A DNA stretch of 64,000 bases from Candidatus Anaerostipes avistercoris (GTDB taxonomy: Bacteria > Bacillota > Clostridia > Lachnospirales > Lachnospiraceae), in contig DWWD01000024.1 in assembly GCA_019119895.1 (NCBI GenBank), positions 1 through 64,000 of the forward strand, in the 5' to 3' direction. The notes under the pieces are model-generated. The model was not told the DNA's origin. It did not search any database and was given only the letters and a program-made list of their open reading frames with translations. Below, one piece after another: positions 1 to 64,000 of the stretch (positions are counted from its first letter, which is position 1; the number at the start of each line of letters is the position of its first letter). A program made the translations under genes and the position numbers.

Positions 1-130
1 CCCCTAAAGATGAGATTTCCCATACCGAAAGGTAGTAAGACCCCTTGAAGACGACGAGGTAGATAGGGCAGGGGTGGAAGTGTGGCAACACATGGAGCTG
101 ACTGTCACTAATCGGTCGAGGCTTTGACCA
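1..130 (+). rRNA. 23S ribosomal RNA, 3' end (partial)
   Basis: Typical 23S 3' terminal sequence (gaaaggtagtaagaccccttgaagacgacgaggt...ctaatcggtcgaggctttgacc), truncated by the window start. Confidence 0.9.
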
Positions 131-206
131 GAGAAGGCCAGAGTGGAGAGATGGAAGGAGAAAGGTTTTGTATGATGTTTTGAAGGTACATGAAGTATCT
201 CAATGA

Positions 207-279
207 TCCTCGATAGCTCAGTTGGTAGAGCACACGGCTGTTAACCGTGCTGTCGCTGGTTCGAGCCCGGCTCGGGGAG
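207..279 (+). tRNA. tRNA-Asn (GTT)
   Basis: Cloverleaf: acceptor TCCTCGA/TCGGGGA, anticodon loop ctGTTaa, T-loop ggTTCGAgcc. Confidence 0.95.
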
Positions 280-338
280 GTTGGAAACACTGGGAGACAG
301 TGTGGAAGGAAAAGGCCGTGAAGCGGCCATGAAGATGA

Positions 339-410
339 GGCTCCATGGTCAAGTGGTTAAGACACCGCCCTTTCACGGCGGTAACACGGGTTCAAATCCC
401 GTTGGAGTCA
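339..410 (+). tRNA. tRNA-Glu (TTC)
   Basis: Cloverleaf: acceptor GGCTCCA/TGGAGTC, anticodon TTC, T-loop TTCAAATCCC. Confidence 0.95.
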
Positions 411-446
411 TCTTTTTATAACTAGTTGAATATACTTATATCATAT

Positions 447-517
447 GGCGCCGTAGCCAAGTGGTAAGGCATGGGACTGCAACTCCCTGATCACCAGTTC
501 AAATCTGGTCGGCGCCT
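447..517 (+). tRNA. tRNA-Cys (GCA)
   Basis: Cloverleaf: acceptor GGCGCCG/CGGCGCC, anticodon GCA. Confidence 0.95.
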
Positions 518-554
518 TTGAGACATTTATAATGACTCATTATTATAATATTGT

Positions 555-628
<74 letters not shown>

Positions 629-633
629 TTCAG

Positions 634-668
634 AGACTTTGATAAGAAATCAGAGTCTTTTTTTATTT
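634..668 (+). terminator. Rho-independent terminator after tRNA cluster
   Basis: AGACTTTGA-taagaaa-TCAGAGTCT followed by a T-run. Confidence 0.85.
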
Positions 669-830
669 TACAGAAAACTATGTTTATATAAAATGAAAAA
701 CACATTCTCATGAAATAAAAAAATTTTTAAAAATAAAAAAATTTTTTTGCAATAATGCAATAAAAAGCGAACCTGCTGCGTTACTATATTGAAAGAAGAA
801 ATTATATTTTTGAAGCAGGGAGGTTTTGCA

Positions 831-1478
831 ATGAGAAAAGGAAAATTAGCAGTATTTCTTTTAGCAGCATTATTTGTACTGGGAGGATGCGGAAATTCAG
901 GAGGCAATGACACGAATCAGGCGCAGTCTTCCTCGGAAACCAGCGCACCGACGACGTCTTCTGTATCAGAAGAACAATCTGCGTCAACACAGGCACAGCA
1001 GCAGACAGATGATAATACTTCTGATCAGGGTGAAATCAGCAGAGACAGGGCGTTGGAGATTGCCATGGCAGATGCAGAAGTATCTTCAGATAATGCCAGG
1101 GAGGTAAAAGCCGAAAGAGATGAAGACGATGGAATTCCGATTTATGATATTGAATTTGAGACAGAATACGGAGATTATGATTATGAAGTAGCAATTAACG
1201 GCGGTAAAATTGTAGGTGCGGACTATGAAGTAGAAGAGGAATGGGCCCGCAGACAGAACGGCAGTGCAGTCAGCGCTGATGATGTGAAGAAAATCGCACA
1301 GGAAAAGGTTCCGGGCGTTTCAGAGAATGATATTAAAGTCTGGAAAGAGTCTGATGACGATGACGACGAGAATCGGTATGAAGGACAGTTCCGATATGAT
1401 TCCATGAAATATGAATTTGAAGTTGATGCATCTACAGGAATCATAATTGACTGGAATGCAGATCTCAGAGACGACTGA
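831..1478 (+). CDS. PepSY-domain lipoprotein
   Basis: ATG after gggagg RBS; lipobox LFVLGGCG; acidic repeats ending YEFEVDASTGIIIDW typical of PepSY. Confidence 0.8.
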   Translation: MRKGKLAVFLLAALFVLGGCGNSGGNDTNQAQSSSETSAPTTSSVSEEQSASTQAQQQTDDNTSDQGEISRDRALEIAMADAEVSSDNAREVKAERDEDDGIPIYDIEFETEYGDYDYEVAINGGKIVGADYEVEEEWARRQNGSAVSADDVKKIAQEKVPGVSENDIKVWKESDDDDDENRYEGQFRYDSMKYEFEVDASTGIIIDWNADLRDD

Positions 1479-1513
1479 CAGGAAAATAAAGATTAAAAGG
1501 AATATGAAAGGAA

Positions 1514-1557
1514 GGGAAAAGAACGATCCGCAAATTTGAGCGGAGATCTTTTCCCTT
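1514..1557. terminator. Bidirectional terminator
   Basis: gggaaaagaacgatccgc...gcggagatcttttccc hairpin between convergent genes. Confidence 0.7.
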
Positions 1558-1576
1558 ATTTTAAAGTCATATGAAA

Positions 1577-2260
1577 TTATTCAAAATCAAGCATTGTTTT
1601 GCCTTCACCGCAGCATCCTTCAAAATCATGAATGAAATCTTTGACAGCAGTTTCAGCGACGCCATTAAAAGCAAGAGTCTTTAACGTATCAGGATTTACT
1701 GTTACGGAACCAATACCGAATTTGCCCATTTCCAGAACCTGCTGAGAGTTCTTGAAAGAAGCGCCGAGTACTTCAGCTTCATAACCGGCAGCTTTCACCA
1801 TAGTGTGGATGTCTTTGGCAATCTGAACGCCGTCATATCCAAGATTGTCCAGACGATTTACGTACGGCGCAAGGAATTTTGCGCCTGCTTTTGCAGCCAT
1901 GAAAGCCGGCATAACGCCGTAGATCGCAGTTGCGGTAATATTGATTCCTTCTTTGCTTAAAATAGAAATTGCTTTTAAACCATTTGCTGTTACAGGAACT
2001 TTAATGTATGTATTTTCACCCAGAACAGAAACCATATGTTTGGCTTCTTTTACCATATCGTCAGTCTCTGTGGAAAGAACCTGAGCATGAAGCATGGCGT
2101 CAGAAGGGATCAGGGCACGAATCTTTTTCAGCTGATCCATTGGATCTGGGTTTCCTGTTTTACTTAAAATGGTTGGATTTGTGGTGACTCCATCATAAGG
2201 ATACATAGTATAAAGTTCTTCGATTTTTGTTAAATCAGCGTCATCAATTAAAATTAACAT
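1577..2260 (-). CDS. Transaldolase family / fructose-6-phosphate aldolase-like protein
   Basis: MLILIDDADLTKI..YPYDGVTTNPTILSK..., IKVPVT, TATAIY motifs of the FSA/MipB transaldolase subfamily. Confidence 0.85.
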   Translation of the reverse strand: MLILIDDADLTKIEELYTMYPYDGVTTNPTILSKTGNPDPMDQLKKIRALIPSDAMLHAQVLSTETDDMVKEAKHMVSVLGENTYIKVPVTANGLKAISILSKEGINITATAIYGVMPAFMAAKAGAKFLAPYVNRLDNLGYDGVQIAKDIHTMVKAAGYEAEVLGASFKNSQQVLEMGKFGIGSVTVNPDTLKTLAFNGVAETAVKDFIHDFEGCCGEGKTMLDFE

Positions 2261-2348
2261 AGAAAAGTCCTCCTGTCAGTTATTATAAAAAGCCTTATTT
2301 TGATATATAATACACAAAATTTCTTATGCCTGGAAATTTTGTGTACGA

Positions 2349-2783
2349 TTACATTTCCAGATCTCCGATTACATCCAGGACTTCCTGTTTTGTTGTTGCA
2401 TTGCGGAGTTTTTCAATGTTTTCTTCCTCGCAGATTACCTCAGCCAGTTTCATAAGAATATCCAGATGAGTGCCGTCTTTGCCGGCAACTCCCATGATGA
2501 TATATGCAGGTTCATCACCGTACATAACTCCATCTGGACACTGAACAAAAGAAATACCGGATTCTTTGATATACTTCTCAGATCCGTCAATTCCGTGAGG
2601 AATGGCAACATTATTTCCAATATAAGTAGAAATAACTTCTTCTCTCTGATGCATGCAGGAGATATATTGTTCTTCTACATAGCCCTGTTCATAAAGAATT
2701 CTTCCGGCTTTTTCAATTGCATCCGGTTTGTCACGTAAAGATACGTTCAGTACGATGTTGTTTTCATTAAAAATTTTATTCAT
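2349..2783 (-). CDS. mtlF: PTS mannitol-specific EIIA
   Basis: NNVAIPHGIDGSEKYI phosphorylation-site motif, size 144 aa, mtl gene context. Confidence 0.88.
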   Translation of the reverse strand: MNKIFNENNIVLNVSLRDKPDAIEKAGRILYEQGYVEEQYISCMHQREEVISTYIGNNVAIPHGIDGSEKYIKESGISFVQCPDGVMYGDEPAYIIMGVAGKDGTHLDILMKLAEVICEEENIEKLRNATTKQEVLDVIGDLEM

Positions 2784-4302
2784 AGTAATCTCCTTTTTTA
2801 TTTAGATTCTTTAATCGTTTTCTTGTTTCCTGTTTTTCTTTTTCATTGAGCAAAGGTGATACGCATAAATATTTGTCTTCATCCAGGTCTAAAGGAACAG
2901 TCGAGATAATAAAGTCATAATTGTCCAGATTTTCATCGTGGAGCTTGTGAAGAGAAATAATCTTCTTTACATCAATCTCTGTAAATTCCCTTTCCAGACG
3001 GCTGCGGAGCATCTTGGAGGATCCGATACCACTGGAACATACAACCAGAACAGAAATTGATTTCTGGCTCAGGTAATCAATGGATGCGATAAAGTATATG
3101 ACAATATAGCCGATCTCATCTTCCGGAACATTAACAGAATCAAAAATGTCCAGAAAACTCTGTTTTACAATCTCATATAATTTAGGATTGGACTGGTACA
3201 CTTCTTCCAGCATGGGGTTGCTTACACTGATGCCGTTCTGGATCCGCTCCAGTGCCATGTTGACATGGAGCATCAGGTTCTCAGCCAGATTCTTGTCTTT
3301 ACTGAAAGGAAAGTGGAGTTTTGTTTCAATTTCTCCGATCAGCCGGCTGATATTATCCAAAATCTGAAGCGCGGAAGCAGGGTGATTCAGCTGGTAATGA
3401 GTGCGTCCCACATACAAGCTCAGCATCCAGCGAAAATAGGACTTCTCATTCTTATATAATATAATATCAAACTTTTTATCCAATATCGAGAGGATGTCTT
3501 CCTGAAAATCAGATTCTGTATCCGGCACATTGATATTTAATTTCAGCGGATCCGCCTGCTCACCGAGGCCTCCGATATAAGAATGCCGTTTAATGAAAAC
3601 AGCAATCAGAAGCAGAAATTCCTGCAGTTCGCTGTCTGAAATATTCAGATGGTGCCTGTGGATCACAGGCTGGATTTCATGATACAGAATTTTCAGAGAC
3701 TTTTCACAACGAAATTTATCCAAAAGAAAAATAAAAGGGTTCTGTTTATATTTTTCATCTTTCAGCCAGTCAAAAAAGTTGTCCGGTGAAATGTTCTGAA
3801 GAAGAATATTGACGAATAAATGACGTTTTGGGATTTCTTTTCCGGTGAGACGCACGCCTTCGCTCTTCTTCGTTTCGAATTTGACATTATGAGTATGAAT
3901 TTTCTCCTTTACAGAAGAAAAATCGTTGCGCACTGTCTGGGAAGAAGTATTTAAGTCAATAGCCAGTGACTGTGTTTTTACATAATCGTCAGCGTTCAGA
4001 AGAATCAGAATGATCATGTCCACCCGTTCTCTGGCGGAGTAATTTTGTTCGGTTTTTACTTCTTCGAAGGCAGAACTTAAACGTTTGATATTATAAAGGG
4101 ATCCAAAAATCATCATGCCTTTGCCAGATGAATGATCTAAAGTCAGGCCGAAAGATTCTATGATATTGGAAACTTCCGACATCTGGCGGTAAATTGTCCG
4201 CTCCGTCACCTGAAGTTCCTTGGCGAGATCAGATACCGTCACAGGACCATTCGCATTCATTAAGTATTCGATTATTTCTTTGGAGCGATCTGAAATAAGC
4301 AT
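2776..4302 (-). CDS. mtlR: BglG/MtlR-type PRD-containing transcriptional activator with EIIB-like domain
   Basis: N-terminal HTH (VSDLAKELQVTERTIYRQM), PRD histidine regions, C-terminal VLVVCSSGIGSSKML EIIB-like motif. Confidence 0.83.
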   Translation of the reverse strand: MLISDRSKEIIEYLMNANGPVTVSDLAKELQVTERTIYRQMSEVSNIIESFGLTLDHSSGKGMMIFGSLYNIKRLSSAFEEVKTEQNYSARERVDMIILILLNADDYVKTQSLAIDLNTSSQTVRNDFSSVKEKIHTHNVKFETKKSEGVRLTGKEIPKRHLFVNILLQNISPDNFFDWLKDEKYKQNPFIFLLDKFRCEKSLKILYHEIQPVIHRHHLNISDSELQEFLLLIAVFIKRHSYIGGLGEQADPLKLNINVPDTESDFQEDILSILDKKFDIILYKNEKSYFRWMLSLYVGRTHYQLNHPASALQILDNISRLIGEIETKLHFPFSKDKNLAENLMLHVNMALERIQNGISVSNPMLEEVYQSNPKLYEIVKQSFLDIFDSVNVPEDEIGYIVIYFIASIDYLSQKSISVLVVCSSGIGSSKMLRSRLEREFTEIDVKKIISLHKLHDENLDNYDFIISTVPLDLDEDKYLCVSPLLNEKEKQETRKRLKNLNKKGDYYE

Positions 4303-4328
4303 GATTAGCCTCTTCTTTCTTAAGCAGT

Positions 4329-5525
4329 TTAAATGGTTTCTCCTCTGAGATCAGTTTGCACCTCTTCAATGCAGTGTAAAATAGCAGGAAGAGATTCTTT
4401 GTTTTGTTCTATTATGTGATAAAAATACATGATTCTGTCAAATAGTGGTTCATTTTTATGGATGAAGCAGATCTGTTCAAGAAAATCTTCTGTATTGTCA
4501 TCGTTCAGAAAATAGAGTGCGAGAGCGATGGCAAATGACAGATAAGCTGGTTTGATATTCTGCTCCTCGCAGCTTCTGGCAGAACCGACAAGCCGGTCTG
4601 TGGGACCTAATTTGCGGATGGGCTCCCTTGCTACACGTTTTACAGTATCTTTCAGATAAGGATTACGGAAGCGGTAAAGCAGATCATCCATATGATACTG
4701 AAGTTCTGCGAAGTCAATGTGGTATTTGCGTGAAAGCATCAGAGCGCTTTCTGTCATACATCCCTGAACAATATGCCTGATATAAATGTTGTCTGCGGCT
4801 TCATCAATGTAAGTTAAATGAAGCAGTTTTCCAAGAAAGGCGGTGGTTACATGTGCCATATTGTGAATGTAGAGTTTCCGTTCCAGATAATAGTGAAATG
4901 GTTCATACGGCACAATCTTCGGATCATCAGGGATCGGATTTTTAAATGCTGCCCGGTCCACAGGAAGATAATCGTATGCTTCCACCCGTACAGCCAGAGG
5001 ATGCTGAATATCAGAAATCTGATCCGGATCCGGCGGCGGGACCATTCGTCCGATGGAAGTTTCCACAAGACCCAGCTTTTCTTCCATTACCGGCTGGTAT
5101 TTCTCAGGCATTGCCTGCCGCAGCCAGTTTCTTAACAGGACGTCAGCGTCCATCAGATTTTCACAGATCAGGAGATCCAGCGCATTTTCCGGATCTTTAT
5201 CCCAGCGCTTCATAAGACCCTGAGCAATGACCGGAGCGATTTTTTCCAGAACGGAGGCTCCGACAGCTGTTGCCAGAAGGTCCGCATCGGCAATTTCATC
5301 GCATACAGCATTCTGATCATTTCCATTGACTGCACGGATATTCCTGATCCAGTGGATTTCCTGTTCTTTTTTCATGATGATCTGTGGATAAGTTTTTTCC
5401 TGATTGATCGTATCAACGAGCTGGTCATTGACATCGATGAATACGACTTCGTAACCGATTTCAGATAATAATGCGCCAATGAAGCCACGGCCAATGCTTC
5501 CTGCGCCATACATAATTGCTTTCAT
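4329..5525 (-). CDS. mtlD: Mannitol-1-phosphate 5-dehydrogenase
   Basis: MKAIMYGAGSIGRGFIGALLSEIGYEVVFIDVN Rossmann start and mtl operon context. Confidence 0.92.
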   Translation of the reverse strand: MKAIMYGAGSIGRGFIGALLSEIGYEVVFIDVNDQLVDTINQEKTYPQIIMKKEQEIHWIRNIRAVNGNDQNAVCDEIADADLLATAVGASVLEKIAPVIAQGLMKRWDKDPENALDLLICENLMDADVLLRNWLRQAMPEKYQPVMEEKLGLVETSIGRMVPPPDPDQISDIQHPLAVRVEAYDYLPVDRAAFKNPIPDDPKIVPYEPFHYYLERKLYIHNMAHVTTAFLGKLLHLTYIDEAADNIYIRHIVQGCMTESALMLSRKYHIDFAELQYHMDDLLYRFRNPYLKDTVKRVAREPIRKLGPTDRLVGSARSCEEQNIKPAYLSFAIALALYFLNDDNTEDFLEQICFIHKNEPLFDRIMYFYHIIEQNKESLPAILHCIEEVQTDLRGETI

Positions 5526-5596
5526 AGATGCCTTCCTTTTTCTGTAGAATCAAAGACTAAGAATCCGAAAATCCTTAGTCTTTGATGTTATGGATT

Positions 5597-7042
5597 TTAT
5601 CGTTCGCTTTTCAGTCGTTCTACCAACTGATCATATTCCGGCGCTTTCAGATAGTTGGAAATAGATAAGTGCTGTTTGTTCGGCTGTGCAGCCTTTGCAG
5701 TACCTGTCAGTTCCACGTGTGTGATGACAAGATCGGCGTCATCAGGAATTCTTGAAATCGCTGTATTGATAACCTCAATTGGAAGATTTTCGGCTTTTAC
5801 TTTTTTCTTAAGTGCTGCAGCGGACATTGCGGAAGATCCCATTCCGGCGTCACACGCTACAACGATTTTCTTAATTTTAGATATATCAAGTCCGTCAACT
5901 CCGAGGCTTGAATCATTAGTTACGGCAGTGTCAGAGGAAGAGCCTTCTGATTCGGAGCTTCCCATAGCTTCTTTCGGGATAACAGATTCTCCGAGAGATG
6001 TGTCTCCTCCTTTTGCGACCATACGTTTTACGAAGAACGCATTGACGACGAGAGATACAATACATGAGAGGATCACACTTAAAATAACTCCAAACATACA
6101 GTTTGGCGGGGATAATGCGATGACGGAGAAGATACTTCCAGGTGATGGAGTTGCTACAGTACCTACGTCCAGTATTGTGAGAGTACCGGTACCTACGATT
6201 CCTCCGGCAATCATACCAATGATGGTCAGTGGGTTAGATAACACATATGGGAAGTATACTTCATGGATACCACCGAAGAAGTGGATCAGGATCATTCCAG
6301 GTGCGGCGTCTTTCATTTCGCCTTTTCCAAAGAACCAGTAAGCCAGTAATAATCCAAGTCCAGCGCCCGGGTTTGGAACTAACATGAACAGAGCGGAGTG
6401 TCCCAATGTTTTTACCTGTTCATAACCGATTGGTCCGAAGATACCATGATCCAGAGCGTTGTTCAGGAACAGTACTTTTGCAGGCTCTACGAAGATTGCG
6501 GATAACGGCAGAGCATTGTGCTCAACGATCCAGTTTACACCGTTTGTTAAAACGGAAGTTACGGTTTCCATAACAGGACCAAATACGAGCATTGCGATGC
6601 AGCAGAGAATCGCACCGATAATACCTAAAGAGAAATTGTTGACGATCATTTCAAATCCGCCAGGGATTTTTCCGTCAACTGCCTGGTCAAATTTCTTAAT
6701 GACCCATCCGGAAAGAGGTCCGAGGATCATGGCTGCCAGGAACATTGGAGTTCCGTCAACGGCAACGATTGCACCCATGGTAACAAGAGCACCGATAACA
6801 CCACCACGGTCTCCGCCGGTCATCTTACCACCTGTGTGACCGATCAGGATCGGGAGCAGGTTATTCAAAATTGGTGTGATCAAAAGTGCCAGCTTTTCAT
6901 TTGGCGTCCATCCTGTTTCCAGGAAGAAGGCTGTAATCAGTCCGAATCCGATGAAAGCTCCGATATTTGGAATTACCATTCCGGCGAGGAATGCGCCAAA
7001 TTTCTGGAGTTTCTGTGATACAGTAGTTTTTTCTTCTGCCAT
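5597..7042 (-). CDS. mtlA: PTS mannitol transporter subunit IICB
   Basis: MtlA membrane motifs (FGAFLAGMVIPNIGAFIGFGLITAFF, GGIHEVYFPYVL) and EIIB VVACDAGMGSSAMSA; start at MAEEKTTVS. Confidence 0.93.
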   Translation of the reverse strand: MAEEKTTVSQKLQKFGAFLAGMVIPNIGAFIGFGLITAFFLETGWTPNEKLALLITPILNNLLPILIGHTGGKMTGGDRGGVIGALVTMGAIVAVDGTPMFLAAMILGPLSGWVIKKFDQAVDGKIPGGFEMIVNNFSLGIIGAILCCIAMLVFGPVMETVTSVLTNGVNWIVEHNALPLSAIFVEPAKVLFLNNALDHGIFGPIGYEQVKTLGHSALFMLVPNPGAGLGLLLAYWFFGKGEMKDAAPGMILIHFFGGIHEVYFPYVLSNPLTIIGMIAGGIVGTGTLTILDVGTVATPSPGSIFSVIALSPPNCMFGVILSVILSCIVSLVVNAFFVKRMVAKGGDTSLGESVIPKEAMGSSESEGSSSDTAVTNDSSLGVDGLDISKIKKIVVACDAGMGSSAMSAAALKKKVKAENLPIEVINTAISRIPDDADLVITHVELTGTAKAAQPNKQHLSISNYLKAPEYDQLVERLKSER

Positions 7043-7043
7043 A

Positions 7044-7505
7044 TTATAATTCTCCTTTTTCAAAATAGTTTTCATTGATGACATCGATGATTTCCTGTTT
7101 TGAAGAAGGATTGAGAAGCCTGCCGCGTTTTTCCGGTTCCAGAAGGATGTCGGTAATCTGCATCAGCTCCTGAAGAGGATCTTCTTCTCTGCTGGAGATT
7201 CCAATGACAAAAGAAACCCTGTGTCCAAGATAAGAAAAACCCCGAGGTATATGTACGATACTGATTCCTGGACGGAGCACACAGGATAAAGAATCTTCTG
7301 TGCCGTGGGGAATCATGACGCCGAAATCCAGATAAGTAGGATGATCTTGTTCTCTTCTCAGCATACCATCAATATATTCTGAAGTGATGTACTGATTCTC
7401 AAGAAGAAGATTTCCTGCCTGCCGGATCGCGTCTTCTGCCGTACTGCATGAAAAATCCAGACATATTAAATTCAGAAAATCATCAGATAGAAGTTTGCCG
7501 GCCAT
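7044..7505 (-). CDS. PTS EIIA, fructose/mannitol type (second EIIA of the operon)
   Basis: FGVMIPHGTEDS phosphorylation motif; first gene of the mtl operon. Confidence 0.82.
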   Translation of the reverse strand: MAGKLLSDDFLNLICLDFSCSTAEDAIRQAGNLLLENQYITSEYIDGMLRREQDHPTYLDFGVMIPHGTEDSLSCVLRPGISIVHIPRGFSYLGHRVSFVIGISSREEDPLQELMQITDILLEPEKRGRLLNPSSKQEIIDVINENYFEKGEL

Positions 7506-7528
7506 GCGCCCTCCTTATTCTTTCTTGC

Positions 7529-7540
7529 ATAAACGTTTAT
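7529..7540. promoter_or_regulatory. Perfect 12-bp palindrome ATAAACGTTTAT, candidate LacI-family operator of the mtl operon
   Basis: Self-complementary sequence 24 bp upstream of the first operon gene; a LacI-family gene is adjacent. Confidence 0.5.
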
Positions 7541-7650
7541 CATGAATATATCATAACCTAAGGATTGTACGGGAATCAATACACACTAATGACATTTTTT
7601 TCAGATGACTTAGTGACAAAACTTTGTTTCGCGTTCTGAACATATGTCTC

Positions 7651-8730
7651 TTATGATCTGCATTTTCCGGTAGAGTTTCTGATAATCAGTTCCGGTTCGT
7701 ATTCCATCCGCATAATATAATGGCGTTTGGATGACTTATCTTTCTGGGTATTCTTCTTATAGATAATATCCACCGCTTCCTGCCCCTTGGAAATAGAGGC
7801 GTGGTCAATGGTGGTCAGGGAAATCTGCGGCATGGCGGATAATGCGATATTGTCAAAGCCACAGACCGAATAATCATTTGGAATCCGGTAGCCGTAATCG
7901 GAAATTGCAGCCATAATTCCGAATGCCGTCATATCATTGTTGCCGACAAAGGCGGTAGACCTGGTATGTTCATCCAGGGCTTCTGCGGCGAGGGCGTATC
8001 CGTTCTGATATTCGGAATTATCAGAAGAGTATCGACTGTAGGCTGCCAGAGTCGGAGATTTTACTTCAATTTGTTCCGGATCCAGACCGTGATCCCGGAA
8101 ACAGGAGCGAAGGCCTCTCAGACGATGGATCCGGCCGATTTCTTTTGGACGAATCGGAGTGGATACATAAGTAATATGGGTATGCCCCAGGGAAATCAGA
8201 TGTTCTGCGATAATGTATCCCGGTTTCTTGCTGTCCAGTTCCACAGAGTCAAAACGGCATGCTTCCGGTTTGTCGCCGATGGAAACGACAGGGACCTGTT
8301 TGGAGAGAGCATTTGCTTCGGCGATTTTTGTAGGCGGATACAGAGAGATTACGCCGGCCAGTTCAAAACCGGAGAGGAGATTAAAGTATAATTCTTCTCT
8401 TGATACATCTCTGAGGGTTGAAATCGTGAAAACCGTATAGCCGTATTCCTGAGCGCGTTCGGTGATGGAATGGATGATCATGGAATAGTAGCCGTTGGAC
8501 AGAATCGGACAAATGACGATAATGCTCCTGGACAGAGCGGTATCTTTCTTCTTAATGCTGGTCTGAGGCTTGCGGTATCCTAATTCCTGAGCGGCGTTTT
8601 TTACCTTATCCACAGTTTCTTTGGAAAACGATACATGAGGTTTCCTACTCAAAATCATGGAAACGGTGGACTGGGAGACGCCGGCGTATTCAGCAATATC
8701 TCTTGTGGTGACTTTATTTCTTTTTCCCAT
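7651..8730 (-). CDS. LacI family transcriptional regulator
   Basis: MGKRNKVTTRDIAEYAGVSQSTVSMILSRK HTH; periplasmic-binding-like C-terminal domain. Confidence 0.9.
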   Translation of the reverse strand: MGKRNKVTTRDIAEYAGVSQSTVSMILSRKPHVSFSKETVDKVKNAAQELGYRKPQTSIKKKDTALSRSIIVICPILSNGYYSMIIHSITERAQEYGYTVFTISTLRDVSREELYFNLLSGFELAGVISLYPPTKIAEANALSKQVPVVSIGDKPEACRFDSVELDSKKPGYIIAEHLISLGHTHITYVSTPIRPKEIGRIHRLRGLRSCFRDHGLDPEQIEVKSPTLAAYSRYSSDNSEYQNGYALAAEALDEHTRSTAFVGNNDMTAFGIMAAISDYGYRIPNDYSVCGFDNIALSAMPQISLTTIDHASISKGQEAVDIIYKKNTQKDKSSKRHYIMRMEYEPELIIRNSTGKCRS

Positions 8731-9104
8731 GAAAGACTCCTTTCTGCTCAATGTTAAAGAAAAAATATGCAAAACGAAAGACTTTGTAAAGTTTTCGATA
8801 TGCGGAAATCACAGTGAAAAAAACTGTGATTTATTTTGATTAATTCGAATTATTAATTGAAATATAACCCTGATTATTAATATTATATAAATGATTAACA
8901 GAGAATGCAAGTATTTCCGTCAGGGATAAAAAAACCGGAAGAGTCATCCTGTTTTCCGGCAGCGTTAATCAAAATGAGTGATTAATGAAAAATGCTTAAA
9001 AACCGCTTAAAATGGCGGTTTGCAGGGTTTGACACAGTAAAAAAATTGTGATTAGATTAAGTCAGAAAGCAACAAACGCAAGCGAAAACAGGAGGGTAAA
9101 AACA

Positions 9105-10544
9105 GTGTATGATGTAGCAATTATCGGCGCGGGGGTCACAGGCTGTTCTATTGCATATGAACTTGGAAAGTATCAGGTAAAGGCAGTCGTGCTCGAGAAA
9201 GAAAATGATGTATCTGTAGGAACAACCAAAGCAAATAGTGCGATCATCCATGGCGGATATGATCCAAAGCCGGGAACAAAGATGGCTTACTACAATATCC
9301 GTGGAAATCAGTACACGAAGGAATTATGTGAGAAGCTGGACGTACCTTTTAAGCAGATCGGAGCCCTGGTCGTAGCATTCAGCGAAGAGGAAAAGAAAAC
9401 TCTGGAAGAGCTGAAAGAAAGAGGAAACACCAACGGTGTTCCGGATATGGAAATCTGGGATCAGGAAAAGCTGAGAAAGGAAGAGCCAAACATTTCAGAG
9501 AAGGCGCAGGCAGCTCTGTATTCACCGAATGTAGGAATCATAAGTCCCTGGGAATTAGCTATCGCGCTGGCAGAAGTATCTGCTCAGAACGGAGTAGAAT
9601 ACAAACTGAATACGGAAGTAACCGGTATTGAGAAAAAGGATGAAGGATATCAGATCGAAACCAGCCAGGGAATGGTTGAGGCAAAATATATCTGCAACGC
9701 AGCAGGCGTGTTCGCAGACAAAGTAAATGAAATGGTCAATGAAAAGACCTTTGAGATCACACCGAATAAAGGAGAATATTATCTGCTGGATAAGAGCCAG
9801 GGAGATCTTGTGAATCATGTTATTTTCCAATGTCCGAATGAGAATGGAAAAGGCGTCTTAGTGGCTCCGACGGTTCATGGAAACCTGATTGTGGGACCGG
9901 ATTCACAGCCGTCTGCCGGAGATGATGTTTCTACGACGAGACAGGGACTGGATTTTGTCCGTAATACAGCCCTGAAATCTGTGCCTGGCATTAATTTCAG
10001 AGAATCTATCCGAAACTTTGCCGGTGTCAGAGCAAGAACAAAAGAACATGATTTCCAGATTTATGAAGATAAGAAGAATAAAGGCTTTATTAATATCGGC
10101 GGAATGGAATCTCCGGGATTATCTTCTGCTACAGCAGTTGCCCTCGATATTGTAAAGATGCTGGGAGAATCAGGACTTGTCCTGGATGCGAAAGAAGAAA
10201 TCGTAGATGAGAGAAAGATTGCCAGATTCAAAGGATTAAGCCATGAAGAGAGAGCAAAACTGGTTGCTGAAAATCCGGCGTACGGAAAGATTATCTGCCG
10301 ATGTGAAACAGTAACAGAAGGGGAGATCATCAATGCGATCCACCGCCCGATTCCTGCGGTTTCCATTGACGCGGTCAAGAGAAGATGCAACGCAGGAATG
10401 GGAAGATGCCAGGGTGGTTTCTGCGGACCTAGAGTACAGGAAATCATCGCAAGAGAGTTAAATATTCCACTGGAGGAAGTTCCTCAGGATCGAAAGGGAA
10501 CAGATATTATTACAGGAGAAACCAAGGACGGAGGTGCCAGATAA
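9105..10544 (+). CDS. NAD(P)/FAD-dependent oxidoreductase, GlpA-type glycerol-3-phosphate dehydrogenase-like, with C-terminal BFD-like [2Fe-2S] domain
   Basis: GTG start after ggaggg RBS; YDVAIIGAGVTGCSIAYELG FAD motif; C-terminal CRCETVTEGEI...CNAGMGRCQGGFC cysteines. Confidence 0.85.
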   Translation: MYDVAIIGAGVTGCSIAYELGKYQVKAVVLEKENDVSVGTTKANSAIIHGGYDPKPGTKMAYYNIRGNQYTKELCEKLDVPFKQIGALVVAFSEEEKKTLEELKERGNTNGVPDMEIWDQEKLRKEEPNISEKAQAALYSPNVGIISPWELAIALAEVSAQNGVEYKLNTEVTGIEKKDEGYQIETSQGMVEAKYICNAAGVFADKVNEMVNEKTFEITPNKGEYYLLDKSQGDLVNHVIFQCPNENGKGVLVAPTVHGNLIVGPDSQPSAGDDVSTTRQGLDFVRNTALKSVPGINFRESIRNFAGVRARTKEHDFQIYEDKKNKGFINIGGMESPGLSSATAVALDIVKMLGESGLVLDAKEEIVDERKIARFKGLSHEERAKLVAENPAYGKIICRCETVTEGEIINAIHRPIPAVSIDAVKRRCNAGMGRCQGGFCGPRVQEIIARELNIPLEEVPQDRKGTDIITGETKDGGAR

Positions 10545-11809
10545 TGAAATATGATGTAATTGTAGTCGGCGGAGGTCCTGCGGGATTAGCGGCAGCAGTA
10601 GAAGCCAATAAAAACGGTGCGGAAAAAGTACTGGTCGTGGAACGTGATCAGGAACTGGGAGGAATCTTAAATCAGTGTATTCATAATGGATTCGGACTCC
10701 ACTATTTCAAGGAAGAATTAACAGGTCCTGAATATGCAGGAAAATTTATCGATATGCTGGAGCAGACCAATATCGAGGTTATGCTGGATACAATGGTACT
10801 TGATGTGGACGAAACAGAAAAGTGCGTTCATGCCATGAACAAAAAGAACGGATATATGAAACTGGAGGCAAAGGCCATTATCCTGAATATGGGATGCCGT
10901 GAGAGAACCAGAGGAGCCATCGCCATTCCGGGAGACCGTCCGGCAGGAGTTTTTACAGCCGGAGCTGCCCAGAGATATGTAAATATTGAAGGATATATGG
11001 TAGGAAAGAAAGTCCTGATCCTCGGATCCGGAGATATCGGACTGATCATGGCAAGACGAATGAGCCTGGAAGGCGCCAAAGTCGTTGGATGTGTAGAACT
11101 CTGTCCATACTCCAACGGACTGACACGTAATATCGTCCAGTGTCTGGAAGACTACGATATTCCGCTGTACCTGTCTCATACGATCACAGACATCCAGGGG
11201 GACAAACGAGTTGAAAAAGTGATTGTTCAGAAAGTAGATGAAAACAATCAGCCGATTCCGGGAACAGAGATTGAATTTGATGTAGATACCGTTCTTTTAT
11301 CTGTAGGACTGATTCCGGAAAATGAGCTGACAAGATCTGCAGGAATCGAAATGGATCCGGCAACCAGCGGTCCGGTCGTATATGAAAATATGGAGACGTC
11401 TGCAGAAGGAATCTTCGCCAGCGGAAATGTAGTCCATGTGCATGACCTGGTGGACTTCGTTACGGCAGAAAGCCAGAAGGCCGGAAAGAGCGCTGCTGAA
11501 TATGTAAAAAATGGGGAAACAGAAGATCAGACCTGTATTGCCGTTAAAAATGGAGACGGAGTCAATGGTATTGTGCCGCAGAAAGTACGTCCATCCAATG
11601 TGGATAAGATGGTGGAAGTTATGTTCCGCGCCCGCAACGTCTATAAAGATGTGCAGATCAAAGTAAAATCTGACGGAAAAGAACTGGCTTCTTTCAAACG
11701 GGAACATATGGCTCCGGGCGAAATGGAAAAAATCGTGATTCCGAAAGCATTTTTAGATAAAGTGGAAAATGGTGAGATTACCGTGTCAGTAGAAAAGGTA
11801 GGTGCATAA
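10544..11809 (+). CDS. FAD-dependent oxidoreductase (pyridine nucleotide-disulfide type), partner subunit
   Basis: YDVIVVGGGPAGLAAAVEANKNG; second GSGDIGLIMARRM dinucleotide motif. Confidence 0.85.
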   Translation: MKYDVIVVGGGPAGLAAAVEANKNGAEKVLVVERDQELGGILNQCIHNGFGLHYFKEELTGPEYAGKFIDMLEQTNIEVMLDTMVLDVDETEKCVHAMNKKNGYMKLEAKAIILNMGCRERTRGAIAIPGDRPAGVFTAGAAQRYVNIEGYMVGKKVLILGSGDIGLIMARRMSLEGAKVVGCVELCPYSNGLTRNIVQCLEDYDIPLYLSHTITDIQGDKRVEKVIVQKVDENNQPIPGTEIEFDVDTVLLSVGLIPENELTRSAGIEMDPATSGPVVYENMETSAEGIFASGNVVHVHDLVDFVTAESQKAGKSAAEYVKNGETEDQTCIAVKNGDGVNGIVPQKVRPSNVDKMVEVMFRARNVYKDVQIKVKSDGKELASFKREHMAPGEMEKIVIPKAFLDKVENGEITVSVEKVGA

Positions 11810-11810
11810 C

Positions 11811-12161
11811 ATGACAGAGTTAATTTGTATCGTATGTCCGAAAGGATGCCATCTGAAAGTAGACGAAGAAAATGGATATAAAGTAACCGGAAACGGATGC
11901 CCGAGAGGAGCAGCTTATGGAGAGAAGGAACTGGTAAATCCGACCAGAGTCATCACTTCCACCGTAAAAATTGAAGCAAAAACAGCCAGAAGGGTGCCGG
12001 TAAAAACAGCCGGAGACATTCCAAAGGGCAGAATTTATGATATTATGGAAGAGTTGGATAAGGTAACTGTCAAGGCGCCGGTACAAATCGGTGACGTGGT
12101 AATCCCGGATGTACTGGGTCTTGGTGTGGATATCGTTGCCTGCAAGAAGGTAACAGAATAA
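11811..12161 (+). CDS. DUF1667 domain-containing protein
   Basis: MTELICIVCPKGCHLKV...GNGCPRGAAYGEKE Cys motifs; usual third gene after the two oxidoreductase subunits. Confidence 0.85.
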   Translation: MTELICIVCPKGCHLKVDEENGYKVTGNGCPRGAAYGEKELVNPTRVITSTVKIEAKTARRVPVKTAGDIPKGRIYDIMEELDKVTVKAPVQIGDVVIPDVLGLGVDIVACKKVTE

Positions 12162-12184
12162 CTTTAAATTCAGGAGGAAAAGAA

Positions 12185-13231
12185 ATGAGCGTTATAACAT
12201 TTGTATGTGCAGGTCAGATGAACTCTGCAATCACATTCCCGGCATTTGAAAACGGACATGAAGTACGTCTGGTAGGATCCCCTCTGGACAGAGATATTAT
12301 CGATGGATTAAGGAAAGACAATTTCCATATTACATTGAAGAGAACCTTACATGACGGCATCAAATATTATCAGATCGAAGAACTGGAAGAGGCACTGGAA
12401 GGAGCAGATCTTATCCTGGGCGGAGTCAGCAGCTTCGGACTGGACTGGTTCTGTGACGAAATTCTGCCGGTACTTCCGGAGGATGTCCCTCTGCTTACGG
12501 TAACAAAAGGTATGGTTGATTTAGATGATGGAACTCTGGTTCCTTATCCTCATATTTTTGCCCAGAGACAGCCGGAAGGAAAACACATTAACTTTAATGC
12601 CATCGGTGGACCGTGCACCAGCTATGAGCTGGCAGACCACGATGACAGCCACGTGGCTTTCTGCGGAAATGATATGGAAACTTTGAAATATATCAAATCT
12701 CTGCTGGCAACAGATTACTATCACATCAGCCTTTCTACGGACGTGGTCGGAGTTGAGTGCGCAGTCGCAATGAAGAATGCATACGCACTGGGCGTTTCTC
12801 TTGCTGTAGGTCTGGCAGAGAAGAGAGACGGCAAGATTGGAGCCGTTCATTACAATTCTCAGGCAGCATTGTTCGGACAGGGTGTGAAAGAAATGATCCA
12901 TCTGCTGGAACTGATCCACGGAGGACCGGAAAATATCATTCACGGAGCCGGAGATTTATACGTAACCGTATTCGGAGGACGTACACGTAAGATCGGTACT
13001 CTGCTTGGACGCGGCCTTACCTTTGATCAGGCGATGGAAGAACTGCAGGGCGTAACGCTGGAATCTATCGTAATTGCCACACGTACAGCACGGGCTGTCC
13101 GCAAACTGGCAGAGAGAGGCGTTGTTTCACTGGATGATTTCCCACTGCTGATGCACGTAGACGCGATCATCAACGAAGGTGCGGAAGTAAACATCCCATG
13201 GGAAAAATTCACAACGATCGTAGAGAAATAG
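12185..13231 (+). CDS. NAD(P)-dependent glycerol-3-phosphate dehydrogenase-like (GpsA-like)
   Basis: VGVECAVAMKNAYALGVSLAVGL and GAGDLYVTVFGGRTRKIGTLLGRG, GpsA-family motifs. Confidence 0.75.
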   Translation: MSVITFVCAGQMNSAITFPAFENGHEVRLVGSPLDRDIIDGLRKDNFHITLKRTLHDGIKYYQIEELEEALEGADLILGGVSSFGLDWFCDEILPVLPEDVPLLTVTKGMVDLDDGTLVPYPHIFAQRQPEGKHINFNAIGGPCTSYELADHDDSHVAFCGNDMETLKYIKSLLATDYYHISLSTDVVGVECAVAMKNAYALGVSLAVGLAEKRDGKIGAVHYNSQAALFGQGVKEMIHLLELIHGGPENIIHGAGDLYVTVFGGRTRKIGTLLGRGLTFDQAMEELQGVTLESIVIATRTARAVRKLAERGVVSLDDFPLLMHVDAIINEGAEVNIPWEKFTTIVEK

Positions 13232-13263
13232 GATCCTGAATAAGTTATTATAAAACAGCATGA

Positions 13264-13307
13264 GAGAACTCTTCTGACGGACAAAGAAGTCCGAAGGAGA
13301 GTTCTTT
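13264..13307 (+). terminator. Terminator-like hairpin
   Basis: agaactcttctgacggac-aaagaa-gtccgaaggagagttctttc. Confidence 0.65.
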
Positions 13308-13396
13308 CTGCGTGTTAAGAAAGAAAAAGCATTTGTTTTGATTTTGGAATGTGCCGTATACTTTGCATAAAAGAACGGAGACAGGAGGCTGGCACT

Positions 13397-14548
13397 ATGA
13401 GACTGATTGAGATTTACCATAAACTGAAAGATCAATTTCCTGTCCGGCTGCTGACCGGATCAGCCGGAACACTCAAACGGGTGCGGTGGATCCATATGAT
13501 CGAAGATCTGGAGGCAGCAGGATTTATCAATGGAAATGAACTGATTTTTACGACGGGAATTGCAGGCCGGGGAGAATCCTGGCTCTTGAAACTGGTACAG
13601 AGATTACATGAAAATCATGCCGGCGGACTTGTGGTCAATACCGGACCGCATATCAGAGAGATACCGGAAGCGGTAAAGAAGTACGGAGAAGAACATGATT
13701 TTGTATTGATGGAAATGCCGTGGGACGTGCATCTGGTGGATGTGTTCAAATATATATCCGGACTTTTGCTGGATCAGGAAAAACGAAGAGCAGGGATTGT
13801 CAGTGCCATGAAAGATGCCGTCTTTTATCCCGGCGGCAGCAAAGGATACAGAGAAGAGCTGAAACGGTATGGATACGATACAGAAAAAAGTTTTTGCCCG
13901 GTCATTGCAGAACTGCCGGAAATTTCAGAGAAAGACAGGGAAGAAACGGCGGATTATCTGGAAGATATGCTGTCCTTTTATTTCAGAAAAATCACAGTAT
14001 TTAAGTTTAACCAGTATATTATTATGGTTTTATATGACAGCGGTCAGGAAGAAACGGCGGACTGCTGTCAGAAAGTAAAAGAATATGAAAACAGCCGGGA
14101 ACTGCTTCAGATTGAGGGAATGGCATCAGGGCCGAACCGGGAAGGAATCGAGCACCTTTCTCAAAGTTATCAGGCGGCAGAACGGCTGCTGGGACTGGGG
14201 AAAAGGAGGCAGCAGAAAGTGCTGCTTTATGATGACATGGGTGTGTATCAGATGCTGCTGACACACCCGGATAAAGAAACCCTGAAAATATACGCAGAGC
14301 ACATGCTGGGGGCTCTGATGGAATATGATGCCCGGCATAAAACAGATTATATGAGAATTCTGCGGTATTATCTGGAAACTGACGGAAGCGTTCAGGAAAC
14401 TGCCAGAGTACTGAATTATCACAGGAATACTATTAATCACAGGATGCAGAATATTCGTCAGATCCTTGGGAAGGAAAAGATTTCCGGCCGAGACAAAGCA
14501 GAGCTGCTCCTGGCCATAGCTGCCGCAGAAACAGAGGGATTGTGCTGA
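13397..14548 (+). CDS. PucR family transcriptional regulator (copy 1)
   Basis: PucR N-terminal domain (WIHMIEDLEAAGFINGNELIFTTG) and C-terminal HTH (VQETARVLNYHRNTINHRMQNI). Confidence 0.88.
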   Translation: MRLIEIYHKLKDQFPVRLLTGSAGTLKRVRWIHMIEDLEAAGFINGNELIFTTGIAGRGESWLLKLVQRLHENHAGGLVVNTGPHIREIPEAVKKYGEEHDFVLMEMPWDVHLVDVFKYISGLLLDQEKRRAGIVSAMKDAVFYPGGSKGYREELKRYGYDTEKSFCPVIAELPEISEKDREETADYLEDMLSFYFRKITVFKFNQYIIMVLYDSGQEETADCCQKVKEYENSRELLQIEGMASGPNREGIEHLSQSYQAAERLLGLGKRRQQKVLLYDDMGVYQMLLTHPDKETLKIYAEHMLGALMEYDARHKTDYMRILRYYLETDGSVQETARVLNYHRNTINHRMQNIRQILGKEKISGRDKAELLLAIAAAETEGLC

Positions 14549-14650
14549 CTGCACAAAATTCGAAGAAGAATGAGGGCTTTTCTGTTCTTGTGAAAGGGTT
14601 TTCTGTTGTTATACTTGAAACTACAGAACAACAGAAGGAGGAACTTTGTG

Positions 14651-15976
14651 ATGAATGGAAAAGAAATCATTGAAAAACATTTGAAATATAATCTGCAGTC
14701 CTGGTCTGCCCAGGGCGGACTGCGGCCGAAGGCAATTGAGAAGGCCGACAATATTTATCTGTGGGATTACGATGGAAACCGTTATACGGATATGTCAGCC
14801 CAGCTGGTCAATATGAACCTGGGTCACAGAAACGGGGAAATTGGCGAGGCAATCAAGAAACAGGTGGATCAGTTCTGTTTTATGGCGCCTAGTTATGCCG
14901 TGGAAAGCCGTTCCCTGCTGGCAGAGAAAATCATCGGACTGCTGCCGGAAAACATGGGAAAAGTATTTTTTACCAATGCCGGCGCGGATGCCAATGAAAA
15001 TGCCATTAAAATGGCACGGATGTATACAGGGAGGAATAAGGTGATGAGCCGTTACCGCAGCTATCACGGTTCTTCTTTTGGCGCGGGAAATCTTACCGGG
15101 GAGCCGAGACGGTTTCCGCTGGAACCGGGAATTCCGGGATTTATTAAATTTTTTGATCCGTATGTATACAGAGAAAAAATATCATTTGGCAGTGAAGAAG
15201 AAGCGGGAGCATATTATGTGGAGAAACTGAGAGAACAGATTTTGTACGAGGGCGCGGACAGCATCGCGGCTATTGTTATGGAAACGATTACAGGATCCAA
15301 CGGCGTCATCATCCCGCCGAAAAATTATCTGCCGGGCGTCCGGAAACTGTGCGATGAGTATGGGATCATGATGATCTGCGATGAGGTCATGGCAGGGTTC
15401 GGAAGAACCGGTAAAATGTTTGCCTTTGAAAACTTTGATGTGAAGCCGGATATTGTTTCCTTTGCCAAGGGAGTGACATGCGGCTATGTACAGCTGGGCG
15501 GAGTCGCCGTGAGCAAAGAAATTGCAGCCTATTTTGATGATCATGTTCTTTCCTGCGGTCTGACGTACAGCGGACATCCGCTGGCATGCGCGGCGGGCAA
15601 TGCCTGTGTGGATTATTATGCCAAACATCATGTGCTGGACAATGTGCGGCAGACAGGCGCGGTTCTGGGCGAGATTTTGGAAGATTTGAAAGAAAAATAT
15701 CCGATTGTCGGAGATGTGCGCTATATTGGTCTCTTTTCAGCTATTGAACTGGTAAAAGACCGGGAGACGAAAGAGCCTCTGGTGCCGTATGGAAAAGATC
15801 CGGAAGGAAAGATGGGGCAGATCATAGGAATGCTGGAAGAAAGAGGTTTTATGACCTATTCTCATGAGAACATGATTCTGATCGCACCGCCGCTGATCAT
15901 CACCGAAGAACAGCTGCGGGAAGAAATGGCGAAAATGGACGAAGTACTGAATATTGCAGATCAGACAATGCGGTAA
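14651..15976 (+). CDS. Class III PLP aminotransferase (candidate taurine / omega-amino acid transaminase), copy 1
   Basis: MICDEVMAGFGRTGKMFAFENFDVKPDIVSFAKGVTCGYVQLGG (PLP-Lys region); N-terminal LQSWSAQGG. Confidence 0.85.
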   Translation: MNGKEIIEKHLKYNLQSWSAQGGLRPKAIEKADNIYLWDYDGNRYTDMSAQLVNMNLGHRNGEIGEAIKKQVDQFCFMAPSYAVESRSLLAEKIIGLLPENMGKVFFTNAGADANENAIKMARMYTGRNKVMSRYRSYHGSSFGAGNLTGEPRRFPLEPGIPGFIKFFDPYVYREKISFGSEEEAGAYYVEKLREQILYEGADSIAAIVMETITGSNGVIIPPKNYLPGVRKLCDEYGIMMICDEVMAGFGRTGKMFAFENFDVKPDIVSFAKGVTCGYVQLGGVAVSKEIAAYFDDHVLSCGLTYSGHPLACAAGNACVDYYAKHHVLDNVRQTGAVLGEILEDLKEKYPIVGDVRYIGLFSAIELVKDRETKEPLVPYGKDPEGKMGQIIGMLEERGFMTYSHENMILIAPPLIITEEQLREEMAKMDEVLNIADQTMR

Positions 15977-15987
15977 GGAGGGAGCAT

Positions 15988-17145
15988 ATGGCAGATCAGT
16001 TTTTTACGCCGCCTAAAATTATAATGGGAGAAAATGCCCTGGAGGCAGCAGGAGATCATATCCGCACCATGGGAAGAAAGGCGCTGATTGTCTGCGGCCC
16101 TGTGGTGAAAAAAATCGGCATAGCAGGCAAAGTGGCGGCAGTACTCGAAAAATATGATATTTCTTATGTGATATTTGCCGGGATTACAGATGAACCGACA
16201 GATCAGATGGTTGAGGAAGGAACAAAAATATATTTGGAGCAGAACTGCGATTTTCTGATCGGTGCAGGCGGAGGAAGCCCTCTGGATGCGGTAAAGGCCA
16301 TCGGACTGAAAGCCGTATGCGGCGGTAAAATGTCCGATTATATGGGAGTTTCCGTCACCGGAAAACTTCCACCTGTGGCGGTAATCCCGACAACAGCGGG
16401 AACCGGATCAGAAGCGACCCAGTTTACCATTATTACGGATACGAAAAACAATGTGAAAATGCTGCTGAAAGGAGAATCCTTCATGCCGGATCTGGCTGTA
16501 ATCGACCCGGCGTATACGATGACGGCACCTCCGGGGGTTACTGCGGCAACCGGCCTGGATGCTCTGACACACGCAATAGAGGCTTATACCTCCAGAAAAG
16601 CTCAGCCGCTGACAGATATTTTCGCAGTTTCCGCTGTCCGGAGAATTTTTGCAAATCTTCCGGCGGCCTGTGAGGATGGAAGCAACCTGGACGCAAGGAA
16701 GGAGATGTCCCTGGCGGCTCTGGAAGCAGGAATCGCATTTAATAATTCATCTGTGACTATTGTCCACGGAATGAGCCGCCCCATCGGAGCTTTGTTCCAT
16801 GTGCCTCATGGAACATCCAATGCGATGCTTCTGTATCCATGTCTGAACTATGTGATGGATGGCGCAGCTGAGCGGTTTGCGGATCTTGGGAGGGCCGTAC
16901 AGGCCGCGGGAGCAGAAGATGATGACAGTACGGCAGCCGGAAAGTTTATCGACGCTGTTCGAAAACTGTGTGACCGGTGCGAAATCGGGAAACCGGAAGA
17001 TTATGGAATTGACCGGGAGACGTTTTTGGGCGCTGTGGATAAGATGGCGGAGGATGCGGAGACAAGCGGAAGCCCTTCTAATACCAGGAAAAAAATACGC
17101 AAAGAAGATATGATAAAAATATACCGCTCCCTGTGGGAGGCATAG
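15988..17145 (+). CDS. Iron-containing alcohol dehydrogenase (candidate sulfoacetaldehyde reductase), copy 1
   Basis: GGGSPLDAVKAIG, PTTAGTGSEAT, DALTHAIEAY, HGMSRPIGALFHVPHG metal-ligand motifs. Confidence 0.85.
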   Translation: MADQFFTPPKIIMGENALEAAGDHIRTMGRKALIVCGPVVKKIGIAGKVAAVLEKYDISYVIFAGITDEPTDQMVEEGTKIYLEQNCDFLIGAGGGSPLDAVKAIGLKAVCGGKMSDYMGVSVTGKLPPVAVIPTTAGTGSEATQFTIITDTKNNVKMLLKGESFMPDLAVIDPAYTMTAPPGVTAATGLDALTHAIEAYTSRKAQPLTDIFAVSAVRRIFANLPAACEDGSNLDARKEMSLAALEAGIAFNNSSVTIVHGMSRPIGALFHVPHGTSNAMLLYPCLNYVMDGAAERFADLGRAVQAAGAEDDDSTAAGKFIDAVRKLCDRCEIGKPEDYGIDRETFLGAVDKMAEDAETSGSPSNTRKKIRKEDMIKIYRSLWEA

Positions 17146-17165
17146 AGAAGTATGCAGACAAAACG

Positions 17166-17195
17166 GCTTCAGCACAATAATAAATGTGCTGAAGC
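17166..17195. other. 11-bp perfect-stem hairpin GCTTCAGCACA-N8-TGTGCTGAAGC
   Basis: Read directly; not followed by a clear T-run. Confidence 0.6.
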
Positions 17196-17198
17196 ACC

Positions 17199-17226
17199 TT
17201 GCCTTATTTTGGGAAACGGTTATAAT
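17199..17226 (+). promoter_or_regulatory. Candidate promoter TTGCCT-16-TATAAT upstream of PII genes
   Basis: Spacing and near-consensus hexamers. Confidence 0.45.
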
Positions 17227-17262
17227 AAGACCTAAATTCATTACAAACAATATGAATCAGAC

Positions 17263-17294
17263 AAAGGCGTCAGCAAACCAGCTGGCGCCTTTTC
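17263..17294 (+). terminator. Terminator-like hairpin in the leader of nifI1
   Basis: aaaggcgtcagc-aaacca-gctggcgcctttt. Confidence 0.6.
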
Positions 17295-17394
17295 TGCATT
17301 GAGGGATTTTGATCGAAGGGAAAACAGGATGCTGTTATATATGTATGCAATGTACATGTATCGACTTTATCGTCAAGTGAAAGGAGGATGGAAC

Positions 17395-17721
17395 ATGCTG
17401 TTATTAAGAGCGATTATCCGGCCGGAAAAAGTGAGAGAAGTGCTGGATGCTTTACTGCAGGAAGGATATTCATCTGTGACAAAAATGGAGGTTTACGGAA
17501 GAGGAAAACAGAAAGGAATCCAGATTGGAGATGTTTTTTATGATGAGATTCCAAAAGAAATGCTTTTTATGGTAATCGAAGATGGAGTCAAAGAAAAAGT
17601 GAAAGATATCATCATGGAACATGCCAGAACAGGAGAGACCGGAAATTCCGGCGACGGACGTATTTTTATCAGTCCAGTGGATGAAGCGTACACGATCAGT
17701 ACGGAAGATGAGGGTCTGTAG
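17395..17721 (+). CDS. nifI1: P-II family nitrogen regulator, NifI1-type
   Basis: MLLLRAIIRPEKVREVLDALLQEGYSSVTKMEVYGRGKQKGIQIGDVFYDEIPKEMLF...TGNSGDGRIFISPVDEAYTI. Confidence 0.88.
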   Translation: MLLLRAIIRPEKVREVLDALLQEGYSSVTKMEVYGRGKQKGIQIGDVFYDEIPKEMLFMVIEDGVKEKVKDIIMEHARTGETGNSGDGRIFISPVDEAYTISTEDEGL

Positions 17722-17734
17722 ACAGGAGGAGATT

Positions 17735-18073
17735 ATGAAAGAAATTTTAGCGGTCATCCGGCCGAATATGACTGGCGCGACGAAAGACGCGCTGGAGCAG
17801 GCAGGTTTTCCGGCTTATACCTGTATGAGGGTAAGAGGCAGAGGAAAGAAGCCGTTTAATTTTGCCGGAGGCATATCAGAAAATGCGAGACACCGCCTGC
17901 TCCCCAAACGGCTGATCACGCTGATTGTATCGGAAGAGGATGCCGGACGGGCGGTTGAAACAATCATGGAAATCAATCACACAGGAACGCCTGGAGATGG
18001 AAAAATATTTGTGATGCCGATCCAGGAATCCTATCAGGTCAGAAACGGAGAGGGTGGTGCTGATGCATATTAG
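17735..18073 (+). CDS. nifI2: P-II family nitrogen regulator, NifI2-type
   Basis: MKEILAVIRPNMTGATKDALEQAGFPAYTCMRVRGRGKK...LPKRLITLIV...TGTPGDGKIFVMPIQESYQVR. Confidence 0.87.
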   Translation: MKEILAVIRPNMTGATKDALEQAGFPAYTCMRVRGRGKKPFNFAGGISENARHRLLPKRLITLIVSEEDAGRAVETIMEINHTGTPGDGKIFVMPIQESYQVRNGEGGADAY

Positions 18074-18119
18074 TGCGGCAGAAACAATGAAGAAAGACAA
18101 AATAAAAAGAGGTAATACA

Positions 18120-18899
18120 ATGAAGAAAAATGGATTATCGACAGAAAAGATAATAACCATAGCGACAGTGGTCATTATACTGGCGGCATGGTTCCTGGCA
18201 ACCAATCTGGGAATGGTTGATACAACGCTGCTTCCGACACCTCAGATGGTGTGGGCGGCATTTATGGATATTGCAGTAAACGGATATAAAGGATTTACAT
18301 TTGCACAGCATATCGGAGCCAGCATGTACCGGCTTCTGGTATCTTTCCTGCTGGCAGCAGTGGTCGCTGTTCCTCTGGGACTTCTGAGTGGCAGCAGCAG
18401 TAAATTCCGCGCGGTGCTGGAACCGGTCATTGAATTTTATCGTCCGCTTCCGCCGCTGGCATATTATACACTGCTGGTACTGCTTTTGGGAATTGAAAAT
18501 GAATCCAAGATCGCGCTGCTGTTTCTGGCATGTTTCGCGCCGATTTATATTCAGTGTACCTCTGCAGTCATGAGAGTAAAAAAGGATTATATCAACAGTG
18601 CTTATACTCTGGGAGCAGCGAAACAGCAGGTTTTCACAAAAGTTATTTTTCCGGCCTGCCTGCCAGATATTTTTATGGGATTGAGAACAGCGCTGGGCGT
18701 AGGCTATACGACACTGGTTGCTGCCGAAATGGTAGCGGCGAGTTCAGGACTTGGATGGCTTGTCCTGGATGCAAGTAATTATCTGAGATACGACATTATT
18801 TTTATGGGAATTATCGTTATGAGTGCAACAGGAATCCTGTTAAATGGAATCATTCTCTTTGTGGAGAAATGTATCGTTCCATGGAAAGGCAAAGACTGA
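18120..18899 (+). CDS. ABC transporter permease, TauC/SsuC-like
   Basis: Hydrophobic; EPVIEFYRPLPPLAYYTLLVLLLGIENESKIALLFLACFAPI motif of nitrate/sulfonate/taurine permeases; alternative start 18063. Confidence 0.85.
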   Translation: MKKNGLSTEKIITIATVVIILAAWFLATNLGMVDTTLLPTPQMVWAAFMDIAVNGYKGFTFAQHIGASMYRLLVSFLLAAVVAVPLGLLSGSSSKFRAVLEPVIEFYRPLPPLAYYTLLVLLLGIENESKIALLFLACFAPIYIQCTSAVMRVKKDYINSAYTLGAAKQQVFTKVIFPACLPDIFMGLRTALGVGYTTLVAAEMVAASSGLGWLVLDASNYLRYDIIFMGIIVMSATGILLNGIILFVEKCIVPWKGKD

Positions 18900-18919
18900 T
18901 GAAGAAAAGGAGAATGAAT

Positions 18920-19960
18920 ATGAGAAAAAGAAGATGGAAGAAATTAGCGGCCTGTGCCATTGCAGGAGCCATTACGGTTACAGGGCTGACCGCATGCGGA
19001 AACAGCAGTTCCTCTGATTCCGACTCTGTGGATACCGTAAGAATCGGTACACAGGAAATGCCGAACGATGAAGGAATCGCAAAAGCGGAAAATTATCTGG
19101 AAGAGAAATTAGGCGTTGACGTAGAAATCGTGAAATTTGATTCCGGAAAAGATGTCAATAATGCGTTAAAGGCCGACAGCATTGACTTCGGACTGGAGGG
19201 AACCACATCCGCAGCGCTGGCACTTTCTACGGAAATTGATATCAAGGTGATCTGGATCCATGAGGTTCTGGGGGATATTGAATCTCTTGCCGTTCGGGAA
19301 GAGGATAATATTGAAAGCATAGCGGATCTGAAGGGAAAGACCATTGCAGTGCCGTTCGCAACCACATCTCATTACTGCCTGCTTCGTTATCTGAATTCTC
19401 AGGGATTGTCTGAGTCTGATGTAACCCTGCTGGATATGGATACCAACAGTGCATATGCTGCATGGAAACGCGGAGACATTGATGCCGCATGGGTATGGCA
19501 GCCGGCCCTTCAGAGCATTTTGGATGACGGCGGGGAAATTCTTATATCCAATGGAGATGCCGCAGAAGAAGGCTATATGACAGCGAATGTAGAAGTTGTA
19601 AGCGCAGATTTTGCCGAAGAGCATCCGGATCTGGTACAGAAATATATTGAAGCCATGCAGGAAGCAAGAAATCTGTACAGTGATGATCAGGATACGGCAG
19701 TATCCGCTTTATCAGATGAACTTGGATTAACGGAAGATGAAATCAAGACACAGATTGCCGGAGCCGAGTGGGTATCCGCGGAAGATCAGATCAGCAGCGA
19801 ATATCTCGGAACCAGCGGCGCAGTGGGAGCACTGGCAGATAATCTGCTGGATACGGCAAACTTCCTGAAAGACCAGAAAAATATTACCAGTGTGCCGGAT
19901 AAATCAGTGTTTGAAAAAGCGGTCGATCCGCAGTACATCGAGGCAGTCCTGGGAGAATAG
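18920..19960 (+). CDS. ABC transporter substrate-binding lipoprotein, TauA/SsuA-like
   Basis: Lipobox VTGLTACG; SSuA-like IGTQEMPNDEGIAKAENYLEEKLGVDVEIVKFDSGKDVNNALKADSIDFGLEGTTSAALA. Confidence 0.87.
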   Translation: MRKRRWKKLAACAIAGAITVTGLTACGNSSSSDSDSVDTVRIGTQEMPNDEGIAKAENYLEEKLGVDVEIVKFDSGKDVNNALKADSIDFGLEGTTSAALALSTEIDIKVIWIHEVLGDIESLAVREEDNIESIADLKGKTIAVPFATTSHYCLLRYLNSQGLSESDVTLLDMDTNSAYAAWKRGDIDAAWVWQPALQSILDDGGEILISNGDAAEEGYMTANVEVVSADFAEEHPDLVQKYIEAMQEARNLYSDDQDTAVSALSDELGLTEDEIKTQIAGAEWVSAEDQISSEYLGTSGAVGALADNLLDTANFLKDQKNITSVPDKSVFEKAVDPQYIEAVLGE

Positions 19961-19980
19961 CAGGAAAGGAGAAGCAGATT

Positions 19981-20793
19981 ATGGAAGAAATCTTAAATGC
20001 AAAACCGCAGCATGTGGTGACAATGGATCATATTAATTTGAAATATAATGGAGAGCGCGGAGAAGTGACGGCGCTTCAGAATGTAAACCTGAACATTGAA
20101 AAAGGAGAATTTATCTGTGTTCTGGGGCCTTCCGGATGCGGGAAAAGCACGTTGCTCAATATTATGGCAGGGTTTCTGAAGCCGACAGAAGGAGAGGCTA
20201 AAATGAACGGCAGACCCATTGAGGGAGCCGGCTGGGAGCGGGCGGTCGTGTTCCAGACACCTACACTGTATCCATGGCTGAATATTCATGATAATGTGGC
20301 CTTCGGTCCAAATGTCCGTCATTTATCAAAAAAAGAGACGGAGCAGCTGACGCAGAAATATCTGGATCTGGTGGAATTAGGTGATTTCGGAGATCACAAA
20401 CCTTATGAGCTGTCAGGAGGAATGCGGCAGAGAGCATCTCTTGCGAGAGTGCTGGTCAATCAGCCTAGAATGATTCTGATGGATGAGCCTTTCGGTGCTC
20501 TGGATGCCCTGACGAGGCAGAACATGCAGACTCTGATTCGTAAAATCTGGAGTCAGACACAAAATACCGTATTTATGATCACCCATGATGTGGATGAGGC
20601 GCTGGCTCTGGCAACGAGAATCATCGTTATGTCCAGCCGTCCGGGAAGAATCGTTAAAGAATTTGAGACAGATTTTACGTATGATATTGGCGGCGTAAAC
20701 AAAGAAAGCGCCAGATATACCAAAAAGTACATGCAGATCAGAGAGGAAATCCTGAACATTATCAATGAACAGAATGAGACTTTAAAACTATGA
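19981..20793 (+). CDS. ABC transporter ATP-binding protein, TauB/SsuB-like
   Basis: Walker A GPSGCGKST, signature LSGGMRQRASLARV, Walker B ILMDEPFGALD. Confidence 0.93.
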   Translation: MEEILNAKPQHVVTMDHINLKYNGERGEVTALQNVNLNIEKGEFICVLGPSGCGKSTLLNIMAGFLKPTEGEAKMNGRPIEGAGWERAVVFQTPTLYPWLNIHDNVAFGPNVRHLSKKETEQLTQKYLDLVELGDFGDHKPYELSGGMRQRASLARVLVNQPRMILMDEPFGALDALTRQNMQTLIRKIWSQTQNTVFMITHDVDEALALATRIIVMSSRPGRIVKEFETDFTYDIGGVNKESARYTKKYMQIREEILNIINEQNETLKL

Positions 20794-21500
20794 AAACAAT
20801 ATTGTTTTTTATCATTCTTTTTGCGGCAAATGTGATACAGGCGGTCACCGGATTTGCCGGCACACTTCTGGCGATGCCGGTATCCATACAGCTGATCGGT
20901 GTTCTGGAGGCGAAGGTCATATTAAATATTATGGCCTTTGCCTCCTGCCTTTGGATTACCGTGCAGAACCGCAGGTACATTCAATATAAAATTCTCGGAA
21001 AAATCATCCTCTGGATGGGGATAGGGATGATCATAGGAGTCTGGATTTTTGACAGGGTTTCTCTGGACTTTCTTCTTCCGTGCTATGGGATTTTCATCCT
21101 GCTGATCGCCCTGAAAAAGCTGCTGATCCAGAGGGAATTATCTCTGCCCGGATGGCTTCTTACAATCAGTCTTCTGGCGGCGGGAGTCATACACGGAATG
21201 TTTGTGTCCGGTGGAGCGCTGCTGGTGGTTTACGCGTCTTCAGTCATCAAAGATAAGAACCGGTTCAGGGCAACGGTGGCTCCTGTATGGGTGATATTGA
21301 ACTTATTTTTGATGATTTCAGACGAAAGCCACGGATATATGACGCCGGATGTGCTGGCATTGACAGGACTGGGAATGATTCCGCTGTTCCTGGCAATTTA
21401 TATTGGAAATAAAATTCAGAAAAAAATAAATCAGACGGTATTTTTGAAAACAACATATATTCTTCTGGCTGTTTCCGGCATATCGGTGCTGGCGTCATAA
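20790..21500 (+). CDS. TauE/SafE family sulfite/sulfonate exporter-like membrane protein
   Basis: AANVIQAVTGFAGTLLAMPVSI and GVIHGMFVSGGALLVVYASSVIKDKNRFRATVAPVW motifs; overlaps end of ATPase gene. Confidence 0.83.
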   Translation: MKTILFFIILFAANVIQAVTGFAGTLLAMPVSIQLIGVLEAKVILNIMAFASCLWITVQNRRYIQYKILGKIILWMGIGMIIGVWIFDRVSLDFLLPCYGIFILLIALKKLLIQRELSLPGWLLTISLLAAGVIHGMFVSGGALLVVYASSVIKDKNRFRATVAPVWVILNLFLMISDESHGYMTPDVLALTGLGMIPLFLAIYIGNKIQKKINQTVFLKTTYILLAVSGISVLAS

Positions 21501-21524
21501 GAAGATTGTTTCAGGAGAGGAGGA

Positions 21525-22697
21525 ATGGATATGGCGGTGACATTACGAAAGCTCCTTGAATGTGTGGAGGAAGAGAAGATTCATATTCTGGCAGGGCAGA
21601 ATAATCTGGACCGGGCGGTGCGGTGGACTCACATGGTAGAATCCATCGAAATATCTACGTTTCTGGAAGGACAGGAGATAGCCTTTACCACAGGGGCGGC
21701 ATTAAAATCAGAAGAAGATTTTTTTGAGATGGTAAAGTGCATTATCAATAATCAGGCAACGGCAATCATTGTAAACATCGGGCCTTATATCAAAGAAGTG
21801 CCGAAGCGCATCATATCATACTGTGAGGAACGGCAGTTTCCGCTGATCACGGTGCCGTGGGAGACACATATGGCACATATTATGCAGATTTTCTGTCTGA
21901 AGATTACAGAAGAAGATAAAGCAAACATGGAATTGTCCAGCGCCGTCAAAAACGCAATCTTTTTTCCGATGCAGGAGGATTTGTATATTCCTGCTCTGAA
22001 GCGGTATCATTATTCGCCCGGATGGTCTTACTGCGTGGCAGCCATTGAAATTCTGGAAGGCGCTCAGCCTGTGGAAGAAGAAAGACGCATGAGATTTCAG
22101 AAATACATAGAAAATCAGCTTTCCTACCGGTATCGGGATGTGATCATTTTCGAGCAGGACGGAGAAATTCTGCTGATTTTTCATCAGATGACGGATGAGG
22201 AGGTAAAGGGAATCCTGCAGCAGGTGATGAAGCAGTATGAATGTATGCTGCGGAAAGAGGAAAAAAGTTATATAGGGATCGGACGCAGCACCAAAAATAT
22301 GAAGTGTATTGCGAAAAGCTATCGGCAGGCTAAGGGAGTCTTGAAGCTGCAGAAGAGAAGAAATCAGGATAAGACCGCTGTGGTTTATAGAGAACTGGGA
22401 CTTTACAAATTGCTGCTGGCTATGGAAGATACAGAGATTGTCAGGGAATATTATATAGAGATGATGGGAGCGCTGCTGAAATATGATGAGGCGAAACAGA
22501 CTGATTACTGTAAAGTCCTGGAATGTTACCTGAACCATGATGGAAGTGTGAAGGAGGCGGCAGAAGAGCTGTATGTGCACCGCAATACCATAAACAAGAA
22601 AATCAATAAAATCGAGGAAATCACGGGTCTCGATCTGTCCAGCCTGGACGTGCGCTCCAGGTTTAAAATTGCGTTTATGATACAGGAAATTTTGTAG
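21525..22697 (+). CDS. PucR family transcriptional regulator (copy 2)
   Basis: WTHMVESIEISTFLEGQEIAFTTG and VKEAAEELYVHRNTINKKINKI HTH. Confidence 0.88.
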   Translation: MDMAVTLRKLLECVEEEKIHILAGQNNLDRAVRWTHMVESIEISTFLEGQEIAFTTGAALKSEEDFFEMVKCIINNQATAIIVNIGPYIKEVPKRIISYCEERQFPLITVPWETHMAHIMQIFCLKITEEDKANMELSSAVKNAIFFPMQEDLYIPALKRYHYSPGWSYCVAAIEILEGAQPVEEERRMRFQKYIENQLSYRYRDVIIFEQDGEILLIFHQMTDEEVKGILQQVMKQYECMLRKEEKSYIGIGRSTKNMKCIAKSYRQAKGVLKLQKRRNQDKTAVVYRELGLYKLLLAMEDTEIVREYYIEMMGALLKYDEAKQTDYCKVLECYLNHDGSVKEAAEELYVHRNTINKKINKIEEITGLDLSSLDVRSRFKIAFMIQEIL

Positions 22698-22825
22698 GCG
22701 GATGCACTTTGGTAAATATGCCAGAGCCTATTTAAAAACAGGCTTTAACACATTGAAACGGAGCATAAAAGGGAATACGATACAAAAAAAGCAAAACAGC
22801 ATGACACAAGAAAGGGGCAGAAACA

Positions 22826-24163
22826 ATGAGTTTACAAGGAAAAGAAATACAGGAAATGCATAAAGAATACATTCTCCAGTCATGGGGAAAGGCCGGACAG
22901 GATGTGGTGCCGGTGGAGAAAGCGGAAGGAATTTATTTCTGGGATTATGATGGAAATAAATACGCAGATATGGCATCTCTGCTGGTGTGCTCCAATCTGG
23001 GGCACGAACTTCCGGAAATTGTAGGAGCGATCAAAGAACAGGCAGACAAGATGTGCTTTATGGCACCGGCTTATGCAAGTGAACCAAAGAGCCGGCTGGC
23101 AAAAATGCTGGTGGAAGCAGCAGGGGAGGATACATACCAGAGAGTGTTCTTTACCAACGCCGGAGCGGAATCCAATGAAAACGCCATAAAAATGGCGAGG
23201 ATGGTCACCGGAAGAACAAAGATTTTTTCCTGCTACCGAAGCTATCACGGAGCGACACTGGGATCTTCCAATGCTTCCGGTGACTGGAGAAGATTTGCAG
23301 CGGAAATCGGAGGCGCCAATGGCTTTGTGAAATTCATGAACCCGCATATGTACCGGGACGGATATGCCAAAGGAAAAGATGACGCGGAAGTGACAGAGAA
23401 AGCGCTGGCGGATCTGGATCTTCAGCTCAGATATGAAGGAACCGACAATGTGGCGGCTATCCTGATGGAATCCATTGTAGGCGCAAATGGCGTGATTCTT
23501 CCGCCGGATGGGTATATGGAAGGGGTAAGAGCCCTCTGTGATAAATATGGAATCCTGATGATCTGTGATGAAGTTATGGCAGGATTTTTCCGGACAGGAA
23601 AATGGTTTGCATGGCAGAATTTTGATTTTAAACCGGATATGATCACATTTGCAAAGGGTGTTACCTGCGGATATGTCCCTCTGGGAGGCGTAATCGTAAA
23701 TAAGAAAATTGCAAAATATTTTGAGGAAAATGTGCTTCAGTGCGGACTTACTTATTCCGGCCATACATTAGCCTGTGCGGCAGGCGTGGCAGCCATGAAT
23801 TATTATAAAGATCATAAGATTGGGGAACATGTGGCAGAGATGCATGAAATTGTTTCTGACTTTATGAATGAAATGGTGGAAAAGCACAAATGCATTGGAG
23901 AGGCAAGATGCATTGGACTGTTCGGAGCACTGGAAGTCGTAAAAAACAAAGAGACAAGAGAGCCGATGCAGGAATACGGAGTTCCGGGGCCGGTGATGCC
24001 ATGGATCTTTGCGGAGTTAAAGAAACGAGGATTTGCGACGTTTGGGCGGGAGAATTTCATTGAAATCTGTCCGCCGCTGATTATTACGAAAGAGGAACTG
24101 GAAGAATATCTTCCGATTCTTGATGAAGTGCTGACTATGGTAGACGAGAAATACTGCGATTAG
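22826..24163 (+). CDS. Class III PLP aminotransferase (candidate taurine / omega-amino acid transaminase), copy 2
   Basis: LQSWGKAGQDVVPVEKAEGIYFWDYDGNKYADM; MICDEVMAGFFRTGKWFAWQNFDFKPDMITFAKGVTCGYVPLGG. Confidence 0.86.
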   Translation: MSLQGKEIQEMHKEYILQSWGKAGQDVVPVEKAEGIYFWDYDGNKYADMASLLVCSNLGHELPEIVGAIKEQADKMCFMAPAYASEPKSRLAKMLVEAAGEDTYQRVFFTNAGAESNENAIKMARMVTGRTKIFSCYRSYHGATLGSSNASGDWRRFAAEIGGANGFVKFMNPHMYRDGYAKGKDDAEVTEKALADLDLQLRYEGTDNVAAILMESIVGANGVILPPDGYMEGVRALCDKYGILMICDEVMAGFFRTGKWFAWQNFDFKPDMITFAKGVTCGYVPLGGVIVNKKIAKYFEENVLQCGLTYSGHTLACAAGVAAMNYYKDHKIGEHVAEMHEIVSDFMNEMVEKHKCIGEARCIGLFGALEVVKNKETREPMQEYGVPGPVMPWIFAELKKRGFATFGRENFIEICPPLIITKEELEEYLPILDEVLTMVDEKYCD

Positions 24164-24174
24164 AGGTGGAAGAT

Positions 24175-25293
24175 ATGAACTGGGATTATTTACAGCCGGT
24201 GCAGATCCGGTTTGGAAAAGGAAGAGTCAGAGAAATCAAAGATCTGGCAGAAAACATGGGATGCAGAAAAGGGCTGCTGGTGGCGGATCCGTTTTTTCTG
24301 ACCAATGGGCTGGCAGAGCAGATCATAGAAGCGAGCGGCGGATTTCTTGCGGGAGTTTTTGGAGATGTTTCTCCCAATCCGGATGTGGAAGAAGTCGATG
24401 CCTGCGCGGATAAGATCCGAAGGGAAAATATTGATTTTGTTGCGGCTCTGGGCGGCGGCAGCTCCATGGACTGCGCCAAAGCGGCAGCAGCAGTATGCCT
24501 GACGGATGATTCCATTCGGGAATATCACGGAACCGGGAAGACGGTACCGAAAGAACATCTGCCGATTATCGCAATCCCCACAACAGCAGGAACTGGAAGT
24601 GAAGTCACCTGTGTTTCTGTGCTGACGGATCATAAAAATCAGAAAAAGTCGCCGATCGTTTCCGACAGTTTTTATCCGGCGTACGCCATCATTGATCCGG
24701 AACTTACCTATACAATGCCGCCGAAAGTTACGGCGGGAACCGGAATTGATGTTTTGTCCCACGCCCTGGAGGGATACTGGAGCAGGGGACATCAGCCCAT
24801 CTGCGACGCCTGTGCGCTCCATGCGGCAGGGCTGGTGTTCCAGTACCTTTACCGGGCATATGAGAATCCGGATGATGAGGAAGCGAGAGAAAAAATGTGT
24901 GAGGCATCTGTGATCGCAGGCCTGGCGTTCACACTGCCGAAAACCACATCATCCCACGCGTGTTCTTTTCCGCTGACTAATTTGTATCATATTCCGCACG
25001 GAGAGGCCTGCGGCCTGACGCTGGACTATTTCGCAAGGATCAATAAAGATGTGGAAAATGGAAGAGTACAGGATTTTGCGAGGAAACTCGGATTCGAAGA
25101 TGTGGATGCAATGGCAGATGCCATTCATGATCTGAAGGAAAAAATGGGCCTGAGGAATGATCTGAAAGATCTGAAATTAACGGATGAGCAGATTGATGAA
25201 CTGATTCAGATCAGTCATCATCCGAATCTCGAAAATAATCCGGTAACAATTACAGATGAAATACTGAGAGATCTGTATGAAAGCATGAGGTAA
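24175..25293 (+). CDS. Iron-containing alcohol dehydrogenase (candidate sulfoacetaldehyde reductase), copy 2
   Basis: GGGSSMDCAKAAA, PTTAGTGSEVT, DVLSHALEGYWS, HACSFPLTNLYHIPHGEA. Confidence 0.85.
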   Translation: MNWDYLQPVQIRFGKGRVREIKDLAENMGCRKGLLVADPFFLTNGLAEQIIEASGGFLAGVFGDVSPNPDVEEVDACADKIRRENIDFVAALGGGSSMDCAKAAAAVCLTDDSIREYHGTGKTVPKEHLPIIAIPTTAGTGSEVTCVSVLTDHKNQKKSPIVSDSFYPAYAIIDPELTYTMPPKVTAGTGIDVLSHALEGYWSRGHQPICDACALHAAGLVFQYLYRAYENPDDEEAREKMCEASVIAGLAFTLPKTTSSHACSFPLTNLYHIPHGEACGLTLDYFARINKDVENGRVQDFARKLGFEDVDAMADAIHDLKEKMGLRNDLKDLKLTDEQIDELIQISHHPNLENNPVTITDEILRDLYESMR

Positions 25294-25444
25294 AAATAAA
25301 TCTTAAAGAATCAGAGAAGTCTCTGTGCGGCAAAAAGGAAGCCGCCGGAGGCTTTTTCTGTCTTGTTGGATGAAAGGGATTGTTTTATAATCTTAAACAT
25401 AGGAAAACCGGCAAAAGCCGGGATGGATAAGAAGGAGGCAGACG

Positions 25445-25864
25445 ATGGATTATCGTAAATTTGAAAATCAGTATGTGATCCGTTTGGACCGGGGTGAAGA
25501 AATCGTAGCAAGTCTGAAAACCATTGCGGAAAAAGAAAATATAAAACTTGCGTATCTAACGGGAATCGGCGCTGTGGGCAGAGTCACGGCAGGTGTTTTT
25601 GATACGAAAGAAAAGGTGTTCAAAGGCAGGAGATGGGAAGGTGATTTGGAAGTGGTTTCCATCGGAGGGAATATCAATACCATGAACGGGGAAACCTATA
25701 TACATTTTCATATCAGCGTCGCCGATGAGCAGGGAAATGTATTCGGCGGGCATCTGCAGGAAGCCGTGATCAGCGGGACCGGAGAACTGGTGCTGACGGA
25801 AATGAACGGTACCGTAGACCGGAAGTTCGATGAAGAAATCGGACTGAATCTTTTTGAATTTTAA
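25445..25864 (+). CDS. PPC (DUF296) domain-containing DNA-binding-like protein
   Basis: VIRLDRGEEIVASLKTIAEKENIKLAYLTGIGAVGRVTAGVFD...HFHISVADEQGNVFGGHL. Confidence 0.85.
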   Translation: MDYRKFENQYVIRLDRGEEIVASLKTIAEKENIKLAYLTGIGAVGRVTAGVFDTKEKVFKGRRWEGDLEVVSIGGNINTMNGETYIHFHISVADEQGNVFGGHLQEAVISGTGELVLTEMNGTVDRKFDEEIGLNLFEF

Positions 25865-25892
25865 TTATAATAATTTGGAGGATATTCTGTAA

Positions 25893-27278
25893 ATGAATTT
25901 AATGACAGGCAGACAGCTGCATAAAAACTATCAGGAGTACGATCAGAAAGAAGTAGAAATGTGCGGATGGGTCAAAAGCAACCGTGGATCCAAAAATTTT
26001 GGATTTCTGATCGTAAATGACGGAACTTTTTTTGAACCGATCCAGGTAGTATATGATAAAGAAATGAATAACTTTGGAGAAATTGCAAAATTAAATGTGG
26101 GAACGGCGGTGATCGTAACCGGCATATTAGTGGCAACGCCGGAAGCAAAGCAGCCATTTGAAATCCAGGCAAAAGGTGTGGAAATTGAAGGAAGCTGTTC
26201 CTCTGATTATCCGCTGCAAAAGAAGCGCCATACATTTGAATATCTGAGAAAGATCGCACATCTGCGGCCGAGAGCCAATACATTTCAGGCAGTATTCCGG
26301 GTACGGTCTCTGGTGGCGTATGCGATTCACAAATTTTTTATGGAACGGGATTTTGTTTATGTGCATACACCGATCATTACAGGACAGGACTGTGAGGGAG
26401 CGGGAGAAATGTTCCAGGTAACGACACTGGATCTGGAAGAAGCAGTAAAAAAAGGCGAAATCAATTATGAGGAGGATTTCTTTGAAAAACCGGTGAGTCT
26501 GACAGTCAGCGGACAGCTGGCCGGAGAAACCTTCGCTCAGGCATTCCGCAACATTTATACTTTTGGACCGACATTCCGGGCGGAAGAATCCAATACGACG
26601 AGACATGCGGCTGAGTTCTGGATGATCGAGCCGGAGATGGCGTTTGCGGATCTGGAAGACAACATGGAGCTTGCAGAGCAGATGATCAAATATATCATCG
26701 GTTATGTGCTGGAACACGCGCCGGAAGAGATGGAGTTTTTCAATAAGTTTGTAGATAAAGGACTGCTGGAACGTCTGCATCATGTGGCGGAATCTGAGTT
26801 TGGCAGGGTGACTTACACAGAAGCTGTGAAGATTCTGGAGCAGCATAACGATCAGTTCCAGTACAAAGTATCCTGGGGGATTGATCTTCAGACAGAGCAC
26901 GAGCGGTTTCTGACAGAAAAAGTTTATAAAAAACCAGTGTTTGTAACCGACTATCCGAAGGATATTAAGGCGTTTTATATGAAAATGAACGACGATGAGA
27001 AAACTGTAGCGGCCATGGATCTTCTGGTGCCGGCGATCGGAGAAATCATCGGCGGAAGCCAGAGAGAAGATTCTCTGAAAAAACTGGAGAAGCGGATGGC
27101 AGAACTGGGCATGAATCCGGAAGACTATGACTTCTATCTGGATCTCCGGAAATATGGATCCACCAGACATTCCGGATTTGGACTGGGATTTGAGAGAATG
27201 GTCATGTATGTGACCGGTATGGCAAATATCCGGGATGTGATTCCATATCCGAGAACTGTTGGAAAATGTAAATATTAA
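25893..27278 (+). CDS. asnS: Asparaginyl-tRNA synthetase
   Basis: Class II aaRS motifs ([59 protein letters not shown]). Confidence 0.95.
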
Positions 27279-27336
27279 TATGTAAAATGCATATGCTATT
27301 CCTTAGAATGATTCAGGAGGAAAGAGAGGCGGCATT

Positions 27337-27945
27337 ATGCATTCAATCTGGCAGGAAAAGATAGACTTCCCTGATTACCCTATTTTAAAAAGAGACAAAA
27401 AAGCAGATGTTGTTTATATAGGAGCGACGCTGCAGCATGCGGTGGAAGCTCATTTTCAGCATGAGCAGGGAAATGCGGTTATGCTGCTGGAAGAAAATGT
27501 GATTTCCAGGATGCCGGAACTTGGCGGCATGGGAATTCTGCGGGCGGGAAACCGCAGAGAAAGGAAGAGTCTTCGCCGGCTGCGGGAGTATATTGAGGAA
27601 CGGCAGATTCCCTGTGAGATGGAGGTCGTATCGGAGACCTGTCTCTGGGTCCATCCTGTCAAACTATTTTTATTTATGACGGAAGGCATCGAGGTCTATG
27701 AGCAGACAGCTGTCTGCTCCCGTCAGGGAAAGCGGCTGGATATCGGAAGCGCTTATGTGGACGCGGCGCAGATCATAGAAAAGGAAAAAAGAAAAGAACC
27801 ATTTTATGTGTATGTGTTTCCGGAAAACAGTTCCGGACAAATGCCGGAGGGAGAATTTGAGGAGATGCGCAGATACAAAAATTTCTGGCTTGCGGGGAGT
27901 GCAAGAAGAGACGTGGAAGGGTATCTGTACTTTTGGGAGATTTAA
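27337..27945 (+). CDS. Hypothetical protein; possible degenerate N-terminal fragment of a FAD-dependent oxidoreductase
   Basis: YPILKRDKKADVVYIGATLQHAVEAHF resembles a DAO-type N-terminus but lacks GxGxxG. Confidence 0.5.
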   Translation: MHSIWQEKIDFPDYPILKRDKKADVVYIGATLQHAVEAHFQHEQGNAVMLLEENVISRMPELGGMGILRAGNRRERKSLRRLREYIEERQIPCEMEVVSETCLWVHPVKLFLFMTEGIEVYEQTAVCSRQGKRLDIGSAYVDAAQIIEKEKRKEPFYVYVFPENSSGQMPEGEFEEMRRYKNFWLAGSARRDVEGYLYFWEI

Positions 27946-27999
27946 AAATGATTGATTTTCACCGGGAAATCTTATATAATTGGATTATGAGGTGAAAAT

Positions 28000-28587
28000 A
28001 TGATAAAAACAACAGGCATGCTTCTTGAGGAACTGAGTTCTTATGCAAATCCAAAAGACAAACTGTCCCGGATGGTCAGACAGGGAGAATGTTTTAAAAT
28101 CAAAAAAGGTTTATATGAGACAGAGAGGAATGTACCAGGACATTTGCTCGCAGGGAGTATTTATGGGCCGTCCTATATTTCTTTTGAGTATGCACTTGCG
28201 TATTATGCTATGATTCCGGAAGCAGTTTATACAATTACCTGTGCGACATTTGAGAAAAAGAAAAAGAAGAAATATGAAACAATGTTTGGGACGTTTACTT
28301 ACCGAGATGTCCCGTCTGAAGCATTTCCCCTGGAACTCAGACTGGTGAAGGAAGGAGATTATTTCTATCGAATTGCAGAGCCCGAAAAAGCACTTTGTGA
28401 TAAACTTTACATCATGCCGCCTGTACAGAATATGAAAGTACTGATTGAATTACTTGCTCAAGACCTTCGTATAGAAGAAACAGCACTTTTAAAACTCAAT
28501 GCAGACAAAATCAAGATGCTTTCGGAGTATTATCATGCAACCAATATAAAGAAGCTTGCGTCGCTGATAAGGAGGATCCAAAAATGA
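28000..28587 (+). CDS. AbiEi-like antitoxin of a type IV TA system
   Basis: Winged-helix N-terminus with FKIKKGLYE...PSYISFEYALAYYAMIPE; overlaps the nucleotidyltransferase gene by 4 nt. Confidence 0.82.
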   Translation: MIKTTGMLLEELSSYANPKDKLSRMVRQGECFKIKKGLYETERNVPGHLLAGSIYGPSYISFEYALAYYAMIPEAVYTITCATFEKKKKKKYETMFGTFTYRDVPSEAFPLELRLVKEGDYFYRIAEPEKALCDKLYIMPPVQNMKVLIELLAQDLRIEETALLKLNADKIKMLSEYYHATNIKKLASLIRRIQK

Positions 28588-29450
28588 GCGCTGTAATCGA
28601 ACAAATGCTGAAAAACTATCAGCCGGATAATCTCTATGACAAAAAGAATGCGATGAAAGAAATTATGCAGGAAATTGTATTGTGCGGTTTATCACGTGCA
28701 GGATTTTTTCAAAAAGCAGCTTTTTATGGAGGTACTGCATTAAGGATTTTCTATGGTCTGGATCGATTTTCAGAGGATTTGGATTTTTCGCTTCAGACAG
28801 CAGATACATCATTTGATCTTTCGTCCTATTTTCCAACTCTGGAAAAAGAGGTGCGATCTTTTGGTTTGAATATTACAATTATGGAAAAACAGAAGACCAG
28901 GGAGAGTGGAATTCGTTCGGCTTTTCTCAAGGGAAATACAAAGGAACATTTGCTGATTTTTTATCCTGATGAAAAAAACGTAGAGAGTGTACCAAAAAAT
29001 GAGGTTGTGAAGATTAAATTTGAGATTGACGTAAATCCGCCGGAATATGCTGCCTTCGAACGTAAATATCGGCTGCTGCCGGCTCCTTATGAAATTAATT
29101 TATATGATATGTCTTCTTTGTTTGCCGGGAAGATACATGCTGTAATCTGCCGCGCATGGAAAAACAGAGTGAAAGGAAGAGATTTATATGATTATGTTTT
29201 CTATCTTTCAAGAGGAGCAGCAGTGAACCGGAAACATTTGAGGGAGCGTTTGATTCAGTCGGGTTACCTTTCTTCTGATGCAGAGATAGGATTAAAAGAG
29301 ATAAAGGAAATGCTGACGCAGCGATTTGATTCCATCAATTATTCACAGGCAAAACAGGATGTTGAACCGTTTATTCACGACACAGGTGTTCTGAATCTTT
29401 GGAATGCTGATTTCTTCAAACAGATTACAGAAGGATTGACAGCATGTTGA
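28584..29450 (+). CDS. AbiEii-like nucleotidyltransferase toxin
   Basis: FYGGTALRIFYGLDRFSEDLDFSL nucleotidyltransferase motif. Confidence 0.87.
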   Translation: MSAVIEQMLKNYQPDNLYDKKNAMKEIMQEIVLCGLSRAGFFQKAAFYGGTALRIFYGLDRFSEDLDFSLQTADTSFDLSSYFPTLEKEVRSFGLNITIMEKQKTRESGIRSAFLKGNTKEHLLIFYPDEKNVESVPKNEVVKIKFEIDVNPPEYAAFERKYRLLPAPYEINLYDMSSLFAGKIHAVICRAWKNRVKGRDLYDYVFYLSRGAAVNRKHLRERLIQSGYLSSDAEIGLKEIKEMLTQRFDSINYSQAKQDVEPFIHDTGVLNLWNADFFKQITEGLTAC

Positions 29451-29519
29451 TGAGACAGCAAAAATGGTTCATAATAAAAAAGATAAGTAATTTTTTATAG
29501 AAAGAGGAGGAAAAGAAAC

Positions 29520-29966
29520 ATGAGTATGATCGACGTAATTCGGAAAGAAATGATGGCAGCAATGAAAAATAAGGATAAAGAGCGCAAAGACGCACTTTCC
29601 ATGCTGCTGACAGCGTTAAAGAACGCGCAGATTGACAAGAGAGAAGACCTGACAGAGGCGGAAGAAAACGGAATTATTGCCAAAGAGATCAAACAGACAA
29701 AAGAGACGATGGATTCCTGTCCGGCAGACCGCACGGATATCATCGATGAGTGCAAAGCAAGGCTTGCGGTTCTGGAAGAGTTCGCACCGGAGCAGATGAG
29801 TGAAGACCAGATTAAGGCAGAGATTGACGCCGTATTATCTGAACTGGGAATCGATGCTCCGACGATGAAAGATAAAGGAAAGATCATGAAGAATCTGATG
29901 CCGAGAGTCAAAGGAAAAGCAGACGGCAAATTAGTGAATCAGCTGGTAGGAGAGAAACTTCAATGA
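29520..29966 (+). CDS. GatB/YqeY domain-containing protein
   Basis: MIDVIRKEMMAAMKNKDKERKDALSMLLTALKNAQIDKRE, YqeY family. Confidence 0.88.
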   Translation: MSMIDVIRKEMMAAMKNKDKERKDALSMLLTALKNAQIDKREDLTEAEENGIIAKEIKQTKETMDSCPADRTDIIDECKARLAVLEEFAPEQMSEDQIKAEIDAVLSELGIDAPTMKDKGKIMKNLMPRVKGKADGKLVNQLVGEKLQ

Positions 29967-30499
29967 GAAATATTTTAGTTGTTGTGGACATGCAGAATGA
30001 TTTTATCGACGGTGCTCTGGGAACGGAAGAAGCTCAGAATATTGTCACTGCGGCAGCGGATAAGATCCGGAATTTCCAGGGAGATATTTACGGAACTCTG
30101 GATACCCATGGAGAGAATTATCTGGATACACAGGAAGGCAGGAATCTTCCGGTAACTCACTGTATTTATGGGGAAGACGGCTGGGCGCTTAACGGAGAAA
30201 TTCTGCAGGCTCTGGCAGAGACCAAGGCAGAGGTTCATGATTTCTGCAAAAAAGGAGCGTTCGGTTCCAGGGAACTGGGTGATATTCTGGCAGAAGAGTG
30301 CGGCACGGAGGAATGCAGGATTGAACTGATCGGAGTGTGCACGGATATCTGTGTGATTTCCAATGCAATGATCATTAAATCTGTGCTTCCGGAAGCAGAG
30401 ATTACAGTGGATGCCGGATGCTGTGCCGGGGTAACGCCGGAGAGCCATGCCAATGCACTGGAAGCCATGAAAGTATGCCAGATAAAAATACAATCATAG
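29963..30499 (+). CDS. Isochorismatase-family cysteine hydrolase (nicotinamidase-like)
   Basis: LVVVDMQNDFIDGALGT; GVCTDICVISNAM catalytic Cys region. Confidence 0.87.
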   Translation: MRNILVVVDMQNDFIDGALGTEEAQNIVTAAADKIRNFQGDIYGTLDTHGENYLDTQEGRNLPVTHCIYGEDGWALNGEILQALAETKAEVHDFCKKGAFGSRELGDILAEECGTEECRIELIGVCTDICVISNAMIIKSVLPEAEITVDAGCCAGVTPESHANALEAMKVCQIKIQS

Positions 30500-30526
30500 A
30501 ATCAGAAGAAGAGGAGTCAGGATAAT

Positions 30527-31069
30527 ATGGATCTGATACGATTTGATGATATGAAAAGAGAGACAGCAAATCGGTTGAGGACATTGTATGAAGAAGCCTT
30601 TCCGGCAGAGGAAAAGAAACCATTTGACTATATGCGTCAATTAGAACGTGCAGGCAAAATGGAGATTCTTTCTCTTATGGAAAGGGAAGAATTGATAGGG
30701 TTAAATATTAATATGCTGGCGGGAAATCTGGCGATTTTAGATTATTATGCCATTTTGCCGGAAAAACGCAGCGGAGGCTATGGAAGCATCGGAATTCAGA
30801 AAATTATGGACAGGTTCCGCGGCAGGAAGCTGATCCTGGAGATTGAGAAGCAGGATGCATCTGCGCCCAATGCGGAGCAGAGAGCCAGCAGAAAAAAATT
30901 CTATATGAAAAACGGTTTGAAGGAAACAAATTTATTCGTTAACGCTTACGGCACGGATTTTGAACTTCTGGTTCCGGAAGGCAGTCTTACGTATGATGAG
31001 TACACGAAGGCTCTGTCTGCGGTTCTTGGAAGAGACGGATTCGAAAAAATGAAAGTAGAGCAGATTTGA
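30527..31069 (+). CDS. GNAT family N-acetyltransferase
   Basis: YYAILPEKRSGGYGSIGIQKIMDRF acetyl-CoA binding region. Confidence 0.75.
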   Translation: MDLIRFDDMKRETANRLRTLYEEAFPAEEKKPFDYMRQLERAGKMEILSLMEREELIGLNINMLAGNLAILDYYAILPEKRSGGYGSIGIQKIMDRFRGRKLILEIEKQDASAPNAEQRASRKKFYMKNGLKETNLFVNAYGTDFELLVPEGSLTYDEYTKALSAVLGRDGFEKMKVEQI

Positions 31070-31121
31070 TTCAGATAAGAAGTAAGTGAACCAAAGCATA
31101 GACAGAAAGCGAGGAATGAAC

Positions 31122-31205
31122 ATGGAAGAAGGTTATGAGTTCCTGAAAGATGCTACGGCGATATTTTCATCCTTTACAAAAGAACCGAAGGCAGTAACAT
31201 TTTAG
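31122..31205 (+). CDS. Short ORF, 27 aa (MEEGYEFLKDATAIFSSFTKEPKAVTF)
   Basis: ATG after gcgagg; not in the supplied track; coding status uncertain. Confidence 0.25.
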   Translation: MEEGYEFLKDATAIFSSFTKEPKAVTF

Positions 31206-31221
31206 AAATTATTTTATGACG

Positions 31222-31262
31222 AAACCCCCAAAGTTCAATTCAATGATGCTTTGGGGGTTTTA
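31222..31262. terminator. Bidirectional terminator
   Basis: AAACCCCCAAAG...CTTTGGGGGTTTT hairpin. Confidence 0.85.
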
Positions 31263-31637
31263 CTATTCTGACATTTTCTCATGCTCTTTTTTCAGGTCTC
31301 CGTATAATTTATAGGAAGTCCATTCCTGGTTATGAGGTGTGACAATGGCTTTCAGCGGAATGCCCTTGATTCTGCGCTTATGGAATCCGCGGATGACCTG
31401 ATCGATGTCATAGCTGGTGAATCCGGCCATAATCATCATCTCATCTTCGAAGAAACAATCTTCAGCAGGAGTATCAGACGCCTCATATCCTTCCAGACCC
31501 AGGAGATATCCGATAGGATAAGCAAATTCATCTGGAGAAATATTTTTAATGCGGATTTTTAACGGCATTAAAACCCGGCCAATGTCCATGGCTCTTTTTT
31601 TGTCTTTGATATTATATAATAAAATCTGTTTTTTCAT
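31263..31637 (-). CDS. DUF3783-type protein
   Basis: KKQILLYNIKDKKRAMDIGRVLMPLKIRIKNI...; conserved small Clostridial protein. Confidence 0.65.
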   Translation of the reverse strand: MKKQILLYNIKDKKRAMDIGRVLMPLKIRIKNISPDEFAYPIGYLLGLEGYEASDTPAEDCFFEDEMMIMAGFTSYDIDQVIRGFHKRRIKGIPLKAIVTPHNQEWTSYKLYGDLKKEHEKMSE

Positions 31638-32442
31638 TGAAATTTCCTCTCATGTATTTCGTATTAAATTCTTTTACCGGCATCGGTCTGTCATACAGAT
31701 AGCCCTGTCCGTAGTCGCCGCCCCAGTTTCTCACAAATGTTTCCTGCTCCACAGTCTCAATGCCCTCCGCAACGGTAGGGAGATTGAGAGATTTTGCCAG
31801 CTGGAAAATGTGCTGCAGAATGATGCGGGAACGGGTATCTGCGGGATCCGATGCTTTCAGAAGAAAGCCCCGGTCCAGCTTCAGTTCATCAATGGGAAGG
31901 CTTCCAAGCATTGTAAGAGAAGAGTAACCGGTGCCAAAATCATCCATAGAGATCTGAATACCAAGATTTTGAATTTGTGTGAGCCGGGCAGTCAGATGCT
32001 GCTCCTTTTCCAGAGCAATTCCCTCGGTAATCTCCAGTATGAGAACACCCCGGGGGATCTGATAAGTTTCCATCAGCTGCTGAAGCCGGGCAGTGTAATC
32101 TGGCTGAAAGAAGATCAGCCGGGATTGATTGACGGAAATGGGAATAGGTTCTATTCCGTTTTTCATCCACTGCCGGATCAGCCGGCAGGTTTGTTCCAGC
32201 ATATAATCATCAAGAAAAATGCAAAATCCATTTTGTTCAAAAACAGGAATGAATTCGTTTGGAAACAAAATTTCTCCCTTTTTGCCAATCCACCGGACCA
32301 GAGCTTCCGCCCCGGCGGTGGATTTTGTTTTCAGGTCAATTTTAGGCTGAAGATAAAGTTTAAATTCCTTATCCCGCAGCGCCTCATGCATTTTAGCTGC
32401 TATTTCATCTGGGTCTCTCTTCATGGGGGTCTCCTCAAACAT
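31612..32442 (-). CDS. Stand-alone EAL domain protein (putative c-di-GMP phosphodiesterase)
   Basis: GAEALVRW, EITEG, MDDFGTGYSS, KLDRGF, EGIET catalytic motifs present. Confidence 0.88.
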   Translation of the reverse strand: MFEETPMKRDPDEIAAKMHEALRDKEFKLYLQPKIDLKTKSTAGAEALVRWIGKKGEILFPNEFIPVFEQNGFCIFLDDYMLEQTCRLIRQWMKNGIEPIPISVNQSRLIFFQPDYTARLQQLMETYQIPRGVLILEITEGIALEKEQHLTARLTQIQNLGIQISMDDFGTGYSSLTMLGSLPIDELKLDRGFLLKASDPADTRSRIILQHIFQLAKSLNLPTVAEGIETVEQETFVRNWGGDYGQGYLYDRPMPVKEFNTKYMRGNFNEKTDFII

Positions 32443-32451
32443 AATATTATT

Positions 32452-34851
32452 CTATAATGTAACGACGGTAACGCCGAGATCTCCTTCGCCATATTCGCCG
32501 TCCCGGTAGCCGGAAATGCGTTTCTGCTTCTTCAGGTTCTTAAAGTAATTATGAAGACCCTTTCGAAGGGCGCCGGTTCCTTTGCCGTGAACAACCGTAA
32601 TCTGCGCCAGATTTGCAAGACAGGCGTCGTCGATGTATTTGTCCAGTTCGGCAATCGCTTCGTCAACGGTCATTCCCATAACATTGATTTCCGGTTTGAT
32701 GGTGGCGGATTTATTGATGGCAGTACGGGTGCGGCTTCTGTTTTCGTTCCGCTGGTTTTCGCGTTTCACTTCTTTTGCGGTCTTTGTGATTTCCAGATCC
32801 CGGATATTAACCAGAGAGCGCATCATGCCCATCTGGACATAGAGATCGCCTTTGGCGTTCGGGAGAGTCTGTACTGTACCATTTAAGGATAAGCTGGATA
32901 CGTAGACTTCATCTCCTACATGGAAATCACCTGCGTCATGCCGCTTGCCGGAACGCTTCTTCTTTTTGGTTGTCATCTGATTTTCCAGTTTGTTCATACG
33001 GCCGCGGAGATCGCTTCGCATATGTTCCATTTTTTTGTTGGTATCTTTATTTGTCTGCTTTTTCAGCTGATTATATTCACGGATGGTCTGATCCGCCACA
33101 TCCTTTGCCTCCTGGAGAATGCGCTGGGCTTCTTCCCGGGCATTGCGGAGAGTTTTTTCGCGTTTTTCTTTGATGTTGTCCTGACGTGATTTCAAACTTC
33201 TGCGCAGAGATTCAATTTCCTTTCGGTAGGCAAGAAGCTCTTCCTGTTCCTGCTCAATGGTCTGTTTGCTCTTTTCCAGATCCGCGAGAATGGTTTCAAA
33301 ATCCTTTACAGATTCATCAATCTGACCGGAAGCATTCTCAATAATATGTTCATCCAGTCCCAGCTTTCTGGAAATAGCGAAGGCGTTGCTCTTGCCCGGA
33401 ATTCCGATCATCAGACGGTAAGTCGGAGACAGGGTTTCCACATCGAATTCACAGGATGCGTTTTCGATGTCGTCTGTGGAAAGAGCAAACATTTTAAGTT
33501 CACTGTAATGAGTTGTCGCCATTGTTTTAATGCCGCGGTCGTGGAGATCCGTCAAAATGGAAATGGCCAGAGCGGCTCCTTCGATCGGGTCTGTTCCTCC
33601 GCACAGCTCATCCAGAAGAACCAGGGAATCTTTATAGGCCTGCTGAATGATGGAAACAATGTTGGTCATATGAGAAGAAAATGTACTCAGATTCTGCTCA
33701 ATGCTCTGTTCATCTCCGATATCGGCAAAAACTTCCCGGAAAATTCCAAGAGAGGACCCCTGAAAAGCCGGAATATGCAGCCCTGACTGTCCCATAAGAG
33801 TCAGAAGTCCGACGGTTTTTAAAGAGACCGTTTTTCCTCCGGTGTTCGGACCGGTAACGATCAGCATGGAAAAATCCTGCCCTAAGGATACATTGATCGG
33901 AACGACTTTCTTCTGATCCAGAAGAGGATGACGGCCCTGCTTGATATTGATCACGCCGTCTTCCCGAAAAATCGGCCGGGTGGCGTCCAGGTCTTTGGCA
34001 TATTTTGCTTTGGCGAAAATGAAATCCAGCTGTACCAGAAGTTCCTGGTTTCTGGCAATATCTTCCGCGGCATAGGAAGCTTCCTCGCTTAAAAGGGCGA
34101 GGATTCGTTCGATTTCTGCCTGCTCCCGTCCTTCCAGTTCTTTCAGTTCATTGTTGAGGGTAACAACGGACATCGGTTCGATAAATAGTGTATTTCCGGA
34201 GGCGGACTGATCGTGGATCATGCCCGGAAAAGAATTCCTGTAAGCCTGCTTGACAGGAATACAGTACCGTCCGTTTCTCATGGTAACAATCGCATCCTGC
34301 AGTTTATCCTGATTGGAGGATGCGCTGACAACTGCAGTCAGCTGGTTGTGAATCTTCTGATTGGCCTGTTTCATAGAACGCCGGATACTCTTAAGGGCAG
34401 AAGAAGCATCATCGCTGATTTCTTCCTCAGAAATAATACAGCGGCGGATTTCTCTGAGCAGGTCATTTAACGGCACCAGCGCCTCGAAAATTTCATCCAG
34501 AGAATCAGCTTCCATATCCTCCTCTGCGCTGGAGTGATAGGCAAGTGCATTTTTTACGGTTTCCAGCAGCTTTGCAATATTTAAAAGCTCTCCGGCGCCC
34601 AGCGTTCCTTTCATGTTCAGACGGGCAATGGACGGACGCAGATCGGTGATTCCCTGGAAAGAGACAGCGCCTCTGCGGTAAAGCCGGGTCAGCGCGTCCT
34701 GGGTCTGATCCTGGGCAGCCAAAATATCGGCTTCCTCTGTCATAGGCGTTAATTTTCGGCACAGATCCTGTCCCATTTCAGTAGAAGCATATCCGGTCAG
34801 TATATTTATGATTTTATCAAATTCTAATGTCTGAAAAACTTTTTGATTCAT
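32452..34851 (-). CDS. mutS2: Endonuclease MutS2
   Basis: TGPNTGGKTVSLKTVGLL Walker A, STFSSHMTNIV, Smr domain VVHGKGTGALRKG. Confidence 0.95.
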   Translation of the reverse strand: MNQKVFQTLEFDKIINILTGYASTEMGQDLCRKLTPMTEEADILAAQDQTQDALTRLYRRGAVSFQGITDLRPSIARLNMKGTLGAGELLNIAKLLETVKNALAYHSSAEEDMEADSLDEIFEALVPLNDLLREIRRCIISEEEISDDASSALKSIRRSMKQANQKIHNQLTAVVSASSNQDKLQDAIVTMRNGRYCIPVKQAYRNSFPGMIHDQSASGNTLFIEPMSVVTLNNELKELEGREQAEIERILALLSEEASYAAEDIARNQELLVQLDFIFAKAKYAKDLDATRPIFREDGVINIKQGRHPLLDQKKVVPINVSLGQDFSMLIVTGPNTGGKTVSLKTVGLLTLMGQSGLHIPAFQGSSLGIFREVFADIGDEQSIEQNLSTFSSHMTNIVSIIQQAYKDSLVLLDELCGGTDPIEGAALAISILTDLHDRGIKTMATTHYSELKMFALSTDDIENASCEFDVETLSPTYRLMIGIPGKSNAFAISRKLGLDEHIIENASGQIDESVKDFETILADLEKSKQTIEQEQEELLAYRKEIESLRRSLKSRQDNIKEKREKTLRNAREEAQRILQEAKDVADQTIREYNQLKKQTNKDTNKKMEHMRSDLRGRMNKLENQMTTKKKKRSGKRHDAGDFHVGDEVYVSSLSLNGTVQTLPNAKGDLYVQMGMMRSLVNIRDLEITKTAKEVKRENQRNENRSRTRTAINKSATIKPEINVMGMTVDEAIAELDKYIDDACLANLAQITVVHGKGTGALRKGLHNYFKNLKKQKRISGYRDGEYGEGDLGVTVVTL

Positions 34852-35089
34852 AATAGATCTTCCCTTTTCATGATGTTGAAATTAAAAATATTACATATTA
34901 TAATATAGGAGTATTTAGTTACCAAAAGTTTAACATATATTATTTTTTGTGTAAATGCAGGAAACCCCGGCAGCAGTGGATCGGACGGGACCAAATTTAC
35001 AAGAAATTAACAAAAACTGTACTAAAATTTAACACAGAAATCGTATGATGTAGGTGTAAAAATGCAAAATAGCTGAAAGGTGAAAATGG

Positions 35090-37147
35090 ATGAAACAAAA
35101 GATTTATATGAATAGGGAATTATCCTGGCTGAAATTCAATGAAAGAGTTCTGGCGGAAGCCAAGAATCCGCAGGTTCCGTTATGTGAGAGACTGTCGTTT
35201 GCGTCAATTTATCAGAGCAACCTGGATGAATTCTTTATGGTCCGGGTGGGAACCCTGGTAGATCAGCTGCTGATCGATCATGAAATCAGAGAAAATAAGA
35301 CAAAGATGACATCGCAGGAACAGCTGGATGCGATCATTCCGGAAGTAAAGAGACTGAACCGGAAAAAAGATACTATCTATGAAGATATTATGGAGAAGCT
35401 GGAAACATACGGAATGAAACTGGTGAATTTCCAGAAAATTTCAAAGAAGGAAAGCGAATATTTAAGAAAATATTTTAAAGCGGAAATCGCACCTTTGATT
35501 TCCCCGACGATTATTGGAAAAAGACAGCCGTTTCCATTTTTGAAGAACAAAGAGATTTATGTGACAGCTGTGCTGGAGACGAAGAATGGCAAAGAAAAAC
35601 TGGCTATCATTCCATGCGGCAGCGGAGTTTTCCCGCGTCTGATCAAGATTCCGGGAAAAGACGCCTATATGCTGTCAGAAGAGATTATCCTTCATTATGT
35701 ACCGAGGGTTTTCAAGGGATATCATGTAAAATCAAAATGTCTGATCCGTGTGACAAGAAATGCAGACATTGATGCAGATGCTCTGTATGATGAAGATTTG
35801 GACTACAGAGATTTCATGGAAGATCTGATCAAGAGAAGAAGAAAACTTGCGCCGGTCCGCCTGGAATATACAAAGGAAATGGACGGCGAGAGCATAGAGA
35901 CAATCTGCGGGTATATTGGTCTGAGTACGGACTATGTGTTCCACAGCAGATCACCGCTTGATCTTTCTTTTGTGGACGGTGTGAGAGATTGTCTGAGAGG
36001 AGAAAGCGAGTTATTCTACGAGAGAAGAGTTCCTCAGAAGTCAATACAGTTTAAGGATCACAAATCCATCATCAAACAGATTGAAAAGAAAGATAAACTT
36101 TTGTCTTATCCATATGAGAGCATGAGACCGTTCATTAATATGCTCCGTGAGGCGGCAGAGGATGACGATGTAGTTTCCATTAAGATGACGCTTTACCGTG
36201 TGGCAAAACAGAGTCAGATTGCGGCAGCGCTGATCGAAGCGGCGGATAATGGAAAAGAAGTTACGATTCTGATGGAATTGAAAGCACGTTTTGATGAGGA
36301 AAATAATATCCGCTGGTCCCGCCGGCTGGAGGACGCCGGATGCCGTGTGATCTATGGTCTGGACGGCTATAAAGTACATTCCAAGCTGTGTCTGATCACA
36401 AGAAAGACCAAAAAGGGAATCAGCTGCATTACGCAGATTGGAACAGGAAACTATAACGAGAAGACCAGCCGTCTGTATACAGACCTGTCTCTGATGACAG
36501 CGGACGACAGCATCGCAGAAGAAGCAGCGAATGTATTCCAGGCATTGTCCATGGGTGAGACGGTGCAGGAATCTGAACATCTCCTGGTTGCTCCGAACTG
36601 CCTGCAGAACCGGGTGCTTGAAATGATCGATGAGGAGATTGCTCATGCAAAAGCCGGAGAAGATGCATATATTGGTCTGAAGATGAACTCTCTGACAGAT
36701 AAGAAAATCATGGAAAAATTGATTGAAGCATCCTGTGCGGGTGTTAAGATTGATATGATCATACGAGGCATCTGCTGTCTGATCCCCGGAGTCAAAGGAA
36801 AGACAGAAAATATTACCGTTCGGAGCATCGTCGGAAGATTTCTTGAACATTCCCGCATCTATATTTTTGGCTCAAAGGGAAGAGAAAAAGTCTATATCGC
36901 GTCAGCGGACTTTATGACAAGAAATACTCTCCGCCGTGTGGAAGTAGCGGCGCCGGTCTATGATCCGGATCTGAAAATGCAGATCATTGAAATGTTCATT
37001 ACAATGCTGAGTGATAACCAGAAAGCAAAAGAAGAGGATTCCGAAGGAAATTACAGTCGTCCAAAAGATCAGGACACACCTTTGAATTCTCAGGAATTCT
37101 TCTATCAGCAGGCATATGATCAGGCAATAGAACGCAGAAATTCATAA
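35090..37147 (+). CDS. ppk1: Polyphosphate kinase 1
   Basis: MNRELSWLKFNERVLAEA, YRVAKQSQIAAALIEAADNGKEVTILMELKARFDEENNI, HSKLCLI. Confidence 0.96.
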   Translation: MKQKIYMNRELSWLKFNERVLAEAKNPQVPLCERLSFASIYQSNLDEFFMVRVGTLVDQLLIDHEIRENKTKMTSQEQLDAIIPEVKRLNRKKDTIYEDIMEKLETYGMKLVNFQKISKKESEYLRKYFKAEIAPLISPTIIGKRQPFPFLKNKEIYVTAVLETKNGKEKLAIIPCGSGVFPRLIKIPGKDAYMLSEEIILHYVPRVFKGYHVKSKCLIRVTRNADIDADALYDEDLDYRDFMEDLIKRRRKLAPVRLEYTKEMDGESIETICGYIGLSTDYVFHSRSPLDLSFVDGVRDCLRGESELFYERRVPQKSIQFKDHKSIIKQIEKKDKLLSYPYESMRPFINMLREAAEDDDVVSIKMTLYRVAKQSQIAAALIEAADNGKEVTILMELKARFDEENNIRWSRRLEDAGCRVIYGLDGYKVHSKLCLITRKTKKGISCITQIGTGNYNEKTSRLYTDLSLMTADDSIAEEAANVFQALSMGETVQESEHLLVAPNCLQNRVLEMIDEEIAHAKAGEDAYIGLKMNSLTDKKIMEKLIEASCAGVKIDMIIRGICCLIPGVKGKTENITVRSIVGRFLEHSRIYIFGSKGREKVYIASADFMTRNTLRRVEVAAPVYDPDLKMQIIEMFITMLSDNQKAKEEDSEGNYSRPKDQDTPLNSQEFFYQQAYDQAIERRNS

Positions 37148-37163
37148 TATATACAGACAAAAT

Positions 37164-37219
37164 AATATCTCCGGAGAACGTTCCCTGTAAAAAGGAGCGG
37201 CACTCCGGAGATATTTTGC
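37164..37219. terminator. Bidirectional terminator
   Basis: 13-bp perfect stem AATATCTCCGGAG ... CTCCGGAGATATT followed by TTT. Confidence 0.8.
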
Positions 37220-37234
37220 TTCAAAGAAAACAGA

Positions 37235-37450
37235 CTAACTTGATGTTTCCATTTCACGGATCAGTTCTTTTACTCTGGAAGTGTCAATTTCCAGCGCATC
37301 TGCAATCTGATCAATGGTCAGTCCTTTTTCTAATTTCTTTTGAATGAGTTCTGATAATAGGTGTCTTTGACCTTCTATCCGGCCTTCTGCTCTTGCCTCC
37401 TGACGGTCGAGGACTCTTTCTTCCCATGCCTGCATATATTTCACACTCAC
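37235..37450 (-). pseudogene. C-terminal remnant of an Rpn/PD-(D/E)XK nuclease (transposase-like) family protein
   Basis: 71 aa: YMQAWEERVLDRQEARAEGRIEGQRHLLSELIQKKLEKGLTIDQIADALEI resembles only the C-terminal tail of this family. Confidence 0.55.
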
Positions 37451-37648
37451 TTCCGCATTATTTTGAACTTTAGTATAGCATATATAAACTTATAAGTAAA
37501 GTAACAAAAGCGAAGAAAGCAGGCAGTTCATGTTCTTTTTTGGATAAGCGGCGTTTTATATGGATTTTAGAGAAAATCTGTGGCATAATGAAATGTAAAA
37601 GTGCCTGAAAAGAGCACAGAGTGATTTTATAATTAGAAAGGCAATATT

Positions 37649-38590
37649 ATGAGGTATATTAGTGAGTTAAGAGAAGGCGATCAGGTTTCCGAGGTGTATT
37701 TGTGCAAAACCAAATCTCCGGGGACATCAAAGTATGGGAAGTCTTATTATTCTCTCACCCTTCAGGATAAAACGGGGATGATTGACGGAAAAGTATGGGA
37801 GCTGACCAATGCCATCGGTCATTTTGAGGCGATGGATTATATCCATGTAAGAGGGCAGGTGACCAGTTATCAGGGATCCAATCAGCTGAATATTCACCGG
37901 ATCCGCAAAGCGCAGGATGGCGAATATAACATGATTGACTATATGCCGAGTACGAAAAAGGATATTGACGGCATGTATGATGAACTGGTGCAGATGATTC
38001 GGAGAACAAAAGAACCACATTTAAAGAAACTGGCAGAAATGATTTTTATAGAAGATCAGGATTTTGTCAGGGAATTCAAGGTTCATTCTGCAGCCAAGAG
38101 CGTGCATCACGGCTATATTGGAGGACTGCTGGAGCACAGCCTGTCTGTGGCGAAAATATGTGAAAGTTATGCGGTCCTTTATCCGCAGATCAACCGGGAT
38201 CTGCTGGTTATGAGCGCATTGTGGCATGATATGGGAAAAGTAGAGGAATTATCAGGGTTCCCTGAAAATGATTATACGGATGAAGGACAGCTGGTGGGTC
38301 ATATCGTCATGGGAGCGATCAAGCTGGACCGCATGATGCAGCAGATTCCAGGGTTCCCGGCGAAACTGGCAAATGAAGTGAAACACTGTATTCTGGCACA
38401 CCATGGAGAACTGGAATTTGGTTCTCCGAAAAAACCGGCGCTGCTGGAAGCCATTGCACTGAGCCAGGCAGATAATCTGGACGCCAGAATGGAAACATTT
38501 GCAGAAATCATTGAAAAACAGAAAGAAGATCAGGAATGGTCAGGATTCCAGAGACTGCTGGATACAAGAATCCGAAAAACATCAATTTAG
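37649..38590 (+). CDS. YhaM-like 3'-5' exoribonuclease (OB fold + HD domain)
   Basis: LTLQDKTGMIDGKVW OB fold; HSAAKSVHHGYIGGLLEHSLSVAKICE and LWHDMGKVEEL HD motifs. Confidence 0.88.
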   Translation: MRYISELREGDQVSEVYLCKTKSPGTSKYGKSYYSLTLQDKTGMIDGKVWELTNAIGHFEAMDYIHVRGQVTSYQGSNQLNIHRIRKAQDGEYNMIDYMPSTKKDIDGMYDELVQMIRRTKEPHLKKLAEMIFIEDQDFVREFKVHSAAKSVHHGYIGGLLEHSLSVAKICESYAVLYPQINRDLLVMSALWHDMGKVEELSGFPENDYTDEGQLVGHIVMGAIKLDRMMQQIPGFPAKLANEVKHCILAHHGELEFGSPKKPALLEAIALSQADNLDARMETFAEIIEKQKEDQEWSGFQRLLDTRIRKTSI

Positions 38591-38598
38591 AGGTGAAT

Positions 38599-39984
38599 AT
38601 GGAATTTAAGAAAAATCAGATGGTTGAACTGTATATTGATGACATAGGAAATGAAGGAGAGGGCATCGGCCATGTGGACGGCTATGCCCTCTTTTTAAAG
38701 GACGCCGTGGTGGGAGACAGAGTCCGGGCGAAGATCATGAAAGCCAAGAAGAAATATGGCTACGCCCGGGTGGAGAAAGTGCTGGAGCCGTCCAAAGACC
38801 GTGTGAAACCGGTCTGTCCAGTGGCAAGACCGTGCGGAGGCTGTACTTTGCAGCACTTATCCTATGAAAAACAGCTGGAATATAAGTTCCGCAAAGTAAA
38901 AAACTGCCTGGAGCGGATTGGCGGTCTGGAAAATATTGAAGAAAAAATGGAGCCGGTCTATGGCATGGATGAACCGTATCATTACAGAAACAAGGCTCAG
39001 TTTCCTGTGGGGACAGACAGAGAAGGCAATCTGGTCACCGGATTTTATGCAGGAAAATCGCATCAGATCATTCCATGTACCGATTGTGCCATTCAGCATC
39101 CGGTGAATCAGAAAATCCTGGAAAAAGTGCTGGATTATATGAGAAAAAATCATATTTCCGCGTACGATGAAAAGACCGGGAAGGGACTGGTGCGCCATAT
39201 CGTGACGAGAGTCGGATTTGCCACCGGAGAAGTGATGGTCTGCCTTGTGCTGAACGGAAACAAAAAGAAGCTGAAAAACGTGGAGCAGCTGGTGGATTCT
39301 CTGCGGGAAATCGAAGGAATGACCAGTATCTGTGTGAATGTCAACCGGGAGCGGACCAACAAGATTCTGGGAAGTCAGATTGAAGAAGTGTATGGACCGC
39401 CGTATATTTATGATTATATTGGAAATGTAAAATATCAGATCGGACCTCTGTCCTTTTTCCAAGTGAACCCGAAACAGACGAGAGTTCTCTATGAAAAGGC
39501 ACTGGAATATGCACAGCTGGAAGGAGAGGAAACGGTTTGGGATCTGTACTGCGGCATTGGAACCATTTCTTTGTTCCTGGCTCAGAAAGCAAAATGGGTC
39601 TACGGCGTGGAAATCGTGCCGGAAGCTATTGACGACGCAAGACTGAACGCCAGGATGAACGGATTTGACAATGCACAGTTTTTCGTAGGAAAGGCAGAAG
39701 AAGTACTGCCGGGAGAATATGAAAAGAACGGCGTGTATGCAGACGTTATCGTTGTGGATCCGCCGCGAAAAGGATGCGACGGGAAACTGCTGGATACCAT
39801 GGTAAAAATGGCGCCGAAACGGATTGTCTATGTAAGCTGTGATCCGGCTACACTGGCGAGAGATGTGAAAATACTGGGAGAGCAGGGATACCAGGTGGAC
39901 AAAGTCAGCGTCGTAGACCAGTTCGGACACAGCGGGCACGTGGAGACAGTCGCCCTGCTCACACGAAATGTTGTATCAATGTGA
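38599..39984 (+). CDS. rlmD: 23S rRNA (uracil-C5)-methyltransferase, RlmD/RumA family
   Basis: TRAM domain, CGGCTLQHLSYEKQLEYK, WDLYCGIGTISLFLA, VVDPPRKGC, VYVSCDPATLARD. Confidence 0.92.
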   Translation: MEFKKNQMVELYIDDIGNEGEGIGHVDGYALFLKDAVVGDRVRAKIMKAKKKYGYARVEKVLEPSKDRVKPVCPVARPCGGCTLQHLSYEKQLEYKFRKVKNCLERIGGLENIEEKMEPVYGMDEPYHYRNKAQFPVGTDREGNLVTGFYAGKSHQIIPCTDCAIQHPVNQKILEKVLDYMRKNHISAYDEKTGKGLVRHIVTRVGFATGEVMVCLVLNGNKKKLKNVEQLVDSLREIEGMTSICVNVNRERTNKILGSQIEEVYGPPYIYDYIGNVKYQIGPLSFFQVNPKQTRVLYEKALEYAQLEGEETVWDLYCGIGTISLFLAQKAKWVYGVEIVPEAIDDARLNARMNGFDNAQFFVGKAEEVLPGEYEKNGVYADVIVVDPPRKGCDGKLLDTMVKMAPKRIVYVSCDPATLARDVKILGEQGYQVDKVSVVDQFGHSGHVETVALLTRNVVSM

Positions 39985-40053
39985 CAGGGAGAACAGATAT
40001 GGAACCTGCGATGGAAGAATTAGAAGAAGCAGTTACAAGAAGAAAGGACGTAG

Positions 40054-42537
40054 ATGACAATGCATGATCATATCCAAATCCGCGGCGCAAGGGTGCACAA
40101 TCTGAAAAATATTGATGTGGATGTGCCGTTGAATCAGATTGTAGGGATTGCCGGGGTTTCCGGTTCGGGAAAATCTTCTCTGGCGCTTGGCGTCCTGTAT
40201 GCTGAGGGCTCAAGACGTTATCTGGAGGCCCTGTCTACTTATACCCGCCGCCGCATGACTCAGGCGGCAAAAGCCCAGGTGGATGAAGTGTTATATGTAC
40301 CGGCGGCATTGGCTCTGCATCAGCGTCCCGGCGTGCCGGGAATCCGGAGCACTTTTGGTACGGGGACCGAGCTGCTGAACAGCCTGAGGCTGATGTATTC
40401 TCGTCTGGCCAGTCACCGCTGTCCAAATGGTCATTATGTACCGCCTGCACTGGCAGTTGCCGCAGAGAAACCAATCGTTTGTCCGGAGTGCGGCGCGGAA
40501 TTTTATGCGCCTTCCGCGGAGGAACTGGCTTTTAACAGCCAGGGAGCCTGCAAGACCTGCGGCGGAACCGGCATTGTGCGTACTGTGGACCGGTCTGTGC
40601 TGGTTCCGGATGAAAGCCTGACAATTGACGAAGGAGCGGTGGCGCCATGGAGGTCGCTGATGTGGGATCTGATGACAGATGTATGCCGTGAAATGGGAGT
40701 GCGCACCGATGTGCCGTTTCGGGATTTGACAGACAAAGAAAAAGAAATTGTGTTTGACGGTCCGGCAGAGAAAAAGCACATTCTTTACCATGCAAAGAAA
40801 ACAGATGCTGTTTCAGAACTGGATTTTACTTACTACAGTGCGGTTCGTACCGTTGAAAATGCCCTCTCCAAAGTGAAAGATGAAAAAGGGATGAAGCGGG
40901 TGGAAAAATTCCTGAAAGAAGATACCTGTCCGGACTGCGGAGGCAGCCGTCTGAACGCGGCAGCCAGAGCACCAAAGCTGAGAGGAATATCTCTGGATGA
41001 GGCCTGCAGAATGACACTGGGAGATCTGGTGAACTGGGCAGCAGGTGTGCCGGAGAGTCTGCCGGAAGAAATGCGGCCGATGGCGGAGAGTATCTGCGAG
41101 TCTTTTCAGACCGTGGCAAAGCGGCTGATGGATCTGGGACTTGGGTATCTGACCCTTGACCGTGCATCGTCTACCCTTTCAACAGGAGAGCGCCAGCGGA
41201 TGCAGCTGGCTCGTGCGGTGAGAAACCGTACTACCGGAGTTTTGTATGTGCTGGATGAGCCGTCTATTGGTCTGCATCCATCTAATATCGTTGGTCTGAC
41301 CGGAGTGATGCATGATCTGATTGATGATGGTAACTCAGTGGTGCTGGTGGATCATGATACGCAGATTTTGTCAGAAGCCGACTGGATCATCGAGATGGGA
41401 CCGGGCGCGGGATCAGACGGAGGACGTGTGATCGCTCAGGGAACGGTGGATGATTTGACCAAAAATCCGGGTTCTAAAATCGGTCCATTTCTGGCAGATC
41501 ATCCGAGAGCCGGCCTTCGGGAGCAGACTTCAATGGAGACGATGTTTGACGAAGGGAAAATCCATCTTTCCACAGGAACCATCCATACAGTGAAGCCGCT
41601 GGAGGCAGATATACCGAAAGGCCGGATGACGGTTGTAACCGGCGTGTCCGGTTCAGGAAAAACAACCCTGATTCTGGAAAGTCTGATTCCGGGACTGGAG
41701 GCGGAGATTCAGGGGAAGAAACTGCCGGAACATGTGCATGATGTGGGTACTGCAGGTATTTCACAGGTGAAATTGATCGACGCGACGCCAATCGGCATTA
41801 ATGTCCGTTCTACGGTGGCAACTTACGCCAATGTTCATGCGGAGCTTCGGAAGATTTTTGCCCGTACGCCGGAAGCGAAAGAAAGAGGATACAAAGCGGG
41901 AGATTTCTCTTATAACAAAGGACGGCTGCGCTGCCCGGTCTGCGATGGTACAGGAGTGATCAGCCTGGATGTGCAGTTTTTGCCGGATGTGGATATTCCC
42001 TGTCCGGAATGCAGGGGATCCCGCTATGGAAAAGACGCAGGCGGCATTTACTATCAGAATGAAGAGGGACAGAAGTATTCACTTCCGGATCTTATGGCGA
42101 TGGATATCCATACTGCACTGGAAGCGTGCAAAGATCTGAAATTAGTGCACCGCCGTCTGCAGGTATTGGAAGATCTGGGACTGGGGTATCTTACATTGGG
42201 AGAAGAAACGCCGAACCTGTCCGGCGGTGAGGCGCAGCGTCTGAAGCTGGCCAGTGAAATGGGAAAAGCCCAGTCAGATTCTGTGTTCATTTTTGATGAG
42301 CCAACCATCGGCCTGCATCCGCTGGATGTGGAAACTTTGCTGAGAGTTTTCCAGACATTGATCAGTCATGGTGCGACGGTCATTGTGATTGAGCATGATC
42401 TGGACGTGATCCGAAATGCGGACTATGTCATTGATATGGGACCGGGCGGAGGCGAAGCCGGCGGACGTATTGTGGCAGCAGGAACACCGCAGATGATAAA
42501 AGAGACACAGGAGAGCATTACGGGAAGATTTCTGTAG
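40054..42537 (+). CDS. Short UvrA-like excinuclease ABC subunit / UvrA paralogue (827 aa)
   Basis: GVSGSGKSSLALGVLYAEGSRRYLEALSTYTRR; CPDCGGSRLNAAAR; LSGGEAQRLKLASE; VIEHDLDVI. Confidence 0.88.
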   Translation: MTMHDHIQIRGARVHNLKNIDVDVPLNQIVGIAGVSGSGKSSLALGVLYAEGSRRYLEALSTYTRRRMTQAAKAQVDEVLYVPAALALHQRPGVPGIRSTFGTGTELLNSLRLMYSRLASHRCPNGHYVPPALAVAAEKPIVCPECGAEFYAPSAEELAFNSQGACKTCGGTGIVRTVDRSVLVPDESLTIDEGAVAPWRSLMWDLMTDVCREMGVRTDVPFRDLTDKEKEIVFDGPAEKKHILYHAKKTDAVSELDFTYYSAVRTVENALSKVKDEKGMKRVEKFLKEDTCPDCGGSRLNAAARAPKLRGISLDEACRMTLGDLVNWAAGVPESLPEEMRPMAESICESFQTVAKRLMDLGLGYLTLDRASSTLSTGERQRMQLARAVRNRTTGVLYVLDEPSIGLHPSNIVGLTGVMHDLIDDGNSVVLVDHDTQILSEADWIIEMGPGAGSDGGRVIAQGTVDDLTKNPGSKIGPFLADHPRAGLREQTSMETMFDEGKIHLSTGTIHTVKPLEADIPKGRMTVVTGVSGSGKTTLILESLIPGLEAEIQGKKLPEHVHDVGTAGISQVKLIDATPIGINVRSTVATYANVHAELRKIFARTPEAKERGYKAGDFSYNKGRLRCPVCDGTGVISLDVQFLPDVDIPCPECRGSRYGKDAGGIYYQNEEGQKYSLPDLMAMDIHTALEACKDLKLVHRRLQVLEDLGLGYLTLGEETPNLSGGEAQRLKLASEMGKAQSDSVFIFDEPTIGLHPLDVETLLRVFQTLISHGATVIVIEHDLDVIRNADYVIDMGPGGGEAGGRIVAAGTPQMIKETQESITGRFL

Positions 42538-42619
42538 CAAAGTGGAGAAAATAAAGAAATGTCTTCTGAAAACAATGAGTTAAAAACAGATGTATAAAAG
42601 GAAATCCACGGAGGGAGAT

Positions 42620-43696
42620 ATGAAAGAAGAATGTCTGATTTGTAAAGCACCCCTGGAGTATCTGAATGAGGATATTGAGATGGAGTGTGAATTATGCCAT
42701 AAAAAAGAAAAGAGTAAGACTCGATGTATCAATGGACATTATGTCTGCAATGAATGTCATATGCAGGGAATTGACAGTCTTGTAGGCTTGTGTCTGAAGG
42801 AAACATCCAAAAATCCGGTGAAGATTTTGAATCAAATGATGGATCTGCCGTTTTGCCATATGCACGGGCCGGAGCATCATGTTATGGTGGGGATGGCCCT
42901 GCTGACAGCTTATAAAAATGCAGGGGGAGAAATCAACCTTGAGAAGGCTCTGATCGAGATGAACAGCAGAGGAAAGTCGGTGCCGGGCGGTGCCTGCGGA
43001 TTCTGGGGTGCCTGCGGAGCGGGAATCAGCGCCGGAATGTTTGTTTCTATAGTAACCGGCTCTACGCCTCTTGGAACAGATAATTTTGCCCTGTCCCACA
43101 AGATGACATCCGCGGCTCTGGGAGCCATTGGAGAGATTGGGGGACCGCGCTGCTGCAAGAGAGATTCCTATCTTTCCATCCAAAAGGCAGTGGAGTTTGT
43201 GAAAGAAAACCTGGGGATAGAAATGGAACTGCCGGAAATTGTCTGTTCTCACAGCGGGCAGAACAACCAGTGTATTGGGAAACGGTGTCCGTTTTGTAAT
43301 AGAGCGAAAAAGAAGATTGCTTTTATCTGTGTCCATAATTCCTGCAGGAGTCAGATTGCGGAAGCCCTCGGGAAAAAATATCTATCCGCCATTGCCGATT
43401 GTTATTCTGCAGGAACTCAGACAAAGCCGCAAATCAATCAGGACGCCGTGAGGCTGATGAAGCAGGAGTATGGCATTGATATGGAAAAAGAGCAGTATCC
43501 GAAACTGCTGGACGAAATACCGGAGGCGGATCTTTACGTGACCATGGGCTGTAATGTAGCGTGTCCGAATGTTCCGGGAAAGGAAGCTGCTGACTGGGGT
43601 CTGGAGGATCCCACCGGGCAGGATGATCAGGTTTTTAGGGATGTGATTCAGAAAATAGAAGAGAAGATACTGGATTTGAAAGAAAAAATTTCTTAA
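42620..43696 (+). CDS. DUF5714-like N-terminal domain fused to ArsC/LMW protein tyrosine phosphatase-like domain
   Basis: N-term CLICKAPLEYL..CHMHGPEHHVMVG..GGACGFWGACGAGISAGMF; C-term IAFICVHNSCRSQIAEALGKK P-loop. Confidence 0.8.
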   Translation: MKEECLICKAPLEYLNEDIEMECELCHKKEKSKTRCINGHYVCNECHMQGIDSLVGLCLKETSKNPVKILNQMMDLPFCHMHGPEHHVMVGMALLTAYKNAGGEINLEKALIEMNSRGKSVPGGACGFWGACGAGISAGMFVSIVTGSTPLGTDNFALSHKMTSAALGAIGEIGGPRCCKRDSYLSIQKAVEFVKENLGIEMELPEIVCSHSGQNNQCIGKRCPFCNRAKKKIAFICVHNSCRSQIAEALGKKYLSAIADCYSAGTQTKPQINQDAVRLMKQEYGIDMEKEQYPKLLDEIPEADLYVTMGCNVACPNVPGKEAADWGLEDPTGQDDQVFRDVIQKIEEKILDLKEKIS

Positions 43697-43793
43697 AAAA
43701 CATGTTGACTTTCAGATGAAAAAGGAGTACTTTATAATTAATAATTAAATAATTGCTTAATTGTTGAAATGATAACGGGAAAGGAAGATAGAA

Positions 43794-44012
43794 ATGAAGA
43801 AAAGTTATAAGATTGAAGTAGACTGTGCAAACTGTGCGAACAAAATGGAAGAGGCTGCCCGGAAAACAGCCGGGGTGAAAAATGCTTCTGTGAATTTCAT
43901 GATGCTTAAGATGAATGTGGAATTTGAAGAGGGATGCAGTCCCAAAGAAGTAATGCAGGAAGTGCGAAAGAACTGCAAAAAAGTGGAAGATGACTGTGAA
44001 GTTTATCTTTAA
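43794..44012 (+). CDS. Heavy-metal-associated (HMA) domain protein, metallochaperone-like
   Basis: KSYKIEVDCANCANKMEEAARKTAGVKNASVNF, CxxC metal motif. Confidence 0.85.
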   Translation: MKKSYKIEVDCANCANKMEEAARKTAGVKNASVNFMMLKMNVEFEEGCSPKEVMQEVRKNCKKVEDDCEVYL

Positions 44013-44132
44013 AAAAGAGATAGAAAGAAGAAAGAGGCCCGGAGAGAGCGTAAGAAATCGAAGGGGTTTTTCTTTTAAACAACAATTAAACAAATAAACA
44101 AATATTTAATTAAAAAGAAAGGCGATGACAAT

Positions 44133-46019
44133 ATGAATAAAAAACAAAGGAAGATGCTGTTTCGGATTATAATTGCAGCGGTCTTTCTGATTGCATTGAA
44201 TTTTATTTCGGTTACGGGAGCCGTAAGATTTCTGCTGTATCTGATTCCGTATCTGGTGATCGGGTACGATATTTTGTTGAAGGCGCTGAAGGGGATCAAA
44301 AACCGTCAGATGTTTGATGAGAGTTTTCTGATGGCCGTGGCAACCATAGGAGCCATTGCTCTGGCGCTGTATGAAAAAAGCGGAGATTATACGGAAGCCA
44401 TTGCGGTCATGCTGTTTTATCAGATTGGCGAGTGGTTTCAGAGTTACGCAGTGGGAAAGAGCCGCAGAAATATCAGTGAGCTGATGGATATCCGGCCGGA
44501 TTATGCCAACATTGAGAGGGATGGAAAGCTGGAAAAAACAGATCCGGATGAAGTAGAAATCGGCAGCATCATTGTCGTACAGCCGGGTGAAAAAGTACCC
44601 ATTGACGGAATCGTGGAAAATGGAAGTTCCAGTCTGAATACAAGTGCGCTGACAGGTGAAAGCCTTCCGAGAGATGTGAAAGAAGGAGATGAGATTGTCA
44701 GCGGATGCATCAACATGACGGGAGTTTTAAAGATCCGTACGACGAAGGAATTCGGAGAATCTACAGTGTCTAAGATTCTGGACCTTGTGGAAAATGCCAG
44801 TTCCAGAAAGTCCAAATCTGAAGATTTTATTTCTAAATTTGCCCGCATTTATACGCCGGCTGTCTGTTATGCGGCGCTGGCACTGGCATTTCTGCCGCCG
44901 CTGGTGCGTATGCTGGGAATGGGTCTGGAAGCAGAATGGGGAACTTGGATTTACCGGGCACTGACGTTCCTGGTTATCAGCTGTCCGTGTGCTCTGGTTA
45001 TCAGCATACCGTTAAGCTTCTTTGCGGGAATCGGCGGAGCCAGCAATGCAGGCGTCCTGGTCAAGGGATCCAATTATCTGGAAACGCTTTCCCAGACGAA
45101 AATCGTGGTATTTGATAAAACAGGAACACTGACTCAGGGGGTTTTTGAGGTAAACGGTATCCATCATAATGAGATAGAAAACGAGAAACTGATAGAATAT
45201 GCGGCTCTTGCGGAGAGCGCCTCTTCCCATCCGATCAGCAAAAGTCTCCAGCGTGCTTATGGAAAAGAAATTGACCGCAGCCGTGTCAGCGATATTCGTG
45301 AAATCAGCGGAAATGGTGTTATTGCAAAAGTTGACGGACGGGAAATTGCCATAGGCAGCGACAAATTGATGAAACATCTTGGAATTTCATTTATCGGCTG
45401 CCATTCTGTGGGAACTATTCTGCATATGGCAGTGGATAAAAAATATGCCGGACATATCGTAATTTCTGATATTGTAAAACCGCAGGCAAAAGACGCAGTC
45501 CTTGAATTAAAGAAAGCCGGAATCAGCAAAACAGTAATGCTCACCGGAGATGCGAAAAAAGCAGCAGACCAGGTGGCAGAAGACTTGAATCTGGATGATG
45601 TATACAGTGAACTTCTGCCGGCGGATAAGGTAGAGAAAGTCGAGGAACTGCTGAAAAACAAGCCGGAAAAAGAGAAACTGGCCTTTGTAGGAGACGGCAT
45701 CAATGACGCGCCGGTGCTGCGCCGCGCGGATATTGGAATTGCCATGGGCGCCATGGGATCCGACGCGGCAATTGAAGCGGCCGATGTTGTGCTGATGGAT
45801 GATGATCCAATGCAGATTTCCAAAGCCATCAAAATTTCACGAAAGTGCCTCAGAATCGTTTATCAGAATATTGTGTTTGCCATCGGAATTAAACTGATCT
45901 GTCTCGTTCTGGGAGCTGTTGGAATCGCCAACATGTGGCTGGCAATTTTCGCAGATGTAGGTGTTATGATTCTTGCAGTTTTGAACGCCATCCGGGCTCT
46001 TTTTGTAAAAAAACTGTGA
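44133..46019 (+). CDS. Heavy metal translocating P-type ATPase (P1B, CPC motif; Zn/Cd-like)
   Basis: VISCPCALVISIPLSFFAGIGGA, VFDKTGTLTQG, SASSHPISKSL (HP), GDGINDAPVL. Confidence 0.92.
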   Translation: MNKKQRKMLFRIIIAAVFLIALNFISVTGAVRFLLYLIPYLVIGYDILLKALKGIKNRQMFDESFLMAVATIGAIALALYEKSGDYTEAIAVMLFYQIGEWFQSYAVGKSRRNISELMDIRPDYANIERDGKLEKTDPDEVEIGSIIVVQPGEKVPIDGIVENGSSSLNTSALTGESLPRDVKEGDEIVSGCINMTGVLKIRTTKEFGESTVSKILDLVENASSRKSKSEDFISKFARIYTPAVCYAALALAFLPPLVRMLGMGLEAEWGTWIYRALTFLVISCPCALVISIPLSFFAGIGGASNAGVLVKGSNYLETLSQTKIVVFDKTGTLTQGVFEVNGIHHNEIENEKLIEYAALAESASSHPISKSLQRAYGKEIDRSRVSDIREISGNGVIAKVDGREIAIGSDKLMKHLGISFIGCHSVGTILHMAVDKKYAGHIVISDIVKPQAKDAVLELKKAGISKTVMLTGDAKKAADQVAEDLNLDDVYSELLPADKVEKVEELLKNKPEKEKLAFVGDGINDAPVLRRADIGIAMGAMGSDAAIEAADVVLMDDDPMQISKAIKISRKCLRIVYQNIVFAIGIKLICLVLGAVGIANMWLAIFADVGVMILAVLNAIRALFVKKL

Positions 46020-46143
46020 GAAACGAAGAGAGCGGCAGTCATTCCGTTCCTTCCATTGATATGATCAAAGTACCGCTTTCTTTTTATCTGAATTGAAAAA
46101 ACAGTATTGACATGATGTCAGAATAGAAAGGATGGTAACGATC

Positions 46144-46663
46144 ATGAAGAAAAATATTGGTTCTATGTTAGCGCTTTATCCGACGCCGACAGTTGTTGTC
46201 GGAGCGATGTTATATCAATGATATCATCAAGGCTGCCGGTAAATTATCTGTAAATATTGTCGATGAAGGAATGCTTCCTGAGGCGGATTATGTGGGATCC
46301 GCAAGCGGCGCCAAAGTGGATAAATCAGGTGTCTTTGAATTTGAAACCGGTGAAGCAGAAACGCCGATCATCGAGAAAGCACCTCTGACCATGGAGTGTA
46401 CCGTTGTGGACGTATATGAAACGAAAGGTTTTGAAAGTTTTATTTGTATGATTGACAATACTTATGTAGAAGAAGAACATTTGAATGAGGATGGAAAAAT
46501 TAATTATCAGACATTAAAGCCGGTATTATTTGAGTTCCCAACGTATGAATATCTGAGAACCGGTGAGGTCATCGGAAAATGCCTTTCCTTTAAAAAGGAT
46601 CCGCAGAAAGAAGATCATAAAATGAGTACAGTTCAGATGCCGGAGACAAGCAATCGGATTTGA
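46144..46663 (+). pseudogene. Flavin reductase-like gene disrupted near the N-terminus
   Basis: ATG...MKKNIGSMLALYPTPTVVVGAMLYQ* in one frame, rest (RCYINDIIKAAGKLSVNIVDEGMLPEADYVG...) continues in another frame with missing sequence. Confidence 0.75.
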
Positions 46664-46757
46664 CGGACTTTTGACAACTGGTATAATAAGAATAAACTGC
46701 ACAGGATGACAGGCGGAATGTGCGTAAATGATACATGCAAAGAAAGAGGAGAACTAT

Positions 46758-47387
46758 ATGCCAAGAGGATCAAAAGAATTAACGCAGTCAAGAAAAGAGG
46801 AAATCATCAATGCCTGCGCGCAGCTGTATGAGACGATGAATTTTAAGGATATTACACTGAAAGAAATCGGGAAGAAAACTTCTTTTTCCCGCACGTCCAT
46901 TTATAACTATTTCCAGACGAAAGAGGAAATTTTTCTGGCGCTGCTGCAGAGAGAATATGAACTCTGGGTGAAGGATCTGGAAACTATGATGCAGGAACAT
47001 GAGACAATGTCGGCCGGGGTTTTTGCGGACTGTCTGGCGAATACACTGGAAAAGCGGGAACGCCTCTTAAAGATTATGTCCATGAATCACTATGATCTGG
47101 AAGAGAACTGCAGACTGGAAAATCTTACATCGTTCAAGATATCCTATGGCAATTCCATGAAGACAGTGCGCCGCTGCCTGGAGAAATATTTCCCGAAAAT
47201 GACCCGGAAAGATACGCAGGAATTTATCTATGCTTTTTTCCCATTCCTGTTTGGAGTGTATCCATATACCGTCGTATCGGAAAAACAAAAAGAAGCCATG
47301 CGGCTGGCGGATGCTGACTATGTGTTTTTTTCCATTTATGAAATTACAAACACCATGATCCTGAAACTGCTGCAGGGATGGCAGTGA
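46758..47387 (+). CDS. TetR family transcriptional regulator
   Basis: RKEEIINACAQLYETMNFKDITLKEIGKKTSFSRTSIYNYFQTKEEIF HTH. Confidence 0.9.
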   Translation: MPRGSKELTQSRKEEIINACAQLYETMNFKDITLKEIGKKTSFSRTSIYNYFQTKEEIFLALLQREYELWVKDLETMMQEHETMSAGVFADCLANTLEKRERLLKIMSMNHYDLEENCRLENLTSFKISYGNSMKTVRRCLEKYFPKMTRKDTQEFIYAFFPFLFGVYPYTVVSEKQKEAMRLADADYVFFSIYEITNTMILKLLQGWQ

Positions 47388-47556
47388 AAATTTAAGATAG
47401 AAGATTCAGAGAAATCCACCGAAGGACAGAGAAAATATGCTGCCCTGACGGTGGATTTTTTGCGATTGTTTATAAATTGTTTAAAAAATCCACAGTAAGT
47501 TATTAAATATGCATTTTAAAATGAGGGAAGAATAAAAAAGAAAGAAGGAATAATGT

Positions 47557-47973
47557 ATGTGGCTTATGTATGCGGCGGGATCTGCATTCTTTGCGGGGAT
47601 TACGTCTATTCTTGCAAAATGCGGGATCCGCAGGACGGATTCCACTGTGGCAACGGCTGTGCGAACCGCAGTGGTGTTGATTTTTTCCTGGCTGATTGCC
47701 GGAATTGCCGGATCTGTGGATCAGGTCAGATCCATTGACGGGAAGACACTTGGTTTTCTGATTCTGTCAGGAATCGCAACGGGAGCTTCCTGGCTGTGCT
47801 ATTACCGGGCACTTCAGGATGGACCGACCAGTGTGGTGGCGCCGGTTGATAAGCTGAGTGTGCTGGTGACTGTGCTGTTCTCTTATGCTGTGTTTGGAGA
47901 GACATTAAGCAGGAAAACCGGCACAGGGCTGGTGCTTTTGACAGTGGGAACCGTGGCAATGGCATTTTTTTAG
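47557..47973 (+). CDS. EamA/DMT-type small transporter (half-size)
   Basis: 138 aa, ~5 TM; GIATGASWLCYYRALQDGPTSVVAPVDKLSVLVTVLFSYAVFGE. Confidence 0.85.
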   Translation: MWLMYAAGSAFFAGITSILAKCGIRRTDSTVATAVRTAVVLIFSWLIAGIAGSVDQVRSIDGKTLGFLILSGIATGASWLCYYRALQDGPTSVVAPVDKLSVLVTVLFSYAVFGETLSRKTGTGLVLLTVGTVAMAFF

Positions 47974-48057
47974 TCAGGTATCCGGTGGAAAGAAAATTTT
48001 CATTGTGTTAGAATAAGGAAATAGATAAAAAAATTAGCAAACGGAAAGGGAAAAGGT

Positions 48058-48621
48058 ATGAAAAGGAAACATCAAATACTGACGATTCCGAATCTGATGT
48101 CGTTATTTCGGTTATGCCTGATTCCGCTGATTGTGTGGCTGTACCATGAGAAGGAAATGTACGGTCTTGCGGCTTTTGCTCTTGTGATTTCCGGAATAAC
48201 AGATGTTGCAGATGGAATCGTGGCACGGCGTTTTGATATGGTAAGTGATTTTGGAAAAGCGTTTGATCCGGTGGCAGACAAATTGACCCAGTTTGCGATG
48301 CTGGTCTGTCTGGCCGTACGGTTTCAGTGGATCCTGGTGCCGATGTGTCTGATCCTGGTCAAGGAGATCATGACCGGAATTCTGAAAGTGATTGTCATCC
48401 GCAGGACAGGAATCGTAGAAGGAGCGGACTGGCATGGGAAGGCGACGACAGTGCTGCTTTATATCACGATTTTTCTCCATCTTGCATGGTATGATATTCC
48501 GGATGTCTGGTCTATCACTTTGACGGCATTGTGTACGGTGATGATGGTAATTTCTTTTGTTCTGTATGGAATACGGAATTTAAGAATTTTGAAGGAACAG
48601 AAAATACATAAAAATACCTGA
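48058..48621 (+). CDS. CDP-alcohol phosphatidyltransferase family protein
   Basis: TDVADGIVARRFDMVSDFGKAFDPVADK, CDP-OH transferase motif. Confidence 0.92.
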   Translation: MKRKHQILTIPNLMSLFRLCLIPLIVWLYHEKEMYGLAAFALVISGITDVADGIVARRFDMVSDFGKAFDPVADKLTQFAMLVCLAVRFQWILVPMCLILVKEIMTGILKVIVIRRTGIVEGADWHGKATTVLLYITIFLHLAWYDIPDVWSITLTALCTVMMVISFVLYGIRNLRILKEQKIHKNT

Positions 48622-48721
48622 AGATTTACCATATGAATGTTTAAGATTTACCGCTGAAAGGAATCTAGTAAAATGCTACCATTTGAACAGTAACAGAAAA
48701 TGGTCAGAAAGGACAATAAAT

Positions 48722-48862
48722 ATGAAGCAATGGTCAGAAAAATTTTATCACCTTTATTTTCAGGCGGTACAGATCAGCATTTCCAACTGGTTTGAAGTGG
48801 ATATCAATGAAAAACACCGAAAAGCGTATCGGGATTATTTGGAATCCATGGAATCAGAATAA
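48722..48862 (+). CDS. Small protein, 46 aa (MKQWSEKFYHLYFQAVQISISNWFEVDINEKHRKAYRDYLESMESE)
   Basis: ATG preceded by agaaagga RBS, followed by terminator hairpin; below the ORF-track length cut-off. Confidence 0.55.
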   Translation: MKQWSEKFYHLYFQAVQISISNWFEVDINEKHRKAYRDYLESMESE

Positions 48863-48886
48863 AAAGAAAAAAGAGAATTATGCAAT

Positions 48887-48933
48887 ACAGCGATTGGCGC
48901 GCAGTATCATCTGCAGACCGGTCGCTGTTTTTC
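48887..48933 (+). terminator. Rho-independent terminator
   Basis: ACAGCGA...TCGCTGTTTTT. Confidence 0.7.
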
Positions 48934-48986
48934 TTATTATGCAAAATTCATGAAACGTGGTATCATCTAAAAGAAGGAGTGAATCT

Positions 48987-49853
48987 ATGGAATTACGAGT
49001 TTTAAAATATTTTTTAATGGCAGCAAGAGAAGAAAATATTACAAAAGCGGCAAATCTTCTGCATATTACGCAGCCGACTCTTTCGAGACAGCTGATGCAG
49101 CTGGAAGAAGAACTGGGGGTAAAACTGTTCCATCGGGGGAAATATCACATCGTTTTGACAGATGAGGGAATGCTGTTAAGGCGCCGGGCCCAGGAAATGA
49201 TCGAGCTGGAAGAGAAAACGAAACGGGAATTTTCCAAAGATGAAGCCCAGCTGGCCGGAGAAATTGCCATTGGATGCGGAGAGACAAGGAATATGACCTT
49301 CCTCTCTAAGAAAATGGCGGAATTCCGCAGGCTACACCCTCTGGTTCACTATGACATATACAGCGCCACAGCGGATGATATCAAGGAGCGGATGGAGAAA
49401 GGAATTCTTGATATTGCGCTTTTGATGGAGCCGGTTGATATAGGAAAATATGAATTTGTTCGTATGCCTCAGAGAGAACACTGGGGTGCCCTGGTCTGTG
49501 CGGATTCACCGCTGGCGGACAAAGAAACGCTTTCCCCTGATGATCTGGCAGGACAGCCCATCATTATTGCAAAACGAGAAAGTGTACAGAACGAGCTGGC
49601 AAACTGGTTTGGAGATACTTATGATAAGATGGAGATTGCGGCAACTTATAATCTGATCTTAAATGCGGCCAATATGGTCAGAAACGGAGTCGGAGCGGCG
49701 CTCTGTTTTCAGATGGACAACCGGTACGGTGATCTGAGGTTTATACCGCTCAGACCGAGACTGGAAACAGGAGCAGTGCTTGCATGGAAGAAGAATCAGA
49801 CATTTTCTGAAACGTCGTCCCAATTCATTCAATTTATTAAAAATTCTTTTTAG
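48987..49853 (+). CDS. LysR family transcriptional regulator
   Basis: MELRVLKYFLMAAREENITKAANLLHITQPTLSRQLMQLEEELGVKLFHR. Confidence 0.93.
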   Translation: MELRVLKYFLMAAREENITKAANLLHITQPTLSRQLMQLEEELGVKLFHRGKYHIVLTDEGMLLRRRAQEMIELEEKTKREFSKDEAQLAGEIAIGCGETRNMTFLSKKMAEFRRLHPLVHYDIYSATADDIKERMEKGILDIALLMEPVDIGKYEFVRMPQREHWGALVCADSPLADKETLSPDDLAGQPIIIAKRESVQNELANWFGDTYDKMEIAATYNLILNAANMVRNGVGAALCFQMDNRYGDLRFIPLRPRLETGAVLAWKKNQTFSETSSQFIQFIKNSF

Positions 49854-49951
49854 GCATGTTCAAGGATTCTGACAGGGTATTAGACATGTCCCGAACTTAA
49901 GGGTTACAATACATCATAGAAGGAAATGATGATAAAGGAAAGGACGGGGCA

Positions 49952-50320
49952 ATGACGATAGAGGAAGCCAGTGAACGCTACAATATTCCCATGAAGATTT
50001 TAAAGGAATATGAAGAATGGGGATTATGTGGAGCAGTAAAGAAAGTAATGGGAGCGTGGCACTATGATGATTCAGATTTGGAAAAACTGAGTCTGATCAT
50101 GACGCTCCATGACGTGGGCTTTACGACCCAGGAGGTGGAAGCTTATATGCGGCTGTTCCTGGATGAAAATGGAACAGGGGAACAGCAGATGGAGATGCTG
50201 CACAGACAGCGGGACAATGTGCTGGACGAAATCCATTTCAGAGAGAAACAGCTGGAGCGGCTGGATTATCTCCGTCATGAAATCCGCAGAGAAATGAACC
50301 ATGAACAAGAAGAAAAATAG
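49952..50320 (+). CDS. MerR family transcriptional regulator
   Basis: MTIEEASERYNIPMKILKEYEEWGL...HYDDSDLEKLSLIMTLHDVGFTTQEVEAYM. Confidence 0.83.
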   Translation: MTIEEASERYNIPMKILKEYEEWGLCGAVKKVMGAWHYDDSDLEKLSLIMTLHDVGFTTQEVEAYMRLFLDENGTGEQQMEMLHRQRDNVLDEIHFREKQLERLDYLRHEIRREMNHEQEEK

Positions 50321-50335
50321 AAAGGGGATTCGATC

Positions 50336-51376
50336 ATGAAGTATACAAAACTTGGAAATTCAGATTTGAATGTATCCCGGATCTGTATGGGCTGTATGGG
50401 ATTCGGCGACGCACAGCACGGACAGCATACGTGGACGATTGATGAGGAACATTCCAGGGAAATTATTAAAAGAGGACTGGAGTTAGGCGTTAATTTCTTT
50501 GATACGGCGATTGCTTACCAGAGCGGAACCAGTGAACAGTATCTGGGCAGAGCGCTGAAAGATTTCGCAAAACGGGATGACGTAGTGGTAGCGACGAAGT
50601 TTCTGCCGAGAACCCAGGAAGAAATCGCAGAAGGAATCAGCGGACAGCAGCATATTGAAAGGATGCTGAATCAGAGCCTCAGCAATCTTGGAATGGATCA
50701 TGTAGATTTGTATATTTACCACATGTGGGATTATGAGACTCCCCTTTATGACATTATGGAAGGTCTGAACCGCATGGTACAGGCAGGAAAGACAAGATAT
50801 ATCGGCATTTCCAACTGTTTCGCCTGGCAGCTGGCGAAGGCAAATGCTCTGGCGGAAAAAGAAGGATTTGCCAAATTTGTTTCCATTCAGGGACATTACA
50901 ACCTGATTTTCAGGGAAGAAGAAAGAGAAATGGTGCCTTTCTGCCGAGAGGAAAACATCGCGCTGACACCGTACAGTTCTCTGGCGGGAGGAAAACTGTC
51001 CAAACGTCCGGGAGAAACTTCCAAGAGACAGAAGGAAGACGAATACGCGCATTTCAAATATGACGCAACGGCGCAGCAGGATGACGCGGTGATTCGCAGA
51101 GTCATGGAAATTGCGGATAAACGAGAGGTTTCCATGACAGAAGTTGCTCTTGCATGGCTGATTTCAAAGGTGACATCTCCGGTTGTAGGCGCCACAAAAA
51201 TGCATCATATCGAAGGCGCTGCGAAAGCAGTGGATCTGGAATTAACTCCGGAAGAAACCGCATATCTGGAAGAACCATACGTACCGCACCGGCTGGTGGG
51301 CGTTATGGCGCAGAATACACAGGCAGCGGCGAAAGAAGATCATGTATGGTCAACCGGAGACCAGGAAATCAAATAG
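50336..51376 (+). CDS. Aldo/keto reductase
   Basis: LGVNFFDTAIAYQSGTSEQYLGRALK; KTRYIGISNCFAWQL. Confidence 0.93.
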   Translation: MKYTKLGNSDLNVSRICMGCMGFGDAQHGQHTWTIDEEHSREIIKRGLELGVNFFDTAIAYQSGTSEQYLGRALKDFAKRDDVVVATKFLPRTQEEIAEGISGQQHIERMLNQSLSNLGMDHVDLYIYHMWDYETPLYDIMEGLNRMVQAGKTRYIGISNCFAWQLAKANALAEKEGFAKFVSIQGHYNLIFREEEREMVPFCREENIALTPYSSLAGGKLSKRPGETSKRQKEDEYAHFKYDATAQQDDAVIRRVMEIADKREVSMTEVALAWLISKVTSPVVGATKMHHIEGAAKAVDLELTPEETAYLEEPYVPHRLVGVMAQNTQAAAKEDHVWSTGDQEIK

Positions 51377-51391
51377 AGACAATGACAGAGT

Positions 51392-52033
51392 ATGCACGCC
51401 GGTTATAGAACCCCTGTGATATTTGCATTGTACTTTACTCTGCCGGGATACCAGGGATTATATTTCCAGGGGGTGGCAGAGAATATCAAGACAGAAGATT
51501 TTGGATTTACGGCACAGGATTATATATCAGATATGATCATTGTCGCGCCGCAGCTGAGCGACTGGGAGGAGACCTCAGCCGATCAGACCATTGCCCTGGT
51601 GGAATATTTCATCGATCATTACAATATTGATACATCCAGAGTTTATGCCAGCGGATATTCCGGCGGCGGAGAGACGATGTCTCTGGTCATGGGAAAACGG
51701 CCGGATCTTTTTACAGCCTATCTTCAGTGCAGCTCTCAATGGGATGGAGACTATGACGCAGCTGTAAAAAGCCGGACGCCGGTTTATTTCGTCGTAGGAG
51801 AAGATGATGAATATTATGGATCAGAACCGTCCAGGGAAGCATATCAGAAACTGCATGATCTGTATGAAGAAGAAGGACTTTCCGATGATGAGATTGATGA
51901 TCTTCTGGTTTTGGATATCAAAGATCAGAATTATTTTGATGAAGGCGGCGTGGAAAATCAGCACGGAGGAGGCGGACAGCTTTTCTCCAGGGATAAAGAT
52001 ATTATGGGATGGCTGTTTAGCCAGAAGAAATAA
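51392..52033 (+). pseudogene. N-terminally truncated alpha/beta hydrolase
   Basis: Nucleophile YASGYSGGGE, GEDDEYYG and QHGGGG present but no signal peptide/N-terminal domain; starts 16 nt after the AKR stop. Confidence 0.5.
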
Positions 52034-52078
52034 GGAAAACGGGAATTTTAAGGTCAGATTCTTAAAATCCCCGTTTTT
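52034..52078. terminator. Bidirectional terminator
   Basis: aaaacgggaattttaag-gtcagatt-cttaaaatccccgttttt. Confidence 0.8.
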
Positions 52079-52130
52079 ATGATTTCCTTACTATATTAGG
52101 TGAAAGAGTTTTTGCTGCTATAACAGCAGG

Positions 52131-53249
52131 TTACTGTACGCCCCAGACTTCTTCAGCGATTTCTTTGACCAGCTGTAATTTTGCCCACTGCTCTTCTTCT
52201 GTCAGCTTGTTTCCAATCTCACAGGAAGCGAATCCGCACTGCGGGCTTAAGTATAGACGGTCCAGAGGAACATATTTTGCTGCCTCGTGGATTCTTGCGA
52301 TCACTGCCTCTTTGTCTTCCAGAATAGGAGACTTGGTTGTGATCAGTCCCAGTACGACTTTCTTGTGGTCCGGTACATATTGAAGCGGCTCGAATCCGCC
52401 GGAGCGCTCATCATCATATTCCAGATAGTAAGCATCTACATTCTCGCGGGAGAACAGAGTCTCCGCGATCGGATCATAGGCTCCGCTGCTGAAGAAAGTA
52501 GAGTGATAGTTTCCGCGGCAGACATGAGTGGTTACCACAAGATCTTCCGGTTTGTTTTCCAGCGCCAGATTATTGACCGCCAGAAGCTGTTCCATGGTGC
52601 CTTTGATATAATCGTTCACTTCTTTATTTTCATTTTCTTCGTCTGACATGCAGAGTCCCCAGGAACAGTCGTCAAACTGGAGATTGCGGCATCCGGCATC
52701 GTACAGGTCGCGGATCACTTTCTGATAGGCTTTTGCGATATCAACGATCAGTTCCTCATCTGTCGGATAAAAAGTTCTGGTGGATTCCAGATTGTCAGGC
52801 ACGATCATCTGTAAAAAGAACTGTGCCGGTGCAGGAATGGTCTGTTTTGCCACAGTATTTTCATCTTCCAGCGCCTTTACGAACTTAAAATGATCCACAA
52901 ACGGGTGGTGCCCGGCAGAGATTTTTCCAACCAGATAAGTATCGTCGATCAGGGCAGGTTCCCCGTGGAAGGCGATTCCTTTTTCTGTTTTGTGATGTTC
53001 CACGCCGTTGAATCCCCACATGAAATCAAGGTGCCATGTGGCTCTGCGGAATTCTCCATCTGTGATTACATGATATCCGGTTTCTTTCTGTTTTTTGACC
53101 AAATCTAAGATGCATTGATCTTCTATTTTATGGAGTTCATCTTCTGAAATTTTTCCGTTTTCAAAATCGGCTCTCGCATTCTTTAAAGCTTCCGGTCTTA
53201 AGAAACTTCCAACATAGTCATAACGAAATGGTGTCTGTAATGTGCTCAT
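52131..53249 (-). CDS. MetE C-terminal-like methyltransferase (cobalamin-independent methionine synthase II family)
   Basis: RYDYVGSFLRPEALKNAR; LQFDDCSWG; LSPQCGFAS zinc/substrate motifs. Confidence 0.88.
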   Translation of the reverse strand: MSTLQTPFRYDYVGSFLRPEALKNARADFENGKISEDELHKIEDQCILDLVKKQKETGYHVITDGEFRRATWHLDFMWGFNGVEHHKTEKGIAFHGEPALIDDTYLVGKISAGHHPFVDHFKFVKALEDENTVAKQTIPAPAQFFLQMIVPDNLESTRTFYPTDEELIVDIAKAYQKVIRDLYDAGCRNLQFDDCSWGLCMSDEENENKEVNDYIKGTMEQLLAVNNLALENKPEDLVVTTHVCRGNYHSTFFSSGAYDPIAETLFSRENVDAYYLEYDDERSGGFEPLQYVPDHKKVVLGLITTKSPILEDKEAVIARIHEAAKYVPLDRLYLSPQCGFASCEIGNKLTEEEQWAKLQLVKEIAEEVWGVQ

Positions 53250-53458
53250 ATTTTTTGCCTCCTGAAATGTTCTTTGTCTTGTCTGGTTAGTATCATAGCA
53301 GATGAGGGGGATCCTGTATAATACTGAAAAACAGGGGCTGGTCATAGGATGAAGTTATAACAGTATTTTTTGATCCACAGAAATAGTATAAAAAGGGCAG
53401 ATATTCATGGTATACTTACAAGGAAAAACAGGATTTACAGCAAGGAGGATATCAGAAA

Positions 53459-54406
53459 ATGAAAATCGTATTACTGGAAGGTCTGGGAGTCTCAGATGAA
53501 TTTATCAGCTGTCAGGCGGAAAAACTGAAGGAAATGGGTCACGAATTTACTGCTTATGAGAAAAATACAGACCCTCAGGTACAGGCAGAACGGTGTGCAG
53601 ATGCGGATGCTGTCATGCTTGCCAATATGCCTTTGAGCAGGGAAGCCATCGAGAGCGCTTCTCATCTGAAATACATTGACGTGGCATTTACCGGCGTGGA
53701 TCATATTCCGATGGATGAGGCAGGGAAAAGAGGAATCGCTGTCAGTAATGCTTCCGGATATGCGACCCAGGCTGTGGCGGAACTTTGTATCAGCTTCATG
53801 ATTCAGCTGCTCCGCAATGTGAAGCAGACAGAGCAGAGATGCAGGGAAGGCGAAACAAAAGACGGACTGATCGGAAATCTTCTTTGCGGGAAGACCATTG
53901 GGATCATTGGAGCCGGAGCCATCGGAAAGAAAACAGCAGAACTTTGCAAAGCTTTTGGCTGCAAAGTGATCGCATACAGCAGAAGTGAAGTAAAACATCC
54001 GGCCATTGACCGGCAGGTAACGCTGGAAGAATTGTTAAAAGAAGCGGATATTGTATCCCTGCATTGTCCGTTGACAGCGGAGACCAGAGGAATGATTGGA
54101 GAAGAGCAGCTTCAGCTGATGAAAAAGACAGCGGTGCTGATCAATACGGCCAGAGGCCCGGTGGCAGATACCGAAGCTCTTGCCAAAGCACTGGGAGAAG
54201 GAAGGATTGCGGGAGCCGCATGTGACGTATTTGAGACAGAACCGCCGCTGGATACAGAACATCCGCTGCTCCATACACCGAATACCATTGTTACGCCGCA
54301 TATTGCCTTCGCCTCTGAGGAATCTATGGAACAGAGAGCGGAAATTGTATTTGAAAATCTGTATGCGTGGCTGGAAGGGAAACAGCTGAACGCGGTGAAA
54401 ATGTAG
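53459..54406 (+). CDS. D-2-hydroxyacid dehydrogenase
   Basis: GKTIGIIGAGAIGKKTAELCKAFGCKVIAYSRS; VLINTARGPVADTEAL; HPLLHTPNTIVTPHIA. Confidence 0.92.
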   Translation: MKIVLLEGLGVSDEFISCQAEKLKEMGHEFTAYEKNTDPQVQAERCADADAVMLANMPLSREAIESASHLKYIDVAFTGVDHIPMDEAGKRGIAVSNASGYATQAVAELCISFMIQLLRNVKQTEQRCREGETKDGLIGNLLCGKTIGIIGAGAIGKKTAELCKAFGCKVIAYSRSEVKHPAIDRQVTLEELLKEADIVSLHCPLTAETRGMIGEEQLQLMKKTAVLINTARGPVADTEALAKALGEGRIAGAACDVFETEPPLDTEHPLLHTPNTIVTPHIAFASEESMEQRAEIVFENLYAWLEGKQLNAVKM

Positions 54407-54413
54407 AAGGAAG

Positions 54414-54437
54414 AGAGCCTGGTTCGGGCTCTTTTTT
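54414..54437 (+). terminator. Rho-independent terminator
   Basis: AGAGCC-tggttcg-GGCTCTTTTTT. Confidence 0.85.
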
Positions 54438-54476
54438 CTATGCTTTTTCCGATGCAGGCAGAGAGAAATATAATTA

Positions 54477-54505
54477 TAGACAATATAGTCCATATATGAT
54501 AGAAT
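54477..54505 (+). promoter_or_regulatory. Candidate promoter TAGACA-17-TAGAAT outside the switch
   Basis: Hexamers with 17-nt spacer, rightward. Confidence 0.4.
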
Positions 54506-54543
54506 AAAAGGTATAGTTCAAGGATGAAAAAGTAGGAAAAGTT

Positions 54544-54559
54544 TGAAAAAAGTAACGAT
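54544..54559 (+). repeat. 16-bp direct repeat TGAAAAAAGTAACGAT, copy 1
   Basis: Identical to 57386-57401. Confidence 0.85.
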
Positions 54560-54610
54560 GAAAAGAATTCTCATCAGCAGAAATATCAAATCGTCTTATA
54601 TTAACAGCAA

Positions 54611-54638
54611 AAAACCGCATTTCATATGAAACGCGGTA
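54611..54638 (-). terminator. Leftward terminator just outside the left inverted repeat
   Basis: Minus strand reads ACCGCGTTTCATATGAAATGCGGTTTTTTG: near-perfect palindrome plus T6. Confidence 0.7.
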
Positions 54639-54649
54639 AATCTCCGATC

Positions 54650-54670
54650 ATTCTTAAAGTAGTACACTAT
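54650..54670 (+). repeat. Left inverted repeat ATTCTTAAAGTAGTACACTAT
   Basis: Exact reverse complement of 56209-56229. Confidence 0.95.
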
Positions 54671-54672
54671 AC

Positions 54673-54720
54673 GAAAAAATCCCCTGACATCATTGTTTTC
54701 ATCTGACATCAGGGGATTTT
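54673..54720 (-). terminator. Terminator of the recombinase gene at the left end of the invertible element
   Basis: AATCCCCTGA...TCAGGGGATT; T6 on the minus strand. Confidence 0.8.
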
Positions 54721-54847
54721 CCCTTCATTTTAAATTACGAGCAATCTCTGTAATTTCAGCACGATTTAATTTTTCACAAACAAAATAAAAAGAAATGCTA
54801 TATTATATGAAGGGAAAAAACAGGCCATAGCATAAACTGCTATGACC

Positions 54848-56005
54848 CTAATTCTGACCCCAAACAGAAATCTCTTCCAGTCGGTCCATTTGCTGTTTTT
54901 TAGCTTCAATTGATGGATGCACATATCTCTGCAGTGTCGTATTTATATTTGCATGACCCAGTATTTCACTTAAGGATTTAATATCGAATCCGCTTTCCAC
55001 ACACCGGGTAGCAAATGTATGACGCAGACTATGAAATGTAAAAGAATGGAGCCCTGCCTGATTTAAAATATGCTTATACTTATCCAGACATACTCTTGGC
55101 TCTAAGTAGGATTTATTTCCTGTAATAAGATAAGTTTCATCAGATTTCTGATGCTTTATTAATAGTTCTGTAAGAAATGATGACAGCGGGATCAGACGAT
55201 TGGAACTTTCTGTTTTGGGCTGTCCGATCATAATTTTTGTTCTCTCCTGAGAATCTGAAGTAACGTTCTGAATTCGTATTAATGTTTTATTGATCCGGAT
55301 GGTTCCACTTTCCGGATTAAAATCTTTCCATTTCAACGCACACAATTCTCCAATCCGAAGTCCGCCGTACAAAACAAGCAGTATTCCAAGTCCCAGAGGT
55401 GAGGGATTTTGAAACAGGAACTGTTCCAGCTTCGCCTGTTCTTCTCTCGTCAGTACCTTAGCTGCAGAACGCCTAATTTTAGGATAATAGATATCCTGCT
55501 CTATCTGACAAGCGTAATGTTTCTTTCTTGCAAACTTCAATGCCAGAACCAATACCGAACGAATATCCGCCACAGTTTTTGGGGATAACCCTCCTTTTCT
55601 ATCAATTCTTCCTGAAATCAATTTTTCTTTCAGAAAATCATCTATCGTTTCTGTCTGCAGATTTTGCAGACAGGTCTCCCCTAATGCAGGTAAAATATGT
55701 TTTTCTAGAATATTTTTATAATGTGCAAAAGTAGATTCTTTCACCTCGTTCCGTCTTGATTCCATCCACTCTTCCATTAACTGTTTCAATGTGATTTTAA
55801 ATTCAGCTTGATTTCTTCCATTTGATACATGATCAGGGTTAAGATGATTCTGTATAAATTCATTCTTCTTTTTCTTTGCTTCCAGATAGGTTCTGCCATA
55901 AAAAGAACGATATTTTGCTTTCCCTGATAAATCATGTGTATAAATTACCCTTGCCTCCCAGCGTCCGTCTTTTCGCTTCCTTATATTTTCACCACGTCTT
56001 CCCAT
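54848..56005 (-). CDS. Tyrosine recombinase/site-specific integrase
   Basis: Catalytic motifs [13 protein letters not shown] (R), [15 protein letters not shown] (HxxR), [16 protein letters not shown] (H/Y); start [19 protein letters not shown] with upstream aaaggga RBS. Confidence 0.93.
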
Positions 56006-56136
56006 AACACTTATTCCCTTTCCGTTAAGAAACTTTTTCGATGTGGCGTATATGCAGTGACCAGTTTTTTGACCCCGAATCAATAAAAATCTTTGAAATT
56101 GTCCCTGTTTCATGTCTTATGCAGACTATTTATTAG

Positions 56137-56164
56137 TTGACAACCTTTTCATCTGTGATATAAT
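56137..56164 (+). promoter_or_regulatory. Strong outward promoter TTGACA-16-TATAAT with extended -10 (TGATATAAT)
   Basis: Both hexamers match consensus exactly; lies inside the element, 45 bp from the right repeat, directed to the EPS operon. Confidence 0.85.
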
Positions 56165-56208
56165 GATAGGGAATTAATGGCATGTGAGTGCATAATTTAG
56201 CCACTCGC

Positions 56209-56229
56209 ATAGTGTACTACTTTAAGAAT
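56209..56229 (-). repeat. Right inverted repeat ATAGTGTACTACTTTAAGAAT
   Basis: Exact reverse complement of 54650-54670. Confidence 0.95.
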
Positions 56230-56281
56230 AAAAAATCCACGTTTTCAGCGTGGTAATTTATACCAGGGAGGAGAATGTGTA

Positions 56282-56698
56282 TTGAAGAAAGCGTATCAAT
56301 CTCCGGAAATCCATCGAGTTGAATTGACGCCAATGCCGGACATTGATCTGGCAAATGCCTCAGATGAGGAACTGTCGGCCGCAATGAAAGCAGGCTTGTA
56401 TTTTGAAAATAAAGTTTGTTATCAGCAAAATCGGGAATTTAAGATTTGCGAATTACTGGGCAGAACTGTTCTGATGCCGGTAAAGCGTGATGCAGAGCAG
56501 ATCAGCAGGATAACAGCTATTGGCGCAGAAGAAAAATTTCTATGGGGTAAGTTATCGAAACGAAGAACTAAGGCAGATCTGGTTGATCTTCTCGCAGCAG
56601 AACAGGGAAGAGAGGGCCGGGCAGTGGAAGCCGATGTCAATAAATTTATTAAAAAAGCGATAGAGGAAAATCTTATTATCCGCTGTGACATGAAATAG
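56282..56698 (+). CDS. PqqD-like (RiPP recognition element-like) protein with N-terminal extension, TTG start
   Basis: gggaggag RBS; C-terminal EKFLWGKLSKRRTKADLVDLLAAEQGREGRAVEADVNKFIKKAIEENLI, PqqD-like. Confidence 0.7.
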   Translation: MKKAYQSPEIHRVELTPMPDIDLANASDEELSAAMKAGLYFENKVCYQQNREFKICELLGRTVLMPVKRDAEQISRITAIGAEEKFLWGKLSKRRTKADLVDLLAAEQGREGRAVEADVNKFIKKAIEENLIIRCDMK

Positions 56699-56724
56699 GT
56701 ATCAGATTCGCATAGGGGGTAAAA

Positions 56725-57075
56725 ATGCAGAAATATATAAAACCTGAATTTTATATTACAGAATTTGAAACAGACGACACCGGTAAGACGAACAGCTGTC
56801 AGTATGTTGACGCAATCAGACGCAGTGCAGCAGGGGAGACTGTGTTGATTCCTGCAGATAAGCAGAAAAAGCATCGCAATGGCATAGTCACCTTCAGCAA
56901 AACAGGAGAGTTTCTGTGGGAACAACTGTCACGGAGACAGACAGAAAGAAGTTTAGTGCATCTTCTGGCGGCGGAATGTGGAAAAGATGAGAAGGAAATC
57001 AAAGCCGATGTGGATGAATTTATAGAAAAAGCAGTCGAAGAAAATCTCATCACTTATTGTGATGCAGAACTGTGA
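56725..57075 (+). CDS. PqqD-like (RiPP recognition element-like) protein, second copy
   Basis: FSKTGEFLWEQLSRRQTERSLVHLLAAECGKDEKEIKADVDEFIEKAVEENLITYC. Confidence 0.75.
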   Translation: MQKYIKPEFYITEFETDDTGKTNSCQYVDAIRRSAAGETVLIPADKQKKHRNGIVTFSKTGEFLWEQLSRRQTERSLVHLLAAECGKDEKEIKADVDEFIEKAVEENLITYCDAEL

Positions 57076-57079
57076 TCTG

Positions 57080-57420
57080 GTAGTAATCCGGGGATATATG
57101 AGCCTCCGACCATATAGACCTGATTTCACTACAGGGAGTATAGGCGTGTGGAGAATTGCCAGTATGCTAACGTACGAAATTCTATACAGGCACAACACAC
57201 AAAGCTGCTGGAAATCAGACCGCTTCCTGGCGGAATCATTTCCAGATCAATATGAGGGGTTAACATGGACAAGACAGTGGCGGGTATGGCCAAAGAGAAG
57301 AATTCCCCCTTCCGGAACCTGTAAATGGTCCCGAATACCGGCTGTCTTGTCCAAATCATATCAAAAAAGAGAATAAGGGTAAAAATGAAAAAAGTAACGA
57401 TCAGATGAGAGAGGGAGAGT
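57080..57420 (+). ncRNA. Hairpin-rich leader region, candidate structured regulatory RNA
   Basis: Consecutive inverted repeats incl. CTGGAAAT(57208)/ATTTCCAG(57238) and TGGACAAGACAG(57266)/CTGTCTTGTCCA(57342); no convincing ORF. Confidence 0.5.
57386..57401 (+). repeat. 16-bp direct repeat TGAAAAAAGTAACGAT, copy 2
   Basis: Identical to 54544-54559. Confidence 0.85.
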
Positions 57421-57424
57421 ATTT

Positions 57425-58159
57425 ATGGAAATGTATGGGAATCATGCGCTGGAAGAGGAGCAAATGAATATGTCCGAGTATGTCGGTTCGCTGAACAAAC
57501 CACTTTCCAGAAAAGTCATCATTTTAAACAGAGAAGCGCAGCTAAGGTCGAAAAAAGGCTACTGTCTGCTTCGCCGGATGCAGGATATCATTCTATCAAT
57601 ATTTGCGCTGGTTGTCTTATCGCCTTTTCTGCTGCTGACCGCATTGATCATATGGCTGGACGATCCGAAGGGAAGTCCAATCTTTGTTCAGGACAGAGTC
57701 GGCAGGGATGGAAAGATTTTTCGGTTTTATAAATTCCGATCCATGTATGTGGATGCAGAAGAAAAACTGGAAAGTCTGCTGAAAGACAATGAGATGGACG
57801 GACCGGCATTCAAAATGAAAAATGATCCAAGGATCACAAGAGTAGGGAAAATAATCCGGAAGCGCGGCATTGATGAACTGCCGCAGCTGATCAACATCCT
57901 GAAAGGGGATATGAGCATTGTCGGACCGAGACCGGCGCTGCCGAGAGAGGTGGAGCAGTATGGTACATATGAAAGACAGCGGCTGTTTGTCCAGCCGGGA
58001 CTTACCTGTTACTGGCAGGTTCAGCCCCACAGGAATGAAATCAGTTTTGATGAGTGGATGGATTTGGATATGAAATACATACAAGAGCGAAGCTTTTGGA
58101 CAGACTGGAAGATTATCTTCAAAACTGTGGAAACAGTATTGGGGAAATATGGGGAGTAA
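57425..58159 (+). CDS. Exopolysaccharide-initiating sugar transferase (undecaprenyl-phosphate glycosylphosphotransferase)
   Basis: RRMQDIILSIFALVVLSPFLLLTALIIWLDDPKGSPIFVQDRVGRDGKIFRFYKFRSM; DELPQLINILKGDMSIVGPRPALP. Confidence 0.94.
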   Translation: MEMYGNHALEEEQMNMSEYVGSLNKPLSRKVIILNREAQLRSKKGYCLLRRMQDIILSIFALVVLSPFLLLTALIIWLDDPKGSPIFVQDRVGRDGKIFRFYKFRSMYVDAEEKLESLLKDNEMDGPAFKMKNDPRITRVGKIIRKRGIDELPQLINILKGDMSIVGPRPALPREVEQYGTYERQRLFVQPGLTCYWQVQPHRNEISFDEWMDLDMKYIQERSFWTDWKIIFKTVETVLGKYGE

Positions 58160-58183
58160 GGGAAATAAGGAGCAGCAGAGAAC

Positions 58184-59251
58184 ATGAGTTATACGGACTT
58201 AAATGGAAAGAGAATATTGATAACAGGAGCCGCTGGATTTATAGGATCTAATCTGGCAAAACGTCTTTGCAGGGAGTTAGAAGATGTGACTGTTATCGGA
58301 CTCGATAGTATGAATGATTATTATGACGTAAAACTGAAGGATGCAAGATTGAAAGAGTTATCTGAGTATCCTTCCTTTGTTTTTGTGCAGGGAAATATTG
58401 CAGATAAATCTTTGGTAACAGAGATTTTTGATACATATACACCGCAGATTGTTGTAAATCTTGCGGCGCAGGCAGGAGTTCGGTATTCCATTACGAATCC
58501 AGATGCCTATATCGAATCGAACCTGATTGGCTTTTACAATATTCTGGAAGCCTGTCGGCATTCTTATGATAACAATCGAACAGGTGTAGAGCATCTTGTT
58601 TATGCATCCAGTTCTTCTGTTTATGGATCAAATAAGAAAGTGCCGTACAGCACGGAAGATAAAGTGGATCAGCCGGTCAGTCTGTATGCGGCTACAAAGA
58701 AAAGCAATGAATTATTAGCTCATGCATATTCAAAGCTTTATAATATCCCATCCACAGGGCTTCGGTTCTTTACGGTATATGGTCCGGCAGGGCGTCCGGA
58801 TATGGCATACTTTGGATTTACTGATAAGCTTTGCAAAGGTGAAATGATCCAGATATATAACTATGGAAATTGTAAACGAGACTTTACTTACATCGATGAT
58901 ATTGTGACAGGAGTAGAGAAGGTCATGGAGAAAGCGCCGGACAAGATGATCGGCGAAGATGGATTACCAGAACCGCCATATGCGCTCTATAACATCGGAA
59001 ATAACAGTCCGGAAAATCTTCTGGATTTTGTACAGATATTGAGTGAAGAATTGGTGAGAGCCGGGGTTCTTCCGAAAGACTATGATTTTGAGAAACACAA
59101 AGAATTAGTTCCTATGCAGCCTGGAGATGTACCTGTGACCTATGCGGATACGAGCGCATTAGAACGAGACTTTAGCTTTAAGCCGAATACAAGTCTTCGA
59201 GAAGGGCTGAGACAATTTGCTAAATGGTACAAAGAGTTTTATATGAGCTGA
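58184..59251 (+). CDS. NAD-dependent epimerase, UDP-glucuronate 4-epimerase-like
   Basis: RILITGAAGFIGSNLAKRL; YASSSSVYGSNKKVPYSTEDKVDQPVSLYAATKKSNELLAHAYS. Confidence 0.92.
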   Translation: MSYTDLNGKRILITGAAGFIGSNLAKRLCRELEDVTVIGLDSMNDYYDVKLKDARLKELSEYPSFVFVQGNIADKSLVTEIFDTYTPQIVVNLAAQAGVRYSITNPDAYIESNLIGFYNILEACRHSYDNNRTGVEHLVYASSSSVYGSNKKVPYSTEDKVDQPVSLYAATKKSNELLAHAYSKLYNIPSTGLRFFTVYGPAGRPDMAYFGFTDKLCKGEMIQIYNYGNCKRDFTYIDDIVTGVEKVMEKAPDKMIGEDGLPEPPYALYNIGNNSPENLLDFVQILSEELVRAGVLPKDYDFEKHKELVPMQPGDVPVTYADTSALERDFSFKPNTSLREGLRQFAKWYKEFYMS

Positions 59252-59310
59252 TTTTGACAGAGTGAAGATACAACACAAGATTCCACAAATGTGGGAGGAG
59301 AAAAATACTG

Positions 59311-60561
59311 ATGAAAGATTTTAATGATTTGAAGATTGCAGTTGCCGGCACTGGCTATGTTGGGCTTTCAATTGCCACATTACTGGCACAACATCATAAA
59401 GTAACGGCGGTTGATATTGTCCCTGAAAAGGTAGATATGGTCAATGATAGAAAATCACCGATTCAAGATGATTACATTGAAAAATATCTGGCTGAGAAAA
59501 AATTGAGTTTGACAGCTACGCTGGATGCAAAGGAAGCATATAGTGATGCAGACTTTGTTGTGATTGCAGCGCCGACAAACTATGACAGTAAGAAGAATTT
59601 CTTTGATACCTCTGCGGTTGAGAGTGTAATTGAGTTGGTTATGGAATATGCCCCAGATGCAGTTATGGTCATTAAGTCAACGATTCCAGTTGGTTATACG
59701 AAATTTATTCGGGAAAAGACGGGCAGTCAGAATATCATCTTTAGTCCTGAATTTTTAAGAGAGTCAAAGGCTTTATATGACAATTTGTACCCGTCGCGCA
59801 TTATCGTTGGGACAGACATGAAAGATGAGCACTTGCTTGAAGCTGCACATACTTTTGCAAAATTGCTTCAGGAAGGCGCAATCAAAGAAAATATTGAAAC
59901 TCTGTTTATGGGATTTACAGAAGCTGAGGCTGTGAAATTATTTGCCAATACTTATCTGGCATTAAGAGTTGCGTACTTTAATGAACTGGATACGTATGCT
60001 GAGAGTAAAGGCCTGAATACCAAAGAGATTATTGATGGCGTGTGTCTGGATCCAAGAATTGGTTCACACTATAATAACCCGAGTTTTGGATATGGCGGGT
60101 ATTGTCTGCCGAAAGATACGAAACAGCTATTAGCGAATTATGCTGATGTGCCAGAAAATCTGATTGAAGCTATCGTAGAAAGTAATAGAACAAGAAAAGA
60201 TTTTATTGCAGACCGTGTACTGGAGACAGCTGGTGCTTATAGTGCAAATGACAGCTGGAATGAAAATAAGGAAAAAGAAGTTATGGTGGGTGTTTATCGG
60301 CTGACGATGAAAAGCAACAGTGATAACTTCCGTCAAAGCAGCATCCAGGGTGTCATGAAAAGGATCAAGGCAAAAGGAGCTACAGTCATCATTTACGAAC
60401 CGACTCTGAAAGATGGAGATACTTTCTTTGGAAGTAAAGTAGTAAATGATTTGAACGAGTTTAAGCGGCAAAGTCAGGCGATTATCGCTAATCGATATGA
60501 TAAATGTCTGGATGATGTGAAAGAAAAAGTGTATACGAGAGATATATTTATGAGGGACTAA
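59311..60561 (+). CDS. UDP-glucose 6-dehydrogenase family
   Basis: [66 protein letters not shown]. Confidence 0.93.
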
Positions 60562-60567
60562 AAGAAA

Positions 60568-61038
60568 ATGAGCAAAAAGCAAAGGAAGAAAAAACCTAAA
60601 ATATGTCTTGTTTCCTCTTCGGGAGGACATTGGGAACAACTTCAAAAATTAGAACCACTAATCCGGAAATACGATGGTTTTTTTGTGACAGAAAAAACAA
60701 AGTTTGAGGCAAACGCCAGATATTTGATGATTCAGACAGATTTAAAAGACAAATTCATGTTTCCTAAGATGCTGATAAATGGTCTAAAAGCTTTAAAAAT
60801 TTGGATAAAGGAAAAGCCTGATTTCATTGTAACAACAGGAACTATGGTAGCTTATCCTTTTTATCTGTTAGCTATTATTATGCATAAAAAGTTTATATTT
60901 ATTGAGACATTTGGACGTGCAGATATGCCAACAGTGGCAGGCAAGATGATGGAAAAACATTCCGATCTATTTATTGTTCAGTGGGAGTCACAAGTAAAAC
61001 ATTATAAAAAAGCTATTTACGGAGGGTGTTTGTATTGA
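60568..61038 (+). CDS. PssD/Cps14F-like glycosyltransferase subunit (Alg14-like)
   Basis: KICLVSSSGGHWEQLQKLEPL; IFIETFGRADMPTVAGKMMEKHSDLFIVQWE. Confidence 0.9.
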   Translation: MSKKQRKKKPKICLVSSSGGHWEQLQKLEPLIRKYDGFFVTEKTKFEANARYLMIQTDLKDKFMFPKMLINGLKALKIWIKEKPDFIVTTGTMVAYPFYLLAIIMHKKFIFIETFGRADMPTVAGKMMEKHSDLFIVQWESQVKHYKKAIYGGCLY

Positions 61039-61529
61039 TTTTTGTAACTGTTGGTTCAAGAAATTATCCGTTTGACCGATTATTCAAGAAATTGGATGAA
61101 TTATATGAGGACGGAATCTTGACTGAAAGGATGTTTGCGCAAATAGGAACTTCTACATATAAGCCAAAACATTATGAATTCGAAGACTTTATTTCACCAG
61201 ATGAATTCATGAAGAAAATAAAGGAAGCTGATATAGTTGTGAGTCATGGTGCATCTGGTTCCATTATGAAAGCGTTAAATGAGGATAAAAAAGTGATAGC
61301 AGTAACCAGGCTTGAAAAGTATGGGGAGCATATTAATGATCATCAGATTCAGAACAATGAGGCGTTTAGTAACAATGGATATGTCTTAATGGCAGATTTA
61401 GAACTGGAGAATCTAGGTGAGTGTTTTCAGAAAATATATAGAGGAACGGATAGACTAAAACACTGGGGAAATAGGGATCCTATGGCGATAGTGAATTTAA
61501 TAGATAAATTTATTCAGAAAAATTGGTAG
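61035..61529 (+). CDS. PssE/Cps14G-like glycosyltransferase subunit (Alg13-like)
   Basis: IFVTVGSRNYPFDRLFKKLDEL; ADIVVSHGASGSIMKALNEDKKVIAVTRLEKYGEHINDHQ. Confidence 0.9.
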   Translation: MIFVTVGSRNYPFDRLFKKLDELYEDGILTERMFAQIGTSTYKPKHYEFEDFISPDEFMKKIKEADIVVSHGASGSIMKALNEDKKVIAVTRLEKYGEHINDHQIQNNEAFSNNGYVLMADLELENLGECFQKIYRGTDRLKHWGNRDPMAIVNLIDKFIQKNW

Positions 61530-61552
61530 TATATCTTTAAGGAGAAACGATC

Positions 61553-63763
61553 ATGGAATTTGTTGAAATCGAGCAGACTGGAAAACGTATATTTGAACAG
61601 TTTCCTGTTGTTAAAAAGTTAGCTAAAAGAGTATATCAGATTATAAGTGTAGTCACTTCAAAAGAAAAGTTTAAATCTGAAGGCAATATTGTCAGAATAT
61701 CTCCCGATGATGAATATGAATATTTTTATGGATATTATGATAAATCCCCATGGGATAAATCAGATCGTTACATGATTTGTCTAAAGGTCAAACAGACCTA
61801 TAAATCAGTGGCTCCGAAAGAACCAGGGATTGTTGGAGTGATTGACACACAGTCTAATAATAAATTTAAAATGATAGGAACTACGCATTCTTGGAATGTA
61901 CAGCAGGGATGTATGGCGCAATGGATGGGACCAGACTTTGAATCAAAAATAATATATAACGATTTCCGTGAGGGTAATTATTGTTCGGTAATTTATGATT
62001 TTAAAAACAATAAAGAAGAAAAAATACTTCCTATGGCTGTTTATGATGTAGCTAAAGATGGGAGCTTTATATTAAGCCTTGATTTTTCACGGTTGCATAG
62101 AATGCGTCCAGGCTATGGCTATTCAAATCTTCCAGATACTACTAAAGAGGAATTGTGTCCAGAAAAAGGATGTATTTGGAAGGTTAATGTTGAAACCGGA
62201 GAGGTTACTGAGCTATTTAAATATACAGACTTTGCGAACTTTGAACCAAATGAGAGTATGGTAGGTGCAGAACATAAAGTAAATCATCTGATGATAAGTC
62301 CAAATTGTAAAAGAGTTATGATATTACACCGTTGGTTCCAAAAAGGACGTAAGCACACTAGATTAGTAACAGTAAATATTGATAAAACGGAAATGTATAA
62401 CCTTAGCGACAATGTTTTTGTATCCCATTGTTATTGGAAAAATGATGAAGAAATTTTATCTTTTCTTCGGAAGAATGATGCGGGTGATCATTACTACTTG
62501 ATGAAAGATAAAACACAAGAATACAAGATGTATTGGCCGGAACTTAAGACCGATGGTCATTGCAGTTATAGTCCAAATCGGAAATATGTTATTACAGATA
62601 CGTATCCCAATAGGAAAAGGATTGCATCAGTTTATCTATGCACAGAAATATCAAACCAAAGTCAAAGAATTGCTAGGGTGTATTCACCGTTTAAGTATGA
62701 TAATGATTGTAGATGTGACTTGCATCCGAGATGGAATAGAAAAGGGGATAAAGTCTGTATCGATTCCGTTCATAATGGAAAGAGAGGATTGTTTGTAATT
62801 GATTTAACTACATTAATAATGAATAACGAAAAAAAAGAATTAGTAAATGAAAAAATAAAAAAAGTAGCAATTATTCGGTCTAATAAGTTTAAATTAATCG
62901 CAAAAGAAGAAAAAGATATATTTTATGTGGAAGATATGTTTTCAGAACTAAACAAAGTTAATTCTTTAATACGTGATATATGCCTATATGGAAGATTAAG
63001 GATTAGTAGCAATTATTATAATAAGAAATTAGTGAGTTTAGATACAGATACAATTATTATTTTTGACCCTCACGTAAGGATTCAATTTCTAAAATGGCTA
63101 GTAATGAACAATCCTGATAAGAGAATTATACTGTGGTTTTGGAATACGATAAAAGAAATTGGGAAAAACATTCCATTGGATAAAATACCAGAATCAATTG
63201 AATTGTGGTCCTATTCGATATATGACTGTGAAAAATATGGATTAAAATATAATACAACATTTTATCCATATGAAATACGAGTACATCAGGATGTAGAGGA
63301 AAAGTATGATGTTTGCTTTGTAGGGAAGGACAAGGGAAGATTAGAAAAGATATTAGAGATTAAAGAGGCTCTTGAAAAGAGAGGTTTAAAGACATATTTT
63401 CACATTTCACCTACACATCAATATGAATTGAGAAAAAAATCTGTATACAAACCGAAAATTGCTTATAGTGATGTTGATAATATAATTTCAAAAAGCCGTT
63501 GCATTTTAGATTGTGAGGTAGATAGCTTTGCAGGACCGACAATCAGACCTTTGGAGGCTATATACCGTAGGAAAAAATTGATATCAAATAATCAATCATT
63601 AAGAAATGAAGATTATTATAATAGTTCCAATATTTTCATTTATGGAAAAGATGATATTGATAAAATTATAGAATTCATAGAAAAACCGTATGAAGAATAT
63701 GATGAGTCAATATTGAAAAAATATAGTATGAGAGAATGGGTAAAACGTTTTTTTAAGGAATGA
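61553..63763 (+). CDS. Two-domain protein: N-terminal beta-propeller-like (YFYGYYDKSPW) and C-terminal glycosyltransferase-like domain
   Basis: Repeated propeller-type segments to ~residue 420, then CFVGKDKGRLEKILEIKEALEKRGLKTYFHI...AGPTIRPLEAIYRRKKLISNN. Confidence 0.6.
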   Translation: MEFVEIEQTGKRIFEQFPVVKKLAKRVYQIISVVTSKEKFKSEGNIVRISPDDEYEYFYGYYDKSPWDKSDRYMICLKVKQTYKSVAPKEPGIVGVIDTQSNNKFKMIGTTHSWNVQQGCMAQWMGPDFESKIIYNDFREGNYCSVIYDFKNNKEEKILPMAVYDVAKDGSFILSLDFSRLHRMRPGYGYSNLPDTTKEELCPEKGCIWKVNVETGEVTELFKYTDFANFEPNESMVGAEHKVNHLMISPNCKRVMILHRWFQKGRKHTRLVTVNIDKTEMYNLSDNVFVSHCYWKNDEEILSFLRKNDAGDHYYLMKDKTQEYKMYWPELKTDGHCSYSPNRKYVITDTYPNRKRIASVYLCTEISNQSQRIARVYSPFKYDNDCRCDLHPRWNRKGDKVCIDSVHNGKRGLFVIDLTTLIMNNEKKELVNEKIKKVAIIRSNKFKLIAKEEKDIFYVEDMFSELNKVNSLIRDICLYGRLRISSNYYNKKLVSLDTDTIIIFDPHVRIQFLKWLVMNNPDKRIILWFWNTIKEIGKNIPLDKIPESIELWSYSIYDCEKYGLKYNTTFYPYEIRVHQDVEEKYDVCFVGKDKGRLEKILEIKEALEKRGLKTYFHISPTHQYELRKKSVYKPKIAYSDVDNIISKSRCILDCEVDSFAGPTIRPLEAIYRRKKLISNNQSLRNEDYYNSSNIFIYGKDDIDKIIEFIEKPYEEYDESILKKYSMREWVKRFFKE

Positions 63764-63770
63764 GATTATA

Positions 63771-64000
63771 ATGTATAATGCGATTTATGCCGGGATAGTT
63801 ACCTATAATCCGGATATAGAAAATCTAAAAAAAAATATTGAGGGAATAGCAGGTCAGGTTCCAATTGTAATTATAGTTGATAACGGATCCGAAAACGTCG
63901 GTGCGATTAAAAATTACATTAAGGAAATTAATAATGTTGTTATGATCTGTTTTGGCACTAATAAAGGAATTGCAGCAGCCCTTAATAGGCTAATGCAGTA
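63771..64000 (+). CDS. Glycosyltransferase family 2 (partial, runs off window)
   Basis: MYNAIYAGIVTYNPDIENLKKNIEGIAGQVPIVIIVDNGSEN...GTNKGIAAALNRLM. Confidence 0.85.
   Translation, partial: MYNAIYAGIVTYNPDIENLKKNIEGIAGQVPIVIIVDNGSENVGAIKNYIKEINNVVMICFGTNKGIAAALNRLMQ

Follow-up and report, generated by a model that had tools for sequence, protein, structure and literature searches.

Anatomy of the locus

The segment from 54650 to 56229 of the window, by which we mean the whole 64-kb stretch of DNA analysed here, is bounded by inverted repeats with arms of 21 nt: ATTCTTAAAGTAGTACACTAT at 54650-54670 recurs as its exact reverse complement at 56209-56229, and lengthening the arms to 25 nt gives a complementarity of 96%. 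When up to three mismatches are allowed, the window contains just these two repeat sites (0 in 100 shuffles), and in a pattern search of the 2.83-Mb genome the sole occurrences of AAAGTAGTACACTAT were the two arms. The perfect 21-bp inverted repeats described in an earlier note on this DNA are therefore exact and unique in the genome. A search of the same genome for the alternative junction returned the two repeat copies and no more, and a single orientation is assembled.

Between the repeats, on the minus strand, lies the gene of a tyrosine recombinase. Its longest open reading frame (54848-56113) encodes 421 residues; since close homologues nearly all begin with M-x-R/K plus a conserved stretch, or a close variant of this, the start is most likely M37 of that frame, at 56005 rather than 56113, which gives a protein of 385 residues (54848-56005). 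Pfam searches assign to it a SAM-like core-binding domain and a phage-integrase catalytic domain (PF14659 and PF00589), and its nearest solved chain by sequence is the integrase of Tn1549 (6en0, E 1.3e-15). In an alignment of 18 recombinases, R217, K264, H325, R328, H351 and Y361 are invariant, so that the R-K-H-R-H-Y set is complete. With an open frame, its catalytic residues present and the gene placed between the repeats, the recombinase is intact and inside the segment, as the earlier note had it. The best consensus promoter facing the gene, directed inward, is weak (8/12).

The best promoter match of the region (TTGACA-16-TATAAT with a TG-extended -10 element, 12/12 to the sigma-70 consensus) is found at 56137-56164 on the plus strand, between the recombinase start and the right repeat. 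It lies 45 nt inside this repeat, is directed rightward across the right site toward the neighbouring operon, and its position is conserved in homologues; the promoter is predicted from its match to the consensus. About 120 nt beyond it begins the first gene of the operon, which has a good ribosome-binding site and a TTG start behind GGGAGGAG. At the other end, a terminator-like hairpin overlies the end of the recombinase gene (54822-54848, minus strand, -17.0 kcal/mol, z -4.9), a strong hairpin with a U-tract is located just inside the left end of the segment (54676-54720, -29.4 kcal/mol, z -6.3 for the minus strand), and a terminator is predicted just beyond the left site (54614-54637, minus strand). 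The description of the segment as holding little else besides the recombinase thus has to be corrected by a 12/12 promoter and two strong hairpins or terminators. Rfam searches near the switch gave no match above the gathering score. As in invertons, inverted repeats bound a short segment (1.58 kb), and a promoter inside it, recognised by consensus alone, reads over one repeat into a gene.

Pfam and homology assignments of the downstream genes, all on the plus strand, agree with the proposal that the switch adjoins an exopolysaccharide operon. The first two genes encode PqqD-like small proteins (56282-56698, PF05402; 56725-57075, PF05402, 2.2e-13), which thus stand at the head of the operon (56282-57075); at a homologous locus, L086, the target of the switch is a PqqD-like gene plus a radical-SAM gene. 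There follow an exopolysaccharide polyprenyl glycosylphosphotransferase (57425-58159, PF02397), an NAD-dependent sugar-nucleotide epimerase/dehydratase (58184-59251), a UDP-glucose 6-dehydrogenase (59311-60561), a PssD/PssE-type glycosyltransferase pair in two open reading frames (60568-61529, the second assigned by position only) and a 736-residue protein with a WaaS/CpsH glycosyltransferase domain (61553-63763).

Homologous cassettes and past inversions

Homologues of the recombinase at E <= 1e-60 occur in 81 of 397 genomes of the same family, about a fifth. We retrieved 78 loci, nearly all from this family, with a few others from its order. The recombinase lies between inverted repeats (score at least 16) in 46 of them, whereas the control with direct repeats gave 0/78 and a mismatched null 0/400. 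The median distance is 217 nt from the upstream arm to the start of the gene and 51 nt from its stop to the downstream arm, and the median length of the segment is 1455 bp. An outward promoter of at least 11/12 between repeat and gene is found in 27 of the 46, compared to an inward one in a single case and to about 1% in shuffles. Homologous recombinases also occur in many further families of the class: in a separate class-wide sample, inverted repeats flank the recombinase in 19/25 cases, as opposed to 0/18 for distant integrases, and the excess of outward promoters is weaker (8/19 vs 2 inward). Of the 32 homologues that failed the criterion of flanking repeats, four (L034, L035, L094, L114) proved to be flanked upon closer inspection and three (L041, L088, L106) lie next to a distinct short switch whose motif is similar; in a tree of 75 recombinases, those with and those without flanking repeats form clusters, but are also intermingled. 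Four contigs classed as viral in IMG/VR (L173, L177, L180, L183) carry homologous recombinases with flanking repeats of their own, and the cassette may therefore also ride on phages or prophages.

Aligned by their dyads, the sites of 49 loci yield the consensus TTTCGtAGAgT-atnnn-AcTCTacGAaa. The two copies of one locus show no mismatch over the nine central columns and up to 26 in the outer ones, a result that the way in which the repeats were found partly favours for the centre; this does not apply to the variability between loci, where conservation is lowest at the centre. Strand exchange by tyrosine recombinases leaves the core sequence free, but the two partners must be identical, and a centre that is identical within a locus and variable between loci is what such an exchange demands. 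In the window, repeat search and alignment define a left site, ATTCTTAAAGT-AGTAC-ACTATACGAAA, at 54650-54676 on the plus strand with its central crossover region at 54661-54665, and a right site, ATTCTTAAAGT-AGTAC-ACTATGCGAGT as read on the minus strand, at 56203-56229 with its centre at 56214-56218. The earlier note was right to place a crossover core within the repeat, but its TAGT-GT-ACTA is slightly off, as the alignment centres on AGTAC.

Two pairs of homologous loci record inversions that have taken place. L034 (C47) is a second such switch in the genome of the window, with a recombinase 55% identical to that of the first and a core of ATTAC in place of AGTAC, and adjoins another exopolysaccharide operon. 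Compared with L035 from a congeneric species, it has the segment reversed between collinear flanks of 87% and 80% identity. L136 and L141 are duplicate loci of one genome, whose segments are 95% identical and whose flanks are exchanged. In both pairs, single-base differences follow the flank if they are in the outer half-site and the segment if they are in the inner one, so that the crossover falls within the central ~9-11 nt; the comparison of L034 and L035 narrows it to AGTATTACACT. Further, homologous targets lie on opposite sides of the recombinase in five pairs (L040/L134, L103/L111, L124/L132, L134/L140, L134/L142), and the epimerase and UDP-glucose dehydrogenase genes of the window have their counterparts on the other side of the recombinase in L037. 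The expected occurrence of the opposite orientation in related genomes thus holds for homologous pairs; for the window locus itself, no orthologous locus turned up in other species when relatives of its first target gene were sought, and a scan of genome contigs returned a single distant relative, hence no second strain of the species.

The ON-oriented switch of L035 carries a later insertion (L035:4187-4858), which on reading resembles an IS200/605 tnpA element. It lies between the 3' end of the recombinase gene and the repeat and seems to replace the last codons, and this switch may now be locked. By crude ORF calling, which provides no measure of rate, 22 loci are in the OFF state and 6 in the ON state, 15 have outward genes on two sides, 5 have neither and 2 were left unassigned.

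Interpretation and alternatives

Relatives that are oriented either way and whose breakpoints fall within the repeats, a clade that is typically flanked and an outward promoter placed as expected all argue for the self-contained invertible switch that the earlier note had proposed. Judging from these relatives, inversion is close to certain as the mechanism, and we hold with high confidence that 54650-56229 is a self-contained invertible promoter cassette with the recombinase inside, which as assembled would have the PqqD/exopolysaccharide operon ON and when flipped OFF. The encoded recombinase would bind the two inverted sites of ~27 bp, exchange strands within their central ~5-9 bp, around the AGTAC core, and thereby turn the 1.58-kb segment around. 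By design, the assembled orientation appears to be the ON state, in which the promoter at 56137-56164 would read over the right site and drive the operon. In the OFF state it would be aimed to the left, where the terminator at 54614-54637 would catch its transcript. The recombinase gene would then run in the same direction as the operon, from which its own terminators would shield it, and the hairpin at 54676-54720 would insulate the operon from recombinase transcripts. The recombinase gene takes its upstream region along when the segment turns, so that expression would be possible in either state and the switching reversible.

The anatomy of the locus, the consensus of its promoter, the conservation across the family and past inversion with a mapped crossover in two homologous pairs support this account directly. 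We infer from them that the copy in the window is active, that its two orientations differ in expression and that the exopolysaccharide is phase-variable.

With a length of 1.6 kb, terminal inverted repeats and one gene, the segment resembles an insertion sequence or transposon that moved as a unit, and its closest solved structure by sequence, a transposon integrase, would suit such an origin. The repeats, however, have no second copy elsewhere in the genome, loci shared between relatives show the segment inverted rather than absent, and the repeat centre is locus-specific yet identical in both copies, so that we regard this explanation as very unlikely. An insertion sequence in particular was rejected by a search for target-site duplications: one of 5 nt is seen in 3 of 49 loci, against 5.7% by chance in shifted controls. 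An even more improbable reading, to which we give almost no credence, takes the recombinase for the integrase of a prophage or conjugative element that came to lie between repeats by chance, the resemblance to a switch being coincidental. Its domain architecture is that of phage and Tn916-type integrases and some homologues are found on viral contigs, but several of the latter have their own flanking inverted repeats, the neighbouring genes lack phage or conjugation functions, and site, motif, promoter and gene spacing are conserved across dozens of loci.

A third possibility accepts the switch but regards it as decayed, formerly invertible and now fixed ON in this lineage. The single assembled orientation would fit, as would the weak inward promoter, given that recombinase levels may be low; against this, the recombinase frame is open with all catalytic residues kept, and the 21-nt repeats are perfect with an identical centre. 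We consider a locked switch improbable, if somewhat less so than a transposon, and a self-contained invertible cassette remains our preferred reading.

Known systems and the targets of the family

Bacteroides, E. coli and C. difficile provide the best-described examples of invertible-promoter phase variation. In the fimS switch, acted on by FimB and FimE, and in the flagellar and cwpV switches of C. difficile, acted on by RecV, a promoter or regulatory segment between short inverted repeats is flipped by tyrosine chemistry as in our cassette. The recombinase genes of these systems lie outside the segment, at times far from it, and their enzymes have ~200 residues. In contrast, the 385-residue enzyme of the cassette is encoded within the segment (54848-56005) and the site sequence is private to each locus. 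The original PhaseFinder survey and the intragenic-inverton survey reportedly limit the distance between repeats. The Tn1549 and Tn916 integrases are the closest solved relatives by sequence, but they integrate and excise conjugative transposons, whereas the cassette has inverted repeats and no adjacent transfer or excision genes. In layout, it is closest to the H segment of Salmonella flagellar phase variation, where the gene of Hin, a serine recombinase (PMC11868660), lies within the invertible segment (PMC5903667). Both have the recombinase inside, a promoter near one end reading over the repeat and, in the cassette by prediction, an orientation that sets ON or OFF; the enzyme of the cassette differs in being a tyrosine recombinase (PF00589) with an integrase-like N-terminal region and other sites, in place of a serine recombinase domain. 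The cassette is thus a combination of the Hin layout, the Fim/RecV chemistry and a transposon-integrase protein.

A 2025 survey of gut invertons describes inverton group 139 with invertase group 35 in gut Clostridia, where a tyrosine recombinase is close by; the published example has an interior of 206 bp and hence the recombinase outside (PMC11892184). The same layout is seen in L041, L088 and L106, and group 139 probably shares recombinase and site family with our cassettes in a recombinase-adjacent form. The sections of the survey covered here contain no description of recombinase-inside cassettes (PMC11892184), nor did we find one for this family in the open-licence literature.

Exopolysaccharide glycosylphosphotransferases form the largest family (10) among 115 target-side genes, a set in which two-sided loci are counted with both outward sides; none is among the 25 first-listed families of 51 non-target-side genes of ON/OFF loci. 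Further targets are Tad-pilus genes, surface repeat proteins and sugar-nucleotide enzymes.

Six loci have as first target gene a TnpB/Cas12f-like protein of ~450 residues (L040:6576-7925, L134:2855-4195, L142:5818-7167, L125:5882-7198, L120:3054-4379, L140:5734-7104), located 40-165 nt outside the repeat and ahead of CDP-sugar or teichoic-type genes. Inspection of the alignment by eye shows that the zinc ribbon is kept and all three RuvC positions are replaced (G-x-S/A-x-G for GxDxG, A/V/P for the glutamate, K for the last aspartate), and the protein looks like a nuclease-dead TnpB relative under an invertible promoter. In the 250-500 nt after this gene there is a conserved non-coding stretch (L142:7170-7430 and the equivalent gaps in L140, L134, L040, L125 and L120), with compensatory changes in 10 of 22 predicted pairs among five sequences; Rfam gave no match for the stretch of L142. 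It is possibly a guide-RNA-like partner. In five other loci (L136, L141, L096, L112, L139) the target encodes a DEAD/ResIII helicase of ~760 residues with repeated helicase-associated domains, annotated in L141 and assigned by homology in the others; in L141, it is followed by the gene of a PseC-like sugar aminotransferase. Two sugar-transferase genes on opposite sides of L044:4656-6347 have inverted repeats of 166 nt at their starts, and inversion might here choose between two polysaccharide operons.

Taken over the class, we lean slightly towards the view that these loci form a large family of autonomous switch cassettes, each with its own recombinase, its own sites with a locus-specific core and an outward promoter, repeatedly placed before surface polysaccharide, Tad-pilus, surface-protein and regulator genes. 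Private cores may insulate recombinase-site pairs from each other, in which case a cell could flip each of several switches separately, and surveys limited in repeat distance may have missed the recombinase-inside form. Pairs of recombinase and site with natural locus-specific cores could become independent genetic switches. For the bacterium studied here, the locus suggests that it probably switches its neighbouring surface-sugar operon on and off. Being compact, self-contained and recognisable from sequence alone, the cassette points to the surface operons that are predicted to be bistable in these bacteria, and makes surface-sugar variation in Gram-positive gut bacteria directly testable.

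Follow-up and report, generated by a model that had tools for sequence, protein, structure and literature searches.

Invertible promoters are known to control polysaccharide genes, and in the gut invertons of the PhaseFinder studies inversion switches the operon and recombinases are often found nearby (PMC11892184; PMC8748976; PMC10939037). In the Bacteroidales cases described in PMC8748976, these promoters carry a -33 TTTG and a -7 TAnnTTTGY motif, and the invertase gene adjoins the segment from outside. Much work has been done on the phase variation of surface polysaccharides in that order, but little in Lachnospiraceae-type gut bacteria. PMC11892184 does describe inverton groups dominated by Clostridia, and an enrichment of tyrosine-type recombinases close to some groups, and these may overlap the recombinase family considered here.

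The locus in the window (the whole 64-kb stretch of DNA that was analyzed) resembles the gut invertons in that inverted repeats flank a promoter placed ahead of surface-polysaccharide genes (PMC11892184; PMC8748976; PMC10939037). It differs from the Bacteroidales type both in its promoter, which is TTGACA/TATAAT, and in the position of the recombinase gene, which is inside the segment (PMC8748976). The features of the locus are as follows:

53459-54406, + strand: 2-hydroxyacid dehydrogenase gene, on the far side and outside the switch (PF02826, 2e-63)
54614-54637, - strand: intrinsic terminator 12 nt outside IR-L, reading leftward (-16.9 kcal/mol, z -3.3, U6 tail)
54650-54674: left inverted repeat IR-L, 24/25 complementary to IR-R; counterpart of the site to which the crossover was mapped in the paralogous cassette
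54658-54668, - strand: IR-L core, AGTGTACTACT
54822-54848, - strand: intrinsic terminator within the segment, serving the recombinase gene (-17.0 kcal/mol, z -4.9, U-rich tail)
54848-56005, - strand: tyrosine recombinase gene, 385 aa from a conserved MGRRGEN start; frame open up to 56113
56137-56142, + strand: -35 hexamer TTGACA, an exact match to consensus
56143-56158, + strand: promoter spacer of 16 nt, between -35 and -10
56156-56164, + strand: extended -10 TGaTATAAT (TG at 56156-56157, TATAAT at 56159-56164)
56205-56229: right inverted repeat IR-R, pairing with IR-L
56211-56221: IR-R core, AGTGTACTACT
56237-56253: hairpin in the predicted EPS leader (-7.9 kcal/mol), a weak terminator on the + strand and a better one on the - strand
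56282-56698, + strand: pqqD-like gene 1 (pqqD1), 138 aa, TTG start after GGAGGA (PF05402, 1e-5)
56725-57075, + strand: pqqD-like gene 2 (pqqD2), 116 aa (PF05402, 2e-13)
57425-58159, + strand: undecaprenyl-phosphate sugar transferase, the priming enzyme (PF02397, 7e-68; TIGR03025, 2e-80)
58184-63763, + strand: EPS genes for a NAD-dependent sugar epimerase, UDP-glucose dehydrogenase, PssD, PssE and a WaaS/CpsH-like glycosyltransferase

The promoter and its enclosing segment

The first-pass annotation had described a TTGACA hexamer at 56137-56142 followed after 16 nt by a TG-preceded TATAAT at 56159-56164, and these elements proved correct to the base. It had also called this the best promoter it noticed in the window, in agreement with a score of 12/12 (by consensus only) and with its being the sole exact TTGACA-N15..19-TATAAT match on either strand of the 64 kb, given that chance produced a mean of 0.067 such matches per shuffled window and 0.0023 per shuffled segment. 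Judged by consensus, it would be a strong promoter of the sigma-A type. A start near 56171 had been proposed, and taking 56164 as -7 places the predicted +1 at G56171. The surroundings were likewise described accurately: the promoter lies between the divergent recombinase gene on the - strand and the right repeat, and the genes that follow are two with PqqD domains and then one with a Bac_transf domain. To that description the present analysis adds the two intrinsic terminators on the - strand, at 54637-54614 and 54848-54822. On the + strand, the stretch from the switch up to pqqD1, which is predicted to be the first gene of the ON transcript, has no other promoter scoring at least 9/12.

Two of the features expected of an inverton, flanking inverted repeats and an internal consensus promoter facing outward to a gene, are present. 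The two repeats are 25 nt long, 96% identical (24/25) and 1530 nt apart, and enclose the recombinase gene in a segment (54650-56229) that measures 1.58 kb in all. Elsewhere in the genome, the repeats have only one copy, with 2 mismatches, and this is at a paralogous cassette, L034. A search of Rfam with the segment and leader gave sub-threshold hits only (Phe_leader, E 0.56; CRISPR-DR, E 0.6).

The enclosed gene was identified by profile search as a recombinase with domains PF00589 (1e-27) and PF14659 (9e-15), and its closest solved structures are the Int proteins 6en0, 6emy and 6emz. In the alignment, the full-length homologues have M(G/A)RRGEN near their N-termini, which makes the ATG at 56005 (385 aa) its probable start, rather than position 56113, where the longest frame (421 aa) opens. 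The catalytic series R..K..HxxR..H..Y is complete (R253, K300, H361, R364, H387 and Y397 in the numbering of the ORF) and invariant in nine homologues; the nucleophile, Y397, is Y361 of the 385-aa protein.

On the EPS side, the two PqqD-like proteins have leader-like N-termini (MKKAYQSPEI... and MQKYIKPEF...), as in RiPP precursors, and no radical SAM gene was found near them up to 63763. The sugar transferase gene is preceded by a 349-nt gap (57076-57424) with a long-range hairpin, TGGACAAGACAG...CTGTCTTGTCCA, and this gap may act in cis on the EPS operon. It had no match in Rfam, and we rejected it as a multicopy or conserved RNA element, as convincing copies were absent and its fold z was -1.7.

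The paralogous cassette and the recombinase family

The best proof of inversion comes from the second cassette of the same genome, L034 (contig 47, 108000-117617), which is located before another EPS operon and encodes a recombinase ~55% identical to that of the window. Its syntenic orthologue in another species of the same genus, L035, shares with it the EPS side and a collinear upstream flank (87% identity), but the segment between them, 83% identical, is in reverse orientation; it has been inverted since the two species split. The junctions of L034 read ...GACGCAA|AGTGTAATACT|TTCGGAC... and ...AAATCTAAT|AGTGTAATACT|CTAAGAA..., and those of L035 read ...GACGCAA|AGTGTAATACT|CTAAGAA... and ...AAATCTAAT|AGTGTAATACT|TTCGGAC.... 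All four are therefore reciprocal about AGTGTAATACT, which puts the crossover within 11 bp. A 12/12 promoter occupies the same place in both cassettes, facing away from the EPS genes in L034 and into them in L035, from which we infer that L034 is OFF and L035 ON. The segment of L035 also holds an additional ORF, similar to transposases of the IS200 type. The core of the window's repeats, AGTGTACTACT, is one base different from AGTGTAATACT, and we infer that this central-base difference, together with the divergence of the recombinases, would keep the two switches of the genome apart.

To place the locus among its relatives, ~85 testable loci with related recombinases were surveyed in named genomes and MAGs of Clostridia and in relatives of the window's genome, with 18 more distant integrases as the control and with a flanking inverted repeat called at a score of at least 14. 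Judging by its nearest relatives, the window's genome probably belongs to the Lachnospiraceae. Such repeats flank at least 62 of the ~85 family loci and none of the 18 distant integrases. Between the recombinase gene and the nearer repeat, a promoter scoring at least 11/12 faces outward in 30 of these 62 loci and inward in 1; at a threshold of at least 10/12 the numbers are 53 outward and 10 inward, and although the loci are not independent of one another the asymmetry is large all the same. Many of the family's sites are dyads of the form TTTCG(C/T)A(G/A)A-centre-TCTGCGAAA, with dyad scores that are mostly 13-18 of 18 (9-12 in base-shuffled controls) and a centre that is nearly always of odd length. 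Orientation, called crudely from gene order, is OFF in 34 loci and ON in 10, with 14 ambiguous and 4 unassigned; the window's cassette is among the ON minority and L034 is OFF. Of the OFF-oriented loci, 8 of 33 have a terminator past the end that carries the promoter, where 0.4 would be expected, and none of 34 has one on the target side. A post-recombinase terminator inside the segment was rejected as a family-wide feature, as it was found in only 3 of 48 loci, the window included.

The neighbors of the cassettes include EPS/capsule genes, SpaA-type pili, adhesins, signal peptidases, helicase-associated proteins and an EcoRI-type methylase. LytTR/GHKL genes recur beside the surveyed cassettes, with seven response regulators and seven kinases of these two-component systems among 87 proteins scanned. 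On the megaplasmids of Enterococcus raffinosus and E. gilvus (L141-L144, L148), related recombinase genes precede accessory Sec (SecA2/SecY2/Asp1) and WxL surface loci, and others are present in phage-labelled contigs. The closest other relative of the window's cassette (L047:4300-7731) faces a RiPP-like cluster in which a pqqD-like gene and a radical SAM gene are accompanied by a small, partly masked ORF that looks like a precursor and by signal-peptidase-like and kinase-like genes, and the two pqqD-like genes of the window may have been derived from a module of this kind. One subfamily has TTTCGTCAATTCCGCCCAT-type repeats (L050, L051 and L056, on three contigs of one MAG, and L052, L058, L075 and L077), with up to three cassettes, 93-94% identical, per genome. 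Two further cassettes, L063 and L064, come from records under the names Butyricicoccus pullicaecorum and Blautia glucerasea; they are 100% identical to each other, and their flanks nearly so, which points to recent transfer or contamination.

The proposed switch and the alternatives to it

We consider it very probable that 54650-56229 is a self-contained invertible promoter cassette that switches the EPS operon ON and OFF, because the layout recurs across many gut bacteria and the paralogous segment is reversed in a sister species. The elements themselves, the architecture of the family and the reciprocal inversion of the paralogous cassette are seen in the sequence; promoter activity, inversion of the window's own segment and dependence of the EPS genes on this promoter are predicted from it. 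That the promoter is inside an invertible segment and points into the EPS operon, in a presumed ON state, was already the view of the first-pass annotation, and it gains support from the outward promoters (30 versus 1), the family-specific repeats and the reciprocal inversion of L034 and L035. In the proposed mechanism, both repeats would be copies of the recombinase's own dyad site, and conservative exchange in their core, AGTGTACTACT, would let the enzyme turn the segment around. The orientation of the assembly would be ON, with the promoter firing rightward through IR-R into pqqD1, pqqD2 and the EPS genes. The inverted orientation would be OFF: the promoter, now directed leftward, would run into the terminator that adjoins IR-L on its outer side, and read-through from the recombinase gene into the EPS genes would be blocked by the terminator of that gene (54822-54848). 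The predicted outcome is bistable EPS expression. The earlier suggestion that the inverted promoter would face leftward is retained, but its corollary, antisense transcription of the dehydrogenase gene, is unlikely because the promoter would meet the intrinsic terminator at 54637-54614, 12 nt beyond IR-L.

The first alternative is that the cassette was once invertible and is now frozen ON, its promoter serving as a plain constitutive EPS promoter. Consistent with this, the other orientation of the window's locus was not found: none of 11 genomes of the genus had an orthologue of the exact locus, IMG/VR scans with the ends of the window's and L034 cassettes did not reveal a second orientation of it, and the promoter end of the switch had no match in IMG/VR. 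The excess of OFF over ON calls in the family (34 versus 10, by crude gene order) fits the same explanation. Clean flips between species were limited to one pair, L034 and L035, the other comparable loci sharing one orientation; comparable strains were all in one orientation among the Enterococcus raffinosus megaplasmids, as were comparable loci in a second genus of the family. On the other hand, the recombinase frame and catalytic residues are intact, the repeats are still 24/25 identical, and the L034/L035 cassette has inverted since the species split, so we regard a frozen cassette as improbable.

It is less likely still that the promoter mainly serves a target other than EPS, such as a short regulatory RNA that stops at the hairpin of 56237-56253, the EPS genes then being driven by another promoter in the 57076-57424 gap. 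The weak leader hairpin and the structured 349-nt gap would suit such an arrangement, and both do leave room for other control of EPS. However, the U tail of the hairpin is poor on the + strand (UAAUUUAUA), a ribosome-binding site and pqqD1 follow directly after it, the gap has no + strand promoter scoring at least 9/12, and homologous cassettes directly face genes. Finally, that the recombinase is the integrase of a small mobile element, with attachment-type repeats and a promoter that serves the element, or EPS only incidentally, is very hard to credit: the broad family is shared with ICE and phage integrases (PF14659 and PF00589; solved relative Int 6en0) and has members on Enterococcus megaplasmids and phage-labelled contigs, but the repeats are inverted and not direct, the window's segment contains no other mobility genes, the more distant integrases lack flanking repeats (0/18), and the L034/L035 segment is inverted and not absent.

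Beyond the invertible EPS cassette of the window, we lean toward a broader interpretation, namely that there is a large family of autonomous promoter cassettes, each encoding its own tyrosine recombinase, which is common in Lachnospiraceae and other Clostridia and extends to Enterococcus megaplasmids, and that these cassettes have been repeatedly recruited to set EPS, pilus, adhesin, RiPP-like, LytTR/GHKL and DNA-modification loci ON or OFF. With a TTTCG(C/T)A-type dyad particular to each recombinase, switches that share a genome could be thrown one without the other, as could the two EPS switches here, which are in opposite states. A recognizable portable cassette, consisting of a recombinase gene, an outward consensus promoter, dyad repeats and sometimes an OFF-side terminator, would allow a switch and its state to be annotated from an assembly alone, and would indicate where to expect bet-hedging among EPS, pilus, adhesin and quorum-sensing-like loci. 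Such cassettes would also be compact, self-contained switches for the engineering of gut Clostridia.

Relation to known switches

The Hin enzyme of Salmonella is a serine recombinase, whereas that of the window is a PF00589 tyrosine recombinase with a different site. In its layout, the Hin flagellar switch is similar to the window's, as the recombinase gene and an outward promoter are both inside the invertible segment (PMC5903667). The fimbrial segment of Providencia stuartii also encloses a recombinase ORF and adjoins a surface-structure locus, but it is 844 bp with 14-bp repeats and belongs to a proteobacterium, and the likeness noted here is one of layout (PMC5903667). The RecV switches of Clostridioides difficile share with the window a tyrosine recombinase, a host among the Clostridia and surface or signalling targets; however, RecV acts on segments of 154-230 bp that do not contain recV, compared to 1.58 kb with the recombinase enclosed, and the flagellar switch of C. 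difficile acts after initiation, through Rho (PMC7446863, PMC5903667). The fimS element of E. coli (FimB/FimE) is likewise an invertible promoter of the tyrosine-recombinase type, but its 314 bp encode no recombinase (PMC9993118, PMC5903667). In our literature search, in which PMC11892184 was covered by its main text, we found no description of a self-contained tyrosine-recombinase switch family of Clostridia or Enterococcus. Invertible promoters and recombinase-enclosing segments are both already known, and what is new, as far as that search reached, is the tyrosine-recombinase family of Clostridia and Enterococcus to which the window's cassette belongs.
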